This document shows, one piece after another, positions 1 through 64,000 of a stretch of 64,000 nucleotides of DNA. Origin of the DNA: Abyssibius alkaniclasticus (lineage in GTDB: Bacteria > Pseudomonadota > Alphaproteobacteria > Rhodobacterales > Rhodobacteraceae); contig NZ_CP095732.1 in NCBI RefSeq assembly GCF_020447305.1, positions 1,458,501 to 1,522,500 of the forward strand. The letters are read 5' to 3'. Made by a program: the position numbers and the translations under genes. The stretch's first letter is position 1, and the number at the start of each line of letters is the position of its first letter. The notes under the pieces were generated by a model. It was not told the DNA's origin and made no database searches. It saw nothing but the letters and a program-made list of their open reading frames with translations.

Positions 1-1291
1 CCTGCTCGCGCCCGCCCCAGCCATCTTCCTTTACGCGCTTGCGCCAGGCCATGCCGCGCCCGGTAGAGCCACGGTAATTCGGGTCCAACACCGAATAGCC
101 GCATGACAGCCAGAACTGGATTTTCGGATTGGTCCAGTCTTCCGAATGCCAGGTCGGGCCGCCATGCACATAGGTGACATGGCCGCGCGGCGTGCCTTTG
201 GGCTTGTAAAGCCAGCCCTGCACGCGCGTGCCATCGGGCGATGTCCAGTGCAGGCTTTCGGGGCGGATACAGGCGGCGCCATGCGGGGCGCGCGCAATGG
301 TTGTGCAGCGCCCGTCGGGGTGCAGGCGCAGAATTTCATGCGGCGCGCCCGCGTCATAGGCTTCAACAATCCAGCTACCATCGGGGTGGCTGCCAAGCGG
401 CAGGATAGAGCCGCGGCCGGTGGGGTTGGCCAGCGGGGTGCGGCTGTGGCCTGCCAGCAGCTCGGGTGTGCAGCGTGAATCCGCATAGGCGATAACCGCG
501 CAGCGCCCATCCGGCCCGGCGATCAGCCCTTGCGGGTTGAAATCAGCCGCTTCGGCCAGTGCTTCGGCCTTGTTGGTGGACAGGGTATAGCGGCCCACAT
601 AATCGTTCGTTGTGCCCTCACCGATGAAAAGTATCGTATCGGCATCAAGCCATGCGCCGGTAATCGGGCTGGTGTCGGAGGCGCGCACAACCTCGCGCGC
701 CTCGCTGCCATCGGCGCACATTATCCAAAGCTGCGTGGCCCCGGCGGGGCCGGACATGACACGCCACAGGATATGCGCGCCATCGGGCGAAAATTCGGCA
801 CCGGATTCAAACGGGCCTTCCATTTTGTGCAAAACACGGCGCGTGTCGCTGGCTAGGTCTTGCACCCAGATCCAGCCGCCGGATGTGGGCTGGCCTGCGG
901 TGTAGTCGTAATCGGCAATCCAGATCGCGCAGTTCCCATCGGGCGAGAACGCACCGCCAAACACATAATGGTCGCGCTGAGCATGGGTCAGCGGAGACTC
1001 TGCGCCATCGCGGCTGAGCAAAAACAACTGGTCACGCTCGCAGCTATCGGGCGAGCGGGCGAAAATGGCTTGGCTGCCATTATGATTGACGGCGCGGATA
1101 TAGGCATGGTCGCGGCTTGTCGTCAGCCGTTTGGGGGAAGCACTGCCATCGGTCGGGGCGCAGTAAATTTCGGTATTTTCATGCGGGCCGGCCCATGACC
1201 AGAACACCCAATTGCCATCGGCAGACACGTGCAGCGCCTCGATGCCGGGCAGGCTGGCCAAGAGGGCGGCGCGGGTTTCGATATCATCCAT
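1..1291 (-). CDS. S9 family prolyl oligopeptidase-type peptidase, C-terminus cut by window edge
   Basis: Serine peptidase of the S9 (prolyl oligopeptidase/acylaminoacyl peptidase) type, expected to cleave short peptides in the cytoplasm. About 430 codons are present. They begin MDDIETRAALLASLPGIEAL and contain repeated propeller-like units (FSPDG, WIADYDY). Near the edge comes a stretch ending GRGMAWRKRVKEDGWGGREQ, which in this family opens the alpha/beta-hydrolase domain. The nucleophile serine, Asp and His lie outside the window and cannot be checked. The start follows the stop of the upstream ATPase gene by 3 bp, so it is co-transcribed with the peptide importer. A role in degrading imported peptides is inferred from that position. 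Confidence 0.85.
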   Translation of the reverse strand, partial: MDDIETRAALLASLPGIEALHVSADGNWVFWSWAGPHENTEIYCAPTDGSASPKRLTTSRDHAYIRAVNHNGSQAIFARSPDSCERDQLFLLSRDGAESPLTHAQRDHYVFGGAFSPDGNCAIWIADYDYTAGQPTSGGWIWVQDLASDTRRVLHKMEGPFESGAEFSPDGAHILWRVMSGPAGATQLWIMCADGSEAREVVRASDTSPITGAWLDADTILFIGEGTTNDYVGRYTLSTNKAEALAEAADFNPQGLIAGPDGRCAVIAYADSRCTPELLAGHSRTPLANPTGRGSILPLGSHPDGSWIVEAYDAGAPHEILRLHPDGRCTTIARAPHGAACIRPESLHWTSPDGTRVQGWLYKPKGTPRGHVTYVHGGPTWHSEDWTNPKIQFWLSCGYSVLDPNYRGSTGRGMAWRKRVKEDGWGGREQ

Positions 1292-1294
1292 AGT

Positions 1295-2266
1295 CTAACC
1301 TTCGGCAAAATGGCAGGCGGCGTGGCGACCGTCTTTCAAAACACGCAATTCGGGCCGCTCTGCATGGCAGCGCGACTGCGCGATGGGGCAGCGGCTGGCG
1401 AATACACAACCGGGCGGCGGGCGCATGACCGAGGGTAGCTCGCCGGGCAGCGATGTGCCAAGGCGGGCGCGTTCGGCCACGGGGTCGGGTTCGGGCACGG
1501 CATCCTTCAATGCCTGCGCATAGGGGTGGGCGGGGCGCGCATAGAATGCATCGCGGCTGGCCAGTTCCACCGTGCGGCCAAGGCACATGACCAGAATATC
1601 ATGGCTGATATGGCGCACGATCGACAGGTTATGCGAGATGAAGACCAGCGCCAGCCCCATCTGGTCTTGCAGATCCATCAGCAGGTTCACCACTTGCGCC
1701 TGAATCGAGACATCGAGCGCCGAGACAGGCTCGTCGCAGATGATCAGCTTCGGTTTGCCGATGATGGCGCGGGCAATGCCCACGCGCTGGGCCTGCCCGC
1801 CAGACAGTTCATGCGGGTAGCGGGCGGCAAAATCGGCCGACAGGCCAACCTGTTCCAGCGCGGCCACGGCACGGTTGTGCAGTTCAGCGCGGCTTAAGCC
1901 CGGCTCGAATATCGCCAAGGGGCGGGTGATGATGCGCCCAAGCGTCATGCGCGGGTCGAGCGCGGCGACAGGGTCTTGAAAGATGATCTGCATCTCCGAG
2001 CGGCGCTTGCGCAGCGCGTCGGCGGGCAGGCTGGCAAGGTCGGTGCCTTCAAACAGCACCTGCCCGGCGCTGGGGGGCACAAGCTGCAAGATCGCGCGGC
2101 CAAGGGTGGATTTGCCACAGCCGGATTCCCCCACTATGCCCAGCGTTTTGCCTGCCTCAAGCTCGAACGACACATCGCGCACAATGGGCAGCAGGGTGGA
2201 TTTGCGCAGCAAGCCGCCGCCGATGGGATAACCCACATCAAGGTTGCGCACCGAAAGCAGGCTCAT
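1295..2266 (-). CDS. Oligopeptide/dipeptide ABC transporter ATP-binding protein (OppF/DppF type)
   Basis: Second ATPase of the peptide importer, energising uptake at the inner membrane. Walker A is GESGCGKST at residues 47-55. The ABC signature is LSGGQAQR and Walker B is LIICDEP. The C-terminal extension typical of Opp/Dpp ATPases is present, with cysteines in CVFASRCPIAQSRC. I chose the ATG at 2266 because it overlaps the stop of the upstream ATPase gene by 4 bp (ATGA). An in-frame start 24 bp further upstream would add eight residues inside the neighbour. Length is 323 residues, normal for the family. It works with the OppD-like subunit encoded just upstream. Substrate specificity cannot be read from this subunit. 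Confidence 0.93.
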   Translation of the reverse strand: MSLLSVRNLDVGYPIGGGLLRKSTLLPIVRDVSFELEAGKTLGIVGESGCGKSTLGRAILQLVPPSAGQVLFEGTDLASLPADALRKRRSEMQIIFQDPVAALDPRMTLGRIITRPLAIFEPGLSRAELHNRAVAALEQVGLSADFAARYPHELSGGQAQRVGIARAIIGKPKLIICDEPVSALDVSIQAQVVNLLMDLQDQMGLALVFISHNLSIVRHISHDILVMCLGRTVELASRDAFYARPAHPYAQALKDAVPEPDPVAERARLGTSLPGELPSVMRPPPGCVFASRCPIAQSRCHAERPELRVLKDGRHAACHFAEG

Positions 2267-3237
2267 GCGTTCCCCCCGATCAGGTGACATGCGGCATGGT
2301 GGCCGGGGGCGATGGCGGCAAGCGGTGGCTGGGTGGTTTCGCAGGCTGCAACCCTTACCATGCAGCGCGGCGCAAAGGGGCAGCCGGGCAGCATGGCCCC
2401 GCCGGAACGCGGCGTGCCGGGAATGGTTTCCAGCCGCGGTGTCAGCTTTGTGGCCATGCGCGGCGTGGTGTGCAGCAGGCCCGCGCTATAGGGGTGGCGG
2501 GGGGTGGCAAACAGGGTTGTGACGGGGGCTTCCTCCATAATCCGACCACCATAAAGCACGGCCACGCGGTCGCATATCCGCGCCACAACCCCAAGGTCAT
2601 GGGTGACGAAAATCATCGAGGTGCCGCTTTCGCGCGCCAGTTCCGCCATCAGGTCGATCACCTGGGCCTGCACGGTCACATCAAGCGCGGTGGTCGGCTC
2701 GTCGGTCAGCAGCAGCCGGGGTTTGGCCAGCAGCGCCATTGCGATCATCACGCGCTGGCGCATCCCGCCCGAAAATTCGTGCGGGTAATGGCGCGCGCGT
2801 CGGGCGGCATCGGGTATACGCACACGCGCAAGCATCTGCACGGCTTCGGCCAGTGCCGCCTTGCGGCCCAGCCCGCCATGCACCATCAGCCCCTCGGCCA
2901 GTTGGTCGCCCACGCGCTGATAGGGGTTGAGGCTGGTCATCGGGTCCTGGAAGATCATCGACATGGTCGCGCCGCGCACACGGTCAAGCGCGGCGGGCTT
3001 CATGGCCAGCAGGTCATCACCGGCAAACAGCGCCTGCCCGGTTGCGTGGCCATTGCTGGCCAGCAGCCCCATCAGCGCATAAAGGATCTGGCTTTTGCCA
3101 GAGCCGCTTTCACCGACAATGCCCAGAACCTCGCCCGCGCCAAGGGTGAAGGAGACACGGTCAACCGCAGTCATCTCGCCTGCGGGCAGTTTGAAGCGCA
3201 CCGACAGGTCTTGCACATCGAGCAGGCTATCTTTCAT
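2263..3237 (-). CDS. Oligopeptide/dipeptide ABC transporter ATP-binding protein (OppD/DppD type)
   Basis: First ATPase of the peptide importer. Walker A is GESGSGKS at residues 42-49, the signature is FSGGMRQRV, Walker B is LLLTDEPTT, and the C-terminal peptide-transporter extension contains GCPFAPRC. The chosen start MKDSLLDVQDLSVRF overlaps the end of the permease gene by 11 bp and gives 324 residues, the usual size. An ATG at 3252 (MPLIQMKDS) is an alternative. A much longer open frame up to 3408 would run through the permease gene and has an atypical Cys/Pro-rich leader, so I rejected it. The overlapping junctions on both sides indicate translational coupling within one operon. Confidence 0.92.
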   Translation of the reverse strand: MKDSLLDVQDLSVRFKLPAGEMTAVDRVSFTLGAGEVLGIVGESGSGKSQILYALMGLLASNGHATGQALFAGDDLLAMKPAALDRVRGATMSMIFQDPMTSLNPYQRVGDQLAEGLMVHGGLGRKAALAEAVQMLARVRIPDAARRARHYPHEFSGGMRQRVMIAMALLAKPRLLLTDEPTTALDVTVQAQVIDLMAELARESGTSMIFVTHDLGVVARICDRVAVLYGGRIMEEAPVTTLFATPRHPYSAGLLHTTPRMATKLTPRLETIPGTPRSGGAMLPGCPFAPRCMVRVAACETTQPPLAAIAPGHHAACHLIGGNA

Positions 3238-4096
3238 TTGGATCAAAGGCATCCCGTAGCCCATCTGCGATAAAGTTGAGACAAAACAGCACCGTGGCGA
3301 GCAAGCCGCCGGGCAGAAGCAACAGGCGCAAGTCGGTTGACATGGCCGAGGTGCCGGCCTGGATAAGGTTGCCCCAGCTGGCCTGGGGTTCCTTGATGCC
3401 GATGCCAAGGAAAGACAGGAAGCTTTCCGACAAGATCACCTCGGGCACCAGAAGCGAGCCATAGACGATGACCACCGACAGCGTGTTCGGCACGATATGG
3501 GTGAGGATGATCTGCCCGGTGCGCATACCGCCTGCGCGCGCCGCTTCAATGAACTCGCGCCTGGCCAGGGCCTGGGCCTGGGCGCGCACGATCACGGCGG
3601 GGGTAAGCCAAAGCGTAAATACAATTGCCGCAAACAGCGCGATATTGCCACCGCCAAACAGCAGGCTGAGCAGGATGACCAGAATCACATAGGGAAACCC
3701 GTAGAGGATTTCGACCATGCGCATCATCAGCCCGTCGATCCGGCCACCGATATAGCCTGCAACCGCGCCATACAGCACGCCGATCACCCCCGCCGTGAAC
3801 GCCCCGACAAAGCCGATGGCCAGCGAGACCTGCCCGCCTTCCAGCGTGCGCACCAGCAAATCGCGGCCAAAATTATCGGTGCCGAACGGGTGGGCCGAAA
3901 GCAGGTCCACCGGCAGGGCGATGGCGGTAAAATCGGCATCTTCGCCCGTGAAGGGAAAGGCATAGGGGCCAAGGAAGCAGGCCAGCACGATCAGCCCCAG
4001 CACGACCAGCCCGGCCATTGCCAGCCTGTTCTGGCGAAAGCGGCGCATTTGCAGCGCAAGCGTGCTTTGCGGCGGGGCGCTTGTCATATCAGACAT
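3227..4096 (-). CDS. Peptide ABC transporter permease (OppC/DppC type)
   Basis: Inner-membrane permease subunit of the peptide importer. It has an N-terminal membrane anchor (about residues 27-50, LAMAGLVVLGLIVLACFLGP). A short periplasmic segment ends HPFGTDNFGRDLLVRTLEGG, the family signature before the transmembrane domain. Several further helices follow, and the EAA-type loop reads EAARAGGMRTGQIILTHIVPN. 289 residues is normal. It overlaps the OppB-like gene upstream by 8 bp. It pairs with that permease to form the translocation pore and is driven by the two ATPases encoded downstream. Confidence 0.93.
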   Translation of the reverse strand: MSDMTSAPPQSTLALQMRRFRQNRLAMAGLVVLGLIVLACFLGPYAFPFTGEDADFTAIALPVDLLSAHPFGTDNFGRDLLVRTLEGGQVSLAIGFVGAFTAGVIGVLYGAVAGYIGGRIDGLMMRMVEILYGFPYVILVILLSLLFGGGNIALFAAIVFTLWLTPAVIVRAQAQALARREFIEAARAGGMRTGQIILTHIVPNTLSVVIVYGSLLVPEVILSESFLSFLGIGIKEPQASWGNLIQAGTSAMSTDLRLLLLPGGLLATVLFCLNFIADGLRDAFDPNER

Positions 4097-5009
4097 GGCG
4101 CACCCGTGGGTCGAGCCAGCCGCGCAACAGGTCGGTCAGGATGTTGAACAGGATGAGGAACCCCCCATAGACAATGGTAATGCCCATCACCAAAGGGTAG
4201 TCGCGGTTCAGCGCCGCATCGACAAAATGCCGCCCGATGCCGGGCAGCGCGAAAATGGTTTCGATGAGGATAGAGCCTGTAATGATTGCCGCCGTGGCCG
4301 GCCCGATATAGGCAATGACCGGCATGAGCGCGCCAATCATCGCGTGCCGCCAGACCACGCGGCGCCCGCCAATCCCCTTGGCCCGCGCCGTGCGGATATA
4401 GTTTTCGCGCAGGGTTTCGATCATGGCGCTGCGGGTCAGCCGCGAGATATAGGCGATATTGGGCAAAGACAGCGCGATGACCGGCAGAACAAGGCTTTGC
4501 CAGCCATTGTTCCACCCGCCCACCGGCAGCCAGCCCAGCCTGATGGCGAAGAACAGCTGCATCAGCGGGGCGATGACGAAAATCGGCACGGCAATGCCCG
4601 CCACGCCGATTATTCCGGCGGAATAATCGGTAAGCGAATTGCGCCGCAGCGCCCCGGCAATGCCAAGCGACACGCCCACCACGCTGGCCAGCAGCACCGC
4701 CCAAAGCCCGATCGTCAGCGAATAGGGCAGGCCCGAGGCGAGGATAGCGCCCACATCGTAGTCGCGAAACCGGGTGGAGGGGCCGAAATCCAGCCGCAGA
4801 ATGCCCCAGACATAGCGGCCGAACTGCATGTAGAGCGGCTCGTCCAGATGATAGGCGCGCTCGATATTGGCCAGAACTTCAGCCGAAAGTTTGCGCGATT
4901 TTGAGAACGGGCCGCCGGGGGCAAGCCGGATTACAAAGAAGGTGAGCGTGACAAGCACACCCAGCGTCAGCGCGCCGTGGCCAAGCCGTTTGAGAATGAA
5001 GCGGAGCAT
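4089..5009 (-). CDS. Peptide ABC transporter permease (OppB/DppB type)
   Basis: Inner-membrane permease subunit. It starts MLRFILKRLGHGALTLGVLV, a typical OppB N-terminus with the first helix at about residues 10-30 followed by RLAPGGPF. The EAA-type loop is ENYIRTARAKGIGGRRVVWRH, and the C-terminal helix region carries LPGIGRHFVDAALNRDYPLV as in Opp/Dpp permeases. 306 residues is normal. The gene lies 52 bp downstream of the binding-protein gene. That gap holds a strong hairpin (5027-5053), which probably adjusts permease expression relative to the binding protein. Confidence 0.93.
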   Translation of the reverse strand: MLRFILKRLGHGALTLGVLVTLTFFVIRLAPGGPFSKSRKLSAEVLANIERAYHLDEPLYMQFGRYVWGILRLDFGPSTRFRDYDVGAILASGLPYSLTIGLWAVLLASVVGVSLGIAGALRRNSLTDYSAGIIGVAGIAVPIFVIAPLMQLFFAIRLGWLPVGGWNNGWQSLVLPVIALSLPNIAYISRLTRSAMIETLRENYIRTARAKGIGGRRVVWRHAMIGALMPVIAYIGPATAAIITGSILIETIFALPGIGRHFVDAALNRDYPLVMGITIVYGGFLILFNILTDLLRGWLDPRVRHV

Positions 5010-5026
5010 TGATCAACCCTGAAAGG

Positions 5027-5053
5027 CGGCGGGCGCAAGGGCTGCGCCCGCCG
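5027..5053. other. 11-bp stem hairpin between binding-protein and permease genes
   Basis: Perfect inverted repeat: CGGCGGGCGCA at 5027-5037, loop AGGGC at 5038-5042, and TGCGCCCGCCG at 5043-5053. It sits in the 52 bp gap of an otherwise tightly packed operon. No T-tract follows on the transcribed (minus) strand, so it is not a standard intrinsic terminator. Such intercistronic hairpins commonly stabilise the upstream binding-protein mRNA or attenuate read-through; that role is inferred here. Confidence 0.6.
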
Positions 5054-5061
5054 ATATGCGC

Positions 5062-6663
5062 TTATTCGAACCGCATCCACTGGCTGTTGTTATAGCCCGC
5101 AACGCTGGTTGCCCACCCTTTGAGCGCAGGGTTGACCAGATGGCGCGAGGGCACGATGGCCACCGGCGCGAACAGATAGGCGTCAAGCAAAATCCGTTCG
5201 GCAGCGGCAAGCGCCTCGTTGCGCGAGGGGCGGTCGGGCAGGGCGGCGGCGACATCCATCGCAGCCTCGAATTCCGGGCTTTCCCAGTTATAGCCCGCCT
5301 CGGCCGAGGGGCGCATATAGGCCAGGAAGCTTTCCGCACCGGCGAAATCGCCCACCAGATCATCGGCGAACACATCCCATGTGCCGGCATAGAAAGCATC
5401 GAGCCATGCCTTGCGCTCGACCGGTTCCACCACGGCATTCACACCCAGAACCTGTTTCCACATCAGCGCAATGCCCTGTGCGCGGCGGGTGGAATCCTCG
5501 GATACGGTGGTCACGATGTTCAGGGTCAGTGGGTTGTCGGCGCTATAACCAGCGGCGGCATAAAGCTCTTGCGCCAGCGCGTTACGCTCGGCCTGAGACA
5601 TGCTGGCTTCGGCAATGACCGGGCCGTTATAGGTTGGGTCGAACCCGCCGGCATAGGCGTAAACCGGAATGGCCCCACCGCGCACGATGTTGTTTTCCAG
5701 CACCTCACGGTCTATTGCCAGGGTCAGCGCGCGGCGCAGGTTGATATCCTGATAGGCGTCGCGGGTCAGGTTGAACGTGTAGTAGATCACCTCGGTCGAG
5801 GGCGCGATGCGCACCTGATCGGGGATGGATGCGCTTAGCGGCGCGATCTGCGCAAGCGGGATGTCATAGGTCACATCGATCTCGCCCGCCTGATAGCGCA
5901 GCAACTCGGTGTTCACATCCTCGGTGACATGGTATTTCACCTGCTCGATGGCGACATTGGCGGCATCCCAGTAATTCGGGTTTTTCACCAGCAGCACATG
6001 CGATTGCGGCACGACCTCGGCTATCATATAGGCGCCGTTTGTCACCACATTGGCAGGGTCGATGAACACGCCCGGCCCGTTGGCCTCAAAGCTTGGCCCG
6101 TGCAGCGGGGTCATCACGAACGCGCCCATCAGGTCAAGCAGATGCGGGGCGGGCGTGGCCATTTGCACCACAACCGTGCGCTCATCAGGGGCGGTAATGC
6201 CCAGCACCGACGGGTCGGTGGTCTCTCCATTGGCCAATTCAGCGGCGCCGGGAATGTTCACGACGGAATAGAAGTAATAGCCTTTTTCCGAACCGGTTTC
6301 GGGGTTGAGCGTGCGCAAGACACCATCGACAAACTGCTGCGCGGTCACAGGGTCGCCGTTGGACCATTTCAGCCCTTCGCGCAAATGGAAGGTATAGGTG
6401 GTGCCGTCCTCGGAAATATCCCAGCTTTCGGCCTGTCCGGGCAATACTTCGCCCTGGGGCGAATAGGTGACAAGCCCTTCATAGGCGTCGCCCTGAATCC
6501 AGCCCGCGGCCGCGTCAAAGTTCACATGCGGGTCGAGCGATGACCATTCCGAGCCGATGCCACGGTCAAGAACGCCATCCTGTGCCAGCGCGGGCTGGCT
6601 TGACATGGCCAGCGCGACAGAAAGCAGCGCACCCTTCCAATGTTGCTTGATATCCATTTTCAT
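5062..6663 (-). CDS. Periplasmic peptide-binding protein of an ABC importer (SBP_bac_5 family)
   Basis: Captures peptides or peptide-like substrates in the periplasm and hands them to the OppBC-type permeases. A Sec signal peptide is visible at residues 1-28 (MKMDIKQHWKGALLSVALAM, ending SSQPALAQ). Family-5 binding-protein features are SSLDPHVNFD near the mature N-terminus, AESWDISEDGTTYTFHLREG and LKWSNGDPVTAQQFVDG. 533 residues is typical. A good Shine-Dalgarno (AAGGAG) precedes the ATG. The gene follows the deacylase gene by 21 bp and heads the transporter part of the operon. The substrate cannot be deduced. The flanking deacylase and S9 peptidase suggest acylated or modified peptides, which is inference. 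Confidence 0.92.
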   Translation of the reverse strand: MKMDIKQHWKGALLSVALAMSSQPALAQDGVLDRGIGSEWSSLDPHVNFDAAAGWIQGDAYEGLVTYSPQGEVLPGQAESWDISEDGTTYTFHLREGLKWSNGDPVTAQQFVDGVLRTLNPETGSEKGYYFYSVVNIPGAAELANGETTDPSVLGITAPDERTVVVQMATPAPHLLDLMGAFVMTPLHGPSFEANGPGVFIDPANVVTNGAYMIAEVVPQSHVLLVKNPNYWDAANVAIEQVKYHVTEDVNTELLRYQAGEIDVTYDIPLAQIAPLSASIPDQVRIAPSTEVIYYTFNLTRDAYQDINLRRALTLAIDREVLENNIVRGGAIPVYAYAGGFDPTYNGPVIAEASMSQAERNALAQELYAAAGYSADNPLTLNIVTTVSEDSTRRAQGIALMWKQVLGVNAVVEPVERKAWLDAFYAGTWDVFADDLVGDFAGAESFLAYMRPSAEAGYNWESPEFEAAMDVAAALPDRPSRNEALAAAERILLDAYLFAPVAIVPSRHLVNPALKGWATSVAGYNNSQWMRFE

Positions 6664-6684
6664 AGCTGTCTCCTTGGTTGAATG

Positions 6685-7800
6685 TCAGTCTGAAAGCAAA
6701 TCGCCGCTGCGCAGCACATCGGGGCCGGCCAGGTTGAACAGGCTCTGGCCGCGCAGACAGTGGCGCCAGAGTTCAATGCGAAACAACAGGCCGCTATTGG
6801 GCGCAGTCACAGGCAGGCGCAAACGTGTCATCGGGTCGGTGACATGGGCCACGGTCTCGCCCTTTTGCAGCCAGTCGCCGGGCCGTTTTTGCCAAGTCAC
6901 CACGCCGCCCTGCGGGGCAAAGGCCTCGTCCGTGCCGCCAAGCGGGTAATGGGGCGCATCGTCATGGGCAGGCGCCGCGCAGCCCGCGACCGCACCAATC
7001 GCCCCCAGAAACGCCAGCAGGTTGGCGCCGTCCTGCGCGCCGGTCGCGTCATCCACATCCAGCTGGCCGCGAAACTCCAGCGTGGTGGAAAAGCAGCCAT
7101 CGGGAATGGGGAAGCGGCCGGCATAGCGGCGCTTCAGCACCGCCCAGGGCACGGTATGCGCCTCGTCAAAGGCATTGCCGCCCGAAACCTCCTGGATCAG
7201 CGCCAGTCTTGCGCCGGTGGCACGGCACAGCAGGCTGGTATCGGCCGGGCGCAGCGGCGAGGCGTAAAGATGCATCACCGCCATATGGTCGCAATGGCAA
7301 TCCAGCACATAATCGGCATCATGGCTCCACCCCAGCAGGGTTTTGCGCAATGCATCAAGGTCAGATTTAACGGGCAGTGCCGCGATTGCCGCCGCCATTT
7401 CCGCGCGGATGATCGTAAGGTTTTCGGCGGCGCTCTCGGTCAGTTTCGTCTCCAGCGCATCGGCGACCAGCGTGGCAAGGTCGGGGTAGTGCCGGTTGAA
7501 ATTCTGCATGGATTCAAGCTCTTGCCGGCCCATCGGCTTATGGCTGATCCATTGGCCAAAGCCGATGGGGTTGGCCAGCGGCACGACGCAAATTTCGCCC
7601 GTGATCCGCCCTTCGGCCTCGGCCACATCCAGCAGGTCCATCAGGTGTTGCAACGCAATCACGCCGGGCATTTCATCGGCGTGCAGCGCGGCCTGCAAAT
7701 ACACTTTCGGCCGCGCGCCCGCCGCGCCCCAGGAATGGCGCACCAGCCTGCGGGTTGAACCGGGGGCTTCACCGGCAAGGTCGATTGTCTGGACTGTCAT
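6685..7800 (-). CDS. Succinylglutamate desuccinylase/aspartoacylase family metallo-deacylase
   Basis: Zinc-dependent hydrolase of the AstE/AspA (M14-related) family, expected to remove an acyl or aminoacyl group from a small amide substrate. The metal-site motif HADE gives His40 and Glu43. The third ligand is probably His169 in VLDCHCDH, where relatives have a D-x-H pattern. 371 residues is longer than typical AstE (about 320). The C-terminal part contains GGVVTWQKRPGDWLQKGETV, which resembles the barrel/lipoyl-like end domain of this family. It is the first gene of the peptide-importer operon, so its product probably acts on the imported substrate. True AstE would lie in an arginine-succinyl cluster, which is absent, so I give no symbol. 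Confidence 0.8.
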   Translation of the reverse strand: MTVQTIDLAGEAPGSTRRLVRHSWGAAGARPKVYLQAALHADEMPGVIALQHLMDLLDVAEAEGRITGEICVVPLANPIGFGQWISHKPMGRQELESMQNFNRHYPDLATLVADALETKLTESAAENLTIIRAEMAAAIAALPVKSDLDALRKTLLGWSHDADYVLDCHCDHMAVMHLYASPLRPADTSLLCRATGARLALIQEVSGGNAFDEAHTVPWAVLKRRYAGRFPIPDGCFSTTLEFRGQLDVDDATGAQDGANLLAFLGAIGAVAGCAAPAHDDAPHYPLGGTDEAFAPQGGVVTWQKRPGDWLQKGETVAHVTDPMTRLRLPVTAPNSGLLFRIELWRHCLRGQSLFNLAGPDVLRSGDLLSD

Positions 7801-7811
7801 AAAAATCTCAA

Positions 7812-7831
7812 GCGCAACACGAACGTTGCGC
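7812..7831. promoter_or_regulatory. Perfect 7-bp dyad just upstream of the peptide-uptake operon
   Basis: GCGCAAC (7812-7818), six-base spacer ACGAAC, GTTGCGC (7825-7831). The right end lies 12 bp before the first start codon at 7800 and adjoins the weak GAG ribosome-binding site. It could be an operator or a 5'-leader hairpin that affects initiation. No regulator gene adjoins it, so the partner is unknown. Confidence 0.4.
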
Positions 7832-7912
7832 CTGAAATGATGCGCTGGCGGCGGAACCTGTCAAGCGTAATTGCGCGGCCTTGGCGAAATGCCGAAACAT
7901 TCGGCCGAAACG

Positions 7913-8845
7913 TCAGCTAATTGCCAGAACCGCGATATAAATTGCATAGCTGGCCAGCAGGCCCAGCCCGGCAAGTTTGCCCAGCCGCCCGCTGAACAGC
8001 GCCACAAGCAGCACCACCAGCATGGCGGCCAGCATCACGGGAATGTCGCGCAACAGCAGGTCGGGCGACAGGGGTGCCGGGGCGATGATCATGGTCGTGC
8101 CGCCAATCGCCAGCAGGTTATAGATGTTGGAGCCGATGATATTGCCGAACACCACCTGCATTTGCCGATGCCGCGCGGCCACCAAAGCCGTGGCCAGTTC
8201 CGGCGCCGATGTGCCGATGGCCACCACGGTCAGCCCGATCACGGTTTGCGACATGCCCGCCAGCTCGGCCAGATCCACCGCGCCCATGACCAGCATCTTG
8301 CCACCGCCGATCAGCAGGCCCAGCCCGACCAGCACACCCAGCAGTGCAACGGCCCAATGCGCCTGGCCTGTTTCAGGAATATCCACCGGCACATGATCGG
8401 CCTTGCCCTTGAAATAGGCCGCCAGAACATAGGCGCCAATGGCCAGAAGCCCGGCCAGCCCCACCAGCCAATGCCCATGCCCGGCCAGCACGACAGCCGC
8501 AAAAGCCAGCGCGGCAACAAAGGCTATGAGCGGGTCGCGCAGCGCGGTTGCCCGCTCCAGCACAAGCGGTGTGATCATCACGGCCGCGCCCAGAATCAGC
8601 AGCGAATTGGCAATGTTGGAGCCGATGATATTGCCCCAGGCAATGGCGGGCGCCCCGGCCAATGCGGCCTCGACGCTGGCCACAAGCTCGGGCGCCGACG
8701 TGCCGAACCCGACAATCACCAGCCCGACGAGCAAGGGCGAAACCCCGGCCCGGGCGGCCAAAGTGACTGCCCCGCGCACCAGCGCTTCGCCCCCCAGAAC
8801 CAAAAGCAAAAGGCCAAGCCCGACGAGTGAAAATGCAATGATCAT
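7913..8845 (-). CDS. Calcium/sodium antiporter of the CaCA family (YrbG-like)
   Basis: Inner-membrane cation/proton or Na+/Ca2+ exchanger. Two homologous alpha-repeats are visible: GFGTSAPELVASVEAALAG with GNIIGSNIANSLLILG in the first half, and AIGTSAPELATALVAARH with GNIIGSNIYNLLAIGG in the second. These are the ion-coordinating signatures of CaCA exchangers. The protein is almost entirely hydrophobic, about ten helices, 310 residues, matching YrbG-type proteins. It is transcribed on the minus strand upstream of the peptide operon. The 112 bp between them includes a short dyad GCCGAA-ACA-TTCGGC (7891-7905) without a T-tract. Which ion it carries cannot be decided from sequence. Confidence 0.92.
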   Translation of the reverse strand: MIIAFSLVGLGLLLLVLGGEALVRGAVTLAARAGVSPLLVGLVIVGFGTSAPELVASVEAALAGAPAIAWGNIIGSNIANSLLILGAAVMITPLVLERATALRDPLIAFVAALAFAAVVLAGHGHWLVGLAGLLAIGAYVLAAYFKGKADHVPVDIPETGQAHWAVALLGVLVGLGLLIGGGKMLVMGAVDLAELAGMSQTVIGLTVVAIGTSAPELATALVAARHRQMQVVFGNIIGSNIYNLLAIGGTTMIIAPAPLSPDLLLRDIPVMLAAMLVVLLVALFSGRLGKLAGLGLLASYAIYIAVLAIS

Positions 8846-8996
8846 GAACTATCCTTAATGCGGTGCGGGTCTGGTGTTGCCGATATAGGCCACCCGCCAG
8901 CGCATTGCGACCCCCGCAGGCGGAAATTCATCGCCACCCCGTTGCGCCCGCGCCAAACCGCGCTAGGCTGCGATGCGTATCGACACAGGAGCCACC

Positions 8997-9758
8997 ATGA
9001 CCGCGACGCCGCCGCACGCCACCCCGAACATTGCCCATTGGGACGAACGCGTTGAGCTTGCCGCCGCCTTTCGCTGGACCGCGCGGCTGAACATGCACGA
9101 GGCGGTGGCCAACCATTTCTCGCTGGCCGTGAACGCGGAAGGCACACAATTCCTGATGAACCCCAACCAGATGCATTTTGCCCGCATCCGCGCATCCGAC
9201 ATGCTGCTGCTCGACGCCAATGATCCGGCAATTATGGCGCGCCCCGATGCCCCCGACCCCACGGCCTGGGGGCTGCATGGCGGGGTGCATCGGCTGGTGC
9301 CACATGCGCGTTGCGTGATGCATTTGCATTCGATCTTTGCCACCGTGCTGGCCAGCCTTGCCGACAGCACCCTGCCGCCGATCGACCAGAATTGCTGCAC
9401 CTTCTTCAACCGCACCGTGGTTGACGAGGGCTATGGCGGGCTGGCCTTCGAGGATGAGGGCGCGCGCTGTGCAGCCCAACTGAGCGACCCGAAGAAACGT
9501 GTGATGATCATGGGCAATCACGGCGTGCTGGTGCTGGGCAGTTCCGTGGCCGATACGTTCAACCGGCTCTATTATTTCGAGCGCGCCGCAGAAACCTATA
9601 TCCGCGCCCTGCAAACCGGCCGGCCCTTGCGGGTGCTGTCTGACGCGGTGGCCGAAAAAACCGCCGCCGAGCTGGACAACTACCCCGAGCAGGCCGACCG
9701 CCATTTGGCCGAGCTGAGGGCGATACTGGATGCCGAAGGGTCTGATTACGCCCATTAG
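8997..9758 (+). CDS. Class II aldolase/adducin family protein
   Basis: Metal-dependent aldolase-fold protein (L-fuculose-phosphate aldolase/adducin head superfamily), cytoplasmic. Metal-site histidines appear in CVMHLHS and in the GNHGVLVLGSS region; the phosphate/backbone region is EAVANHFSLAV. 253 residues from the chosen ATG at 8997, which has AGGAG five bases upstream. An in-frame ATG at 8973 lacks such a site. The gene stands alone between a divergent exchanger gene and the convergent glpR. Substrate is unknown: many stand-alone members act on small hydroxy-acid or sugar derivatives, and some are not aldolases. Confidence 0.85.
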   Translation: MTATPPHATPNIAHWDERVELAAAFRWTARLNMHEAVANHFSLAVNAEGTQFLMNPNQMHFARIRASDMLLLDANDPAIMARPDAPDPTAWGLHGGVHRLVPHARCVMHLHSIFATVLASLADSTLPPIDQNCCTFFNRTVVDEGYGGLAFEDEGARCAAQLSDPKKRVMIMGNHGVLVLGSSVADTFNRLYYFERAAETYIRALQTGRPLRVLSDAVAEKTAAELDNYPEQADRHLAELRAILDAEGSDYAH

Positions 9759-9805
9759 GGGCGCAACATTCGCCCGATATTTCCGCGCCCTGACGGCGCC
9801 GCCGG

Positions 9806-10564
9806 TCAAACCAGCGCCACGCGCGTTTGCCCGGTTGCGCAAAGCCGCGCCAAAGGCACGGGCAGGGCGGCATCGGTGATCAGCATATCAAGCGCCGTGA
9901 CATTGCAAATGCGCACCGGAGCCTTGCGCGCAAACTTGCCCGCATCGGCCACCAGAAAGCGCAGCCGGGCCGAGGCCAATATCGCCTGCGTTACCCGCAC
10001 TTCGCGAAAATCATAGTCCAGCAGATCGCCATCCGCATCGAGCGCGGATGCACCAATCACCGCATAATCAAGCTTGAACTGGCGGATGAACTCGGCCGTG
10101 GCATCGCCCACAAGCCCGCCATCGGAGGGGCGCAAGCTGCCGCCCGCCACTACAATTTCTGCCGCCCCGCTTGGCCCCAGAATATTGGCCACGTTGATGT
10201 TGTTGGTCACCACCAGCAGGTTTTTATGGCCCAGCAGCGCGCGCGCCACCGCCTCGGTTGTTGTGCCGATATTCAGGAACACCGACGCGCCATCGGGGAT
10301 GTCGCGCGCACAGGCCGCTGCAATCCGCGCCTTGGACGCCGCCCCCATCTGGCGCCGCTGCTCATAGCCGATATTGGCCACGCCACTTGGCAGCATCGCC
10401 CCGCCATAGACCCGCGCCAGCGCCCCGCTTTCGCACAGGCTGGCCAGATCGCGCCGCGCGGTTTGCAGGCTGACCCCGAAGCGCGCGGCCAGATCTTCGA
10501 CCAGCACGCGCCCCTCGGCACGGGCAAGCTGCAAGATCTCGGCATGTCTGAAATTCTGGGCCAT
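9806..10564 (-). CDS. glpR: DeoR-family transcriptional regulator of the glycerol operon
   Basis: Repressor of glycerol/glycerol-3-phosphate use. The N-terminal winged helix reads EILQLARAEGRVLVEDLAAR followed by FGVSLQTARRDLASL, the DeoR recognition helix. The C-terminal sugar-phosphate sensor domain has FLNIGTTTEAVARAL and VTNNINVANIL, as in GlpR. Length is 252 residues from the ATG at 10564. Longer in-frame extensions reach into glpD on the other strand and are rejected. It is divergent from glpD-glpK with a 109 bp shared intergenic region, the usual layout for a repressor that controls the adjacent operon and probably itself. Confidence 0.9.
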   Translation of the reverse strand: MAQNFRHAEILQLARAEGRVLVEDLAARFGVSLQTARRDLASLCESGALARVYGGAMLPSGVANIGYEQRRQMGAASKARIAAACARDIPDGASVFLNIGTTTEAVARALLGHKNLLVVTNNINVANILGPSGAAEIVVAGGSLRPSDGGLVGDATAEFIRQFKLDYAVIGASALDADGDLLDYDFREVRVTQAILASARLRFLVADAGKFARKAPVRICNVTALDMLITDAALPVPLARLCATGQTRVALV

Positions 10565-10632
10565 GCCCAAATCTGCCGCGCTTCGCGCGAAAACGCAACC
10601 AAATTTGGCAACACCGAAAACAAACATTGCAA

Positions 10633-10652
10633 AAACGCGCATAAACGCGCAT
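10633..10652. promoter_or_regulatory. Tandem 10-bp repeat in the glpR-glpD intergenic region (candidate GlpR operator)
   Basis: AAACGCGCAT occurs twice in perfect tandem (10633-10642 and 10643-10652), 21 bp before the glpD start. A 10 bp period places both copies on the same helical face. Position and neighbours suggest a DeoR-type operator. I have not matched it to a published GlpR site. Confidence 0.4.
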
Positions 10653-10673
10653 TTTGACCGGCAGAGGTGAATC

Positions 10674-12167
10674 ATGTCCAACGCGCAAAATCCAACCGAT
10701 CTGTTCATCATCGGCGGTGGCATCAACGGCTGCGGAATCGCGCGCGATGCGGCGGGGCGCGGGCTGTCGGTAACGCTGGCCGAAATGGGCGATCTCGCCT
10801 CGGCCACCTCCTCGGCCTCGACCAAACTTTTCCACGGCGGGCTGCGCTATCTGGAATATTACGAGTTCCGTCTGGTGCGCGAGGCCCTGCGCGAGCGTGA
10901 AACCCTGCTCACCGCCATGCCGCATATTTCCTGGCCCCTGCGCTTTATCCTGCCGCATCAAAAAGGGATGCGCCCGCGCTGGCTGCTGCGCCTTGGCCTG
11001 TTCATGTATGACCATCTGGGCGGCCGCAAGATTCTGCCCGCCACGCGGCGCATCAACCTGCGCAAAGATGCGGCCGGGCAGGCGCTGCAATCGCGTTTCA
11101 CCACCGGGTTCGAATATTCCGATTGCTGGGTGCAGGACAGCCGGCTTGTGGTGCTGAATGCACGCGACGCGCAAGCCAGGGGCGCGCATGTTCTGACCCG
11201 CACCAAGGTCACATCCGCCCGGCGCGAAGCAAATCTGTGGCGCATTGAAACCGACCGGAACGGCAACACCCAAACCCATTACGCCCGCGCGCTGGTCAAC
11301 GCCGCCGGCCCCTGGGTGCGCGATGTTATCGACGATGCGCTGAACCTGCCGTCAACCGAAGGCATCCGCCTTGTGCGCGGCAGCCATATCATCACCCGCC
11401 GCCTGTTTGACGATGACCGCCCCTTCATTCTGCAAAGCCCCGACAATCGCGTGGTTTTCGCCATTCCCTATGAGCAGGATTTCACGCTGATCGGCACCAC
11501 CGATGTCGACCATGACGGCGCCCCCGGTGCCGCCATCTGCACCGATGACGAGGCGGAATATCTGTGCAAGCTGGCCTCGGACTATCTTGCCAAGCCCATC
11601 ACGCTGGCCGATGTGGTCTGGCGCTATTCCGGTGTGCGCCCGCTCTATGATGACGGGGCCAGTTCCGCCACCGCAGCCACGCGCGATTATGTGCTGTCGC
11701 TCAATGCCGATGGCCCCGCCGTGCTGCATATTTTCGGCGGCAAGATCACCACCTATCGGCGGCTGGCGGAATCGGCGCTTGCCAAACTCGGCCCGCATCT
11801 GCCCGCCCATGCCGGAAAATGGACTGCCCGCGCCCCCATGCCGGGCGGCGATTTTCCGGTGGCCGATGTGGCCCGATTGCAGGCCAGGCTGATGAAGGAT
11901 TATCCGTTTCTGGGTAAAAAATGGGCCACGCGCCTGTTTCGCGCCTATGGGCTGGAGGCGTGGGAGGTTTTGGGCGGTGCAAAATCTGCCGCCGATCTTG
12001 GCCCGCATTACGGGGCCACGCTTACCGCCGCCGAGGTGGCGTGGCTGCGCAGCTGTGAATTTGCCCAAACCAGCGAAGATATTCTGTGGCGCCGCACCCG
12101 TTTGGGGCTACAGTTTACCCCTGAAATGACCGCGAAACTCACCGCTGATATGGAGGCCGGACCATGA
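10674..12167 (+). CDS. glpD: Aerobic glycerol-3-phosphate dehydrogenase
   Basis: Membrane-associated FAD enzyme that oxidises sn-glycerol 3-phosphate to dihydroxyacetone phosphate and passes electrons to quinone. The FAD-binding motif is [20 protein letters not shown] at residues 11-30. The GlpD signature [17 protein letters not shown] and [12 protein letters not shown] are also present. 497 residues is normal. The ribosome-binding site GAGGTGA lies just upstream. It overlaps glpK by 4 bp, so both are translated together under the adjacent GlpR. Confidence 0.97.
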
Positions 12168-13645
12168 GCCATATCCTTGCCATTGACCAGGGCACCACAT
12201 CGTCGCGCGCCATAATCTTTGATGCGAAGATGCGCATTGTCGCCCAGGACCAGCGCGAATTTGCCCAGCATTTTCCGCAATCCGGCTGGGTGGAGCATGA
12301 CCCGGCCGATCTCTGGTCGACCACCGCTGCCACCTGCCGCGGGGCGCTGGAACGCGCCGGGCTGCGGGCCGATGATATTGCGGCCATCGGCATCACCAAC
12401 CAGCGCGAAACCACGCTGGTCTGGGACAGGAAAACCGGCCAGCCGGTTTACAACGCCATTGTCTGGCAGGACCGGCGCACCGCCGATAGCTGTGCGCGGC
12501 TGCGTGACGCCGGGCATGGCGATATGGTGCAAGCCAAAACCGGCTTGCTGCTCGACCCGTATTTCTCGGCCACCAAACTGGCCTGGATCCTGGATAATGT
12601 GGAAGGTGCGCGCGCCCGTGCCGAGGCGGGTGAGCTCGCCTTTGGCACGGTCGATAGCTGGCTGATCTGGAACCTGACGGGCGGCAAGCGCCACGCAACC
12701 GACGCCACCAATGCCGCGCGCACGCTGCTTTACAATATCCACGAGGGCGCCTGGGATGCCGATATCTGCACATTGCTGAACATCCCGCAAAACATGCTGC
12801 CCGAGGTGAAGGATTGCGCCGCCGATTTTGGTGCAACGCGCGCCGATCTGCTGGGCCGCGCCATTCCTGTTCTGGGCGTTGCGGGCGATCAGCAGGCCGC
12901 AACCATCGGGCAGGCCTGTTTCAAGCCCGGCATGATGAAATCCACCTATGGGACCGGCTGTTTTGCGCTGCTCAACACCGGCAAAACGCCGGTCACCTCG
13001 ACAAACCGGCTGCTGACCACCATCGCCTATCAGCTTGATGGCGCGCCGACCTATGCGCTCGAAGGTTCGATCTTCATTGCGGGCGCCGTGGTGCAATGGC
13101 TGCGCGACGGGCTTGGCATTATCCGCAAGGCCGCCGAAACCCAGCCGCTGGCCGCGCGTGCGGATCGCGGCCATCAGGTCTATCTGGTGCCCGCCTTTAC
13201 CGGCCTCGGCGCGCCCTATTGGGATGCCGAATGCCGTGGGGCGATTTTTGGCCTCACCCGCAATTCCGGCCCGGCGGAACTGGCCCGCGCTGCGCTGCAA
13301 AGCGTCGGCTTTCAAACCCGCGACCTGCTGGAGGCCATGCAGCGCGACTGGGCGGCGGGCGATACCGTGCTGCGGGTGGATGGCGGGATGAGCGCTAGCG
13401 ATTGGACGATGCAGTTTCTGGCCGACATCATCGCCGCGCCGGTCGACCGCCCCGATGTGCTGGAAACCACGGCGCTGGGGGCGGCCTGGCTGGCCGGAAT
13501 GCGCGCCGGGATTTACCCGGATATGGCTGCGTTTGCAGCAGGCTGGCGGCTGGAGCGTCAGTTTGCGCCAGCGATGGCCGGCCCGGACCGTGACGCGCTT
13601 TATGCCGGCTGGAAAGATGCGGTGGCGCGCACCCTGAGCCGGTAG
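12164..13645 (+). CDS. glpK: Glycerol kinase
   Basis: Phosphorylates glycerol to sn-glycerol 3-phosphate with ATP, feeding GlpD. FGGY-family motifs: [12 protein letters not shown] at residues 7-18, [23 protein letters not shown], the second FGGY signature near [16 protein letters not shown], and the C-terminal [17 protein letters not shown]. 493 residues, full length. It starts inside the last codon of glpD (ATGA at 12164-12167). No glycerol facilitator or ABC glycerol transporter gene adjoins it in this window. Confidence 0.97.
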
Positions 13646-13665
13646 CGCGCAGCACGGCGGCGGGA

Positions 13666-13699
13666 GCCTCCGGCGGGGATATTTAAGAGCAAAAGATGG
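13666..13699 (+). repeat. Interspersed GGATATTT element, copy A (subtype 1)
   Basis: Begins GCCTCCGGCGGGGATATTT and continues AAGAGCAAAAGATGG. It lies 20 bp after the glpK stop. It is one of seven related elements in this window, and the first 19 bases are identical in copies A, B, D, E and F. Confidence 0.85.
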
Positions 13700-13775
13700 C
13701 GGCCCGCTGTCGCTTTTGGGCGATTGCGCGCTGGCAAGGCGGCGTTAGACTGGGGGACCAGTCGAAAGGCCCGCC

Positions 13776-15815
13776 ATGTCTCGTGATCCGCTTTTACAGC
13801 CCTATACGCTCAAACATCTGGTGCTGAAAAACCGCATCATGTCGACCGCGCATGAGCCGGCCTATTCCGAAAGCGGAATGCCGGGCGAGCGGTATCGGCT
13901 TTACCACCGCGAAAAGGCGCGCGGCGGCATGGCGCTGACCATGACGGCAGGCTCGGCGCTGGTCTCCCCCGACAGCCCGCCCGCCTTTGGCAACCTGCTG
14001 GCCTACAAGGATGAGATTGTGGCACCCCTGGCGGCGCTTGTGGCGGATTGTCACGCGCATGACTGCAAGGTGATGATCCAGCTCACCCATCTGGGGCGGC
14101 GCACGGCGTGGAATACCGGAGATTGGCTGCCGGTCGTCTCGGCCAGTTCGGTGCGCGAGCCAGCCCATCGCGCCATTCCCAAAGCGGCGGAGGATTGGGA
14201 CATTGCCCGCATCATCGCCGATTATGCCGATGCGGCGGCGCGGATGCAGGCGGCGGGCTTGGACGGGATCGAGCTTGAAGCCTATGGGCATTTGATGGAC
14301 AGCTTCTGGTCGCCGCGCCTGAACCAGCGCGATGATGGCTGGAACGGCGCGCTTGACGCGCGGCTGCGCTTTGCCTTTGAGGTGATCGCCGCCATTCGCC
14401 GCGCCGTGGGGGCGGAGTTCATTGTCGGTATCCGCATGGTGGCCGATGAGATGGTCGAAGGTGGGATTTCGCGCGCCGAAGGTATGGAGATTGCGCAGCG
14501 GATTGCGGCATCAAGCCAGTTCGATTTCATCAACCTCATCCGCGGGAATATCGACAGCGATGCCAGCCTGACCAAGGTCATTCCCATTGCCGGCATGGCC
14601 AGCGCCCCGCATCTGGATTTTGCGGGGGATCTGCGCGCCGCCACGAAATTTCCGCTGTTTCATGCCGCGCGCATTGCCGATGTGGCCACTGCGCGGCACG
14701 CGGTGGCCACGGGCAAGCTCGACATGGTTGGCATGACGCGCGCGCATCTGGCCGACCCGCATATCAGCGCCAAGGTGATGGCGGGCGATGAGGCGCGCAT
14801 CCGCCCCTGTGTCGGGGCCACCTATTGCCTTGATCGGATTTACGAAAACGGCGAGGCTTTGTGCATTCACAACGCCGCTACCGGGCGCGAGGCGGTGATG
14901 CCGCATGTGATTGCGCGCAGCGAACGGCTGCGCCGCGTGGTGGTTGTGGGGGCCGGGCCGGCGGGGCTGGAGGCGGCGCGCGTGGCGGGGGCGCGCGGGC
15001 ATGATGTGGTGGTGCTGGAGGCCGCCGCCCAGCCCGGCGGGCAGGTGAACCTGCTGGTCAAAAACCCGCGCCGGCGCGAGTTGGCGGGGATCATCGATTG
15101 GCGGCTTAGCGAGCTTGCAGCCATGAATATCCCTATTAAAACAGAGGTTTATGCCGAGGCTGAGGATGTGTTGGCGCTATCACCGGATATGGTGGTCATC
15201 GCCACGGGCGGAGTGCCGCAAACCCCGCCGATGGCGCAGGGGGCAGAGCTTGCCGCTTCGTCATGGGATATTCTGGGCGGCACGGTAAAGCCCGCACAAT
15301 CGGTGCTGGTTTATGATGATCTGGGTGGGCACCAGGGCATGTCGGCGGCGGAGTTTCTGGCGCAGGCGGGCAGCCAGGTGGCGCTTGTCAGCCCCGAGCG
15401 GTTTTTTGCGCCCGAGGTTGGCGGCATGAACCACGCGCCCTATATGGCCGCCTTTCAGCGCCACGGTGTGCGGCTGCGCATTGCCATGCGGCTGGAGGGG
15501 ATTCGCCGGGTCGGCAACCAGCTCGAGGCGGCGTTTGTCTCGGATTACGAGCCCGGTTGGCGCGAGGTGCTGACGGTTGATCAGGTGGTTGTGGAACATG
15601 GCACGGCCCCGGCGGAAGACCTGTATTTCGAGCTGAAGCCGCTGTCGCGCAACCTTGGGGCGGTTGACCATAAGGCATTGACAGGGAAAGGGAATTTGTT
15701 TCCTGAAGTGAATGCAGAAGGAGCGTTCGCGCTTTACCGCATTGGTGATGCCACCGCATCGCGCAATATCCATGCGGCAATTTATGATGCCTTGCGTTAC
15801 GGCATTCGTTGGTAA
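13776..15815 (+). CDS. FAD/FMN-dependent NADH:flavin oxidoreductase, N-methylproline demethylase-like
   Basis: Two-domain flavoenzyme. Residues 1 to about 350 form an old-yellow-enzyme TIM barrel (LKNRIMSTAHEPAYSESGMP, QLTHLGRRT, IELEAYGHLMDSFWSPRLN). About 390-679 form an FAD/NAD(P) domain (VVVVGAGPAGLEAARVAGAR). The [4Fe-4S]-type cysteine cluster region reads RPCVGATYCLDRIYENGEAL then CIHN, with Ala where the classic C-x2-C pattern has its second Cys. The overall pattern matches my recollection of StcD/N-methylproline demethylases, which act on proline-betaine breakdown products. 2,4-dienoyl-CoA reductase and trimethylamine dehydrogenase are more distant alternatives. 679 residues, complete. 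The PhzF gene follows 11 bp later, so the two probably form an operon. Confidence 0.82.
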   Translation: MSRDPLLQPYTLKHLVLKNRIMSTAHEPAYSESGMPGERYRLYHREKARGGMALTMTAGSALVSPDSPPAFGNLLAYKDEIVAPLAALVADCHAHDCKVMIQLTHLGRRTAWNTGDWLPVVSASSVREPAHRAIPKAAEDWDIARIIADYADAAARMQAAGLDGIELEAYGHLMDSFWSPRLNQRDDGWNGALDARLRFAFEVIAAIRRAVGAEFIVGIRMVADEMVEGGISRAEGMEIAQRIAASSQFDFINLIRGNIDSDASLTKVIPIAGMASAPHLDFAGDLRAATKFPLFHAARIADVATARHAVATGKLDMVGMTRAHLADPHISAKVMAGDEARIRPCVGATYCLDRIYENGEALCIHNAATGREAVMPHVIARSERLRRVVVVGAGPAGLEAARVAGARGHDVVVLEAAAQPGGQVNLLVKNPRRRELAGIIDWRLSELAAMNIPIKTEVYAEAEDVLALSPDMVVIATGGVPQTPPMAQGAELAASSWDILGGTVKPAQSVLVYDDLGGHQGMSAAEFLAQAGSQVALVSPERFFAPEVGGMNHAPYMAAFQRHGVRLRIAMRLEGIRRVGNQLEAAFVSDYEPGWREVLTVDQVVVEHGTAPAEDLYFELKPLSRNLGAVDHKALTGKGNLFPEVNAEGAFALYRIGDATASRNIHAAIYDALRYGIRW

Positions 15816-15826
15816 AGGAGGGCGCT

Positions 15827-16663
15827 GTGAGGCGACGTTTTGTGCAATGCGATGTGTTTTCGGCCGAGGCGCTGCGTGGCAACGGCCTGGCCGTTGTGGT
15901 GGATGGTGACGGGCTGTCGGATGAGGTGATGCAGCGTTTTGCGGCCTGGACCAATCTGGCGGAGACGACCTTTCTGCAAAAGCCGCAAGACCCGAAGGCC
16001 GATTACCGGATCCGGATTTTCACCCCCAGCCGCGAAATGCCCTTTGCGGGCCACCCGACGCTTGGCTCCTGTGCCGTGTGGCTGGATGCGGACGGTGTGC
16101 CAAAACAGGCCGGGCTGGTGCGGCAGGAATGCGTGGGCGGGATTGTCGAGATTGACCAGACCGGCCCGGTGCCCGCCTTTCTGGCGCCGGTGACCCTGCA
16201 GCAGCCCATGCCCGATGAAGACCTGCAAGCCATTGAAAACGCTTTGGGATTGGACACGGAGCGTGTGGTCAATACCGTGCGGCTGAACAACGGGCCGATC
16301 TGGAATGTGCTGGAACTGGCAAGTGCGGCCGATGTTCTTGCGGTGGAATCTGCGCGTGTGCGCTGGCCGAACTTCCAGTCGATCGGGCTGATCGGGGCGT
16401 ATCCGGCGGGGCAGGATTGTGAATTTGAGGTGCGGATGCTGGCGCCTTCAAGCGGCATGTCGGAAGACCCGATTACCGGATCGCTGAACGCGGCTTTGGC
16501 GCATTGGTTGCAGGCCCAGGGGCGGCTGGCCGCGCCGATTGTCGTGGGGCAGGGGCAGAAAATCGGGCGTCTGGGGCGGGTCTTCATCAACCCTGTGGGT
16601 GAGGGGCAGGTCTATATCGGTGGGCAGACGCATATTCTCATTCGCGGCACCGTGGCGCTTTGA
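15827..16663 (+). CDS. PhzF family isomerase/epimerase-like protein
   Basis: PhzF-fold protein (diaminopimelate-epimerase-like), usually an isomerase acting on a small amino or cyclic acid. Motifs include VFSAEALRGNGLAVV at the N-terminus, the catalytic-Glu segment NLAETTFL, FAGHPTLGSCAVWL and SEDPITGSLNAALAHWL. 278 residues from a GTG start at 15827. I chose this start because AAAGGAGG (15814-15821) lies exactly five bases upstream; a TTG at 15809 would overlap the previous gene. It is 11 bp after the demethylase-like flavoenzyme, so a shared pathway is likely, but the substrate is unknown. Confidence 0.88.
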   Translation: MRRRFVQCDVFSAEALRGNGLAVVVDGDGLSDEVMQRFAAWTNLAETTFLQKPQDPKADYRIRIFTPSREMPFAGHPTLGSCAVWLDADGVPKQAGLVRQECVGGIVEIDQTGPVPAFLAPVTLQQPMPDEDLQAIENALGLDTERVVNTVRLNNGPIWNVLELASAADVLAVESARVRWPNFQSIGLIGAYPAGQDCEFEVRMLAPSSGMSEDPITGSLNAALAHWLQAQGRLAAPIVVGQGQKIGRLGRVFINPVGEGQVYIGGQTHILIRGTVAL

Positions 16664-16719
16664 GTTACATTGTAACCGCAATTTCGGCCCCATAAAGTTA
16701 CACTGTAACCGCATTTTCG
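16664..16719. promoter_or_regulatory. Two near-identical 13-bp palindromes, centres 33 bp apart
   Basis: GTTACATTGTAAC (16664-16676) and GTTACACTGTAAC (16697-16709) are perfect dyads apart from the centre base. Each is followed by CGCA-(A/T)TTTCG, giving a 23 bp direct repeat. The first starts at the base after the PhzF stop codon. Both lie between convergent genes, an odd place for an operator. The regulator is unknown. Confidence 0.5.
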
Positions 16720-16745
16720 TGCAAAACGGGCCTGCCAAGGCCATT

Positions 16746-17219
16746 TCAGGGCAGGTTTTGCAACCAGCCTTCGGGCAGGGTCGCGCTGCGCAGCGCGGCG
16801 TCTAGCGCCTCGAATCCTTCACGGCAGTCGCCCTGCGGTGTTAACTGCTGATAAAGGGTTTTTGCCCCGCGCGTGAGGCGGATACTGCCCCGACTGGCAG
16901 CGGTTGACGGCGGGCAGGATTGCGCGGATCGCGCACCAGCAAGCAGCGCCAGCGCGCGGCGATAGGCACCGGGCGAGATGGTTGCGGCCTGGCCGGAGAC
17001 GCGCTGCGCATCGCCCCAGCGCCAGCCGGGCAGGTTTGGCGCGGCGCGGTTGGCATAGGCATCGTAGACCACCCGGTCATCCGGGGTGACGATGAGGCTG
17101 TAGCCGCCGGTTGTGCTGCCGCTGAGCGAAAGGGTGATCCTGTCCTCGGGGGTGACGGGCCCGAAACCCGGGCGCGTGCAGGCGGCGAGAAGCCAGAGGG
17201 CCGCGAGAAGAAATCTCAT
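16746..17219 (-). CDS. Predicted lipoprotein, function unknown
   Basis: 157 residues with a lipoprotein signal peptide: MRFLLAALWLLAAC, lipobox LLAAC with Cys14 as the acylation site. The mature part contains a small beta-rich segment (RITLSLSGSTTGGYSLIVTP, DDRVVYDAY) and two later cysteines (SCPPS, GDCREG) that could form a disulfide in the periplasm. I do not recognise a named family. It is convergent with the PhzF gene; its own upstream region contains interspersed element B. It is probably anchored to the inner or outer membrane, since Asp at position +2 is absent (the residue after Cys is Thr). Confidence 0.75.
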   Translation of the reverse strand: MRFLLAALWLLAACTRPGFGPVTPEDRITLSLSGSTTGGYSLIVTPDDRVVYDAYANRAAPNLPGWRWGDAQRVSGQAATISPGAYRRALALLAGARSAQSCPPSTAASRGSIRLTRGAKTLYQQLTPQGDCREGFEALDAALRSATLPEGWLQNLP

Positions 17220-17263
17220 TATATGCCTTTATGCGACGCGCCGGATATTTGGCGAGGGCGGGT

Positions 17264-17297
17264 GCCTCCGGCGGGGATATTTGAGAGCAAAAGATGG
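17264..17297 (+). repeat. Interspersed GGATATTT element, copy B (subtype 1)
   Basis: GCCTCCGGCGGGGATATTT then GAGAGCAAAAGATGG. It ends one base before the stop codon of the minus-strand enolase-superfamily gene. A partial look-alike (GGATATTT at about 17243) lies just upstream and may be a decayed copy. Confidence 0.85.
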
Positions 17298-17298
17298 G

Positions 17299-18399
17299 CT
17301 AGAGCGCGCTGGATTGATAGGTGGATCTGGCCAGCCAGTCGGGTGAAACCGTAAAGCCCCAGCCGGGCATGTCGGTCACTTCGGCCTGGCCGTTGGTTAT
17401 TGCATAGGGGTCTTGCACGAAGAGGCCTTGCTGCCAAGGATAATAATCGGCGCCCTCGATGGAAAACTCCAGATAGGGGCCGGCATTGGGCAGGGCGCGC
17501 AGCAGGTGCATTGTGAAGAGGGTGACGGCGGAGAGATTGGCGCAATGCGGGGTGCAGGGCAGGCCCGCCGCCGCCGCCATTGCCGCAACCTGCAGCGTGC
17601 GCGTGAGGCCGCCCATATACATGATATCGGGCTGGATGACATCGACCGCGCGCATGGCGATCATGCGGGACCAGTGGTGGATATCCCAATCCTGCTCGCC
17701 GCCGGTCACATCGAGGCTGAGTGCTGCAGTCACCTGCCTGGTTTGTTCCATTTCCCAATAGGGGCAGGGCTCTTCGAAATGCACAACGCCACTGTCTTGC
17801 AGCATATGGCCGACCTCGATGGCGCGGGCGGGGGAAAAGCCGGAATTGGCATCGACCAGCAGGGTGGCGCTATCGCCCAGCGCGCGGCGAATGGTGGGGA
17901 CGATGGCTTCGGTCCGGCCGGGCCATTCATCGGTATCGCGGCCGCATTCGGCGGCGACGCGGAATTTGAAGGCGTCAAAACCATGCGCATCGCGCAGGCG
18001 TTGGAAGCGGGCCGCTTCATCGGCGGGTGTGATGTTGCGCTTCATGGAGCTGGCATAGGCGCGCAACTTGCCCGGGCTGCCGCCGATGAGCGAGGTGACG
18101 GGCTTGCCCGCCGCCTTGCCGCGATGGTCCCACACTGCCGTATCGAGCCCGCCAAGCGCGCGGTAGAGATAGGAGCCGGGGAATTTATGCTCGTGTTCGG
18201 GGATTTTGCCGAGCAGATAGTCGAGATCATCGGTTGAGCGGCCAAGCGCATAGGGCGCGACCTGGCGGTGGAAAACCTGCGCGGTGATGTCGGCATGATA
18301 GGTGGATAACTGCCCCCAGCCCTGGCCGCCATCTTCGGTGGTGAGCCGCGTGAAGGCGACGTTTTGCGTGGCGAAGGTTTCAAGCTGGGTAATCTTCAT
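17299..18399 (-). CDS. Mandelate racemase/muconate lactonizing enzyme family protein (MR subgroup)
   Basis: Enolase-superfamily enzyme that abstracts the alpha-proton of a carboxylate substrate with Mg2+, expected to be an acid-sugar dehydratase or a racemase. Canonical residues are all visible: K145-F-R147, metal ligands Asp183 (VDANSG), Glu209 (FEEP) and Glu235 (GGEQ), and the His-Asp dyad from Asp258 (QPD) and His285 (TPH). K-x-R with a His-Asp dyad is common in acid-sugar dehydratases of the MR subgroup. 366 residues, full length. No sugar transporter adjoins it, so the substrate cannot be assigned. It is divergent from the secreted Ig-like protein. Confidence 0.85.
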   Translation of the reverse strand: MKITQLETFATQNVAFTRLTTEDGGQGWGQLSTYHADITAQVFHRQVAPYALGRSTDDLDYLLGKIPEHEHKFPGSYLYRALGGLDTAVWDHRGKAAGKPVTSLIGGSPGKLRAYASSMKRNITPADEAARFQRLRDAHGFDAFKFRVAAECGRDTDEWPGRTEAIVPTIRRALGDSATLLVDANSGFSPARAIEVGHMLQDSGVVHFEEPCPYWEMEQTRQVTAALSLDVTGGEQDWDIHHWSRMIAMRAVDVIQPDIMYMGGLTRTLQVAAMAAAAGLPCTPHCANLSAVTLFTMHLLRALPNAGPYLEFSIEGADYYPWQQGLFVQDPYAITNGQAEVTDMPGWGFTVSPDWLARSTYQSSAL

Positions 18400-18442
18400 G
18401 CGGCACCGGAAATGAGTTGACCCGCGAAGGGCGCCTGAACAA

Positions 18443-18456
18443 TAAATAGCTATTTA
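18443..18456. promoter_or_regulatory. 14-bp perfect palindrome in a divergent promoter region
   Basis: TAAATAGCTATTTA is a perfect palindrome in the 136 bp between the divergent enolase-superfamily gene and the Ig-like secreted protein. It is strongly AT-rich against a GC-rich background. Candidate operator or promoter element; no regulator gene adjoins it. Confidence 0.35.
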
Positions 18457-18535
18457 ATGAAATAGGCCAGACGCAATTCCCACTGCCCCAAAGCATAGCT
18501 ACTGGCCGGGGTGTAAGCGGTAAAGGACGAGCGAT

Positions 18536-20497
18536 ATGCGGGTTTTGGTCAGTGGTCTGTTTCTTGCGATTCTTGTTGTGTTACAGGCGGGTGGCGCTGC
18601 TGCGCAAACCACCTGTCCGGGCGGGTCGCGCATTGGCTCGCTAAGCGGTGATGGCTGGATCTTTATCACCTCCGATGCCGATACGCGCGCTTGCACGAAT
18701 GGTTTTTACCCGGCGACGCCAGTGGCTCCGACGAATGGTTTTGTCGTGCAGACCACATTCAACCCGGCCCAAAGCACGTTTCGGGTGAGCATGAGCGCGC
18801 TGGTCAATGGCGCCAATGCATTTGCGCGGTATGGTTGCGGAACGGTTGTCGTGGGGACGACATCGCCCACCTTTGTATTGCCATTGGGCCGGTATACCTG
18901 CACGGTCAGCTATGCCGATGCAAATGGTCGAACCGTGACCGGCCAGTTTGACGTATATGCGGGGGCAGACCCGGTGAATGCGACGGGCTATCGGCATGAT
19001 CTGGTCGCTTTTTCGATGGATGGCGGCAATTATGACCGGACCGACCCGACGCCGACTTTGGCATGGGCGCAAAACGTGATGACGGGGGCGCAGACGGTAA
19101 CGCTGGATTTTGACGAGCCGGTTACAGGGTTTGCGCTGAGCGACCTGACGCTGAACAACCTGATCGCCTCGGCGCCGATGGGCAGCGGGGATAGTTACAG
19201 CTTTACGGTGACGCCGGTTGCAGATGGCGCTGTGTCGGTGCAGTTGGGCGCCGATATGGTGGTGGATGGCAACAATAACGGTAATGTGGCGTCAAACACG
19301 CTGAGCGGGCGGGCGGATTTGCTGGCGCCGACGCTCGAAATTTCCGGCCTGCCGCCAAGTTTCGTGGATGCAACGCCGATTGTCGTGACCTTTGCCTTTA
19401 GCGAGGATGTGACGGGCTTCGCGCTTGGCGATATCGCGGTGAGCGGGGGGAGCGTTGCGAATTTGCAGGGTGGCCCTGCTGTGTATACGGCAACGGTTAC
19501 GCCAAGCGGTGTGGCCGATCTGAGCATATCGGTGGCGGCTGGTGCGGCGCAGGATGGTGTTTTGCGCGATAGCGGCGCGGCGCAGGCGAGCGCGGCGCTG
19601 GATACGGCGGCCATCGGCTCGGAGGCCAATGCGCGCTTCATGCTCAACCGTGCCAACCAGTTGCTGGCGAACCAGCCCGACCTTTCGGGCCTGCTGCGCG
19701 GCGATGCGGGGCATTTCAATGCCGAGATTACCAGCGGGCAGGGCATGGTGGATTTCTATTCCGGCGGGGCGGGGCCATTCTGGGCTGATGTTGCGGCCAG
19801 CTGGTCCACCTCGGGCACGGCAGAGGATACGTATATTCTGGGCACGATCGGTGCGCATCGCCGGTTTGGCGATAACCTGCTGGCCGGTGTGATGCTGGAA
19901 CTGGACTATATGGAAGAGGTTGACGGGCTGGCTGAAATTTCGGGTTGGGGCTGGCTTGTGGGGCCGTATCTGGTGGCCAAACTGCCAGACCAGCCGCTGT
20001 ATTTTGATGCACGGCTGCTCTATGGGCAAAGCTATAACCAGGCCTCGCCGCTGGGCAGCTATACCGACGATTTCACCACGCAGCGCTGGCTGGCGATGGT
20101 GAATGTGAGCGGTGATATCGCGTTGGGTTGGGGCACGCTGAGCCCGCAACTGAACGCTGCCTGGACGCAGGACCGGCAGCGCGAATATGTTGATGGGGCC
20201 AGCAATACGGTGGCCGCGCAGACGGTTTCGCTGACGCAGATCGCGGCCGGTGCAAAGCTCGATGTGCCGCTGGGGGCGCTGGCGCTGCGTTTCGGCGCCG
20301 ATGCCGTGTGGAGCGCGTCGGGGTCCAGCCTTGGGCTTATACCGGCTTTTGAAGGTCTGCGCGGGCGGCTGCGTATGGGTGCGGATTACGCCCTGCCTAG
20401 CGGCGGCGCGCTGAGCCTTGCGCTGAGCTATGACGGGCTGGGCACAGCCGACTATCAGGCGATTGGCGTCAGCGCGGCGCTGAACCTGCCGTTCTAG
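18536..20497 (+). CDS. Exported protein with Ig-like repeats and a C-terminal beta-barrel-like domain
   Basis: 653 residues. A Sec signal peptide is clear (MRVLVSGLFLAILVVLQAGG, cleavage near AAAQ). Residues about 25-165 form an unrecognised cysteine-containing domain (Cys in TTCPGG, TRACTNG, RYGCGT, YTCTV; possible disulfides). Two bacterial Ig-like units follow: VTLDFDEPVTGFALSDLTLN at about 185-205 and VVTFAFSEDVTGFALGDIAV at about 285-305. From about 390 to the end alternating polar/hydrophobic strands and the final ALNLPF (C-terminal Phe) suggest an autotransporter-like outer-membrane barrel. RBS AAAGGA precedes the ATG. It is probably a surface protein; adhesion is a guess. Its stop codon overlaps that of the convergent GMC oxidoreductase. 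Confidence 0.75.
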   Translation: MRVLVSGLFLAILVVLQAGGAAAQTTCPGGSRIGSLSGDGWIFITSDADTRACTNGFYPATPVAPTNGFVVQTTFNPAQSTFRVSMSALVNGANAFARYGCGTVVVGTTSPTFVLPLGRYTCTVSYADANGRTVTGQFDVYAGADPVNATGYRHDLVAFSMDGGNYDRTDPTPTLAWAQNVMTGAQTVTLDFDEPVTGFALSDLTLNNLIASAPMGSGDSYSFTVTPVADGAVSVQLGADMVVDGNNNGNVASNTLSGRADLLAPTLEISGLPPSFVDATPIVVTFAFSEDVTGFALGDIAVSGGSVANLQGGPAVYTATVTPSGVADLSISVAAGAAQDGVLRDSGAAQASAALDTAAIGSEANARFMLNRANQLLANQPDLSGLLRGDAGHFNAEITSGQGMVDFYSGGAGPFWADVAASWSTSGTAEDTYILGTIGAHRRFGDNLLAGVMLELDYMEEVDGLAEISGWGWLVGPYLVAKLPDQPLYFDARLLYGQSYNQASPLGSYTDDFTTQRWLAMVNVSGDIALGWGTLSPQLNAAWTQDRQREYVDGASNTVAAQTVSLTQIAAGAKLDVPLGALALRFGADAVWSASGSSLGLIPAFEGLRGRLRMGADYALPSGGALSLALSYDGLGTADYQAIGVSAALNLPF

Positions 20498-22089
20498 GCC
20501 TGGTCGGCGAGGATGAGGTCGGCGGCGCGCCATGCCAGCATGATGGTGGGCGCGTTGGTATTGCCCGAGGTGAGATTGGGCATGGATGAGGCATCGACCA
20601 CGCGCAGGCCGGTGGCGCCAAAGAGGCGCAGCCGGGCATCGGTCACGCCGGTTTCGGCATTGGCGGCCATGCGGCAGGTGGCAACGGGGTGAAAGACCGT
20701 GCCGCCGCGCTGGGCGAAATCGGCAAGGATTGCAGCATCGTCAAGCTGGTCGGGGGTGGGGCCAAGCGGGGCTTTGGTGATGGCCTGAAGCGGTGCGGTG
20801 GCCATGAGGCGCTGCACAAGGCGGGCGCCGGCCAGCACCTCGGCGCGGTCATGATCGGTGGCCAGCGAGTTGGGGTTGATCAGCGGCGGCGCCTCGGGGG
20901 CGGGGGCCGAAATATCGACCCGGCCACGGCTTTGCGGGCGGCAGGGCTGAAAGCTGATCAGAAAGCCTGCAAACGGGTCGGGGTTGATGATTTCGCGCCT
21001 GCCATCGGGCGCGGTCGTATAGGTGGCGGGGTTGAAGTAGAGCTGCGTATCGGCCGGGCCGCTGCCCGGCATGGCGCGCACAAAACCGCCGCACTGGTTG
21101 ACGGAAAGCGAGAGCGGGCCGCCACGTGTGGCCAGGTATTGGACCCCGCACAGCGCCTTGCCCCACCACGGCGCGAGCCGGTTGTTGAGCGTGGGCACGG
21201 TGGATTTATAGTAATAGTTGATGCCGAGATGGTCTTGCAGATTGCCGCCGACATTGGAATTGTCGATGCGGGTCTGGATGCCGAGCTTTTGCAGGGTTGC
21301 GCCGGGGCCGATACCCGCGCGTTGCAGGATTTGCACCGAGCCGATGGCGCCTGCCGAAAGGATAACCTCGCGCCGGGCGGTCAGGGTTTGACCACTGGCA
21401 AGTTTCAGGCCGTTGGCGCGGGCGCCGGTGAAGGTGAGTGTGTCGACCAGCTGGTTCTTGATGAGCGTGACATTGGGGCGCTTCAGCGCCGGGCGCAGGA
21501 AGGCTGCGGCAGCGGAATGGCGCATTCCGGATTTGGTGGTGATCTCGTAAAGCCCCAGACCTTCGGGCGCATCGCCGTTGAAACTGTCGCTGATCGGCAG
21601 GCCAAGGGCACGGCCGGCGGCAAGGTAGTTTTCCTTGATCGGATGCGCGCGCCTGGCAACATTGGTGACATGCAGCGGGCCGGTGCCGGATTGTGTGCCA
21701 TCGGGCGCGATACGGGTTTCGATTTCGCGATAGGCGGTCTGGATGGCCGGCCAATCCCATCCCGGCATGGCCCAGTCTTCAAAATCGTGTTTCAGGCCGC
21801 GACAATAGACCAGCGCGTTGATCGAGGAGGAGCCGCCAAGCACCTTGCCGCGCGGCCAATAGGCGGCGCGGCCTGCCAGACCCGCATCGGGCTGGGCGGT
21901 GAATTTCCAGTTGATCTTCGGGTTGAAGAACGTGCGCCCATAGCCGATGGGCAGCTTGATATAGGGGTGGCTGTCGGACCCGCCGGCCTCGACGATTGCG
22001 ACCTGGTATTTGCCGCTGCGGCTGAGCCTGTCGGCCAGCACGCAGCCCGCAGAGCCCGCGCCGATGATGATGAAGTCGTAATCTGGCAT
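20494..22089 (-). CDS. GMC family FAD-dependent oxidoreductase (choline/alcohol dehydrogenase type)
   Basis: Flavoprotein that oxidises an alcohol to an aldehyde. The FAD dinucleotide fold is at the very N-terminus (MPDYDFIIIGAGSAGCVLAD). GMC signature 1 is around YWPRGKVLGGSSSINALVYC, signature 2 near GAIGSVQILQRAGIG, and the catalytic His lies in GGTVFHPVATCRM with a second conserved segment TSGNTNAPTIMLAWRAADLI. 531 residues from the ATG at 22089. Longer open frame to 22296 only translates repeat DNA and was rejected. Choline dehydrogenase BetA is one candidate, but no betB or betI adjoins it, so the alcohol substrate is open. Confidence 0.88.
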   Translation of the reverse strand: MPDYDFIIIGAGSAGCVLADRLSRSGKYQVAIVEAGGSDSHPYIKLPIGYGRTFFNPKINWKFTAQPDAGLAGRAAYWPRGKVLGGSSSINALVYCRGLKHDFEDWAMPGWDWPAIQTAYREIETRIAPDGTQSGTGPLHVTNVARRAHPIKENYLAAGRALGLPISDSFNGDAPEGLGLYEITTKSGMRHSAAAAFLRPALKRPNVTLIKNQLVDTLTFTGARANGLKLASGQTLTARREVILSAGAIGSVQILQRAGIGPGATLQKLGIQTRIDNSNVGGNLQDHLGINYYYKSTVPTLNNRLAPWWGKALCGVQYLATRGGPLSLSVNQCGGFVRAMPGSGPADTQLYFNPATYTTAPDGRREIINPDPFAGFLISFQPCRPQSRGRVDISAPAPEAPPLINPNSLATDHDRAEVLAGARLVQRLMATAPLQAITKAPLGPTPDQLDDAAILADFAQRGGTVFHPVATCRMAANAETGVTDARLRLFGATGLRVVDASSMPNLTSGNTNAPTIMLAWRAADLILADQA

Positions 22090-22159
22090 AAAGGATCCGA
22101 GGTTGAGTCGGGGGATAATGCAAAGCGGGCGGGCGGGGTGCAATGGGAATGTTGGGGTT

Positions 22160-22246
22160 GGGGGCTTTGCGCCCCCGGACCCGATGCTGGTAGCCGGGGG
22201 TTTCACACCCCCGGACCCCCGTGGGATATTTAAGAGCAAAAGATGG
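22160..22246 (+). repeat. Interspersed GGATATTT element, copy C (subtype 2 with two hairpins)
   Basis: Hairpin GGGGGC-TTTGC-GCCCCC (22160-22176), then CCGGGGGT-TTCAC-ACCCCCGG (22194-22214), then ACCCCCGTGGGATATTT and AAGAGCAAAAGATGG to 22246. The 3' half matches subtype 1; the 5' half replaces GCCTCCGGCGG by a GGACCCCCG block. It lies upstream of hrpB and upstream of the divergent GMC gene. Confidence 0.8.
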
Positions 22247-22284
22247 GGGCTGGATGGGCGCGGGCGGGCTTGGTAGCTAGGGGC

Positions 22285-24696
22285 ATGGATGGGCATTTTC
22301 CTGTGGATGAGGCCGTGCCGGCGCTGATTGCAGCACTGGGCGATGGCGGCTGCGCGGTTTTGCAGGCGCCGACCGGTTCGGGCAAGACGACGCGGCTGCC
22401 GCTGGCGCTGCTGGATTGGGGCGGGATTGACGGGCGCATTTTGATGCTGGAGCCCCGGCGCGTGGCGGCAAGGGCGGCGGCGGAACGGATGGCATCGAGC
22501 CTTGGTGAGGCGGTGGGCGGGCGCGTGGGCTACCGGATGCGGGGTGAGGCAAAGCTATCACGCGAGACCCGCATCGAGGTGCTGACCGAGGGGATTTTGA
22601 CTCGGATGCTGCAGCATGACCCGGCGCTTGCGGGTGTGGGCTGTGTAATTTTCGACGAGTTCCACGAGCGCAGCCTGAATGCCGATCTGGGGCTTGCCTT
22701 GTGCATGGAAATGCGTGGGGCTTTGCGGCCGGATTTGAAGCTGCTGGTGATGTCGGCCACCCTGGATGCGGGGCCGGTGGCAGAATTGCTGGATGCGCCG
22801 CTGATCACGGCCGAGGGGCGCAGCTTTGAGGTTGAGGTGATCCACAAGCCGGCACCGCCTGTGCGCGGGCGCGCGCCGCGGCTGGAGGGGGTGGTGGCGG
22901 GTGCGGTGCGCGCGATTCTGGAGGAGAGTGCGGGCGGTGTGCTGGTGTTTTTGCCGGGCGAGGGGGAGATTCGCCGGGTGATGGGGATGCTTTCGAACCT
23001 GCCCGAGGGGGTGGAGATGCTGCCGCTTTACGGCGCACTGCCCTTTGGTGAACAGCGCCGCGCGCTGGCGCCGGTGAAGGGGCGCAAGCTGGTGCTGGCG
23101 AGTGCGATTGCCGAAACCTCGGTCACGATTCCGGATATCTCGGTTGTGGTCGATGCGGGGTTGGCGCGGCGGTCGCGCTATGATGCCGCCTCGGGCATGG
23201 CGCGGTTGCTGACCGAGCGTGCAAGCCGGGCCGAGGCCACGCAGCGGCAGGGGCGGGCGGGGCGCGTGGGGCCGGGGCGCTGCTATCGGCTCTGGAGCAA
23301 GGGCGAGGAGGGGGCGCTGGCGGCCTTTGCCCCGCCGGAAATTGCCGCCGCCGACCTTGCACCGCTGGTGCTGGATCTGGCCATGTGGGGTGCGCGCAGC
23401 CCCGATGATGTGCGGTTTTTAACGCCGCCCCCCGCGCCTGCCTGGGCAGCGGCGGTGGATTTGATGCAGCATTTGGGCGCTTTGGATGCGGCGGGGGGGA
23501 TTACTGCGCATGGCCGCGCTTTGGCCGAGGTGCCCGCGCATCCGCGCCTTGCGCATATGCTGGTGGCAGGCGGTGGTGCGCTGGCCGCCGAGCTTGCGGC
23601 GCTGCTGTCGCTGCGGGTGCCGATGCGCGAGGCGGGGGTGGATATTGCGCCGCGCCTGCGCGCCATGCGCAGTGGCGCGGGGCAGGCCGAGGCCAGGCGG
23701 CTGGCGAAATTCGCGGGGGCAGAGCGAGGGCTGGGTGCGGGGGCGCTGCTGTCGCTCGCCTATCCCGACCGGATTGCGATGGCGCGACCGGGGGGCGACG
23801 GGCGCTACCTGATGGCCGGCGGCAAGGAGGCGGTGCTGCCACAGGGTGGCGGGCTGGCCGGGCAGGGGTTTTTGGTGGCGGCGGATCTGGATGGCGACGC
23901 GCGTTCGGCGAAAATCCGGCTGGCGGCGGCGATCGGGATTGGCGAGATCGAGGCGCTGCATGGACACCGGATTGCCGAGGTGGATGTCTGCACATGGTCG
24001 CGTCGCGACCGCGCGGTGCTGGCGCGCCGCCAACGCCAGCTTGATGCGCTGGTGCTGAGCGATGCGCATTGGCCCGATGCCCCTGCCGAGGCGGTTGCGG
24101 CGGCTTTGTGCGAGGGGGTGGCGCAGCCTGGGCTGGGCTGTTTGCCCTGGACCAAGGCCAGCCGCTATTTCGTGGCGCGGGTGGAATGGGCGCGGGGGCA
24201 GGGGGCGGATTTGCCCGATTTCTCGGATGCAGCACTGCTGGGCGAACTTGCCGACTGGCTTGCGCCCTGGCTGAACGGGTTGCGGCGGGCCGAGGATTTG
24301 GGGCGCGTGGCGCTGATGGAGGCCTTGGCCGCGCGGCTTGGCTGGGCGGGCAAGGCGGCGTTGGATGATCTGGCACCGGAGGCGATTTCGGCCCCCACAG
24401 GCACGCGGCTCGCGATAGATTATGGCGGCGCACAGCCCAGTATATCGGTGCGCCTGCAAGAGATGTTCGGGCTAACGAGCCACCCCTGTATTGGCCCCAA
24501 ACGCCAACCGTTGCTGATCGAGCTGCTCTCACCCGCGCAGCGCCCTGTGCAGATTACCGCCGATTTGCCGGGGTTTTGGGCGAGTTCCTATGGTGATGTG
24601 CGGTGGGATTTGCGCGGGCGCTATCCGCGCCACCACTGGCCGGAAGACCCTGCCGAGGCAGAGGCGACGCGGCGGGTTAAGCCGCGGGGGACGTAG
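22285..24696 (+). CDS. hrpB: ATP-dependent RNA helicase HrpB
   Basis: DEAH-box helicase of the HrpB family, cytoplasmic, presumed to act in RNA metabolism. Walker A is APTGSGKTT at residues 28-36, motif II DEFH is at 124-127, SAT is in LLVMSATLDA, and motif VI is QRQGRAGRVGPG. The HrpB C-terminal domain follows. I chose the ATG at 22285 (MDGHFPVDEAVPALIAAL), which matches the family start. An in-frame ATG at 22243 belongs to the repeat element and would add 14 unlikely residues. 803 residues, full length. It is followed by a 337 bp gap before the dehydrogenase gene. Confidence 0.92.
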   Translation: MDGHFPVDEAVPALIAALGDGGCAVLQAPTGSGKTTRLPLALLDWGGIDGRILMLEPRRVAARAAAERMASSLGEAVGGRVGYRMRGEAKLSRETRIEVLTEGILTRMLQHDPALAGVGCVIFDEFHERSLNADLGLALCMEMRGALRPDLKLLVMSATLDAGPVAELLDAPLITAEGRSFEVEVIHKPAPPVRGRAPRLEGVVAGAVRAILEESAGGVLVFLPGEGEIRRVMGMLSNLPEGVEMLPLYGALPFGEQRRALAPVKGRKLVLASAIAETSVTIPDISVVVDAGLARRSRYDAASGMARLLTERASRAEATQRQGRAGRVGPGRCYRLWSKGEEGALAAFAPPEIAAADLAPLVLDLAMWGARSPDDVRFLTPPPAPAWAAAVDLMQHLGALDAAGGITAHGRALAEVPAHPRLAHMLVAGGGALAAELAALLSLRVPMREAGVDIAPRLRAMRSGAGQAEARRLAKFAGAERGLGAGALLSLAYPDRIAMARPGGDGRYLMAGGKEAVLPQGGGLAGQGFLVAADLDGDARSAKIRLAAAIGIGEIEALHGHRIAEVDVCTWSRRDRAVLARRQRQLDALVLSDAHWPDAPAEAVAAALCEGVAQPGLGCLPWTKASRYFVARVEWARGQGADLPDFSDAALLGELADWLAPWLNGLRRAEDLGRVALMEALAARLGWAGKAALDDLAPEAISAPTGTRLAIDYGGAQPSISVRLQEMFGLTSHPCIGPKRQPLLIELLSPAQRPVQITADLPGFWASSYGDVRWDLRGRYPRHHWPEDPAEAEATRRVKPRGT

Positions 24697-25033
24697 GGTT
24701 GGGGTGGCTTCTCCCCGGTGCAGTGCCGCCCCGGACTTGATCCGGGGCCTCTGGCTATTGCGGTCGAGGTCCCGGGTCAAGCCCGGGACGGCGTTGGGCC
24801 CGGGTGTTTGGCTGCGTTGTTTGGATCGTGAAATCAGCACGAAAGCTGCGGGTGCATACTTTTTAATTGCAACTGCGTTCACCAAACACCCCAGTTGTTT
24901 ACTTTTGCGTCTGGCGCTAGGGTCGGGGGAGGCGGGCCTTTGGGAGCGGGGCTGTGATTTCGCGCATGTTGCCAGGGGCCGCCGCCCATAGGTGCCGAAA
25001 ATGGCACGGGAACAACAAAAAGGCCCGAGGAAT
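24697..25033. other. 337 bp intergenic stretch between hrpB and the amino-acid dehydrogenase
   Basis: It contains the double-hairpin repeat at 24729-24788. A more AT-rich segment near 24855-24905 is plausible as a promoter for the downstream gene; within it CAACTG and CAGTTG form a loose inverted pair. I see no convincing gene or RNA in it. Confidence 0.6.
24729..24788. repeat. Double-hairpin palindromic repeat, copy 1
   Basis: Hairpin 1 is CCCCGGA-CTTGA-TCCGGGG (24729-24747) and hairpin 2 is TCCCGGG-TCAAG-CCCGGGA (24770-24788). The two loops are complementary, and with the flanking CCTC/GAGG the whole unit can fold as one long inverted repeat. A second copy lies at 42249-42308 after dnaE. 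Similar intergenic palindromes are widespread in alphaproteobacterial genomes. Confidence 0.8.
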
Positions 25034-26461
25034 ATGTCATCCACCAGAGAACCAAGTTTCCGCCAATCCGTCGATTTGATGTTCAACCGCGCTGCGAAGT
25101 TGATGGATATGTCGCCCGGATTGGAAGAGAAGATCCGCGTTTGCAACTCTACCTATACCGTGCGGTTCGGCGTGCGGTTGCGCGGGCAGATCAAGACCTT
25201 TACCGGCTATCGCTCGGTGCATTCCGAGCATATGGAGCCGGTCAAGGGCGGGATTCGCTTTGCGATGTCGGTCAACCAGGACGAGGTCGAGGCGCTGGCC
25301 GCGCTGATGACCTATAAATGCGCGCTGGTGGAAACGCCGTTTGGCGGCTCCAAGGGCGGGCTGTGCATTGATCCGCGCGAATGGGAAGAGCATGAGCTGG
25401 AGTTGATCACGCGCCGCTTTGCCTATGAGCTGATCAAGCGCGACCTGATCAACCCCGCCCAGAACGTGCCGGCCCCCGATATGGGCACGGGTGAGCGCGA
25501 GATGGCGTGGATTGTCGACCAGTACAAGCGCATGAACACCACCGACATCAACGGCGCGGCCTGTGTGACGGGTAAGCCCTTGAATTCCGGCGGGATTCAG
25601 GGCCGGGTCGAGGCGACGGGGCGCGGGGTGCAATATGCGCTGGAAGAATTTTTCCGCCACCCCGAGGATATGGCCATTGCCGGGCTTTCCGGCACGCTTG
25701 AGGGCAAGCGGGTGATTGTGCAGGGGCTGGGGAATGTGGGCTATCATGCCGCGAAATTCCTGAGCGAGGAATCGGGCTGCAAGATTATCGGGGTGATCGA
25801 GCGCGATGGCGCGATCATGGATGATAACGGGCTGAATATTGAAGAGCTGAAGGCGCATGTAACCGCGCAGAACGGCGTGAAGGGCTATCGTGGCCGTTTT
25901 GTCGAGAACGGCGCCGCTGTGCTGGAGGAAGACTGCGATATCCTGATTCCGGCGGCGATGGAGGCGGTGATCAACCTTGACAATGCCGAGCGGATCAAGA
26001 CGAAACTGCTGATCGAGGCGGCAAACGGGCCGGTCACTGCGGGGGCCGATGATATTCTGCGTGACAAGGGCGTGGTGATTATTCCGGACATGTATGCCAA
26101 TGCCGGCGGTGTGACGGTGTCCTATTTCGAATGGGTGAAGAACCTCAGCCATATCCGTTTTGGCCGGATGCAGCGCCGCCAGGAGGAAAGCCGGCATATG
26201 CTGCTGGTGGAAGAGCTGGAGCGGCTTTCGGCAGATCGCGGGCTGAAATGGGAGATCGACCCGAAATTCAAGACGCGCTATCTGAAGGGCGCGGGCGAGT
26301 TGGAGCTTGTGCGCTCGGGGCTGGATGACACGATGCGCGCGGCTTATCAGGCGATGCGCGAGGTCTGGCATTCGCGCAATGATGTGACCGATTTGCGCAC
26401 GGCGGCCTATCTGGTGTCGATCGGGCGCGTGGCGGCGAGTTATCGCTCCAAGGGGCTGTAG
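25034..26461 (+). CDS. Glu/Leu/Phe/Val family dehydrogenase (glutamate dehydrogenase type)
   Basis: NAD(P)-dependent oxidative deamination of an amino acid, most likely glutamate to 2-oxoglutarate plus ammonia. Substrate-site motifs are PVKGGIRFA (residues 70-78) and PFGGSKGG (102-109, catalytic lysine region); the Rossmann motif is VQGLGNVGYHAAKF; NAGGVTVSYFEWVKNL near the C-terminus is typical of GDH. 475 residues from the ATG at 25034 with GAGG just upstream. Earlier GTG/ATG codons at 24992 and 25001 lack a ribosome site. Monocistronic between two repeat elements. Leucine or phenylalanine dehydrogenase is less likely at this length. Confidence 0.92.
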   Translation: MSSTREPSFRQSVDLMFNRAAKLMDMSPGLEEKIRVCNSTYTVRFGVRLRGQIKTFTGYRSVHSEHMEPVKGGIRFAMSVNQDEVEALAALMTYKCALVETPFGGSKGGLCIDPREWEEHELELITRRFAYELIKRDLINPAQNVPAPDMGTGEREMAWIVDQYKRMNTTDINGAACVTGKPLNSGGIQGRVEATGRGVQYALEEFFRHPEDMAIAGLSGTLEGKRVIVQGLGNVGYHAAKFLSEESGCKIIGVIERDGAIMDDNGLNIEELKAHVTAQNGVKGYRGRFVENGAAVLEEDCDILIPAAMEAVINLDNAERIKTKLLIEAANGPVTAGADDILRDKGVVIIPDMYANAGGVTVSYFEWVKNLSHIRFGRMQRRQEESRHMLLVEELERLSADRGLKWEIDPKFKTRYLKGAGELELVRSGLDDTMRAAYQAMREVWHSRNDVTDLRTAAYLVSIGRVAASYRSKGL

Positions 26462-26483
26462 GCGCTTCTGGCTGCTGTCGGAT

Positions 26484-26517
26484 GCCTCCGGCGGGGATAT
26501 TTATGAGCAAAAGATGG
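26484..26517 (+). repeat. Interspersed GGATATTT element, copy D (subtype 1)
   Basis: GCCTCCGGCGGGGATATTT then ATGAGCAAAAGATGG. It starts 22 bp after the dehydrogenase stop codon, between two convergent genes. Confidence 0.85.
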
Positions 26518-26542
26518 GGCCGGTGCAGGGGCTGCGCTGGCC

Positions 26543-27055
26543 CTATTCCTGGGGTTGGTCGCTGCGCGCCTGGGCGACAAGCTCGGCGCCGCGCGGGCTT
26601 TTAAGCACGTCGATCGCCTCGGCCAGCGATTTGGCGGCGTTGCGGTTGGTGGCCCCGCCGATGCCGACCATTTTGCCAAGCCGCCACCACAGGCCCGGTG
26701 CCCAGCCGCGCCTTTGGCGCGATTTCAGGCGCAAGGTGAAGCCGTTGGCGGGTTTGATGGCGAAGGTGCCGCGCTCGATCTTGTCGATCTCATCGAGCGT
26801 GCAGATGATCGTGCCGTTGGTGTCGCGCAAATCGGTATCGGTAAGGACAAGCCCGGCCGATGTGGCCTGCCAGAAGCGCCAGGCGCTGAACAGCATGGCC
26901 CCGCCGATGACGAGCAAAAGCAGCAGATAGACAGGGCTTGCGGGCGGACGGGCGGCGGCGATCAGGATCAGCCCCGCGCCCATGAGCAGTTGCAGGGCCA
27001 GGCCGACAAAGCGGCGCAGCGGCGAGACATACATATGTGCGATGACGATACTCAT
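26543..27055 (-). CDS. Small membrane protein with PH-like C-terminal domain, function unknown
   Basis: 170 residues from the ATG at 27055 (MSIVIAHMYVSPLRRFVGLA). Two predicted membrane helices lie at about residues 13-34 and 38-60 (LLMGAGLILIAAARP, VYLLLLLVIGGAMLF). A C-terminal soluble part follows (GLVLTDTDLRDTNGTIICTL, then DEIDKIERGTFAIKPANGFTLRL) that looks like a bacterial PH-type domain. A longer open frame up to 27226 overlaps the neighbouring dehydrogenase gene and is rejected. It lies 31 bp downstream of that gene on the same strand, so co-transcription is possible. I cannot assign a role. Confidence 0.75.
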   Translation of the reverse strand: MSIVIAHMYVSPLRRFVGLALQLLMGAGLILIAAARPPASPVYLLLLLVIGGAMLFSAWRFWQATSAGLVLTDTDLRDTNGTIICTLDEIDKIERGTFAIKPANGFTLRLKSRQRRGWAPGLWWRLGKMVGIGGATNRNAAKSLAEAIDVLKSPRGAELVAQARSDQPQE

Positions 27056-27086
27056 GAAGCGGGCATGGGGCAGTTTGCGCGGCGGG

Positions 27087-28058
27087 TCAAGTAGGAAGGG
27101 CCGCGCGCCCGGCTGGCACCACCTCATAGCCCGGCTCTTCGGGTTCATCATCGACCATTTCGGCGGGGAAGCCGGGGGCGGTGATGGTGAGGCCGGTCGC
27201 GTCTTCCAGGCGGCGGATGATGTCATCGGACTGGGCGCGGGTGCCGTAGCGTTTCTGGCCGTCCTTGAAAATTTCGATCATCAGCGGTGAGATTTCGAGC
27301 GGCACATTGGCGGCTTCGGCGATGCTCTGGAACAGGCCGATATCCTTCAGCACAAGGTCCATCGTGAAGTTGATGTCGCGGCTGCCGTTCAGAATGACCT
27401 GACTTTCGGTTTCATGCACAAAGCTGGTGCCGGAAGAGATTTTGATGGCTTCATAGGTGGTGCCAAGGTCAAGGCCGGCGGCCTTCATGGTGACCATTGC
27501 TTCGCAGACGGTGAGCAGGTTGGCGGTGGCGAGGTAGTTGGTCATGACCTTCAGGATGGAGGCTGAACCAACCGGGCCGGTATGCAGCACGCGGCGGCCA
27601 AGAATGGTGAGAATGGGCAGGACGCGTTCGAATGTGGGCCGGTCGCAGCCCGCGAAAATGGAGATATTGCCGGTATCGGCGCGGTGGCAGCCACCGGAAA
27701 CCGGGCAATCGACCGCCGCTCCGCCCTTGGCGATAACGGCCTGGGCAAGGCGCTTGATCTCGCCGGCATCGGTGGTGGACATTTCCAGCCAGATTTTGCC
27801 GGTCGTGACCGATTGCAGCAGCCCGTCGTCGCCCTCCATCACGGCGGCGCAGGCGGCAGGGCTGGGCAGGCAGGTGATGACGATATCGCAGGCTTGCATC
27901 ATCTCGGCCGGGCTGCTGGCCGATGTGGCACCGCGCGCCGTGAATCTGGCAACAAGCGCCGGATCGAGGTCGCGCACCATGAGGTTTTTGCCGTTGCGCA
28001 GCAGGCTGCCGGCCAGTTTGCCGCCGACATTGCCCAGGCCGATGAATCCGATCTGCAT
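27087..28058 (-). CDS. NAD(P)-dependent beta-hydroxyacid dehydrogenase (3-hydroxyisobutyrate dehydrogenase family)
   Basis: Oxidises a beta-hydroxy acid such as 3-hydroxyisobutyrate or reduces a semialdehyde. The Rossmann motif is IGFIGLGNVGGKLAGSLL (residues 3-20), the substrate-site motif is DCPVSGG, and the catalytic lysine is in LKVMTNYLATANL. 323 residues from the ATG at 28058, which has GGAGAGA upstream. The C-terminal tail after about residue 295 (acidic, EMVDDEPEEPGYEVV) is longer than usual. The open frame extends far upstream across the pirin gene on the opposite strand, which I reject. Substrate cannot be set from sequence. Confidence 0.87.
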   Translation of the reverse strand: MQIGFIGLGNVGGKLAGSLLRNGKNLMVRDLDPALVARFTARGATSASSPAEMMQACDIVITCLPSPAACAAVMEGDDGLLQSVTTGKIWLEMSTTDAGEIKRLAQAVIAKGGAAVDCPVSGGCHRADTGNISIFAGCDRPTFERVLPILTILGRRVLHTGPVGSASILKVMTNYLATANLLTVCEAMVTMKAAGLDLGTTYEAIKISSGTSFVHETESQVILNGSRDINFTMDLVLKDIGLFQSIAEAANVPLEISPLMIEIFKDGQKRYGTRAQSDDIIRRLEDATGLTITAPGFPAEMVDDEPEEPGYEVVPAGRAALPT

Positions 28059-28250
28059 GAAAATCTCTCCGATAATTTCATGGCAGGATGGTGGATTCGT
28101 GCAAGAGCGCAAGCAGAATTGCGACAGCATCGTCGGAAATGCGCTTGGGTGCATCGGGTTGTTTCCGTTTTGCGGACAGTCTTGCGCGATTGTGGTGAAT
28201 TGCAACGTTATATGCTGCCACCTATCTTGGGGATTGAAAGAGAGGTTGCT

Positions 28251-29162
28251 ATGTCGTTTCGTCCTGTAAAATCGGAAACCCTTGCCCAGCCCACAATTGA
28301 AGGGGCCGGGGTGAGTTTGTATCGGGCCTTTGGCTTCAGGAATCCGCGCGATTTCGACCCGTTCCTTCTGCTCGATGATTTTCGCAATGATGACCCGCGC
28401 GCCTATGCCAAGGGGTTTCCCTGGCATCCGCATCGCGGCATCGAAACCATTACCTATGTGCTGGAAGGCACAGTGGAACATGCGGATTCGCTGGGCAACA
28501 AGGGCCGGCTTGGCGCGGGTTCGGTGCAATGGATGACCGCCGGGTCGGGCATTCTGCATCAGGAAATGCCCAGCGGCGATGCGGCGGGCAAGATGCACGG
28601 CTTCCAGCTTTGGGCCAATCTGCCGAGTGCCCAGAAAATGACCGCGCCGCGCTATCAGGACATCAAGGGTAGCGATATTACCGAGCTGCTTGATGATGAT
28701 GGCACGGTGATCAAGATCATTACCGGCGATTATAGGGGCTATAAAGGCCCGGTCGACGGCATTGCCGCCGAGCCGCAATATCTGGATATTTCGGTGCCGC
28801 CGAATACGCGCAAGAGTTTTCCGGTGGATACTTACCGTCAGGTATTTGCCTATGTTTTCGGCGGTGCGGGCAGCTTTCGGGCCGCCTCGAACCCCATTGG
28901 GGTGCGGGTGGAAAAAGAGGTGCGCGGGCAGGAGCTGAACATCCGCGATATGTCGGGCAACCGGACGCTGGTGCAATTTGACACGGGCAATGAGGTGACG
29001 GTGCAGGCCGGGCCGGATGGCGTGCGGTTCTTGCTGGTTTCGGGCCGCCCGATTGAGGAGCCGGTGGCCTGGCACGGGCCGATTGTGATGAACACGGCCG
29101 CCGAAATCCAGCAGGCGATGCGTGATTTGAACAACGGCACATTCATTGCCGCGCAGCATTAG
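28251..29162 (+). CDS. Pirin family protein
   Basis: Bicupin protein; relatives are quercetin 2,3-dioxygenases or redox-sensing regulators. The pirin N-terminal cupin signature is visible: DPFLLLDDF then FPWHPHRGIETITYVLEGTV, with metal-binding histidines in HPHRG, and later GSGILHQEMP. 303 residues from the ATG at 28251, preceded by GAGAGG. The stop codon overlaps that of the convergent chrA by 4 bp. Divergent from the hydroxyacid dehydrogenase, with a 192 bp intergenic region in which I see no clear operator. The physiological substrate is unknown. Confidence 0.92.
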   Translation: MSFRPVKSETLAQPTIEGAGVSLYRAFGFRNPRDFDPFLLLDDFRNDDPRAYAKGFPWHPHRGIETITYVLEGTVEHADSLGNKGRLGAGSVQWMTAGSGILHQEMPSGDAAGKMHGFQLWANLPSAQKMTAPRYQDIKGSDITELLDDDGTVIKIITGDYRGYKGPVDGIAAEPQYLDISVPPNTRKSFPVDTYRQVFAYVFGGAGSFRAASNPIGVRVEKEVRGQELNIRDMSGNRTLVQFDTGNEVTVQAGPDGVRFLLVSGRPIEEPVAWHGPIVMNTAAEIQQAMRDLNNGTFIAAQH

Positions 29163-30475
29163 GTGAATGCGCTGATCGCCGCCCCGCAAAGCGCGGCGGT
29201 CAGCAGCACCCAGAGCAGGTTCATATGCCGCGCCAGCAGCAGATAGGCCGAGAGCAGGCCGATGGCGGCAACGCGCCAGTCGACGCTGAAAAGCGTGGGT
29301 TGCCACAGGGTGAGCGGGCCGAGCGTGCTGCGCGTGACCTCGCCAAACAGCACATGCAGCGCGAACCAGAGCGACAGGTTGAGGATGACGCCGACCACGG
29401 CGGCGGTGATCGCGGCAAAGGCGGCGGAAAGGCGGCGCTGGGCGCCGATCCATTCAATATAGGGCGCGCCGGCGAATATCCATAAATAGCAGGGCACGAA
29501 GGTGGCCCAAAGGGCGACCAAAGCGGCGGCAATGCCAAGCCAGAGGCCACCCGCGCCATAGCCTGCCGTATAGGCCACAAATTCGGTGACAAGAATGAGC
29601 GGGCCGGGCGTGGTTTCGGCCAGACCCAGACCATCCATCATTTGCCCGGCGGTAAGCCAGCCGCGCGCGGTTACGACCTCCTGCGCCATATAGGCCAGCA
29701 CGGAATAGGCACCACCAAAGGTGACGACCGCGAGTTTGGCAAAGAACCAGCCGATTTGCGCCAGAATGCCGGGGAAAAAGAGCTGCAGGGCCGCGAGTGG
29801 CAGCAGCCAGATGGCCAACCATATGGCAATGGTGGCAAGGGTTTGGCCAAGCGGCGTTGCGGCGGTGGGCGGATCTGGCGCGGCCGGTGCTGGCCGGGCG
29901 GTGAACATGCCAAGCAGGGCGGCCAGCGCAATGATCAGCGGGAAGGGCAGTGCGAAGAAAAAGATGCCGATGAAGGCGAGCGCGGCAATGGCCCAGTGCA
30001 TGTGGCGCCTGAGCGCGCGGCGTGCGATGCGCAGCAAAGCCTCGATGACAATGACCAGCACGGCGGCCTTGATGCCCAGAAACAGCGCCGCGATTATGGG
30101 GATGTTGCCATAGGCGGCATAGGCCATTGCCAGCGCCAGCATGACCAGCGCACCGGGCAGCACGAACAGCAGCCCGGCAATCAGCCCGCCCGGCACACCG
30201 CGCTGCTTCCAGCCCGCATAGGTGGCAAGCTGCGTTGCCTCTGGCCCAGGCAAAAACATGCAAAAGCCAAGGGCGGAAAGATATTGTGCCTCGCTCAGCC
30301 AGCGGCGGTCTTCGACCAGCACGCGGTGCATGAGCGCGATTTGCGCAGCAGGGCCGCCGAAGGAGAGCAGGCCGATGCGGGTGAAGGTGGCGAACAAAGC
30401 GCGCAGGCTGGGCGGGGTCATCGGGCCGCGCCCATGTTGTTCGGCTGAGATTTCGTTGCGCGCGGGCATAAACAT
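29159..30475 (-). CDS. chrA: Chromate transporter ChrA family protein (long-chain form)
   Basis: Inner-membrane CHR-family transporter that exports chromate in characterised members. Two homologous halves are visible. The first has FTRIGLLSFGGPAAQIALMH and FLPGPEATQLATYAGWKQ. The second has FFAKLAVVTFGGAYSVLAYM and GLAETTPGPLILVTEFVAY. These FGGP/FGGAY and PGPEATQ/TPGPL pairs define long-chain ChrA. 438 residues with about ten helices. The start at 30475 is tentative; ATGs at 30469 and 30421 are possible. No chrB regulator adjoins it, so chromate specificity is inferred from family only. Confidence 0.88.
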   Translation of the reverse strand: MFMPARNEISAEQHGRGPMTPPSLRALFATFTRIGLLSFGGPAAQIALMHRVLVEDRRWLSEAQYLSALGFCMFLPGPEATQLATYAGWKQRGVPGGLIAGLLFVLPGALVMLALAMAYAAYGNIPIIAALFLGIKAAVLVIVIEALLRIARRALRRHMHWAIAALAFIGIFFFALPFPLIIALAALLGMFTARPAPAAPDPPTAATPLGQTLATIAIWLAIWLLPLAALQLFFPGILAQIGWFFAKLAVVTFGGAYSVLAYMAQEVVTARGWLTAGQMMDGLGLAETTPGPLILVTEFVAYTAGYGAGGLWLGIAAALVALWATFVPCYLWIFAGAPYIEWIGAQRRLSAAFAAITAAVVGVILNLSLWFALHVLFGEVTRSTLGPLTLWQPTLFSVDWRVAAIGLLSAYLLLARHMNLLWVLLTAALCGAAISAFT

Positions 30476-30582
30476 ATTTCCGGAGCTAGAGATTTGCCGG
30501 ATGCGGGTTTGGGCCGGAGCCTGATCGGGAACTCGCGCTGTGGCCCAAGGGATGTGCTTCTATGACAAATGCTATTGCTACC

Positions 30583-31797
30583 CTAGCCCCCCGCCCAAAG
30601 CCCGCCAGCCGTGGGGTGCGGCGTGGCCTGCATTTCAAGGTGCAGGCGGGTGCCGGTATAGGGGTGGGCGCGGGCGACATCCTCATTCAGCTCCACACCC
30701 AGACCGGGGGCGGTGGGGACATGGACATAGCCATCCTCCCAGTGGATGGGGGTGGTCAGGAGGTGCTGGTGAAAGGGGTTGCCGGTGCCGATTTGCTCGA
30801 GCATCAGCAGGTTGGGCAGGCTCGCGCCAAGCTGGATATTGGCGGCCCACTCAATCGGGCCAGCGTAAAGATGCGGGGCCATCTGGGCGTTGAAGGCCTC
30901 GGACATGCCGGCGATTTTCTTGGCCTCCCACAGGCCGCCGACGCGGCCCAATGCCGGTTGCAGGATGGTGGCGCCAGCTTGCAGGGCGGGCAGGAATTCG
31001 GCCTTGGTGGTCAGGCGTTCGCCGGTGGCGACGGACAGCGCGCAGCCATTTGCCACGCGGGCGAGCGCGGCCATATTGTCGGGCGGCACGGGTTCTTCAA
31101 ACCAGAGCGGCTGATAGGGGGCGATGGCTTGCGCCATACGCAGCGCGCCGCCGGTGGTGAACTGGCCATGCGTGCCGAACAGCAGATCGGCCCGGCTGCC
31201 CACGGCGTCACGCAGGGCGGCGCAAATCTCGACCGAGCGCGCGATATCCACCATTGTCGGCTGGTGGCCGCCCATGATGGTGTAGGGGCCGGCCGGGTCG
31301 AACTTGACCGCCGTAAAGCCCAAGTCGACCATGCGCGCGGCACAGGCGGCGGATTGTTCGGCGTTGTTGTAGAATGTAAGCGGGTCTTGGTCTTCGGTGG
31401 GGTAAAGATAGGTATAGCTGCGCAAACGGTCATTCACCTGCCCGCCAAGCAGGGCGTGGATGGGGCGGTTTAGCGCCTTGCCGACAATATCCCAACAGGC
31501 CATCTCAAGCCCGGAAAACGCGCCGATGACGGTGGGGTCGGGGCGCTGGGTGAAGCCGGCGGAATAGGTGCTGCGAAACATCTGCTCGATGCGGTCGGGC
31601 GATTGGCCAAGCATGTGGCGCGCGAAGACATCCTCGATGACCGCTTGCATGGCAATGGGGCCGACGGCGGCGGCATAAACCTCGCCATAGCCGACAATGC
31701 CGGTATCGGTGACGAGTTTCACGAAGATGAAATAGCGCCCGCCAAAACCGGGTGGCGGGTTGCCAACGACAAACACCTCAAGATCGCGTAGCTTCAT
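30583..31797 (-). CDS. Mandelate racemase/muconate lactonizing enzyme family protein with altered active-site residues
   Basis: Enolase-superfamily protein, 404 residues from the ATG at 31797 (GGGGGAT upstream). It keeps K165-F-D167, Glu234/Glu235 (WFEEPVPPDN), Glu260 (TGERLT) and His309 (APHL). At the first metal-ligand position, where VDANG is usual, it reads FGTHG (Gly208, His210). At the Asp of the His-Asp dyad (usual QPD) it reads QPA (Ala282). I recall relatives with FGTHGQ, so this may be a distinct subgroup using His210 as a ligand rather than a dead enzyme. It stands alone; substrate unknown, perhaps an acid sugar. Confidence 0.8.
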   Translation of the reverse strand: MKLRDLEVFVVGNPPPGFGGRYFIFVKLVTDTGIVGYGEVYAAAVGPIAMQAVIEDVFARHMLGQSPDRIEQMFRSTYSAGFTQRPDPTVIGAFSGLEMACWDIVGKALNRPIHALLGGQVNDRLRSYTYLYPTEDQDPLTFYNNAEQSAACAARMVDLGFTAVKFDPAGPYTIMGGHQPTMVDIARSVEICAALRDAVGSRADLLFGTHGQFTTGGALRMAQAIAPYQPLWFEEPVPPDNMAALARVANGCALSVATGERLTTKAEFLPALQAGATILQPALGRVGGLWEAKKIAGMSEAFNAQMAPHLYAGPIEWAANIQLGASLPNLLMLEQIGTGNPFHQHLLTTPIHWEDGYVHVPTAPGLGVELNEDVARAHPYTGTRLHLEMQATPHPTAGGLWAGG

Positions 31798-31809
31798 GGC
31801 ATCCCCCTT

Positions 31810-31822
31810 GTTTGGGCCAAAC
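31810..31822. promoter_or_regulatory. Dyad upstream of the second enolase-superfamily gene
   Basis: GTTTGG-G-CCAAAC is a perfect 6+6 dyad whose proximal end is 13 bp from the start codon at 31797, next to the ribosome-binding site. TTGGCCAA and GGCCAAAC recur further upstream in the same spacer. Candidate operator; partner unknown. Confidence 0.35.
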
Positions 31823-31974
31823 TGCCCAGCAGGGCGCATGGTTGCAATGATTCGTCGGGTGCATGGCCGTGTCACGTTTCGTGTCGGAACTGTTTCAGGC
31901 GCGGTTGTGCGGTTGAATTTGGCCAAGCGCCGCGCCACAAGGGGCCAAACGAGCAGATAGGCCAGAGGCAGAGC

Positions 31975-33798
31975 ATGTGCGGAATAATCGGGATTTTGGG
32001 GGCAGAGGCGGTTGCGCCGCGCATTCTGGGCGGGCTGAAGCGGCTGGAATATCGCGGCTATGACAGTGCCGGCATTGCCACGCTGAACGGTGGCGCGATT
32101 GAAACGCGCCGCGCCGTGGGCAAGCTGGCGGCGCTGGATGAAAGCCTGAATGCCGCACCGCTGGCCGGGCTTGCGGGCATCGGCCATACGCGCTGGGCCA
32201 CGCATGGCGCAGCGACCGAAGCCAATGCCCACCCGCATGTGGCTGGGCCGGTGGCCGTGGTGCATAACGGGATTATCGAGAATTTTGCGCCCCTGCGGGA
32301 CGAGTTGCGCGCCGGTGGAGCCGTGTTCGCATCGGATACCGATACCGAGGTGATTGCCCAGCTTTGCGCGCAGTTTCTGGCGCATGGCAAAACCCCGCAA
32401 GAGGCGGTTGCCGCCACGCTGGCGCGGCTGCGCGGGGCCTTTGCGCTGGCCTTTTTGTTTGCGGGTCATGACGATGTGATGATCGGCGCACGCCGCGGCT
32501 CGCCCCTTGCCGTGGGGCATGGCGTGGGGGAAATGTATCTGGGCTCGGATGCGCTGGCTTTGGCGCCGATGACCGGGCGCATCACCTATCTGGAAGAGGG
32601 TGACATGGCGGTTCTAAGCCGTGCCGGTGTGACGGTTTACGATGCCGAAGGGCGCCTGGCCAACCGCGAAATGCGGGTGGTGAATGTGGACCAGGTGCGC
32701 GTGGATAAAGGCAATTACCGGCATTTCATGGCCAAGGAAATTCATGAACAACCCTCGGTTCTGGGTTACGCGCTGGCGCATTACCAAACCGCGGGGCGCG
32801 ATGCCGTGCAGGTGCCCGAAGGCGCGCCGGATTTTGCGAAAGTGGACAGGCTGGTGATGGTTGCCTGCGGCACGGCCTATTACGCCTGCCATGTGGCGAA
32901 ATACTGGTTTGAAAGCATTGCCCGCATTCCGGTGGAAATTGATGTCGCCAGCGAGTTCCGCTATCGCGAGCCGCCGATTTCGGCGCGTGACGGGGCGATT
33001 TTTGTCAGCCAGTCGGGGGAGACGGCCGATACTTTGGCGGCGCTGCGCTATGTGCAGGGCAAGGCCGGGCAGGTGCTGGCGCTGGTGAATGTGGCCGAAA
33101 GCACGATTGCGCGCGAAAGTGGTTTGGCGCTGCCCATCAAGGCGGGGGTGGAGATTTCGGTCGCCTCGTCCAAAGCGTTTACATGCCAGCTGGCGGTGTT
33201 TGCGAATTTGGCCATTCTGGCGGGCCGCCAGCGCGGGCATGTTACGGCAGAGCAGGAAACCAGCCTGCTGGCCGCTTTGGCGACCGCCCCGCGCCTTGTG
33301 GCCGAGGCTTTGGGGCAGGAGCCGGAAATGGCCGCCGCGGCGCGCGATCTGAGCCGCGCGCGCGATGTGCTGTTTCTGGGGCGCGGCGCGATGTATCCGC
33401 TGGCGCTGGAAGGTGCGCTGAAGCTGAAAGAACTGAGCTATATTCATGCCGAGGGCTATGCCAGCGGCGAGTTGAAACACGGCCCGATTGCGCTGATTGA
33501 TGAGCATGTGCCGGTGATCTGCTTTGCGCCCTTCGATGCGGTGTTTGAAAAGACCATTTCCAACATGCATGAGGTAATGGCGCGCGGTGGCCGTGTGCTG
33601 CTGGTGACCGATGCCAAAGGGGCTGCCGAGGTGGGTGAGGGCGCGTGGAAAACCATTATCCTGCCCGAGGCGCACCCGCTGGTCGCCCCGATCCTCTATG
33701 CCGTGCCTGCACAGCTACTGGCTTATCACACTGCCCAAGAAAAAGGCACTGATGTTGACCAACCGCGCAATCTTGCCAAATCTGTGACCGTGGAGTGA
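31975..33798 (+). CDS. glmS: Glutamine--fructose-6-phosphate aminotransferase (isomerizing)
   Basis: Converts fructose 6-phosphate and glutamine to glucosamine 6-phosphate, the first step to UDP-GlcNAc for cell wall and lipopolysaccharide. N-terminal glutaminase domain with catalytic Cys2 (MCGIIGILG) and the RW..HG segment GHTRWATHGAATEANAHPH. Two SIS domains follow (VACGTAYYACHVAKYW, SQSGETADTLAALRY; LGRGAMYPLALEGALKLKEL). The C-terminus DQPRNLAKSVTVE is the conserved family end. 607 residues, complete. I see no glmS ribozyme or obvious leader structure in the upstream spacer. Confidence 0.97.
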   Translation: MCGIIGILGAEAVAPRILGGLKRLEYRGYDSAGIATLNGGAIETRRAVGKLAALDESLNAAPLAGLAGIGHTRWATHGAATEANAHPHVAGPVAVVHNGIIENFAPLRDELRAGGAVFASDTDTEVIAQLCAQFLAHGKTPQEAVAATLARLRGAFALAFLFAGHDDVMIGARRGSPLAVGHGVGEMYLGSDALALAPMTGRITYLEEGDMAVLSRAGVTVYDAEGRLANREMRVVNVDQVRVDKGNYRHFMAKEIHEQPSVLGYALAHYQTAGRDAVQVPEGAPDFAKVDRLVMVACGTAYYACHVAKYWFESIARIPVEIDVASEFRYREPPISARDGAIFVSQSGETADTLAALRYVQGKAGQVLALVNVAESTIARESGLALPIKAGVEISVASSKAFTCQLAVFANLAILAGRQRGHVTAEQETSLLAALATAPRLVAEALGQEPEMAAAARDLSRARDVLFLGRGAMYPLALEGALKLKELSYIHAEGYASGELKHGPIALIDEHVPVICFAPFDAVFEKTISNMHEVMARGGRVLLVTDAKGAAEVGEGAWKTIILPEAHPLVAPILYAVPAQLLAYHTAQEKGTDVDQPRNLAKSVTVE

Positions 33799-33891
33799 TT
33801 TTATGGCTGGATTTTTAAGATTATATTGAAAGTGCTGCAACGATCCTGCGATAACACATGAAATAAAAGACTTGCCAGATGAGGTGATGGC

Positions 33892-33917
33892 GGTCAAAAT
33901 TTTACCAATTGGTCAAA
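33892..33917. promoter_or_regulatory. Palindrome and direct repeat upstream of the nucleoside importer operon
   Basis: ACCAATTGGT (33904-33913) is a perfect 10 bp palindrome. GGTCAAA occurs at 33892-33898 and 33911-33917, 19 bp apart. The layout resembles operators of GntR-type regulators (ACCA/TGGT half sites). It lies about 50 bp before the ATG at 33962. Confidence 0.4.
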
Positions 33918-33961
33918 GGTAGCATCAACGAAGATTGGGCGCCAAGACATTGGGGAGTGTT

Positions 33962-35485
33962 ATGGAACCATTATTGCGGATCGACGCGCTATCAAAGGCC
34001 TATCCGGGCGTGCAAGCCAATGATTCTGTGTCATTTGACATTCAGCATGGCGAGATTCACGCGCTGCTGGGTGAGAATGGCGCGGGGAAATCAACCCTGG
34101 TAAAGATGATTTACGGGCTGGTGCGGCCCGATACCGGCAGTATGACCCTGCTTGGCGCGCATTATGCACCACCAAAACCGGGCGAGGCGCGGCGCGCCGG
34201 CGTGGCGATGGTGTTCCAGCATTTCTCGCTGTTCGAGGCGCTGAATGTGGGCGAAAACATTGCGCTGGGCATGGAGAATGCGCCCGACCGCCGCGCATTG
34301 GCCGCCAAGATCCGCGAGGTTTCAACCGCCTATGGCCTGCCGCTCGACCCGGACAGGCTGATCGGTGATCTGTCGGTGGGCGAGCGCCAGCGCGTTGAGA
34401 TTGTGCGCTGCCTTTTGCAGAACCCGAAGCTGCTGATCATGGATGAGCCGACCTCGGTGCTGACCCCGCAAGAGGTGGAGATTCTCTTTGCCACCTTGCG
34501 CAAACTGGCCAGCGAAGGCGTGGCGATTCTCTATATCAGCCACAAGCTCGAAGAGATCAAATCGCTCTGTGACCGCGCCACGATTTTGCGCTTGGGCAAG
34601 GTGGTGGGCAAATGTGTGCCCGCCGAGGAAACCGCACGCAGCATGGCGGAAATGATGATCGGCGCGGAACTGGCCATGCCCGGCGCGCGCGATTATCAGC
34701 CCGGCGAGGTGGCGCTGGAGCTTAGGGGTTTGAACCTGCCAAGCCTTGATCCGTTCGGCACCAGCCTGCGCGATGTCAGCCTTGCGCTGCGCAAGGGCGA
34801 GGTGATGGGCATTGGCGGTGTGGCCGGCAACGGGCAGGATGAACTGCTGCTGGCCTTGTCGGGCGAACGCCGCGTGGCGCGCGAGATGGTCGCGCTGAAG
34901 GGCGTGTCCATTGGGCATTTTCAGCCCGAAACGCGGCGCGCGCTGGGAATGTTGACCGCGCCGGAAGAACGGCTGGGCCATGCCGCAGCACCCGATATGT
35001 CGCTTGTCGACAATGCCGTGCTGACCGCGCAGACACGGCGCAAGCTGGCCAGAAATGGCTGGCTGAATATGCGAAAAGCCGCCAGTTTTTCCGACGAGAT
35101 CATTGCACGTTTCGATGTGCGCACTCCTGGCAATCACGTGGCTGCAAGGGCCTTGTCGGGCGGAAACTTGCAGAAATACGTCATAGGACGAGAGGTGCTG
35201 CAAAGCCCCGATGTGCTGGTGGTGAACCAGCCGACATGGGGGGTTGATGCGGCGGCGGCGGCTGCCATCCGCCAGGCCCTGCGCGATCTGGCGGCAAATG
35301 GCGCGGCGGTTCTGGTGGTCAGCCAGGATCTGGACGAGCTGATGGAAATGTCGGACACATTCGCGGTCCTGGCCGAAGGCCGACTTTCAAAACCACGGCC
35401 CGCCGAAGGGCTGAGCATTGAGGAAATCGGCCTGATGATGGGCGGAACCCACGGTATGGAACCAATGGCGGGGGCAACGATATGA
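33962..35485 (+). CDS. ATP-binding protein of a BMP-type nucleoside ABC importer
   Basis: Tandem-domain ATPase (sugar/nucleoside type, YufO/NupA-like) that drives uptake through the two permeases encoded downstream. First domain: Walker A GENGAGKST at residues 37-45, signature LSVGERQRVEI, Walker B LLIMDEPTSVL. The second domain lacks a canonical Walker A (GIGGVAGNGQDELLLALSG) but has LSGGNLQKYVIGRE, the normal asymmetry of this family. 507 residues from the ATG at 33962 with GGGGAG five bases upstream. It overlaps the next gene by 4 bp. The family transports purine or pyrimidine nucleosides; the exact substrate is inferred. Confidence 0.92.
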   Translation: MEPLLRIDALSKAYPGVQANDSVSFDIQHGEIHALLGENGAGKSTLVKMIYGLVRPDTGSMTLLGAHYAPPKPGEARRAGVAMVFQHFSLFEALNVGENIALGMENAPDRRALAAKIREVSTAYGLPLDPDRLIGDLSVGERQRVEIVRCLLQNPKLLIMDEPTSVLTPQEVEILFATLRKLASEGVAILYISHKLEEIKSLCDRATILRLGKVVGKCVPAEETARSMAEMMIGAELAMPGARDYQPGEVALELRGLNLPSLDPFGTSLRDVSLALRKGEVMGIGGVAGNGQDELLLALSGERRVAREMVALKGVSIGHFQPETRRALGMLTAPEERLGHAAAPDMSLVDNAVLTAQTRRKLARNGWLNMRKAASFSDEIIARFDVRTPGNHVAARALSGGNLQKYVIGREVLQSPDVLVVNQPTWGVDAAAAAAIRQALRDLAANGAAVLVVSQDLDELMEMSDTFAVLAEGRLSKPRPAEGLSIEEIGLMMGGTHGMEPMAGATI

Positions 35486-36552
35486 TCCGGCTCGAACGGC
35501 GCAAGGCCCCCTCGACGGCCATGCTGTGGCTGACCCCCGTGCTGGCCGTCGTGCTGACGATGATCTTTGGCGGTATCCTGTTTGCGCTGCTGGGCAAAGA
35601 CCCGTTTGCCGCCATCCAGATGATTTTCATCGAACCCTTTACCGACAGCTATTCGCAGCGGCAATTGCTGATCAAGGGCGGCCCGCTTATTCTGATCGCC
35701 GTGGGGCTGAGCCTTGGCTTTCGGGCCGGGGTCTGGAACATTGGCGCCGAGGGCCAGTTCATCATGGGGGCGATTGGCGGCGGGGCGGTGGGCCTTGCGC
35801 TTTATGGCACGCCCGGCATCTGGGTGCTGCCGCTGATGGCGCTGACCGGCGCGTTCTGCGGCTTTGCCTGGGCGATGATTCCGGCGTTCCTGAGGGTGAA
35901 GTTCAACGCCAACGAAATTCTGGTCAGCCTGATGCTGGTCTATGTGGCCGAAAACTTTTTGCGCGCAATGGTGACGGGCGCATTGAAAAACCCCGATGGG
36001 CGCGGTTTTCCCGAAAGCCGCAGCCTGGCCGATTATGCCAGCGCCGAAATGCCGATGCTGATCAAGTCTGCCGGGCTGAATGTGGGCGGTCTGGCGGCGA
36101 TCGGCGCCGTCGTGCTGGCCTATGCGCTGCTGGCGCGCCACAGGCTTGGCTACCAGATCAAGCTGACCGGGCAAGCGCCGCGAGCGGCGCGGTTCTCCGG
36201 GGTCAAACCCGGGGTGATTGTAGCCGCCACAATGGGCATTTCCGGCGCGCTTGCCGGCGTGGCGGGGCTATTCGAACTGGTGGGGCCGGCCGGCAAGCTG
36301 ACAACCAATTTTCCGCTTGGCTATGGCTTCACGGCGATTATCGTGGCGTTTTTGGGGCGTCTCAACCCGATCGGCGTTTTCCTTGCGGGCATTCTGATGG
36401 CCGCCACCTATGTGGGCGGTGAAACCGTGCAATTCGCACTGCAAGTGCCTGCCGCCGCCATCCGGGTGTTCCAGGGAATGCTGTTGTTCTTCCTGCTGGC
36501 CGTGGATGTGCTGGTGGCCTATCGCTTTGTGCTGAAAAAGGAGGCGAAGTAA
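35482..36552 (+). CDS. Permease 1 of the BMP-type nucleoside ABC importer
   Basis: Inner-membrane permease (BPD_transp_2 family, YufP-like), 356 residues, about nine or ten helices. Characteristic segments are GLSLGFRAGVWNIGAEGQFI, the NIGAEGQ motif that defines nucleoside/sugar permeases, and FNANEILVSLMLVYVAENFL. It starts inside the stop codon of the ATPase gene (ATGA at 35482-35485) and its own stop shares one base with the next start. It forms a heterodimeric pore with the following permease. Confidence 0.93.
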   Translation: MIRLERRKAPSTAMLWLTPVLAVVLTMIFGGILFALLGKDPFAAIQMIFIEPFTDSYSQRQLLIKGGPLILIAVGLSLGFRAGVWNIGAEGQFIMGAIGGGAVGLALYGTPGIWVLPLMALTGAFCGFAWAMIPAFLRVKFNANEILVSLMLVYVAENFLRAMVTGALKNPDGRGFPESRSLADYASAEMPMLIKSAGLNVGGLAAIGAVVLAYALLARHRLGYQIKLTGQAPRAARFSGVKPGVIVAATMGISGALAGVAGLFELVGPAGKLTTNFPLGYGFTAIIVAFLGRLNPIGVFLAGILMAATYVGGETVQFALQVPAAAIRVFQGMLLFFLLAVDVLVAYRFVLKKEAK

Positions 36553-37484
36553 TGGATCTATCGTCAATCGACCCGATTTCGCTGATCGCCAGCCTGATGA
36601 TTGCCGCAACCCCCATATTGCTGGCCGGGCTGGGCGAGCTGGTGGTTGAAAAATCGGGTGTGCTGAACCTTGGCGTAGAGGGGATGATGATCATCGGGGC
36701 CATTGCCGGCTTTGCGATGGCCGTTGAAACCGAAAACCCCTATCTGGGAATGCTCGCCGCAATGGGCGCCGGTGCGGTTCTGGCCCTGCTCTTTGGCATT
36801 CTGACGCAATATTTACTGTCGAATCAGGTGGCGACGGGGCTAGCGCTGACATTGTTCGGGCTTGGCCTGGCGGCCTTGCTTGGCCATTCCTATACCGGGC
36901 TTAAACCCCCCGCCGTGGCCAAGCTCGACATAGCCTTTTTAACCGATATTCCCGTGCTGGGGCGGATTCTGTTCAACCATGATGCGGTTGTCTATTTCTC
37001 GATCTTCATGGTCGTGGCGCTGTGGTGGTTCCTGAACCGCAGCCGCGCCGGGCTTGTGCTGCGCGCGGTGGGTGAAAGCCATGATGCCGCGCATTCGCTT
37101 GGTTACAACGTGGTGATGATCCGCATGGGCGCCATCCTGTTCGGCGGGGCTATGGCCGGTTTGGGCGGCGCCTATTTCAGCCTGATCCGCGTGCCGCAAT
37201 GGACAGAGGGCATGACGGCAGGTGCGGGCTGGATTGCGCTGGCGCTGGTGGTGTTTGCAAGCTGGAAGCCCGGGCGGCTGCTGATTGGCGCCTATCTGTT
37301 CGGGGGCATCTCGGTTCTGGAAATTAACCTGCAAATCGCCGGTGCGGGCATCTCGCCTGCATATTTGAAGATGACTCCCTACCTTGTCACCATTATCGTA
37401 TTGGTGATCATGTCCTCCGATCGTCGGCGGGCATCGCTAAACGCTCCGGCCTCGCTTGGCCGTTCTTTCCACGCTTCGCATTGA
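36552..37484 (+). CDS. Permease 2 of the BMP-type nucleoside ABC importer
   Basis: Second inner-membrane permease (YufQ-like), 310 residues, with the paired motif VLNLGVEGMMIIGAIAGF and FGGAMAGLGGAYFSLIRVPQ. Start codon overlaps the stop of permease 1 (TAATG). The C-terminal 20 residues after the last helix are short and basic. The gap to the binding-protein gene is 24 bp, so all four importer genes form one operon ended by the terminator at 38588-38629. Confidence 0.93.
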   Translation: MDLSSIDPISLIASLMIAATPILLAGLGELVVEKSGVLNLGVEGMMIIGAIAGFAMAVETENPYLGMLAAMGAGAVLALLFGILTQYLLSNQVATGLALTLFGLGLAALLGHSYTGLKPPAVAKLDIAFLTDIPVLGRILFNHDAVVYFSIFMVVALWWFLNRSRAGLVLRAVGESHDAAHSLGYNVVMIRMGAILFGGAMAGLGGAYFSLIRVPQWTEGMTAGAGWIALALVVFASWKPGRLLIGAYLFGGISVLEINLQIAGAGISPAYLKMTPYLVTIIVLVIMSSDRRRASLNAPASLGRSFHASH

Positions 37485-37508
37485 AGCAAAACCGCATTGG
37501 AGGATTTT

Positions 37509-38579
37509 ATGAGATTGATGAAAACACTGGCTGCCAGCGCGCTTGCATTGGGGCTGGCAACCGGCGCCCAGGCGCAAGAGCCCTACAAGGTTGGCTTTGT
37601 CTATGTCGGCCCGGTGGGCGACCTTGGCTGGAGCTATCAGCATGATCTGGGCCGCCAGGCCGTGCAGGACTATTTTGGGGATGCGGTTGAAACCTCTTAT
37701 GTTGAATCGGTTCCCGAAGGTGCCGATGCGGAAAGGGTGATTACCCAGATGGCGCGCTCGGGTGTCGACATGATCTTCACCACCTCGTTCGGCTATATGG
37801 ATGCGACGATCAACGTTGCCGAAGAATTTCCCGATGTGTTGTTTGAACATGCAACCGGCTATCGTCTGGCCGACAATGTTTCCAACTATTCGGCACGCTT
37901 TTACGAAGGTCGCCATGTGATTGGCCTGATGGCCGGCCGCATGACCGAAACCAACACAATCGGCTATATCGCGTCCTTCCCGATTCCCGAAGTTATCCGT
38001 GGCATCAACGCCGCATATCTTGCCGCCAAATCGGTCAACCCCGATGTGGAATTCAAGGTGGTATGGGCGTTTACCTGGTTTGATCCGGGCAAGGAGGCCG
38101 AAGCCGCCAATGCGCTGATCGACCAGGGTGCCGATGTGATCATGCAGCATACCGACAGCCCCGCCGCGATGACCATTGCCGAAGAGCGCGGCGTTCTGGC
38201 CTTTGGCCAGGCCTCGAACATGGCGAATTTCGGGCCGAATGCGCAGATGACCTCGATCATGGATGATTGGGATCCCTACTATATTGCGCGCGTTCAGGCC
38301 GGCATGGACGGCACATGGGAAAGCACCGCAACCTGGGATGGTATTGCCGCTGGCATGGTGGCTTTTGCACCGTTCAACGAAAACCTGCCCGCCGAGGTGG
38401 TGGCCGAAGCGCAGGCGGCAATCGATGCGATTGCAGCGGGCACATTGCACCCCTTCACCGGCCCGATCAACCGCCAGGACGGTTCGCCCTGGTTGGCCGA
38501 AGGCGAAGTGGCCGATGACGCCACGCTGGCCACGATGGACTTTTATGTTGAAGGCATCACCGGCGATATTCCGCAATAG
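37509..38579 (+). CDS. BMP family substrate-binding protein of the nucleoside ABC importer
   Basis: Periplasmic binding protein of the PnrA/BMP family that captures purine nucleosides in characterised members. Signal peptide at residues 1-22 (MRLMKTLAASALALGLATGA, cleavage after AQA). No lipobox cysteine is present, so unlike many Gram-positive BMP proteins it is soluble. Family motifs: VGFVYVGPVGDLGWSYQHDL, FTTSFGYMDATINVAEEFPD, IGYIASFPIPEVIRGINAAY. 356 residues from the ATG at 37509, preceded by GGAGG at five bases. It is last in its operon, which is less usual than first. Confidence 0.92.
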   Translation: MRLMKTLAASALALGLATGAQAQEPYKVGFVYVGPVGDLGWSYQHDLGRQAVQDYFGDAVETSYVESVPEGADAERVITQMARSGVDMIFTTSFGYMDATINVAEEFPDVLFEHATGYRLADNVSNYSARFYEGRHVIGLMAGRMTETNTIGYIASFPIPEVIRGINAAYLAAKSVNPDVEFKVVWAFTWFDPGKEAEAANALIDQGADVIMQHTDSPAAMTIAEERGVLAFGQASNMANFGPNAQMTSIMDDWDPYYIARVQAGMDGTWESTATWDGIAAGMVAFAPFNENLPAEVVAEAQAAIDAIAAGTLHPFTGPINRQDGSPWLAEGEVADDATLATMDFYVEGITGDIPQ

Positions 38580-38587
38580 GCGCGTAT

Positions 38588-38629
38588 GGCCCGCAACATC
38601 AAACGGTCCGCGTTGCGGGCCGTTTTTTA
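38588..38629 (+). terminator. Rho-independent terminator of the nucleoside importer operon
   Basis: Stem GGCCCGCAAC (38588-38597) pairs with GTTGCGGGCC (38612-38621), a perfect 10 bp stem with a 14-base loop, followed by GTTTTTTAT. It starts 9 bp after the binding-protein stop codon. Confidence 0.9.
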
Positions 38630-38777
38630 TTGCGGGCGGTGGCGGCGCGGCCGGTGTGGCGCCTGGTGCAACCCCGGTCGCGCGCCGCGATGCACCCGCA
38701 GCGCCTGTTGCGGAAATCGTCGTGGCCGTTGTGCTTTGCTGGTTTCGCGCGCCTTTGCTTGTGGCTAGACTTGCGCC

Positions 38778-41700
38778 ATGAACAGCCCCCGATTCATCCA
38801 TCTGCGCACCCATAGTGCCTATTCCCTGCTGGAAGGTGCGGTTGATCTGAAGCGGCTGATCGCGCTTGCCAAAGCCGCCGACATGCCCGCGATTGCCGTG
38901 ACCGATACCGGCAATATGTTTGGTGCGCTCGAATTTTCGGAATATGCCGCAAAGGCGGGTTTGCAGCCGATCATCGGTTGCCAGTTGGCGCTTTCCTATG
39001 CGCCGCCCGCGCGCCAGGGCGAAGCACCGCCACCGGCCCGCCCGATTGTGCTGCTCGCGCAGAACGAGGCGGGCTATAACAACCTTATGAAGCTGAATTC
39101 ACACAATTTTCTGGATTGTGGCGATGCGCTGCCGCATGTGACGATGCAGCATCTGGAGGCGCATTCCGAAGGGCTGATCGCGCTTTCGGGCGGGGCGGAA
39201 GGCCCGCTTGGCTATTTGTGCGCCGAGGGGCAGGCGGAGGCCGCGCGCGCCCTGGCCAAGCATCTTGCAAAGATTTACCCCGGCAGGCTTTACATTGAAA
39301 TCCAGCGCCACCCCGATGGCGATGCACCGCGCATGGCGCGCGAAGCGGCCAGCGAACCGGGGTTGATCGGCCTGGCCTATGCGCTGGAATTGCCGTTGGT
39401 GGCCACCAATGAGGTGTTCTTCCCCGAACCTGATTTCTACGCCGCCCATGATGCGCTGATCTGCATTGCCGAAGGCGCCTATGTTGACCAGCAAACGCCG
39501 CGCCGCCACCTGACGCCAGCCCATTACTTCAAGTCGCAGGACGAAATGGTTAAGCTCTTTACCGACCTGCCGGAAGCGGTGGAAAATACGGTAGAGATTG
39601 CGCGGCGTTGCGGCTTTCGGGTGCGCACACGCGCGCCGATTCTGCCAAAATTCGCCGATGACGAGGTGGTGGAACTGCGCCGCGCCGCCCATGAAGGGCT
39701 GGCGGAGCGGCTGAAGGTAATCCCCCATGCGGCCGAGGTTGCGGATTACGAGGCGCGACTCGATTTCGAGCTGGGTGTGATCGAGCAAATGGGCTTTCCC
39801 GGCTATTTTCTGATCGTGGCCGATTTCATCAAATGGGCCAAGGCGCAGAACATTCCCGTGGGGCCGGGGCGTGGTTCGGGGGCAGGCTCGCTTGTTGCTT
39901 ATTCGCTGACAATTACCGACCTTGACCCGCTGCGCTATTCCCTTCTTTTTGAACGGTTTTTGAACCCCGAACGCGTGTCGATGCCCGATTTTGACATCGA
40001 CTTCTGCATGGATCGCCGCGAGGAGGTGATCCGCTATGTGCAAGAGAAATATGGCCGCGACAAGGTGGGGCAGATCATTACCTTTGGCGCGCTTCTGTCC
40101 AAGGCGGCGGTGCGCGACATCGGCCGCGTTTTGCAAATGCCCTATATGCAGGTGGACCGGCTGAGCAAGCTGATCCCGGTTGAGGGTGTAAAGCCTGTCA
40201 GCATCCACAAGGCGCTGCAGGACGAGCCGCGCCTGCGCGAGGAAGCCCGAAGCGAAGAGGTTGTGGCGCGGATGCTCGACTATGCGGGCCGGGTCGAGGG
40301 GCTGTTGCGCAATGCCTCAACCCATGCCGCCGGTGTGGTGATTGGTGACCGTCCGCTGGACGAGCTGGTGCCGCTGTATCGCGACCCCCGCTCGGACATG
40401 CCCGCAACACAGTTTAATATGAAATGGGTTGAGCAGGCCGGGCTGGTGAAGTTCGACTTTCTGGGCCTGAAGACCCTGACAGTCATTCAGAACGCGCTCG
40501 ATTTGCTGAAACAGCGCGGCGTGGCGGTGGATATTGGCCTTATTCCGCTGGATGACGCCAAGACCTACGAGCTTTATGCCGCTGCGCGCACCGTGGCCGT
40601 GTTTCAGGTGGAATCGGCGGGCATGATGGATGCGCTGCGCCAGATGAAGCCGACCTGCATCGAGGATATTGTGGCGCTGGTCGCGCTGTATCGGCCCGGC
40701 CCGATGGAGAATATTCCGAAATTCTGCAAGGTTAAGAACGGGTTGGAAAAGCGCGACAACCTGCACGAGAGCATTGACCATATTCTGGACGAAACGCAGG
40801 GCATTATTGTTTACCAGGAACAGGTGATGCAGATTGCCCAGGAAATGGCCGGCTATTCGCTGGGTGGCGCTGATTTGCTGCGCCGCGCGATGGGTAAGAA
40901 AATCGCCGAGGAAATGGCCAAGGAACGGCCCAAATTCATCGAAGGCGCCAAGAAGAACAACGTCACAGAGAAGAAGGCCAGCGAGGTTTTTGACCTGCTG
41001 GAGAAGTTCGCGAATTACGGTTTCAACAAATCACACGCGGCGGCCTATGCGGTGGTTAGCTATCAAACGGCTTGGCTGAAGGCGAATTATCCGGTCGAGT
41101 TCATGGCCGGGGTGATGAACTGCGATTTGCACCTGACCGAAAAATTAGCCGTGTATAAACAAGAGGTTGACCGGCTCGAGATCGAGATCATCCCGCCTTG
41201 CGTGAACCGTTCGGGCGCGACCTTTGGTGTTGAGGATGGCAAAATCGTCTATGCGCTGGGCGCGCTGAAAAACGTGGGCGTTGAAGCGATGAAGCTGATT
41301 GTCGCCGCCCGTGCCGATGGATCGTTCAAGGATTTACTGGATTTTGCCCGTCGCGTGGATTTGAAGCGCGTGGGCAAGCGCCCACTGGAAATGTTGGCGC
41401 GGGCAGGTGCGTTTGATCAGCTCGATTCCAACCGCGCGCGGGTCTTGGCCAGTCTTGACACTCTGGTTGCCTATGCGAGCGCCACGCATGAGGCGCGCGC
41501 CAGTGCGCAAGTCAGCCTGTTTGGCGAGGCGGGTGAAGATTTGCCAGCGCCGCGCCTGCCCACGGCCGAGGACTGGTTAGCCACTGAACGGTTGGGGCAG
41601 GAGCATCAGGCGGTTGGGTTCTATCTGTCGGGCCATCCGCTCGATGATTATATGGGGCCGCTGAAACGCCAGCGCCCGCCGGTGCTGACGCTTGTGGAGC

Positions 41701-42221
41701 TTCATGCGCAAACCGCGCGCACGGGGGCAAGCATTGGCAAGATTGCCGGCACGGTTTCCAGCATACAAAGCCGAAAATCATCGCGCGGGAACCGCTTTGC
41801 CTTTGTGGCGCTGTCCGATCCGAGCGGGATGTATGAGGTGACGGTGTTTTCCGACACGCTGGAAGCTGCGGGCGAATTGCTGAGCCCTGGCCAGAATGTG
41901 GTGCTGGCGGTCGAGGCAGAAGTGCAGGGCGACAACCTCAAACTGCTGGCGCGCAAGGTTCAGGCGATTGACAGCGCCATTGCCGGTGTCGCCAGCGCCG
42001 GGCTGCGGGTTTTCGTGAATGAAGAAGACGCGTTTTCAATGGTGGCCGGCATTCTGGAGCGCGGCGGGCCGGGGTCGCGCGGGCCGGTCAACCTGGTGCT
42101 GACCCATCCAGACCTGCCGGGCGAGGTGGAGATCATGCTGAAGGGCGATTACGCCGTCTCACCGCAGATCAAGGGTGCCATACGCTCCACACCCGGTGTT
42201 GTGACGGTGGAGGAGTTTTGA
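38778..42221 (+). CDS. dnaE: DNA polymerase III subunit alpha
   Basis: Catalytic subunit of the replicative polymerase. The N-terminal PHP domain begins FIHLRTHSAYSLLEGAVDLK. The polymerase active-site aspartates are in MPDFDIDFCMD (about residues 404-414), with GPGRGSGAGSLVAYSL just before. The tandem helix-hairpin-helix region lies around KRVGKRPLEMLARAGAFDQL, and a C-terminal OB domain lies near IAGTVSSIQSRKSSRGNRFA. 1147 residues, full length for alphaproteobacterial DnaE1. Monocistronic; a 198 bp spacer with the upstream operon terminator precedes it, and the double-hairpin repeat follows. Confidence 0.97.
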   Translation: MNSPRFIHLRTHSAYSLLEGAVDLKRLIALAKAADMPAIAVTDTGNMFGALEFSEYAAKAGLQPIIGCQLALSYAPPARQGEAPPPARPIVLLAQNEAGYNNLMKLNSHNFLDCGDALPHVTMQHLEAHSEGLIALSGGAEGPLGYLCAEGQAEAARALAKHLAKIYPGRLYIEIQRHPDGDAPRMAREAASEPGLIGLAYALELPLVATNEVFFPEPDFYAAHDALICIAEGAYVDQQTPRRHLTPAHYFKSQDEMVKLFTDLPEAVENTVEIARRCGFRVRTRAPILPKFADDEVVELRRAAHEGLAERLKVIPHAAEVADYEARLDFELGVIEQMGFPGYFLIVADFIKWAKAQNIPVGPGRGSGAGSLVAYSLTITDLDPLRYSLLFERFLNPERVSMPDFDIDFCMDRREEVIRYVQEKYGRDKVGQIITFGALLSKAAVRDIGRVLQMPYMQVDRLSKLIPVEGVKPVSIHKALQDEPRLREEARSEEVVARMLDYAGRVEGLLRNASTHAAGVVIGDRPLDELVPLYRDPRSDMPATQFNMKWVEQAGLVKFDFLGLKTLTVIQNALDLLKQRGVAVDIGLIPLDDAKTYELYAAARTVAVFQVESAGMMDALRQMKPTCIEDIVALVALYRPGPMENIPKFCKVKNGLEKRDNLHESIDHILDETQGIIVYQEQVMQIAQEMAGYSLGGADLLRRAMGKKIAEEMAKERPKFIEGAKKNNVTEKKASEVFDLLEKFANYGFNKSHAAAYAVVSYQTAWLKANYPVEFMAGVMNCDLHLTEKLAVYKQEVDRLEIEIIPPCVNRSGATFGVEDGKIVYALGALKNVGVEAMKLIVAARADGSFKDLLDFARRVDLKRVGKRPLEMLARAGAFDQLDSNRARVLASLDTLVAYASATHEARASAQVSLFGEAGEDLPAPRLPTAEDWLATERLGQEHQAVGFYLSGHPLDDYMGPLKRQRPPVLTLVELHAQTARTGASIGKIAGTVSSIQSRKSSRGNRFAFVALSDPSGMYEVTVFSDTLEAAGELLSPGQNVVLAVEAEVQGDNLKLLARKVQAIDSAIAGVASAGLRVFVNEEDAFSMVAGILERGGPGSRGPVNLVLTHPDLPGEVEIMLKGDYAVSPQIKGAIRSTPGVVTVEEF

Positions 42222-42248
42222 CGCGACTGCGGGTTTATCGCTGCGCTG

Positions 42249-42308
42249 TCCCGGACTTGATCCGGGACCTCTTGTGACGAAGGTAGAGGCCCCGGGTCAA
42301 GCCCGGGG
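42249..42308. repeat. Double-hairpin palindromic repeat, copy 2
   Basis: TCCCGGA-CTTGA-TCCGGGA (42249-42267) and CCCCGGG-TCAAG-CCCGGGG (42290-42308). Same architecture, loops and spacing class as copy 1 at 24729-24788; stem bases differ in compensating pairs (outer C:G versus T:A). It lies between convergent dnaE and phhA and could act as a bidirectional transcription end, though no T-tract is present. Confidence 0.8.
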
Positions 42309-42320
42309 CGACGCGCGCAG

Positions 42321-43115
42321 TCACGCCACGTCTTTCTTTGCTGGCTCAAAGCGCGGGGGCAGGTCGCCAAGCTCTTTTGCGCGGTCGATCTCGGCCTTGA
42401 TGTCGCAGTCCAGAATGCGCGGCAGGGCTTCGAAACTGTCGATCACGAAATAGACCGGCTGCACGATGTCAATGCGATAGGGTGTGCGCAGCGCGGTTTG
42501 CAGGTCGAAATCGAGCTTCTCGGAGGCGTCGGAGAAGGCGTGTTCAAGCTCGGAAGGTGAGGAGACGATGCCCGCCCCATAGGCGCGCAGCCCTTCGGCC
42601 GTGCGGATCATCCCGAACTCGACCGTGAACCAGAACAGGCGGAACATGTGCCAGGAATAGCCCTTGCCCAGGTTGCCTGCTGCCTTGCCGAAGGCTTGGA
42701 CAAAATCGGTATAGGCGCGGTTGGTGAGCAGCGGGCAATGGCCGAAAACCTCGTGGAAAATATCCGGCTCTTCCAGATAATCCATATCTTCGGGGCGGCG
42801 CAGAAAGGTGGCGACGGGGAATTTGCGCTCGCTCAGCAGCTCGTAAAAGCGTTTTGGCGAAATCAGCGCGGGCACGCCTTCCACGCCGAAACCGGCGGCT
42901 TTTCCCAAGGCTGCGTTGATATAGGCCACCTGTGGAACGGCGGGTTGATCAAGCTTCAGGATCTCGACGCCATCAAAATACGCATCAACCGCAAGGCCCC
43001 CAAGCGCCGCAATCTGGCGGCCAACAAGGCGCTGCCAGGTGTCATCCTCGGTTTTGGAATAGCTGTAAATGCCACCGGCATCGGGGAATTTGGATTCGTA
43101 GGGTTGTTGCGCCAT
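42321..43115 (-). CDS. phhA: Phenylalanine 4-monooxygenase
   Basis: Pterin- and iron-dependent hydroxylation of phenylalanine to tyrosine. The iron ligands are visible: His121 and His126 in HEVFGH and Glu166 in FWFTVEFG. 264 residues from the ATG at 43115 (MAQQPYESKFPDAGG), the size of bacterial single-domain PAH without the regulatory domain. A GTG/other start further upstream would overlap the divergent promoter. It is divergent from an Lrp-type regulator gene, which probably controls it. No pterin-recycling gene (phhB) adjoins it. Confidence 0.95.
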   Translation of the reverse strand: MAQQPYESKFPDAGGIYSYSKTEDDTWQRLVGRQIAALGGLAVDAYFDGVEILKLDQPAVPQVAYINAALGKAAGFGVEGVPALISPKRFYELLSERKFPVATFLRRPEDMDYLEEPDIFHEVFGHCPLLTNRAYTDFVQAFGKAAGNLGKGYSWHMFRLFWFTVEFGMIRTAEGLRAYGAGIVSSPSELEHAFSDASEKLDFDLQTALRTPYRIDIVQPVYFVIDSFEALPRILDCDIKAEIDRAKELGDLPPRFEPAKKDVA

Positions 43116-43149
43116 GCTGCACCTATGGGTTGCCTTAAGGCGAGTATAG

Positions 43150-43225
43150 GCCAAAATGGGTGAGAAACAGGTTCAATCATCGCAGAAATTCGCGTATATA
43201 TGGCCAAACTTATCCACATTTTGGC
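43150..43225. promoter_or_regulatory. GGCCAAA/TTTTGGC motifs in the phhA-lrp divergent spacer
   Basis: GCCAAAAT (43150-43157) and ATTTTGGC (43218-43225) are exact reverse complements 76 bp apart end to end. A third GGCCAAA sits at 43202-43208. Multiple spaced half sites fit the wrapping mode of Lrp-type octamers, so autoregulation and control of phhA are plausible but unproven. Confidence 0.35.
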
Positions 43226-43230
43226 AGAAT

Positions 43231-43692
43231 ATGAAATTTTCAGACCAGGAGCGCGCTTTGCTGCGGGAAATTCAGCGCGATAGCACATTGTCGCTGAATG
43301 CGCTGGCCAGCCGCTGCGGCATGGCGCAATCGACCGCGTGGCGCAAAATGCAGGAATTTGAGCGGGCGGGGCTGATTTCGGCGCGCGTCGCGCTGCTGAA
43401 CCCGGCTTTGGCGGGGCGCAAGCTTTGCGTGCTGGCGCATATTTCGCTGGCCGATCATTCTGCCGAGGCGATTGAGGGGTTCACGCGCATGGTGCAGCTT
43501 CATGCCGATATTCAGGAATGCTTCAAAGTCTCGGGCACGTCGGACTATATGCTGAAAATCCGCGTGGCCGATGTGGAGGCCTATGAGGATTTCATGACGC
43601 ATAACCTGCTGCGCAGCCCCTATGTGCGCAGCGTGGTTTCAAGTTTTGTGCTGAAGGAAGTGAAAGCGACAACCGCGCTCGGGCTTCAGTAA
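43231..43692 (+). CDS. Lrp/AsnC family transcriptional regulator
   Basis: 153 residues: an N-terminal helix-turn-helix (LSLNALASRCGMAQSTAWRK, about residues 18-37) and a C-terminal RAM ligand domain (LAHISLADHSAEAIEGFTRM, CFKVSGTSDYMLKIRVADVE AYEDF). ATG at 43231 chosen because it matches family starts; open frame before it would run through the divergent promoter. Divergent from phhA, so it probably senses an aromatic amino acid and controls phenylalanine catabolism. The 3' end overlaps the convergent slyX by 7 bp. Confidence 0.9.
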   Translation: MKFSDQERALLREIQRDSTLSLNALASRCGMAQSTAWRKMQEFERAGLISARVALLNPALAGRKLCVLAHISLADHSAEAIEGFTRMVQLHADIQECFKVSGTSDYMLKIRVADVEAYEDFMTHNLLRSPYVRSVVSSFVLKEVKATTALGLQ

Positions 43693-43892
43693 TGCGGTGG
43701 GCGCTGGTCGGCGGGCGGGGCCGCAAGCTGGCCATCGGCTTCGGCCTGGGCGGCGGCTTGCAGCAGCATTTGCACGCGACGTTCAAGCACGGCGAGCCGC
43801 GCAGCCTGATCGGTGACAACGGCGTTCAGATCATCAATCACCGATTGCTGGTGGGCGATGGTTTCTTCAAGCTGGGTCAGGCGGTTTTCCAT
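43686..43892 (-). CDS. slyX: SlyX family protein
   Basis: 68-residue protein, mostly one coiled coil (MENRLTQLEETIAHQQSVID, DLNAVVTDQAARLAVLERRV) with a Pro-rich tail PPADQRPPHY, the C-terminus typical of SlyX. Function is not known in any organism. RBS AAGGGG sits just before the ATG. Its start overlaps the end of the Hint-protein gene by 16 bp, so the two are probably translated together, and its end overlaps the convergent lrp-type gene by 7 bp. Confidence 0.9.
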   Translation of the reverse strand: MENRLTQLEETIAHQQSVIDDLNAVVTDQAARLAVLERRVQMLLQAAAQAEADGQLAAPPADQRPPHY

Positions 43893-44896
43893 ACCCCTTG
43901 ATAGGCCGAGGCGGCGCGGGCTTCAAGTGCGCTGAGCGTGGGGTGGCTGACATAGCTTTCGGCCAGCAAATGCGCAGGAATGCTGGCCAGAACGGTTGGG
44001 TCTGATGCGGCGAGCGGGTCAAGGCTTTCGGCCGCCACGCCCTGCACGTTCAGCACATGGTGCCCGCCTTCCAGCAAAAGATGATGATAGGATATTTGCC
44101 GCTGAGGCTGGCGTATTATGCTGCGATCATTACATAAATCGGCGACGCGCACCCAGATATGCGCGGTGTCGAACAAAAGCTGCGCCAGATTTCCCGTAAG
44201 CAGGACACGATGGTCGGGTGACAGCAGCAGCGGCGCATTCGCCCCCAGGCTGCCGGGGGCAAGGCAAATGGGGGCGAGCGGCCCAAGCCCGCTGACATGC
44301 CGTTCGGCCCGCCAGACAATAGGGCGCGGGCCGGTGCGGGTGCAAACCCTGTCGCCCGCGTGCAGCGTTTCAATGGCGCGCCAGCCTTCAGGGCATTGCA
44401 CAAGGCTTCCGGCTGCAAAACAAACAGGCGCGCCGATCAGGTCATCATAGTTGACACTGCGCGGCGAGTTTTTCCAGGACATGATTGTCAGCTGGTCGCC
44501 GGGGCTGATATCAATCGTGGTTGCATAGCCAATGGCAATATTGTTCCCGGCCACGCCATCGACATTGTTGATCTGCACAATGGCCAGCACGCCCGTTTCA
44601 AGCGTTGTGGCGTTGACCACTACCGAGGTGCCCAAAATCGTAACGCTGGTGCCGGCCGGGCCGATCACCGTGCCGTCCATATCAATCGCGCTGCTCAGCA
44701 ACTGGTTATTAGTGGGGCTTTCGACATTGAGCGCCGCGTCATCATCGGTGACCGTTACCAGCGTTGGTGCCGCGCCCGCTGCGGCGGTGGTAATTCGGGT
44801 GCTGCCAAATGTCGGGTAAATGCCGAACGGGTCGCCAAATCCGCCGCTCAGGCCCAGATCTTGCCCCGTATAGACCATGAAACTCGGCACATTCAC
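43877..44896 (-). CDS. Hint (Hedgehog/intein-like) domain-containing protein
   Basis: 339 residues if the GTG at 44896 is used; ATG at 44878 is an alternative. Residues 1 to about 150 form a Thr/Val/Asp-rich beta domain with no signal peptide. The Hint domain begins at Cys159 (VCFAAGSLVQCPEGW, then AIETLHAGDRVCT) with the later motif LLLSPDHRVLL (His229). Cys1 and the SPDHRV histidine are the residues used for self-processing in this fold. No C-extein-like Asn motif is evident. Such Hint proteins are common in Rhodobacterales, and many look like exported calcium-binding proteins, but their role is unknown. A CtrA-like site lies upstream. Confidence 0.85.
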   Translation of the reverse strand: MNVPSFMVYTGQDLGLSGGFGDPFGIYPTFGSTRITTAAAGAAPTLVTVTDDDAALNVESPTNNQLLSSAIDMDGTVIGPAGTSVTILGTSVVVNATTLETGVLAIVQINNVDGVAGNNIAIGYATTIDISPGDQLTIMSWKNSPRSVNYDDLIGAPVCFAAGSLVQCPEGWRAIETLHAGDRVCTRTGPRPIVWRAERHVSGLGPLAPICLAPGSLGANAPLLLSPDHRVLLTGNLAQLLFDTAHIWVRVADLCNDRSIIRQPQRQISYHHLLLEGGHHVLNVQGVAAESLDPLAASDPTVLASIPAHLLAESYVSHPTLSALEARAASAYQGVWKTA

Positions 44897-44939
44897 CCCA
44901 CCAAAACCGCGACTAGTTTAATAAAATCCTATGAATCGG

Positions 44940-44954
44940 TTAATTCGTGGTTAA
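44940..44954. promoter_or_regulatory. TTAA-N7-TTAA, candidate CtrA binding site
   Basis: TTAA at 44940-44943, seven bases, TTAA at 44951-44954: an exact match to the alphaproteobacterial CtrA consensus. It lies 43 bp upstream of the Hint-protein GTG and 84 bp upstream of hisS. By my rough base-composition estimate about 0.1 such match is expected by chance in a window of this size. Confidence 0.45.
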
Positions 44955-45037
44955 TAGATTGCCCCTGATGTGGCCTTGCCCCCGCGCGCGGCTTTGCGAT
45001 AGGACTGCGCGAGAGAGTTTTCAGGCCGGGGGCCGCT

Positions 45038-46534
45038 ATGGCACAGAATAAATCGGGCAAGCCACGCCGCCCGCGCGCAGAAACGCCGCGCGGGTTTCAG
45101 GATTATTTCGGGGCGGATGTAACCGCGCGGGCCGATATGCTGCGCGGCATCACCGATGTCTACCACGCCTACGGGTTTGACCCGCTGGAAAGCAGCGCCG
45201 TGGAAACGGTCGAGGCTTTGGGCAAGTTCCTGCCCGATGTTGACCGCCCGAACGAGGGTGTGTTCGCCTGGCAGGATGAAGATGAAAGCTGGATGGCGCT
45301 GCGCTATGACCTGACCGCGCCGCTGGCCCGCGTTTATGCGCAGCATCGCAACACGCTGCCCAGCCCCTATCGGCGCTACAGCTTTGGCCCGGTCTGGCGC
45401 AACGAAAAGCCGGGGCCGGGGCGGTTTCGCCAGTTTTACCAATGCGATGCCGACACCGTTGGCGCGCCCAGCGTGGCGGCCGATGCCGAAATTTGCACGA
45501 TGCTCGCCGATTGTCTGGAGGCCGTTGGCATTGCGCGCGGCGACTATGTGGTGCGGGTCAACAATCGTAAAGTGCTGAACGGCATTCTCGATTCCATGAA
45601 TATTACCGCTGAACATGCAGGCCGGCGCGATGCGGTTTTGCGCACGATCGATAAATTCGACAAGGTGGGCGAGGCCGGTGTGCGCCAGCTTCTGGGCAAG
45701 GGCAGGCTCGACGCTTCGGGCGCCTATATCGATGGTGTTGGTCTTTCGGATGATCAGGCCGCACCCGTGCTGGCCTTTCTGACTTCGCGCGCCGATGACG
45801 CTGCAAAAACGCTGGCAAATCTGCGCGCTGCGGTTGCGGGCTCGGCCACGGGGCTGGCCGGGGTGGATGAGCTTGAAACCATTGCGACATTGGCCGATGC
45901 CCAGGGCTATGGCGGTGATCGTGTGCTGATCGACCCTTCGGTCGTGCGCGGCCTTGGCTATTATACCGGCCCGGTTTACGAGGCGGAACTGACCTTTGAG
46001 ATTACCGACGAGAAGGGGCGGCCAAGGCAGTTCGGCTCGGTCGCTGGTGGCGGGCGGTATGATGATTTGGTTAAACGCTTTACGGGTCAGGATGTGCCTG
46101 CAACAGGTGTATCCATCGGGGTCGACAGGTTGCTGGCGGCGCTCGTGGCCAAAGGGCAAAGCCGCCGCACGGCATTGGGGCCAGTGGTGGTGAGCGTGAT
46201 GGACAAGGACCAGTTGGCGCATTATCAGGCGATGGTGGGCGAGTTGCGCGCGGCCGGCATTCGGGCCGAAATGTATATGGGCAACCCCAAAGACCTTGGC
46301 CGCCAGCTTAAATATGCCGATCAGCGCAACAGCCCGGTTGCGGTGATCGAGGGCAGTCAGGAGCGCGCCGACGGTATTGTGCAGCTCAAAGACCTTGCGC
46401 TTGGCGCAGCTTTGGCGGCGAACATAACCACGAACGAGGAATGGAAAGCCCAGCCCGCGCAGCTTAGCGTGAAGCGGGCAGATCTGGTTGCCGAGGTGCA
46501 AAAGATGATTGCACGCGCCGCAAATGCAGACTGA
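45038..46534 (+). CDS. hisS: Histidine--tRNA ligase
   Basis: Class II aminoacyl-tRNA synthetase that charges tRNA-His. Motif 2 region [20 protein letters not shown] followed by QCDADTVG, histidine A loop near [14 protein letters not shown], motif 3 with GVDRLLAAL, and C-terminal anticodon-binding domain. 498 residues, the longer alphaproteobacterial type. The start has no strong Shine-Dalgarno but matches the family. It overlaps hisZ by 11 bp, so tRNA charging and histidine synthesis genes are transcribed together. Confidence 0.96.
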
Positions 46535-47666
46535 CCGCGCCTATTTGCCGGGCGCGCGCACCGGTGCTGGCTTGCAGGCGCTGCAATCCGAGGTGGGCCG
46601 CCTTCTGGCGCTGTTTGAAAAGGCGGGGGCCGAATTTCTGGACCCGCCCGCTTTGCTGCCCGCCGATGTGCTGATCGACCTTTACGGCGAGGATATTCGC
46701 GCGCGCGCCTATACCATGACCGACCCGGCACAGGGCGAAATGCTGCTGCGCCCCGATTTTACCGTGCCCGTGGTTCAACTGCATATGCGCGATGGCAGCG
46801 AGCCTGCGCGTTATATGTATTCCGGGCAGGTCTGGCGGCGTCAGGCGGCAGGCTCGACACGGCCCAACGAGTATTTGCAGGTGGGGTTCGAGCGGTTCGA
46901 CCGCGGCGACGCCGCGGCGATAGATGCCGAGGTGTTTTGCCTGATGCAGGCCGCTTTGGGCGATTTGCCCGTGCAGGCGGCCACCGGCGATCTGGGGATT
47001 TTGCGCGCAGCCGTTCAGGGCTTAACCACATCCGATGCCCGCCGCGCTGCACTGATGCGCCATATGTGGCGGCCTGCACGGTTCAAACATTTGCTTGAAC
47101 GCTACAGCGCGCCCGCGCGGCCGTCAGAGCCACGCAAAGCTCTGCTTGAGGCGGTCCATGCAGGGCGATTGGGTGAGTTGGTGGCGGGTGCCGCGCCACT
47201 TATCGGGCTGCGCAGCTTTGAAGATATCGAAGCCCGCGCCGCTGTGCTGGTGGATGAGGCCGCGCAACCGCCGCTGGATGCGGGCGAAGTTGCTGTGCTG
47301 AACGACGTGCTGGCCCTTGCTGGCATGGTCGACGAGATTGCACCAAAGCTGGATGCCCTGGCTGAAAAACGTCCCGCGCTTGGCAGCGCCGCCGCGCAGT
47401 TTGCCGACCGTGCCGCCGCTTTGCGCAAAGCGGGCGTTGATACTGCGCGCCTGCCGTTTGAAGCCAGTTTCGGGCGCACGACGCTAGAATATTACGACGG
47501 TTTTGTCTTTGGCTTTCAGGCGCTGAACCGGCCCGACCTGCCGCAAATCGCCCAGGGTGGGCGCTATGATGCTATGACGGCGGTGCTTGGTCAGGGTCAG
47601 GGCATTCCGGCCATTGGCGGCATTCTGCGCCCCGAGGCGCTTTTGGCCGCGAAAGGGGGCAAATGA
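46524..47666 (+). CDS. hisZ: ATP phosphoribosyltransferase regulatory subunit
   Basis: Catalytically inactive HisRS-like subunit needed for activity and feedback control of the short HisG, first step of histidine synthesis. It resembles the HisRS catalytic core ([55 protein letters not shown]) but lacks the anticodon domain. 380 residues from the ATG at 46524; a TTG at 46509 is possible. Overlaps hisS by 11 bp and hisG by 4 bp. Confidence 0.93.
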
Positions 47667-48355
47667 TGCGCATCCGCTTGGCCGTGCCCTCCAAGGGGCG
47701 CTTGCAGGAACAGTGTTTTGACTGGTTTGCCGAACGCGGCGTGACGCTGGCGCGCAGCGGTTCCGGCCGCGAATATGCCGGCCAGGTAGACGGGTTTGAC
47801 GGGTTGGATTTGCAACTGCTTTCGGCGGGCGAAATTCCGCGTGAACTTGCGGCCGGGCGCATTCATTTTGGCGTTACCGGGCTTGATCTGGTGCATGAGA
47901 AAATTCCGGCCCATTCCAGCGCCGTTGAGGTGATTGCGCCTATGGGTTTTGGCCATGCCGACCTGATCTTGGCCGTGCCGCGCGCCTGGGTCGATTGCGA
48001 CAGCCTCGATGATTTTGACGCCATCGCCGCGCAGTTTCGGGCGCGCCACGGGTTTCGGTTGCGCATCGCCACCAAATACCACGTGATCGTGCGCGACTAT
48101 CTGGCGCGGGCCGGGATTGCCGATTATCAGCTTGTCGACAGTCAGGGTGCAACCGAGGGCACAGTGCGCAACCAGACTGCCGAGGCGATTGCCGATATCA
48201 CGTCATCGGGCGAAACGCTGGCCGCCAACCATTTGAAAATTATTGGCGATGCGCCAATACTGGCCAGTCAGGCCACGCTTTTTGCCGCTAAATCCGCCAA
48301 TTGGACAGGTCTGGACGCGTTGCGCAGCCGGTTCCTTGCCCAGCTTGGCGCCTAG
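47663..48355 (+). CDS. hisG: ATP phosphoribosyltransferase catalytic subunit (short form)
   Basis: Condenses ATP and PRPP in the first step of histidine synthesis. 230 residues, the short form without the C-terminal regulatory domain, consistent with hisZ next door. Motifs: LAVPSKGRLQEQCFDWF at the N-terminus, GVTGLDLVHEK, and the PRPP-binding segment DSQGATEGTVRNQTAEAIAD (the E-G-T-x-R loop). The ATG overlaps the hisZ stop (ATGA at 47663-47666). Confidence 0.96.
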   Translation: MMRIRLAVPSKGRLQEQCFDWFAERGVTLARSGSGREYAGQVDGFDGLDLQLLSAGEIPRELAAGRIHFGVTGLDLVHEKIPAHSSAVEVIAPMGFGHADLILAVPRAWVDCDSLDDFDAIAAQFRARHGFRLRIATKYHVIVRDYLARAGIADYQLVDSQGATEGTVRNQTAEAIADITSSGETLAANHLKIIGDAPILASQATLFAAKSANWTGLDALRSRFLAQLGA

Positions 48356-48377
48356 TCGAAATCAACAGGAGCCAGCT

Positions 48378-48956
48378 ATGCCAGATGCCATGCCCGAAGT
48401 TCTTGCCTTTCTGCGCAGCCGCCGCTCGCGCCCCGCAAAATCGCTTGGCCTGCCGGTGCCCGATGAGGCCGCGCTTGCCCCGATCCTGGAGGCCGGGCTG
48501 CGTGTGCCCGATCATGGCAAGCTAGAGCCCTGGCGGCTGATCATTCTGGAACAGGCGGCCTTGGCGCGGCTTGCGGCGCTGACCGAGATGCGCGCCGCCG
48601 AAATGGGGCATGACGCCGAGCGGATCGCAAAATCCAAAAGCCAGTTTGCCGATGCGGCGCTGGTTGTCGCGGTCATATCCTCGCCGGTGATCAGCGAAAA
48701 AGTGCCGCAGGTTGAACAGACGCTTTCGGCAGGGGCGGTGTGCCTGTCGCTGCTGAATGCCGCTGCCGCTGCGGGCTGGGGGGCGAACTGGCTGACCGGC
48801 TGGATGGCGCTTGATGCGCCGTTCTTGCAGCAGGGTCTTGCGCTGACACCCGATGAATTCGTGGCCGGCTTCATCCATATCGGCACCGAGCGGGCCGCGC
48901 CGCCCGAACGCCCGCGCCCGGATATTGCCGCGAAAACAAGCTGGATGCGCAGCTAG
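48378..48956 (+). CDS. Nitroreductase family protein
   Basis: FMN-dependent NAD(P)H oxidoreductase of the YdjA-like nitroreductase subgroup. FMN-binding arginines are in FLRSRRSRPAKSLG; the segment RVPDHGKLEPWRLIILE and ANWLTGWMALDAPFL fit the family. 192 residues from the ATG at 48378, with AGGAG seven bases upstream; an earlier in-frame start at 48243 lies inside hisG. It is 22 bp after hisG and probably shares its transcript. Its stop codon overlaps that of the convergent DUF1467 gene. Natural substrate unknown. Confidence 0.88.
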   Translation: MPDAMPEVLAFLRSRRSRPAKSLGLPVPDEAALAPILEAGLRVPDHGKLEPWRLIILEQAALARLAALTEMRAAEMGHDAERIAKSKSQFADAALVVAVISSPVISEKVPQVEQTLSAGAVCLSLLNAAAAAGWGANWLTGWMALDAPFLQQGLALTPDEFVAGFIHIGTERAAPPERPRPDIAAKTSWMRS

Positions 48957-49222
48957 CGCGACAGCACACCGCGCCAGTCAAAATCGGCCACCGTTACCAC
49001 GTCATATTCGATAATGGCGCTCAGCCCCAGCCAGACGGGCACGGCGACGAGCGTGACGATGAGCATCTTGCGCCCCAGGCGCAGGTTTGACGGCGCCGAT
49101 GCGGGCGTGCCCTTGACCGTGTCATTGTCTTCGCCCTGTGTGCGCAGGCCAATGGGCAGCGCGATCATCAGGGTCATGAACCAGACCACGGCGAACAGAA
49201 CGATGAAGGAAATAATGCTCAT
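48953..49222 (-). CDS. DUF1467 family membrane protein
   Basis: 89 residues with two membrane helices (FIVLFAVVWFMTLMIALPIG at about 5-24 and MLIVTLVAVPVWLGLSAIIE at about 53-72) around a short loop RTQGEDNDTVKGTPASAP. The LRTQGE and GTPASAP segments are the family hallmark. It overlaps the epimerase gene by 4 bp, an arrangement I recall as conserved in alphaproteobacteria. Function is unknown. Confidence 0.88.
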   Translation of the reverse strand: MSIISFIVLFAVVWFMTLMIALPIGLRTQGEDNDTVKGTPASAPSNLRLGRKMLIVTLVAVPVWLGLSAIIEYDVVTVADFDWRGVLSR

Positions 49223-49623
49223 AGCTGCTCCAATTCGATCAGCGTTCCGTTGAAGTCTTTGGGGTGCAGGAACAGAACCGGCTTGCCATGCGCGCCGATT
49301 TTCGGCTCACCTCCGCCCAGAACGCGCGCACCGCTGGCTGCAAGCTTGTCGCGCGCGGCCAGAATATCGGCAACCTCATAACAGATATGGTGGATGCCGC
49401 CCGCGGGGTTCTTGCCCAAAAAACCTTCAATGGGCGAGTTTTCGCCCAGCGGATGAAGCAGTTCGATCTTGGTATTGGGCAGGGTGATGAAGACAACGGT
49501 TACGCCATGTTCAGGCTCGTCTTGCGGCGCGCCAACATCGGCGCCAAGCGCGTCGCGGTAAAGGGCGATAGCCGCGCCAAGATCGGGCACGGCTATGGCT
49601 ACGTGGTTTAGGCGTCCTATCAT
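49219..49623 (-). CDS. mce: Methylmalonyl-CoA epimerase
   Basis: Glyoxalase-fold metalloenzyme that interconverts the 2R and 2S forms of methylmalonyl-CoA in propionyl-CoA catabolism. 134 residues from the ATG at 49623 (MIGRLNHVAIAVPDLGAAIA). Metal ligands fit His7 (LNHVAIAV), His at GGIHHICYEV, and Glu at the C-terminal LIELEQL. Upstream start at 49683 has no ribosome site. Overlaps DUF1467 by 4 bp. The mutase and carboxylase genes are not in this window. Confidence 0.92.
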   Translation of the reverse strand: MIGRLNHVAIAVPDLGAAIALYRDALGADVGAPQDEPEHGVTVVFITLPNTKIELLHPLGENSPIEGFLGKNPAGGIHHICYEVADILAARDKLAASGARVLGGGEPKIGAHGKPVLFLHPKDFNGTLIELEQL

Positions 49624-49699
49624 GGTATCCCCCTGATTTCGCCAACCAGCTATGCCATTTTCACGGCGCACGACAAGACGCAAATCGCCGCATGGCTGG

Positions 49700-50071
49700 C
49701 TAGATGATGGCGTGGATCGCGATCATGATCACACCCGACAGGATGATATAGCCGCCATCAACGCAAAGCGCATAGGTCGATTTTTTGACGAATGCGCCCG
49801 AGGAGACGACGAAGGCCGATGCCGCCAGAATGGCTGCGATGGCGGTTATGAGCGCATCGGTCGTGGCGGTAATCGCGACGACAAACGACAGTAAAAACAC
49901 CGCCACAAGCTGTGCGACCATCGCAAAGACCGGCATGGATGATGCGCTGCCAAGCTCTACCTTCGAGCCCGCCGCCCAGCCCTTGCCAAAGAGCATGGGG
50001 CTATACCACGCCCAGCCCGCCATAAAGGCCGCAATGCCACCAATGATAAATGCCAACCAGTTCAGTTCCAT
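49700..50071 (-). CDS. DUF1761 family membrane protein
   Basis: 123 residues, four predicted helices; begins MELNWLAFIIGGIAAFMAGW with AWYSPMLFGKGWAAG, the family signature (WYSP/FGKxW). GGGGGAT lies four to five bases before the ATG at 50071, which decides this start over the ATG at 50083. Monocistronic on the minus strand. Function unknown. Confidence 0.85.
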   Translation of the reverse strand: MELNWLAFIIGGIAAFMAGWAWYSPMLFGKGWAAGSKVELGSASSMPVFAMVAQLVAVFLLSFVVAITATTDALITAIAAILAASAFVVSSGAFVKKSTYALCVDGGYIILSGVIMIAIHAII

Positions 50072-50129
50072 AATATCCCCCATGTGTTATTGGTCGTATG
50101 CCGCCAAGCCTAACAGAGATTGCGGCCGT

Positions 50130-50566
50130 TCAGGTAAGGCTATAGGCAAGAACGCCGTCAAGCGTGGCCAGAATGGCCCCCCAACCCGCCTCATGGTTGT
50201 TTCGGCTTTCCTCGGATGGGAATTTTACGTGCAAATGTTCGACATCGGTGCCGCCCGCCGCACTTGGCGCAAGGTTCAGCGTAACCGTGCTGCCCGCGTC
50301 GGAATTGGGCGATTCCCATGTGAATACCAGCTTGCTGTGGCGGTCTATGGTCAGATAGGTGCCGCTATGGGGCAGTTCTTTTTCCCCGCTGTCATGACAA
50401 TATCAAACCGCCCGCCAACGCGGGCATCGGTTTCGGCCTTTGGCACGGTCACGCCTTCGCCGGGGGTCATGAATCTGACCAGCATGGCCGGGTCGAGCCA
50501 GGCGTTGAAAACGGCCTCGATCGGGGCGTTGATGGTGCGGGTAACACGCAGTGAAAGTTCAGTCAT
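50130..50566 (-). pseudogene. AHSA1/SRPBCC-domain gene interrupted by a one-base frameshift
   Basis: The first frame reads MTELSLRVTRTINAPIEAVF up to GGRFDIVMTAGK and then hits a stop at 50351 (71 residues). Adding one base in the homopolymer GGGGAAAAA (50379-50387 on the plus strand as TTTTTCCCC) restores GEKELPHSGTYLTIDRHSKL and LVFTWESPNSDAGSTVTLNL, ending HEAGWGAILATLDGVLAYSL at 50130. The joined product, 145 residues, is a normal AHSA1 (Aha1 C-terminal-like) ligand-binding protein. It overlaps the ArsR gene by 8 bp, the usual ArsR-AHSA1 pair. Sequencing error, recent mutation and slippage are all possible. Confidence 0.8.
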
Positions 50567-50903
50567 CTTTATCTCCGGGTTGCAGGATTTCATCCAGACG
50601 TTCCAGCCGCATATCCCAAAGAAGGCGCAACTGCCCGAACCAGCGATCTATTTCGCGGATTGGGGCCATATTCGCCTCGATCAGATGCACGCGGCCAAGC
50701 GTTTTGCGGCTGACAAGCCCGGCGGATTCCAGAACCTTGATGTGCTTTGAGACCGAATTGAGGCTGGTATCAAAATGCTCGGCAAGAGCGGTGACGCGCG
50801 TCGGCCCCTGCTGCACGAGCAGGGTCAGAATGGCGCGTCGTGTAACATCACTTGCCGCTTTCAGGATGTCTGATAGGCGCTGGGATTCGTCATGTTCAAC
50901 CAT
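50559..50903 (-). CDS. ArsR/SmtB-type transcriptional regulator
   Basis: 114-residue winged-helix repressor: SDILKAASDVTRRAILTLLV then VTALAEHFDTSLNSVSKHIK (recognition helix) and VLESAGLVSRKTLGRVHLIE (wing). No metal-binding cysteine motif is present, so it belongs to the non-metal ArsR group paired with AHSA1 proteins. The C-terminal part (IDRWFGQLRLLWDMRLERLD) is typical of that group. It heads the pair with the frameshifted gene. Two copies of a palindromic site overlap and precede its start codon, pointing to autorepression. Confidence 0.9.
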   Translation of the reverse strand: MVEHDESQRLSDILKAASDVTRRAILTLLVQQGPTRVTALAEHFDTSLNSVSKHIKVLESAGLVSRKTLGRVHLIEANMAPIREIDRWFGQLRLLWDMRLERLDEILQPGDKDD

Positions 50904-50954
50904 ATGGGTGAATATACTCCGGAGTCACAGATAGTCAACCATTTGGGTGAATAT
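50895..50954. promoter_or_regulatory. Two ArsR-type operator repeats
   Basis: Site 1 is TTCAACCATATGGGTGAA (50895-50912), an 18 bp dyad with one mismatched pair, covering the ArsR start codon. Site 2 is TCAACCATTTGGGTGAATAT (50935-50954). The 20 bp units differ at a single base and are spaced 39 bp apart. The CAACCA-N2-TGGxTG core resembles operators of AHSA1-linked ArsR proteins. Confidence 0.65.
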
Positions 50955-50974
50955 TACTTTCAGCCTATGGCCGG

Positions 50975-51559
50975 TTAGTGTTTGAGGCGCCTAAGGTCGT
51001 CCAAAGTGTCGACATCATCAAGCGTGGCGCAAAGCCCGTGGCTGGCGCTGCCAAGGCTGGCCAGCGTGTCGGCCAGCGCATATTGCGTGGACCAGCGCGT
51101 GTTGCTGAACAGCGTTTTCGGCAAGGGGCGGCCCAGATTGCGCGCGCCTATCGCCCAATAGCCGCCATCGCCCGCCGGGCCCAGAACAAAGTCCTTTCGC
51201 CCCAGCACGGCGAAAGCCTTTGCAATATGGGCGCGGGTGATTCCGGGAATATCGGCGCCAATGATCAGCACAGGGCCTTGATGCGCCGCCAGTTGCCGCG
51301 CCATACGCGCCCCCAGATCGCCACCACCTTGTGGAATGCGCGCAAATTGCGCGGGCCAGACACGGCTGGACAGGCCGGCACGGTCGGGCGAAACCGCCAG
51401 CACACAGTGCCAGCGCGGATCGGCAATTTCGCGCAACAGCCGCGCAACCTGATGGCGGAACCAGAAGGCGGCGCCTGTCATGCCAATCTCCTGCCCCAGC
51501 CGGGTTTTGACGCGGCCGGGCAGGGGTTCTTTCAGCATGACAACAAGGCGCGGGCGCAT
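50975..51559 (-). CDS. DUF2064 (TIGR04282-type) glycosyltransferase-like protein
   Basis: 194 residues, nucleotide-diphospho-sugar transferase fold. Opens MLKEPLPGRVKTRLGQEIGM with the nucleotide-binding RVKTRL; GADIPGITRAHIAKAF and GPAGDGGYWAIGARNLG are the family core. Members are annotated in arsenosugar biosynthesis or as cofactor guanylyltransferase-like proteins, but no arsenic gene adjoins it here. The ATG shares a base with the dapE stop (TGATG at 51557-51561), so it is co-translated with dapE. Function uncertain. Confidence 0.85.
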   Translation of the reverse strand: MRPRLVVMLKEPLPGRVKTRLGQEIGMTGAAFWFRHQVARLLREIADPRWHCVLAVSPDRAGLSSRVWPAQFARIPQGGGDLGARMARQLAAHQGPVLIIGADIPGITRAHIAKAFAVLGRKDFVLGPAGDGGYWAIGARNLGRPLPKTLFSNTRWSTQYALADTLASLGSASHGLCATLDDVDTLDDLRRLKH

Positions 51560-52704
51560 CAGCGGGTGAAGTAGCGGCGCAAAATGCCTGCGTAAATGGC
51601 TTTGAGCTGGGTGATTTGCGCAAGCTCGACGCTTTCATCAACCTGGTGCATTCCGCGCCCGACCAGCCCGAATTCAACCACCGGGCAATGGGCCTTCACA
51701 AAACGCGCATCCGATGTGCCGCCGGAGGTGGAATAGACCGGGCGGATGCCGGTATTCTCGGCCACCGCATCGGCCACAAGCTCGGAAAATGCACCCGGCT
51801 CGGTAATGAAACTCTCGCCCGAAACTTTCACCTGCATGTCAAAATCAATGCCGGTTTCGGCAGAAATTTTGTCAACCTCAGCCTGCATCCACGCGGTGAG
51901 GCTGTCGGATGAATGCGCATCGTTAAAGCGGATATTGACCGTGGCGCGCCCGCTGGCGGGGATGACGTTATTGGCCGGGTTGCCGCAGTCGATTGTGGTT
52001 ATCGCAAGGGTGGAAGCATCAAAATGGTCGGTGCCTGCATCGAGTTCATGGCTGGCAAGCCGGTCCATCAGCCGCGCAAGCGCGGGCAGAGGGTTGCGCG
52101 CGCGGTGCGGATAGGCGGAATGGCCCTGTTGGCCACGCGCTACAAAGTAAGCTGTCATCGAGCCGCGCCGCCCGATTTTCATCATCTCGCCCATTATGTT
52201 GGGGCAGGTCGGCTCGCCCACAAGGCAATGGTCCATACGCTCGCCCTGCGCTTCCATCCAGTCCAGAATGGCGACGGTGCCGTCAAGCGCATCGCCCTCC
52301 TCATCGCCGGTGATGGTAATGGTGATGCTGCCATCGGGCGGGGTTTGTGCCACGAAATCCACCGCCGCCGCCACAAAGGCCGCCACGCCCGATTTCATAT
52401 CGACCGCGCCGCGCCCGTAAAGCCTGCCATCGTGGATTTCCGCGCCAAACGGGTCATGCGTCCAGTCATCGCGACTGCCGACCGGCACCACATCGGTATG
52501 GCCGTTAAAGCCAAAGGCGCGGGTATTGCCGGGCGCACCCCAGCGGGCGAACAGGTTGGAAACCCCGCCACGGTCGATGCGCGTGCAGGCAAAACCTGCC
52601 TTGCCAAGCAGATCCTCAAGCAGCACCAGCGCGCCGCCCTCCTCTGGTGTGACCGAGGCGCAGCGCACCAGCTTGGCGGTGAGGTCGACGGGGTCAAGGC
52701 TCAT
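51559..52704 (-). CDS. dapE: Succinyl-diaminopimelate desuccinylase
   Basis: Dinuclear zinc hydrolase that releases succinate from N-succinyl-LL-diaminopimelate in lysine and peptidoglycan precursor synthesis. M20 motifs: GHTD (His69, Asp71), bridging Asp102 in GAVDMKSG, catalytic Glu135 and ligand Glu136 in GDEEGDA, and the C-terminal His in GRGMHQVDE. 381 residues, full length. It sits 9 bp downstream of the small unknown gene that links it to dapD. Confidence 0.96.
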
Positions 52705-52713
52705 ATCAGCATC

Positions 52714-53067
52714 CTAATGCGGGCCGTTCGGGGTTTCATCCTCGAAAAACGGGGTCATTTGGACAACGATGACAGCGTTCTCGGCCAAGGCACGGTCCAT
52801 CAAGCCGCGCTCCTCATCCGAAATATCATGCCCATCGGCCAGCCGCTCTTCCAGCGTGCCATAGCCCGAAACATCGAGCGGGTGCAGCCCGGCGGTTTGC
52901 AGCACATTCACGGTTTCATTCACCGCTTCCTGCTCGTCCACTCCGCTGGCATAAATCATCAGCGCCGCCCCCGTCGCCCCCTTGGGCAGGTCATCATCGG
53001 CGCTGCGGCCGACTTCAACCAGCAGGGTAAACACCTGCTGTGGGCGTTTGGGTTTCTTCTCAGTCAC
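52714..53067 (-). CDS. Small protein of unknown function between dapD and dapE
   Basis: 117 residues from a GTG at 53067 that overlaps the dapD stop by 8 bp; an ATG at 53109 would overlap dapD by 50 bp. Acidic, with [20 protein letters not shown], then [20 protein letters not shown] and [20 protein letters not shown]. It looks like a compact alpha/beta protein without signal peptide or membrane helix. I do not recognise a family. Its place inside the dap operon suggests it is co-expressed with lysine-pathway enzymes. Confidence 0.75.
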
Positions 53068-53887
53068 GCAAAAGCTCGTTGATGCTGGTTTTGGAGCGGG
53101 TGCGCTCATCGACCCGCTTCACGATTACAGCGCAGTAAAGGTTGATGCCGTTTTTGGAGGGCATCGCGCCTGCGACAACAACGGAATAGGGGGGCACTTC
53201 GCCATACATCACGGCGCCTGTTTCACGGTCGACAATCTTGGTGGATTTGCCGATAAATACGCCCATGCCCAGAACCGAGCCTTCGCGCACGATGCAGCCT
53301 TCAACCACCTCGGAGCGCGCGCCGATGAAGCAATTATCCTCGATGATGGTCGGGCCTGCCTGCATGGGTTCCAGCACGCCGCCAATGCCAACGCCGCCGG
53401 AAAGATGCACGTTCTTGCCGATTTGCGCACAGCTGCCAACAGTCGCCCATGTATCGACCATCGTGCCGCTATCGACATGGGCGCCAAGGTTCACAAAGCT
53501 CGGCATCAGCACCACACCGGGGGCGATATAGGCCGATTTGCGCACAATCGCGTTGGGCACGGCGCGAAAACCGGCCGATCGCCACTGGGTGTCGCCCCAG
53601 CCTTTGAACTTGCTGTCGACCTTGTCCCACCAGCCGCCGCCCTGCGCGCCACCCGATTGCTGCTCCATATCCTTGATGCGAAAGCCCAGAAGCACGGCCT
53701 TTTTGGCCCATTGGTTGACATGCCATTCACCGCTTTCGCGCGGTTCGGCCACGCGCAGCTTGCCACTGTCCAGCGCATCCAGCGTATGCTCGATCGCCTC
53801 GCGCGTTTCGCCGGTTGTGGCTGGGCTGATCGTGTCGCGCGCCTCCCATGCGGCTTCGATGGCGGCTTCGAGTGCTGAATTTGACAT
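53060..53887 (-). CDS. dapD: 2,3,4,5-tetrahydropyridine-2,6-dicarboxylate N-succinyltransferase
   Basis: Succinylates tetrahydrodipicolinate using succinyl-CoA in the lysine/diaminopimelate pathway. An N-terminal helical domain is followed by a left-handed beta-helix with hexapeptide repeats ([60 protein letters not shown]). 275 residues, typical. AGGAG lies six bases before the ATG. First gene of the dap operon in this window. Confidence 0.96.
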
Positions 53888-53944
53888 GGGTCGCTCCTGG
53901 AATGTTTCGCTTTTGATGCGCTATAACGGCTTGGCGCGATGGGT

Positions 53945-54877
53945 TCAATGCGACGCGCTGGCCAGCGGATCCGGCGCGATATTGCCGCCGCACAGCAATA
54001 CGGCGACTTTTTCGCCAATGGCGGGGGTATAGGCGCCCGATACGAGCGCGGCCAGCGCCGCTGCACCGGCCGGTTCCACCAGAATCCGCGCGCGCTGCCA
54101 AAGCAGGGTTTGCGCCCTGGTAATGGCGTCATCCTCGACCAGCACCGATGTGATGTTGTGCGCTGTCGCAAGATCATAGCAGATGCGGCCGATTTTTCTG
54201 GCCCCCAATGCGTTGGCGGCGACGCCGGAAACCTCAACCGTGGTTTCTGGCCCTTCGGCCAGGGCATTGTGCAATGTGGGCGCAAGGCGCGGTTCAACCG
54301 CGACAAGCTTGCGCCGCCCGGCAAGCCAGGCCATTGCGCCCCCGATCAGCCCTCCCCCGCCAACCGCAATCAGCACGGTATCGGCCTCCAGCCCCTGTGC
54401 CTCCCATTCGGCCATGACCGTGCCTTGGCCTGCCACAGTGCCGGGCGCATCATAGGCGTGGATTTGCATCGCCCCGGTGGCGGCTTCATGCGCTTGTGCG
54501 GCGGCCAGGGCTTCGGCATAGGTGCCGGGCAGAACGCTGAGCTTTGCCCCCGTGCTGCGGATAAGGTCGATTTTCGATTTTCCAGCAAATTCCGGCACGA
54601 AAATATGCGCCGCATGGCCCAGACTGGTGGCGGCATAGGCCACCGCCGCGCCATGATTGCCACCGGAGGCCGCAACAACCCCCGCCGCTGGCACCGGCTG
54701 CGACAGCAGGGTGTTGAACGCCCCGCGCGCCTTGAAGCTGCCGGTATGCTGCATGTGTTCCAGCTTCACGGCGATCGGATAGTCCAAGCCCAGCCCCTCA
54801 AGCATGGCAACAGGTGTGCGGCGGATATGGGGGGCAATGCGCAAAGCCGCGGCGGTAATTTCATCGTGATGCACCAT
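53945..54877 (-). CDS. Threonine/serine dehydratase-like PLP enzyme
   Basis: Fold-type II PLP enzyme expected to deaminate threonine or serine, or to act on a hydroxy-aspartate. PLP lysine is Lys49 in TGSFKARGAFN; phosphate cradle is GGGGLIGGA; ASGGNHGAAVAYAA is the substrate loop. 310 residues from the ATG at 54877, with GGGGAG upstream. There is no ACT domain, so it is the catabolic rather than the isoleucine-feedback-controlled form. Open frame running upstream to 55819 crosses the LOG gene on the other strand and is rejected. Confidence 0.88.
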   Translation of the reverse strand: MVHHDEITAAALRIAPHIRRTPVAMLEGLGLDYPIAVKLEHMQHTGSFKARGAFNTLLSQPVPAAGVVAASGGNHGAAVAYAATSLGHAAHIFVPEFAGKSKIDLIRSTGAKLSVLPGTYAEALAAAQAHEAATGAMQIHAYDAPGTVAGQGTVMAEWEAQGLEADTVLIAVGGGGLIGGAMAWLAGRRKLVAVEPRLAPTLHNALAEGPETTVEVSGVAANALGARKIGRICYDLATAHNITSVLVEDDAITRAQTLLWQRARILVEPAGAAALAALVSGAYTPAIGEKVAVLLCGGNIAPDPLASASH

Positions 54878-54952
54878 TTTTCTCCCCTTGCTGGCAATGC
54901 TGTGCGGCAGACTATAGAAATGGTCCCAAAGCACCAGTTGAAAGGACGTGGC

Positions 54953-55777
54953 ATGGTAGAAATTCGATGGAAACAGGAGCGGTTTCCCGATGCGGGCGAG
55001 GATGTGGCCACCCAGAAGAACGTGCCCGACACGCCGCAAACCCGCGCGTCCGCCTACCGGCTTGCTTTTGCCGATAGCGAGTTTCTGTGCCGTGACGAGT
55101 TGCGCGCCGTGCGCCTGCAACTGGAACTGCTCAAGCCCGAAATGGCCTTGGCTGAACGCGGAATCACCTCGACCGTGGTGCTGTTTGGCGGCGCGCGCAT
55201 TCCCGACCCTGAATTCAAGGACAAGGCGCGCACGAAGACGCTGGCCGATCTGTCGAAATACTACGATGCGGCGCGCGAATTTGCCCGGCTCTGCACGGAA
55301 AAGTCGCTCAAATCCTATGGGCGCGACACCGTTGTCTGCACCGGTGGCGGGCCGGGTGTGATGGAGGCGGGCAATCGTGGCGCGGTTGATGCGGGGGGCG
55401 TGTCGATTGCGCTGAATATCGTGCTGCCCCATGAGCAGGCCCCAAACCGATATGCCACGCCAGAGCTTTGCTTCAACTTCCACTATTTTGCCATTCGCAA
55501 AATGCACTTTCTGTTGCGCGCCAAAGCCGTTGCGGTCTTCCCCGGCGGGTTTGGCACACTCGATGAGCTGTTTGAAACCCTGACACTGGTGCAGACTGGC
55601 CGCATGGAGCCGCTGCCGATATTGCTGTTTGGCAAGGCATTCTGGCACAAGATCATCGACTGGGAGGCGCTTGCCGATGCCGGAACCATCAGCGCCGATG
55701 ACATCAAACTGTTCCGTTTTGTGGAGACGGGGGCGGAAGCCTTCGAGGTGATGGAAAACTGGCACAAGGCGGGATAG
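54953..55777 (+). CDS. LOG family (TIGR00730) Rossmann-fold protein
   Basis: 274 residues. Lysine-decarboxylase-like LOG signature: VVCTGGGPGVMEAGNRGAVD and VFPGGFGTLDELFETLTL (the PGGxGTxxE motif). Members hydrolyse nucleoside 5'-monophosphates, some releasing cytokinins, others acting on purine nucleotides. The N-terminal 80 residues are an extra helical segment (ERFPDAGEDVATQKNVPDTP) typical of the longer bacterial subgroup. ATG at 54953, GGA upstream. Convergent with the GlxA-type regulator; element E lies between them. Confidence 0.87.
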   Translation: MVEIRWKQERFPDAGEDVATQKNVPDTPQTRASAYRLAFADSEFLCRDELRAVRLQLELLKPEMALAERGITSTVVLFGGARIPDPEFKDKARTKTLADLSKYYDAAREFARLCTEKSLKSYGRDTVVCTGGGPGVMEAGNRGAVDAGGVSIALNIVLPHEQAPNRYATPELCFNFHYFAIRKMHFLLRAKAVAVFPGGFGTLDELFETLTLVQTGRMEPLPILLFGKAFWHKIIDWEALADAGTISADDIKLFRFVETGAEAFEVMENWHKAG

Positions 55778-55792
55778 CAGCGCGGGGCAGGA

Positions 55793-55825
55793 GCCTCCGG
55801 CGGGGATATTTAAGAGCAAAAGATG
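55793..55825 (+). repeat. Interspersed GGATATTT element, copy E (subtype 1)
   Basis: GCCTCCGGCGGGGATATTT then AAGAGCAAAAGATG. It fills most of the gap between the LOG gene stop (55777) and the convergent regulator stop (55826) and ends directly against the latter. Confidence 0.85.
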
Positions 55826-56803
55826 CTAGCTGCGCGCGCGCATCTGCCGTGGGTTCTGGCCGAATTTCGCCAAAAAGGCGTGGTTGAAGGCGGCGGGGCT
55901 GGAAAAGCCGCAGCGCAGCGCGATTTCGGCCATCGGATGCGCGGTGTCGCGCACAAGCCGGGCGGCGCTTTCCAGCCGCAGGTTGCGACAGGCCTGGCCG
56001 GGAGCCATGTTCAGGCTGCGCGCAAAGCGGGTTTCGAGCGCGCGGCGTGATACGCCCAGGCTTTGCGCGAGTTTGGTGACAGAAAGCGGCTCATCGAGCG
56101 CGGTCTCCATTGCATCGAGCGCGCGGGCGACCAGCGGGTCGCGGCGTTCAAGGCGGGCGCGGGCCATGAGCGGCTGGCGGTCGGCACCGCCGGCGGCGGA
56201 TTCATAGATGAACACACCCGCCACCTGTAGCGCCAGTGCCACGCCATAGCGGGCGCGGATCAGTTCCAGCATCATATCCATCGCGGGCGACGCACCACCG
56301 GCGGTGATGCGGTTATGGGTGATGACAAAGCGCGCGCCCTGCACATCGACCTCGGGATGGGCGGCGGCAAAGTCTTCAAGGTCTTCCCAATGGGTTGTTG
56401 CCTGCTGGCCAGACAGCAGCCCCGCGCGTGCCAGCACCCAGGTTCCGGCCTCGACCCCGCCGAGGCAGGCTAGGCGCGGCGCAAGCTGACGCAGCTGGCG
56501 CAAGATCGGGGCAGGCGCGTGGCGGGCCTGGTTGAAGCCGGAAATCACCAAAAGCAGATCGACCGCGCCAAGGGTTGCGAGGCTTCCGCCGCTGGCCACG
56601 TCCAGCCCGCATGTCAATGTGGCCGGCAGACCATCGGGCGTGACGATGCGCCAGGAAAACAGCGGGCGGCGGGCAAAGCGGTTGGCGGCGCGCATCGGGT
56701 CGAGTGTGCTGGCAAGCGACATCATCGAGCTTTCGGGCAGCAGCAGCAGGCCGACATGCAGCGGCTTTGCGCTGGGCTGGAAGATCATATTTGCGTGTTT
56801 CAT
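55826..56803 (-). CDS. GlxA family AraC-type regulator, probable carnitine catabolism regulator
   Basis: Two domains: an N-terminal DJ-1/PfpI-like sensor (VGLLLLPESSMMSLASTLDP, GGVEAGTWVLARAGLL) and a C-terminal AraC double helix-turn-helix (LSVTKLAQSLGVSRRALETR, MAEIALRCGFSSPAAFNHAF). 325 residues from the ATG at 56803. It is divergent from the BKACE gene that begins the carnitine-type operon. In Pseudomonas, CdhR, a GlxA-family protein, activates the carnitine genes from the same divergent position, so I infer the same role. The ligand is unproven. Confidence 0.85.
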   Translation of the reverse strand: MKHANMIFQPSAKPLHVGLLLLPESSMMSLASTLDPMRAANRFARRPLFSWRIVTPDGLPATLTCGLDVASGGSLATLGAVDLLLVISGFNQARHAPAPILRQLRQLAPRLACLGGVEAGTWVLARAGLLSGQQATTHWEDLEDFAAAHPEVDVQGARFVITHNRITAGGASPAMDMMLELIRARYGVALALQVAGVFIYESAAGGADRQPLMARARLERRDPLVARALDAMETALDEPLSVTKLAQSLGVSRRALETRFARSLNMAPGQACRNLRLESAARLVRDTAHPMAEIALRCGFSSPAAFNHAFLAKFGQNPRQMRARS

Positions 56804-56877
56804 CAATTTTCATGCGTAAAAGATAAATTGTTTTGCCGCAAGACCGCGATACTTGCCCCAGGAACCGGAGGAAGCCA

Positions 56878-57786
56878 ATGCCACTGTCCATGAACCAGGA
56901 AGTTTTCATCACCTGCGCTGTTACCGGCTCGGGATCGACCCAGGAGCGCAGCCCGCATGTGCCGCGCTCGCCCCAGCAAATTGCCGAAAGCGCGATTGCG
57001 GCGGCCAAGGCCGGGGCGGCAATTGTGCATTGCCATGTGCGCGACCCGGAAACCGGCAAGCCCAGCCGCGATCCGGCCATGTTCCGCGAAGTGACCGAGC
57101 GCATTCGCGACAGCGACACCGATGTTGTGCTGAACCTGACAGCGGGCATGGGCGGTGACATTGTGTTTGGCGATGTCGAACAGCCCCTGCCCACCGTGGC
57201 GGGCACCGATATGGCCGGTGCAACCGAGCGTGTGGCGCATGTGCTGGATTGCCGGCCCGAGATTTGCACGCTGGATTGCGGCACGATGAACTTCGCCGAG
57301 GCCGATTATGTGATGACCAACACGCCGGGAATGCTGCGCGCTATGGGCCGGATGATGACGGAGTCTGGCGTGCTGCCGGAAATCGAAGCCTTTGATACCG
57401 GGCATTTGTGGTTTGCCAAGCAGCTTGTGGCCGAGGGCATCTTGAAATTCCCGGCGCTTGTGCAGCTCTGCATGGGCGTGCCCTGGGGCGCACCGGATGA
57501 CCTCAACACCTTTATGGCGATGGTGAACAACGTGCCAGATGGCTGGAACTGGAGCGCCTTTTCGCTGGGCCGCAACCAGATGCCCTATGTCTCTGCCGCC
57601 GTTCTGGCCGGGGGCAATGTGCGCGTGGGGCTGGAAGATAACCTGTGGCTGGGCAAGGGCAACCTGGCCACCAATGCGCAGCTTGTCGAAAACGCGGTCG
57701 GGATAATCGAGCGCATGGGCGCACGGGTGATCGGGCCGGAAGCGGTGCGCGAAAAGCTGGGGCTGACCAAGCGGGCACCAGCATAA
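56878..57786 (+). CDS. cdhC: BKACE family 3-keto acid cleavage enzyme, probable 3-dehydrocarnitine:acetyl-CoA trimethylamine transferase
   Basis: Zinc enzyme of the beta-keto acid cleavage family (DUF849). Expected reaction here: 3-dehydrocarnitine plus acetyl-CoA gives betainyl-CoA plus acetoacetate. Metal histidines His51 and His53 in AAIVHCHVRDPETG; N-terminal ITCAVTGSGSTQERSPHVPR is typical. 302 residues from the ATG at 56878, preceded by GGAGGAA. The assignment to carnitine rests on the next gene (carnitine dehydrogenase fusion) and the GlxA-type neighbour; BKACE enzymes by themselves have many substrates. Confidence 0.85.
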   Translation: MPLSMNQEVFITCAVTGSGSTQERSPHVPRSPQQIAESAIAAAKAGAAIVHCHVRDPETGKPSRDPAMFREVTERIRDSDTDVVLNLTAGMGGDIVFGDVEQPLPTVAGTDMAGATERVAHVLDCRPEICTLDCGTMNFAEADYVMTNTPGMLRAMGRMMTESGVLPEIEAFDTGHLWFAKQLVAEGILKFPALVQLCMGVPWGAPDDLNTFMAMVNNVPDGWNWSAFSLGRNQMPYVSAAVLAGGNVRVGLEDNLWLGKGNLATNAQLVENAVGIIERMGARVIGPEAVREKLGLTKRAPA

Positions 57787-57836
57787 GACGGGTTTGATCC
57801 TGCGCGCATCATGCGCTGCATTTCCGGAGGCACGAT

Positions 57837-59282
57837 ATGACAAAAACGGCAGCAATCATCGGCGGCGGGGTTATTGGCGGCGGCTGGGCGGCGCGCTTCC
57901 TGCTGAATGGCTGGGATGTTCGGATTTCCGACCCCGACCCGGAAGCCGCACGCAAAATCGGCGAAGTGCTGGCCAATGCCCGCCGCAGCCTGCCCGCGCT
58001 GGCCGATGTGGCCATGCCGCCCGAAGGCAGGCTCAGCTTTGCCACCAGCATTGCCGAGGCGGTTGCGGGGGCGGATTGGGTGCAGGAATCGGTGCCGGAG
58101 CGGCTCGACATCAAGCACAGGGTGTTTGCCGAAATTCAGGCATATGCGCGCGCGGATGCGGTGATCGGCTCCTCCACCTCCGGCTTCAAGCCAAGCGAGT
58201 TGCAGCAGGGCGCGGCCCGGCCCGGGCAGATTTTTGTCTGCCATCCGTTCAACCCTGTCTACCTTCTGCCCTTGATCGAGGTTGTGGGCAGCGATGTGGC
58301 CGACCCGGCCATACGCCAGACCTGTGTTGATACCCTTGAAAAGCTTGGCATGAAGCCCCTGCTTGTGCGCAAGGAAATAGATGCGCATATCGCCGACCGT
58401 TTCCTTGAAGCCGTGTGGCGCGAGGCGCTGTGGCTCGTCAAGGACGGTATCGCCACGACCGAGGAAATCGACGACGCGATCCGCTTTGGCTTTGGTCTGC
58501 GCTGGGGGCAGATGGGCCTGTTTGAAACCTATCGCATTGCGGGTGGCGAGGCGGGGATGAAGCATTTCATCGCGCAATTCGGCCCCTGCCTGGCCTGGCC
58601 CTGGACCAAGCTGATGGATGTGCCTGAACTGACGGACGAGTTGGTGGAGACTCTGGCCAGCCAGTCAGATGCGCAATCGGGAATGCACTCTATCCGTGAA
58701 CTTGAGCGTATTCGCGATGACAATCTTGTCGGCATGATGCGCGCGCTCAAGCGCAACAATTGGGGCGCGGGCGCGCTTTTGGTCGCGCAGGACAGGCGTA
58801 TGGGGCGAACAGCGCCCGCGCTGGGCCTGGTCGAGACCCAAAACCGGCAGGTGCCGCAAAGCTGGACCGACTATAACGGCCATATGAACGAGGCGCATTA
58901 TCTGGAGGTTTTTGCCGCGGCCTCGGACCGGTTCATGGAAATCATCGGTGCCGATGCAGACTATATTGCCGCTGGCAACAGCTATTTCACCGCCGAGACC
59001 CATATTCGCCATATTGACGAGGTTCATGCGGGTGCGCGGGTGCGGGTCGAAACCCAGGTGCTGGCGGGTGCGGGCAAAAAGCTGCACCTGTTCCACAGTC
59101 TATTCGAAGGCGCGCGACTGCTGGCAACCGGCGAGCATTTGCTGCTGCATGTAAACCTGAACAGCCGCGCCACAAGCGAGCCTTTGCCGGACGTGGTTGC
59201 AAAACTGGCCGATTATGCCAAGGCCCATGCCACAATGCCGCGCCCCGAAGGGGCCGGGCGTGCCGTGGGCCAGAAGCCGTAG
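57837..59282 (+). CDS. cdhA: Fused L-carnitine 3-dehydrogenase and betainyl-CoA-type thioesterase
   Basis: 481 residues. Residues 1 to about 315 are a 3-hydroxyacyl-CoA-dehydrogenase-type NAD enzyme (IIGGGVIGGGWAARFLLNGW at 7-26; catalytic His136 in VCHPFNPVYLLPLIEV). About 335-481 form a hotdog-fold thioesterase (SWTDYNGHMNEAHYLEVF, Asp345; HLFHSLFEGARLLATGEHLL). Expected: oxidation of L-carnitine to 3-dehydrocarnitine, and hydrolysis of betainyl-CoA to glycine betaine. In Pseudomonas these are separate CdhA and CdhB proteins; fused carnitine dehydrogenases are, as far as I recall, known in rhizobia. GGAGG lies upstream. It follows the BKACE gene by 50 bp. Confidence 0.88.
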   Translation: MTKTAAIIGGGVIGGGWAARFLLNGWDVRISDPDPEAARKIGEVLANARRSLPALADVAMPPEGRLSFATSIAEAVAGADWVQESVPERLDIKHRVFAEIQAYARADAVIGSSTSGFKPSELQQGAARPGQIFVCHPFNPVYLLPLIEVVGSDVADPAIRQTCVDTLEKLGMKPLLVRKEIDAHIADRFLEAVWREALWLVKDGIATTEEIDDAIRFGFGLRWGQMGLFETYRIAGGEAGMKHFIAQFGPCLAWPWTKLMDVPELTDELVETLASQSDAQSGMHSIRELERIRDDNLVGMMRALKRNNWGAGALLVAQDRRMGRTAPALGLVETQNRQVPQSWTDYNGHMNEAHYLEVFAAASDRFMEIIGADADYIAAGNSYFTAETHIRHIDEVHAGARVRVETQVLAGAGKKLHLFHSLFEGARLLATGEHLLLHVNLNSRATSEPLPDVVAKLADYAKAHATMPRPEGAGRAVGQKP

Positions 59283-59297
59283 CATAAGGTAATCATT

Positions 59298-60461
59298 ATG
59301 GATTTCGGGCTGAGCGAAGAACAGCAGATGATTGTCGACACAACACGCGCCTTTGTGGAGCGCGAGCTTTACCCGCATGAGGCCGAGGTGGAGCGCACCG
59401 GCCATTTGCGTATGGAGCTTGTGCGCGAGATTCAGGCCAAGGCGATCGAGGCGGGGCTTTACGCCGCCAATATGCCCGAAGATGTGGGCGGCGCCGGGCT
59501 CGATACGCAAACATGGCTGCTCTATGAAAAAGAGCTGGGCCGCGCCAATTACGCGCTGCACTGGACATGCGTTGCCCGCCCGTCGAACATCCTGCTGGCC
59601 GGAACGCCGGAGCAGCGCGAGCGCTACCTTTTTCCCTGCATCCGCGGCGAGAAATGGGATTGTTTGGCAATGACCGAACCCGGCGCGGGCTCGGATTTGC
59701 GCGGCATGAAGGCCAGCGCAAAGGCCGATGGCGATGATTTCATCCTGAACGGCACAAAGCATTTCATCAGCCATGCCGATATCGCCGATTTCGCCATTGT
59801 GTTCATGGCGACCGGCGAAGAGCAAACCCCGCGCGGCCCGAAAAAGCGGATCACGGCATTCTTTGTCGACAAGGGCACGCCGGGGTTTGAGCTGCGCGAT
59901 GGCTATCGCAATGTCAGCCATCGCGGCTATACGAATGCGGTGTTGGAGTTCAATGACTGCCGACTGCCACAATCGGCCGTGCTGGGCGAGGTCCACAAGG
60001 GATTTGAGGTTGCCAATACATGGCTCGGGGCCACGCGCCTGCAGGTGGCGGCAACATGCCTTGGCCGCGCCGAACGCGCGCTGGGTTATGCCGTTGATTA
60101 TGCCGCAGAACGTGAACAATTCGGCCAGAAAATCGGCAAGTTTCAGGGCGTCTCCTTCAAGCTGGCCGATATGGCGATGGAACTCAAAGCCGCCGAGTTG
60201 CTGACACGAGAAGCCGCCTGGAAATTTGACCAGGGCACGGTAACGGAATCCGATATGTCGATGGCCAAGCTCAAAGCCACAGAGGTGCTGGCGATGGTGG
60301 CCGATGAGGCGATCCAGATCCACGGTGGCATGGGGCTGATGGATGACCTGCCGCTGGAACGCATCTGGCGCGACGCGCGGGTTGAACGGATCTGGGAGGG
60401 CACCAGCGAGATCCAGCGGCATATCATTTCACGCGAAATGCTGCGGGCACGCGGTGCATAA
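59298..60461 (+). CDS. Acyl-CoA dehydrogenase, possible gamma-butyrobetainyl-CoA/crotonobetainyl-CoA type
   Basis: FAD-dependent alpha,beta-dehydrogenation of an acyl-CoA. 387 residues with family signatures CLAMTEPGAGSDLRGMKASA, FGQKIGKFQGVSFKLADMAM, and the catalytic-Glu segment RIWEGTSEIQRHIISREML. It follows the carnitine dehydrogenase fusion by 15 bp, so it is in the same operon. In that setting it would convert gamma-butyrobetainyl-CoA to crotonobetainyl-CoA (the reverse of CaiA). A general short-chain role is the alternative. Element F and a terminator follow it. Confidence 0.85.
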   Translation: MDFGLSEEQQMIVDTTRAFVERELYPHEAEVERTGHLRMELVREIQAKAIEAGLYAANMPEDVGGAGLDTQTWLLYEKELGRANYALHWTCVARPSNILLAGTPEQRERYLFPCIRGEKWDCLAMTEPGAGSDLRGMKASAKADGDDFILNGTKHFISHADIADFAIVFMATGEEQTPRGPKKRITAFFVDKGTPGFELRDGYRNVSHRGYTNAVLEFNDCRLPQSAVLGEVHKGFEVANTWLGATRLQVAATCLGRAERALGYAVDYAAEREQFGQKIGKFQGVSFKLADMAMELKAAELLTREAAWKFDQGTVTESDMSMAKLKATEVLAMVADEAIQIHGGMGLMDDLPLERIWRDARVERIWEGTSEIQRHIISREMLRARGA

Positions 60462-60470
60462 AGTGATGAT

Positions 60471-60503
60471 GCCTCCGGCGGGGATATTTATGAGCAAAAG
60501 ATG
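60471..60503 (+). repeat. Interspersed GGATATTT element, copy F (subtype 1)
   Basis: GCCTCCGGCGGGGATATTT then ATGAGCAAAAGATG. It begins nine bases after the acyl-CoA dehydrogenase stop codon and faces copy G, 115 bp away in the opposite orientation. Confidence 0.85.
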
Positions 60504-60581
60504 TAACGGAATATTAACCATGTCTGGGCAGGCTGGCATGGCGGTACAGGCGGGGACGCCGATGACCGCAGCGAGAGATGG

Positions 60582-60617
60582 CACCCTGTTCCGGTTTTCG
60601 GGGCAGGGTGTTTTCTT
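60582..60617 (+). terminator. Rho-independent terminator after the acyl-CoA dehydrogenase gene
   Basis: CACCCTGTTCC (60582-60592), loop GGTTTTC, GGGGCAGGGTG (60600-60610): an 11 bp stem including two T:G pairs, followed by TTTTCTT. It would separate transcription of the cdh genes from the CoA-synthetase pair, unless read-through is regulated. Confidence 0.75.
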
Positions 60618-60618
60618 G

Positions 60619-60671
60619 CCCATCTTTTGCTTTGAAATATCCTCGGGGGTCCGGGGGCAGACAGCCCCCGG
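60619..60671 (-). repeat. Interspersed GGATATTT element, copy G (subtype 2, inverted)
   Basis: In minus orientation: hairpin CCGGGGGC-TGTCT-GCCCCCGG, then ACCCCCGAGGATATTT and CAAAGCAAAAGATGGG. It matches copy C in order and spacing, with a compensated change in the hairpin. It ends 18 bp before the CoA-synthetase start. Confidence 0.8.
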
Positions 60672-60689
60672 CTTGGAACCTGTCGTATC

Positions 60690-62705
60690 ATGACCTCTGC
60701 TTCACTGGCACGCCTGTTTCGCCCCCGCCACATAGCTGTCTTTGGCGGCGGCTGGGCGGAAAACGTTGTTACGCAATGCCGCAAAATGGGGTTTTCGGGC
60801 AAGGTTTGGCCTGTTCATCCGACACGTGTTGACATTGGCGGGGCGGCGACTTTTCGAACGCTGGCAGATTTACCCGAAGCGCCCGATGCTGTGTTTCTGG
60901 GTGTCAACCGCCATGCAAGCATCGAAATTGTGCGTGAATTGGCGGGTATGGGTGCGGGCGGTGTTATCTGCTTTGCCTCGGGTTTTACCGAAACGGGTGA
61001 TGCCGATTTGCAGGCAGAACTGGTTGCCGCAGCGGGTGATATGCCGCTTTTGGGGCCGAATTGCTATGGGGTGATTAATTATCTTGATGGCGCATTGCTA
61101 TGGCCCGATCAGCATGGCGGGCAGCGGGTTTCGCGCGGCGTTGCGCTGATCTCCCAAAGCTCGAACATCGTCATCAATCTTACAATGCAGACGCGCGGGC
61201 TGCCTTTGGCCTATATCGCTTGCGTGGGCAATGCGGCGCAAACCGGAATGGCGGCCATTGCCGATGGGCTATTGGATGATGCCCGCGTGACCGCCATTGG
61301 CTTTTACATCGAAGGTATTGGCGATGCGGAGGCGTTTTATGCAATGGCAGCGCGGGCGCGGGCGCTGGGCAAGCCGCTTGTGGCGGTAAAATCCGGCAAA
61401 TCGCCAATGGCGCAGGCGGCGGCAGCAAGCCATACCGCAGCACTTGCCGGGGGCGGGGCGGCGAGTTCGGCATTTCTGCAGGCGTGCGGTGTGGCCGAAG
61501 TGGATGAGCTTGATGTCATGCTTGAAACGCTCAAGCTGCTGCATATGTTCGGCCCCTTGCCGGGGCCACGGCTGGCCTCGCTCTCTTGTTCGGGTGGCGA
61601 GGCTGGCCTTGTCGCCGACCTTTGCCGCGATCTGGAGCTGGATCTGCCATATCCGGAAACCGCTGTTGCGCTGCGCGAAATTCTTGGCCCGCTGCCCACC
61701 ATCTCCAACCCGCTTGATTATCACACATTCATCTGGGGCGATGGTGCGCGGATGCAGGCAACCTATGCCACCATGATGCAGGGCGGGTATGATGCTGCAA
61801 TGCTGGTCATCGATTTCCCCCATGTGGCCCGCTGTTCGCTGGAGGCCTGGGAGCCAGCGGTCGAGGCCTGGGTCGCCGCGGCGCAGCAAACCGGCGTGCC
61901 TGCCCTTGCCGTGGCGAGCTTGCCCGAGAATTTGCCGGAAGCGCGCGCACAGGCGCTTATGGCGGCAGGTGTTGCGCCCTTGCACGGGCTGCGCGCCGCA
62001 TTGAAGGCAATTGCCGCCGCGGCCGCAATTGGCGCATTTGCGCGGCCAGAAACATGGCGCCCGATTGCGCCTTTGCCCGCAGCGCCGCTGCATTTGGTGG
62101 ATGAGGCGGGTGCCAAGGCGATGCTGGCGCGCGCGTCTGTGGCGGTGCCACGGGGCGTGGTGGTGCGGGATTGCGCCTTTGGCGCGGCAGGCGCATTGCA
62201 GGGCCGTTTGGCGCTGAAGGGTCTGGGGCTGGCGCATAAATCCGAGGCGGGCGCCGTGAAGCTGGGCCTGATGCCTTCGGAACTGCCAGATGCCGCCCGC
62301 GAAATGCCCGGTCAATTGTTTCTGGTTGAGGAGATGGTCGACGGCGCGGTGGCCGAATTGCTGGTGGGGCTACGGCGCGATGCGGTTTATGGCGCCACGC
62401 TCACCCTTGGCATGGGTGGCACGGCAGCGGAATTGCTGGGCGATACGCAAACACTTATACTGCCATGCGCGCGGGATGATATGCGCGCAGCGCTTGGCCG
62501 TCTGCGGCTTGCCCCATTGCTGCACGGCTATCGTGGCCGCCCGCGTGCTGATGTTGAAGCGGCGCTTGATGCGGTGCAGGCTATGGCAGAGCTGCTGCTG
62601 CATGATACGCGTATCGAAGAAATTGAGGTCAATCCGCTGATGCTGCGCGCCCAGGGCGCGGTTGCCGCGGATGCGGTTATCTGGACACGACAGGAGGCGA
62701 CATGA
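60690..62705 (+). CDS. ADP-forming acyl-CoA synthetase (acetate--CoA ligase family)
   Basis: Single-chain ADP-forming ligase, 671 residues. Residues 1 to about 130 are the CoA-binding domain (HIAVFGGGWAENVVTQCRKM). Two succinyl-CoA-ligase-like domains follow, with the phosphohistidine His248 in AASHTAALAGG. The C-terminal third is an ATP-grasp domain (GLGLAHKSEAGAVKLGL, FLVEEMVDGAVAELLVGLRR, IEEIEVNPLML). The ATG at 60690 matches the family. It overlaps the CaiD-like gene by 4 bp. By context it may activate gamma-butyrobetaine, crotonobetaine or carnitine to the CoA ester, a job done by AMP-forming CaiC in enterics. Confidence 0.87.
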   Translation: MTSASLARLFRPRHIAVFGGGWAENVVTQCRKMGFSGKVWPVHPTRVDIGGAATFRTLADLPEAPDAVFLGVNRHASIEIVRELAGMGAGGVICFASGFTETGDADLQAELVAAAGDMPLLGPNCYGVINYLDGALLWPDQHGGQRVSRGVALISQSSNIVINLTMQTRGLPLAYIACVGNAAQTGMAAIADGLLDDARVTAIGFYIEGIGDAEAFYAMAARARALGKPLVAVKSGKSPMAQAAAASHTAALAGGGAASSAFLQACGVAEVDELDVMLETLKLLHMFGPLPGPRLASLSCSGGEAGLVADLCRDLELDLPYPETAVALREILGPLPTISNPLDYHTFIWGDGARMQATYATMMQGGYDAAMLVIDFPHVARCSLEAWEPAVEAWVAAAQQTGVPALAVASLPENLPEARAQALMAAGVAPLHGLRAALKAIAAAAAIGAFARPETWRPIAPLPAAPLHLVDEAGAKAMLARASVAVPRGVVVRDCAFGAAGALQGRLALKGLGLAHKSEAGAVKLGLMPSELPDAAREMPGQLFLVEEMVDGAVAELLVGLRRDAVYGATLTLGMGGTAAELLGDTQTLILPCARDDMRAALGRLRLAPLLHGYRGRPRADVEAALDAVQAMAELLLHDTRIEEIEVNPLMLRAQGAVAADAVIWTRQEAT

Positions 62706-63487
62706 GTGATTCCCCCATCAAAACCCGGCGCGAGGGTGGCATATTAGAGGTGACGCTTGACCGCCCCAAAGCCAATGCGATTGATCTGCATACCAGCCGT
62801 ATCATGGGCAAGACCTTTATGGCGTTTCGCGACGATCCAGAGCTTCGCGTGGCCATTTTGCGCGCCGAGGGTGAGAAATTTTTCTGCCCCGGATGGGATT
62901 TGAAGGCGGCAGCCACCGGCGATGCCGTGGATGGCGATTATGGCATTGGCGGGTTCGGCGGGCTGCAGGAGCTTGGCAATTTGAACAAGCCGGTCATCGC
63001 GGCCGTGAATGGCATTTGCTGCGGTGGCGGGCTGGAGCTGGCGCTGAGCTGCGACCTTATACTTGCCACGGATAGCGCAACATTCGCACTGCCCGAAATC
63101 CGCTCGGGCACGGTGGCCGATGCCGCCAGCATCAAGCTGCCAAAGCGCATTCCCTACCATGTGGCGATGGACCTGCTGCTGACCGGGCGCTGGTTTGATG
63201 CCGAGGAAGCCTTGCGCTGGGGCCTGCTGAAAGAGATCACCAGCCAGGCAGATTTGCTGCCAAAAGCCTGGGCGCTTGCGCGCCTGCTCGAAAGCGGGCC
63301 GCCGCTGGTTTATGCCGCGATAAAAGAGGTGGTGCGCGAGGCCGAGGATATGAAGTTTCAGGACGCGCTCAACCGTATATCCAAGCGGCAGTTTGCGACC
63401 GTCGACCGGCTTTATGGCTCGCAAGACCAGTTGGAAGGCGCGCGCGCCTTTGCCGAAAAACGCGACCCTGTCTGGCGGGGCTGCTAG
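62702..63487 (+). CDS. caiD: Enoyl-CoA hydratase/isomerase family protein, carnitinyl-CoA dehydratase-like
   Basis: Crotonase-fold enzyme, 261 residues, the same length as E. coli CaiD. The oxyanion-hole segment is EKFFCPGWDLKAAA and the core is NGICCGGGLELALSCDLILA; catalytic Glu candidates are in FALPEIRSGTVAD. YGIGGFGGLQELGNLNKPVI resembles the CaiD loop. Expected reaction: crotonobetainyl-CoA plus water to L-carnitinyl-CoA. Starts in the stop codon of the CoA-synthetase gene (ATGA). The carnitine assignment depends on the neighbouring cdh genes; a general enoyl-CoA hydratase is the alternative. Confidence 0.8.
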   Translation: MSDSPIKTRREGGILEVTLDRPKANAIDLHTSRIMGKTFMAFRDDPELRVAILRAEGEKFFCPGWDLKAAATGDAVDGDYGIGGFGGLQELGNLNKPVIAAVNGICCGGGLELALSCDLILATDSATFALPEIRSGTVADAASIKLPKRIPYHVAMDLLLTGRWFDAEEALRWGLLKEITSQADLLPKAWALARLLESGPPLVYAAIKEVVREAEDMKFQDALNRISKRQFATVDRLYGSQDQLEGARAFAEKRDPVWRGC

Positions 63488-63536
63488 GGCGGCAGGTAAC
63501 TGCGGCGCAGGCTGATGCCCGCGCCGACCGTGCTTG

Positions 63537-64000
63537 TCATGCAGGCGAAAAGCTGAGCGCGAGCCCGTTGATGCAATGCCGCTTGCCGGTTGGCGCCGGC
63601 CCATCGTTGAACACATGGCCCATATGTCCGCCACAGCGGCGGCAATGCTCTTCGGTGCGGCGCGAAAACAGGGTATTGTCTTCTTTATAGCCAACGGCAT
63701 TGGGCAGGGTATCCCAAAAACTGGGCCAGCCGGTGCCGCTGTCATATTTGGTTGCCGAATCGTAAAGCGGCAAATCGCATCCGGCGCAATTATAGGTGCC
63801 AACGCGTTTCTCATTCAGCAATGGGCTGGAAAAGGCGCGTTCGGTCGCCTCGTCGCGCAGCACGGCAAACTGCTCGGGTGTCAGGCGCGCGCGCCATTCC
63901 GCCTCGGTCAGGGTGATTTCAAAAGCCTCATCAGAGGCCCGCATTGGCAGACCCAGAATGGCGGCGGTGCTGGCAAGGGCAGAGGCCCCAAGGAAGTAAC
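63537..64000 (-). CDS. msrB: Peptide-methionine (R)-S-oxide reductase with N-terminal export signal, start outside window
   Basis: Reduces methionine-R-sulfoxide in proteins. Zinc CxxC pairs CAGC and CRRC, the motif GTGWPSFW, GGHMGHVF, and the catalytic Cys in KRHCINGLALSF. Translation is possible from the ATG at 63944 (135 residues). However, the frame stays open to the window edge and reads YFLGASALASTAAILGLP just before it, a hydrophobic stretch like the h-region of a Sec or Tat signal peptide. I therefore annotate an exported MsrB whose start lies beyond 64000. The twin-arginine part cannot be seen. Confidence 0.88.
   Translation of the reverse strand, partial: YFLGASALASTAAILGLPMRASDEAFEITLTEAEWRARLTPEQFAVLRDEATERAFSSPLLNEKRVGTYNCAGCDLPLYDSATKYDSGTGWPSFWDTLPNAVGYKEDNTLFSRRTEEHCRRCGGHMGHVFNDGPAPTGKRHCINGLALSFSPA

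Follow-up and report, generated by a model that had tools for sequence, protein, structure and literature searches.

We studied a cluster of six genes in Abyssibius alkaniclasticus which raises the question of whether a single locus could take gamma-butyrobetaine through carnitine to glycine betaine, and whether the ADP-forming ligase encoded there sets it apart from known carnitine gene clusters. The window, i.e., the whole stretch of DNA that was analysed, comprised 64,000 nucleotides. The ORF list, Pfam and NCBIfam confirmed six ORFs at 55826-63487 and showed that the first-pass annotation, made from the letters of the DNA, had named their families correctly in outline (Table 1).

Gene organization of the cluster

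Table 1 Features of the cluster, with positions in the window
Feature	Position	Strand	Basis and remarks
GlxA-type regulator (DJ-1/PfpI + AraC HTH)	55826-56806	-	Pfam DJ-1_PfpI + HTH_18; divergent from the operon; start options ATG at 56803, TTG at 56806
BKACE	56878-57786	+	Pfam BKACE, 341.1 bits; earlier TTG start possible at 56833
Carnitine 3-dehydrogenase (CDH) fused to 4HBT_2 (hotdog) thioesterase	57837-59282	+	Pfam 3HCDH_N + 3HCDH + 4HBT_2, one protein
Acyl-CoA dehydrogenase, proposed gamma-butyrobetainyl-CoA dehydrogenase	59298-60461	+	Pfam Acyl-CoA_dh N/M/C
Dispersed repeat / stable hairpin element	60473-60655 (outer limits approximate)	+	Dehydrogenase-ligase gap
ADP-forming acyl-CoA synthetase (fused alpha-beta), proposed gamma-butyrobetaine:CoA ligase	60690-62705	+	Pfam CoA_binding_2 + Succ_CoA_lig + ATP-grasp_5
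CaiD-like crotonobetainyl-CoA hydratase	62702-63487	+	Pfam ECH_1; NF002936 is the top NCBIfam model

The hydratase ORF overlapped that of the ligase by 4 nt and was followed in the window by an MsrB gene, whereas ABC-transporter genes occupy this place in Rhizobium lentis. The gap of 228 nt between the dehydrogenase and ligase genes (60462-60689) had a fold z-score of -7.2, and its hairpin core sequence was found at 25 places in the genome, five of them in the window, as compared with none for the reversed control. Rfam gave no match in 55000-64000 at E values up to 0.1. In the genome we noted one OpuAC protein, a choline-type binding protein by TIGR03414, and one S-methyl_trans (PF02574) gene at 2517358.

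Conserved motifs and family assignment

CDH was the sole protein of the six to score above any curated NCBIfam cut-off, with 777.9 bits against the carnitine 3-dehydrogenase model NF005716 (cut-off 592). The fusion protein contained HPFNP, PLIEVV and an intact DYNGHMN, which we take to be functional motifs of the CDH and hotdog domains. HCHVRDP and VGLED, presumably the catalytic motifs, were present in BKACE, whose nearest solved chain by sequence was 3c6c. The hydratase stayed below the cut-off of NF002936 (303.9 against 500 bits), although this was its top model, and it retained the GGGLELA and ALPE segments that we assume to carry the two expected Glu residues. In the case of the dehydrogenase, the earlier call to the acyl-CoA dehydrogenase family stood, but the acryloyl-CoA reductase model (294.2 bits, cut-off 640) outscored the CaiA model NF002885 (188 bits, cut-off 540), both scores being below their cut-offs; the protein retained the WEGTSEIQR segment, which presumably holds the usual Glu base.

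The ligase presented the CoA-binding, succinyl-CoA-ligase-like and ATP-grasp domains of an ADP-forming acyl-CoA synthetase, together with a candidate phosphohistidine, H248. Note that public records often label this ligase 'acetate--CoA ligase'; its score against the acetate-CoA ligase alpha model TIGR02717 was 191.7 bits, below the cut-off of 567.15. The best NCBIfam model for the GlxA-type protein, likely an inducer-responsive regulator of the cluster, was GbdR, at 217 bits under a cut-off of 480. By the bco gene names, which we take to be those of the route in Lonza strain HK4, the dehydrogenase of the window would be BcoD-like and the ligase BcoAB-like.

Proposed pathway

Gene content, gene order, co-conservation and retained motifs suggest that the cluster is very probably a Sinorhizobium-type operon for the aerobic breakdown of gamma-butyrobetaine and carnitine, ending at glycine betaine, each substrate being predicted from these same features. 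The ADP-forming ligase would convert gamma-butyrobetaine, ATP and CoA to gamma-butyrobetainyl-CoA via a phosphohistidine; the flavin-dependent acyl-CoA dehydrogenase would then give crotonobetainyl-CoA, which the CaiD-like hydratase would convert to L-carnitinyl-CoA. The release of L-carnitine would fall to a thioesterase, for which the hotdog domain fused to CDH is the likeliest candidate. CDH would then oxidize L-carnitine to 3-dehydrocarnitine, the step at which free carnitine would join. BKACE would convert 3-dehydrocarnitine and acetyl-CoA to betainyl-CoA and acetoacetate, and the thioesterase domain would finally release glycine betaine from betainyl-CoA. The route from gamma-butyrobetaine through carnitine to glycine betaine, already put forward in the first-pass annotation, was thus the best reading of the locus, well supported by synteny and by the CDH score, with putative substrates.

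Conservation of the gene set in other genomes

Ligase loci were compared in the best 80 of at least 592 relatives, a set that leans towards close relatives and whose search patterns also select the NPLDYHT stretch. Among these best 80, 59 loci had enough flanking DNA (fully flanked loci), and the ligase lay together with the acyl-CoA dehydrogenase and the CaiD-like hydratase in all 59; CDH and BKACE were present in addition in 42, and these two plus GlxA in 39, a GlxA homologue being found in 45 of the 59. Loci L173, L003 and L004 were identical to the window in six-gene content and order (GlxA divergent, then BKACE, CDH-thioesterase, dehydrogenase, ligase and CaiD). Co-conservation of the six genes, proposed earlier as a check on this pathway, was therefore strongly borne out by synteny across genomes and by the 59/59 and 42/59 counts.

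A survey of the class (241 genomes) provided a less biased sample. The ligase was found in 25 genomes, and 24 of these had a CDH match (E up to 1e-60) versus 43 of the 241 overall (Fisher p 2.5e-20); in three of the 24 (G027, G128 and G133) CDH identity was only 42-43%. Out of 26 ligase places outside the window, 16 had the dehydrogenase (at least 50% identity) and the hydratase (at least 43%) in the surrounding stretch, and nine had CDH (at least 39%). A chance neighbourhood was rejected on the synteny in other genomes and on this co-occurrence of ligase and CDH. In the other three survey genomes of the same family (G018, G131 and G212) the trio of ligase, dehydrogenase and hydratase was far from CDH and BKACE or on other contigs; therefore, the two halves of the pathway can be separate.

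Such separation bears on another explanation, namely that the trio serves a different acid (salvage of crotonobetaine or D-carnitine, a different betaine or a short-chain acid) and that CDH and BKACE alone act on carnitine. Several genomes had ligase and CDH unlinked, and on the Ruegeria pomeroyi megaplasmid GlxA, the dehydrogenase, a DJ-1/PfpI protein and CaiD lay within 10 kb of the ligase with no CDH or BKACE there; moreover, a ligase and a hydratase would suffice for crotonobetaine or D-carnitine. Nevertheless, the dehydrogenase, needed only for a saturated acid, accompanied the ligase in every fully flanked locus from the best 80 of at least 592, and that of the window keeps the Glu base segment. 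Its product would lead via the CaiD-like enzyme into the carnitine genes, and all but one of the 25 ligase genomes in the survey had a CDH match. We therefore consider a different acid distinctly improbable.

Comparison with Sinorhizobium meliloti

Genome G500 (Sinorhizobium) was 96% identical to S. meliloti 1021 across a 4 kb stretch of pSymB, and its locus L173 had all six genes in the order of the window. Identities to the window were 50% for the ligase, 67% for the dehydrogenase, 77% for the hydratase, 60% for CDH, 43% for the thioesterase domain and 74% for BKACE. The ligase was found in 33 of 33 genomes of the genus Sinorhizobium, one copy being a fragment at a contig end. The full gamma-butyrobetaine/L-carnitine route is said to have been elucidated in S. 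meliloti by Bazire et al. in 2019, and we take BcoAB of this species, from synteny, to be an ADP-forming ligase of the window type. According to the accessible part of PMC8364193, BcoAB of S. meliloti serves as the gamma-butyrobetaine:CoA ligase in in vitro reactions supplied with ATP, Mg and CoA; the accessible parts of the open literature searched do not name its protein family.

These comparisons changed one claim of the first-pass annotation, according to which an ADP-forming ligase would make the cluster a distinct version. Many Rhodobacterales and Rhizobiales, among them S. meliloti-like genomes, have a cluster of this kind with the ADP-forming ligase, and the laboratory use of BcoAB as described in that excerpt (PMC8364193) also counts against a distinct version. 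A version unlike known clusters was rejected on the synteny of the same cluster across many loci: numerous relatives, both marine and plant-associated, have these genes side by side, and the combination is not new.

Comparison with other known systems

The carnitine genes of Pseudomonas are CdhR and CdhABC, the regulator being of the GlxA type, and the window resembles them in its carnitine dehydrogenase, BKACE and GlxA-type regulator. The accessible part of PMC12482172 assigns the final step of carnitine catabolism to DhcAB, and the Pseudomonas set described there has no ligase, dehydrogenase and hydratase arm, unlike the window. With the enteric cai operon (CaiTABCDE) the window has two enzymes in common, a CaiD-like hydratase and an acyl-CoA dehydrogenase, whose CoA-ester substrates would be the same; in contrast, the AMP-forming CaiC and the CoA-transferase CaiB are missing from the window cluster, the window proteins stay below the CaiA and CaiD equivalog cut-offs, and the direction proposed for the window is oxidative. 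An Arctic SAR11 island also has CDH and BKACE together, but a gamma-butyrobetaine dioxygenase (BBOX) replaces the CoA-ester route in the portion of PMC12421898 available. In Lonza strain HK4, of Rhizobium/Agrobacterium type and also able to grow on carnitine, an excerpt of PMC2131755 likens the conversion of gamma-butyrobetaine to L-carnitine to the degradation of fatty acids; the likeness to the window is one of the conversion as described.

Ligase phylogeny and relation to DddX

A total of 111 ligases, the window included, were aligned, and 93 of them were beside the pair, i.e., had the dehydrogenase and hydratase within 3.5 kb (L134 and L175, from the same genome, are one locus counted twice among the 93). 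Out of the 18 others, seven were cut by a contig end and shown apart, and 11 were labelled as lacking the pair, including L051, which has both genes, with the hydratase just past 3.5 kb. L053 had CDH and the dehydrogenase and no hydratase. The tree placed the ligases of the window and of the S. meliloti-like G500 in one set of 36 rows (SH-aLRT 94, a quick method with no bootstrap). None of the 11 ligases with the label of lacking the pair fell within this set, nor did L037, L041, L042, L044, L045, L050 and L137, which are beside the pair. H248 and H516 were present in all 111 sequences.

The best PDB match of the ligase by sequence was DddX (7cm9), an enzyme that activates DMSP, which is likewise an onium acid; the accessible part of PMC8163506 reports Trp391 and Phe435 of DddX to be its cation-pi residues. 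The two proteins are alike in the ADP-forming synthetase fold and the phosphohistidine, and perhaps also in a loop Trp near the onium site. The fold match to DddX (Z 38.2 over 652 residues, rmsd 3.0, 24% identity) was tied with that to 8wzu (Z 37.8 over 579 residues, rmsd 3.5). MAFFT paired W349 and W387 of the window with Trp391 and Phe435, and phmmer also paired W349 with Trp391, whereas profile alignment placed the loop differently, so the pairing is aligner-dependent. Trp was found at position 349 in all 111 ligases, and W, Y or F at position 387 in 92 of the 93 beside the pair. The Trp pair was rejected as a specific marker of gamma-butyrobetaine ligases, since W349 also occurs in 11/11 relatives labelled as lacking the pair.

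The sequence and joint-best fold matches and the loop Trp would fit a DddX-type DMSP lyase, with the cluster partly devoted to DMSP. We regard this as extremely improbable: DddX is very distant, with an end branch of 5.74 in the ligase tree, and the adjoining genes in the window are carnitine genes, unlike the neighbours of DddX. A DMSP lyase was rejected because the DddX base, Glu432, had no conserved counterpart in window-type ligases (at column 384 Glu was outside the eight commonest letters of the 93 and Asp occurred in 18; at nearby column 385 Glu was found in just 9 of the 93).

Release of the products

ADP-forming synthetases are reversible, and a variant of the same pathway would have carnitinyl-CoA and betainyl-CoA discharged mainly by the ligase in reverse, with recovery of ATP, and not by the thioesterase. 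Ten of the 43 fully flanked CDH-containing loci had no CDH-type thioesterase in the DNA around the ligase; therefore, the reversible ligase might release products there. By Pfam, the CDHs of L102, L042 and L121 had no 4HBT domain. The absence of a CaiB-type CoA-transferase, proposed earlier, also fits this variant and held for the cluster, but not for the family in the genome, which has two PF02515 genes at 2138743 and 447382. The gene at 2138743 was under the cut-off of each of the seven models listed by NCBIfam; its highest score, 196 versus 442, was with formyl-CoA transferase, and the CaiB model gave 118.2 (cut-off 413). On the other hand, the CDH of the window has the hotdog motif intact, and other-family or distant thioesterases are possible in the ten loci, an Abhydrolase_3 gene following CaiD in L102 and L131.

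A ligase handling CoA in both directions for trimethylammonium acids, activating gamma-butyrobetaine with ATP and regaining ATP from carnitinyl-CoA and betainyl-CoA, is rather unlikely as the main means of release. If it were true, one reversible enzyme would do the work of CaiC and CaiB, and the thioesterase would be dispensable, as in the Mesorhizobium and Aminobacter clusters whose CDH lacks it.

A. alkaniclasticus would be one more bacterium probably able to take a trimethylammonium acid to the osmolyte glycine betaine with no release of trimethylamine. We suggest that this ADP-forming ligase, where it lies beside the acyl-CoA dehydrogenase and the CaiD-like hydratase, is a useful marker for the route.

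Cluster layout and family assignment

The first-pass annotation had proposed six ORFs between 55826 and 63487: a GlxA-type regulator, a BKACE protein, a carnitine dehydrogenase-thioesterase fusion (CDH-TE), an acyl-CoA dehydrogenase, an ADP-forming ligase and a CaiD-like hydratase. The ORF listing confirmed their positions, and NCBIfam and Pfam results matched their families. The regulator gene is divergent and the remaining five are co-directional, with a 4-nt overlap between the ligase and hydratase genes. The CDH fusion was the sole protein above a curated cut-off (NCBIfam carnitine 3-dehydrogenase, 777.9 bits; cut-off 592). CaiD was the top NCBIfam model for the hydratase (303.9 bits, under the cut-off of 500). 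That for the dehydrogenase was acryloyl-CoA reductase (294.2 bits vs 640), ahead of CaiA (188 bits, cut-off 540); its closest solved structures are short-chain acyl-CoA dehydrogenases. The proteins carried what we take to be the motifs of the respective active enzymes: HPFNP (CDH), DYNGHMN (thioesterase domain), HCH and LED (BKACE), WEGT (dehydrogenase), two Glu (hydratase), SHT and HK (ligase). Third-position GC was 0.64 in the ligase gene vs a higher 0.72-0.78 in its operon neighbours.

Coordinates of features in the window
Feature	Position	Strand	Source
CTCCGGCGGGGATATTT copy	13668	+	window search
CTCCGGCGGGGATATTT copy	17266	+	window search
CTCCGGCGGGGATATTT copy	26486	+	window search
CTCCGGCGGGGATATTT copy	55795	+	window search
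CTCCGGCGGGGATATTT copy	60473	+	window search
Dehydrogenase-ligase gap (228 nt)	60462-60689		
Ligase gene	60690-62705		

The five CTCCGGCGGGGATATTT copies compare with 0.03 expected, and the element plus an AGCAAAA tail occurred at 25 genome places vs 0 for the reversed control. Four of the five begin 12-25 nt past the stop of a plus-strand ORF, a placement suggestive of a dispersed repeat that resembles a terminator. One copy lies within the carnitine operon ahead of the ligase. The dehydrogenase-ligase gap has an unusually stable predicted fold (z -7.2); this gap is below 100 nt in most related loci but ~490 nt in L034, and ~210 and 237 nt in two loci of the genus Sinorhizobium (L173, L176).

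Conservation of the gene set

In a class-wide draw of 241 genomes (E ≤1e-90 for the ligase, ≤1e-60 for CDH), the ligase was found in 25 genomes and CDH in 43, with both in 24 of the 25 ligase genomes (Fisher p 2.5e-20); CDH at ≥44% identity was present in 21 of these 25 vs 31 of 241 overall (p 5.6e-19). Of the 26 ligase places besides the window, 16 had both dehydrogenase and hydratase within the fetched stretch, and 9 had CDH. The first-pass annotation had proposed looking for co-conservation of the six genes. Among the best 80 of at least 592 relatives, 59 named loci were flanked by no less than 6.5 kb on the upstream side and 2 kb on the downstream side; the ligase was accompanied by dehydrogenase and hydratase in all 59, CDH in 43, BKACE in 42 and GlxA in 45. 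The ligase, dehydrogenase, hydratase, CDH and BKACE occurred together in 42 and all six genes in 39, which bears out such co-conservation. Gene order was identical in named records including Rhizobium lentis p3 and Neorhizobium pNCHU2750a. On the Ruegeria pomeroyi megaplasmid the ligase trio (ligase, dehydrogenase, hydratase) was present and CDH/BKACE were not found within 10 kb; in the other three genomes of the window's family in the class-wide draw they were distant from the trio or on different contigs. Therefore, the trio is a fixed unit in close relatives, and the CDH/BKACE pair a frequent neighbour. Locus L050 (G064:C45:1-16000) is a second, diverged cluster within one genome; it holds BKACE, GlxA, CDH, CaiD, dehydrogenase and ligase (34-56% identity), arranged otherwise than in the window. 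At L102 and L131 an Abhydrolase_3 gene follows CaiD.

Of 297 genomes in a family draw one, G500, matched a 4,001-base segment of pSymB from S. meliloti 1021 over its full length at 96%; G500 thus probably belongs to this species or to a sister of it. The ligase locus of G500 shares the window's gene order, including GlxA (identities: BKACE 74%, CDH-TE 60% and 43%, dehydrogenase 67%, ligase 50%, CaiD 77%). All 33 Sinorhizobium genomes searched had the ligase; in G566 the gene is incomplete and lies at the end of a contig. A. Perret is among the authors of Bazire et al. 2019, whose abstract reportedly describes conversion of gamma-butyrobetaine to glycine betaine in seven steps by five enzymes. 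In another paper, ATP, Mg, CoA and what is called there "the gbb:CoA ligase S. meliloti BcoAB" served to make gamma-butyrobetainyl-CoA, the BcoAB plasmid being a gift of A. Perret (PMC8364193). From the synteny, we infer that BcoAB is the ADP-forming ligase.

The ligase compared with DddX

The ATP-dependent DMSP lyase DddX (7cm9) was the first-ranked solved relative by sequence and by profile, and top by fold (Z 38.2), tied with the 4-hydroxybutyrate-CoA ligase 8wzu (Z 37.8). A study of DddX assigns His292 as phosphohistidine, Trp391 and Phe435 to a cation-pi contact and Glu432 to elimination (PMC8163506). Counterparts were assigned with MAFFT over 111 sequences including the window; the profile alignment pairs the ligase loop with DddX differently. 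H248 (His292) was present in 111/111, and W349 (Trp391) was Trp in 111/111, so it does not distinguish ligases beside the dehydrogenase-hydratase pair from those labelled as lacking it. W387 (Phe435) was aromatic in 92/93 ligases within 3.5 kb of the dehydrogenase-hydratase pair, 7/7 cut by contig ends and 7/11 labelled as lacking the pair. Glu432 has no conserved counterpart. This combination of conserved aromatic and His counterparts without the elimination Glu fits a non-eliminating ligase for onium acids. 8wzu (NPVDIVG) and PatZ (NPLDLRD), the two other ligase kinds with alignment covering the NP.D loop, have no Trp directly after this motif. Eight same-subfamily ligases without a nearby pair (L046-L049, L054-L057; 34-41% identity) retain the invariant Trp. 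The AlphaFold model (mean pLDDT 88.1) had one run of at least three residues below 50, the phosphohistidine loop 247-253, as might be expected of a mobile segment.

Product release and status of the proposed pathway

The first-pass route was weak at step 4, L-carnitine release from its CoA ester, for which it named no separate carnitinyl-CoA thioesterase; the simplest candidate for this step and for step 7, glycine betaine release, is the CDH-fused hotdog domain. An HMM built from CDH-type thioesterase domains (E ≤1e-3; open stretches of at least 70 codons) had no match in the fetched DNA at 10 of the 43 loci that had full flanks and contained CDH, nine from Mesorhizobium/Aminobacter and one from Thioglobus (L094, L102, L106, L115, L121, L126, L131, L133, L139 and L148), and by Pfam the domain was absent from three CDHs checked. 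For such loci one solution would be that the ADP-forming ligase, run in reverse, discharges the products; another would be that a thioesterase elsewhere does so. Judged from sequence, this organism very probably has a real and complete pathway from gamma-butyrobetaine to glycine betaine. The first-pass annotation had raised the possibility of a distinct version, but the gene set and its ADP-forming ligase are common in this bacterial group and do not amount to a new version.
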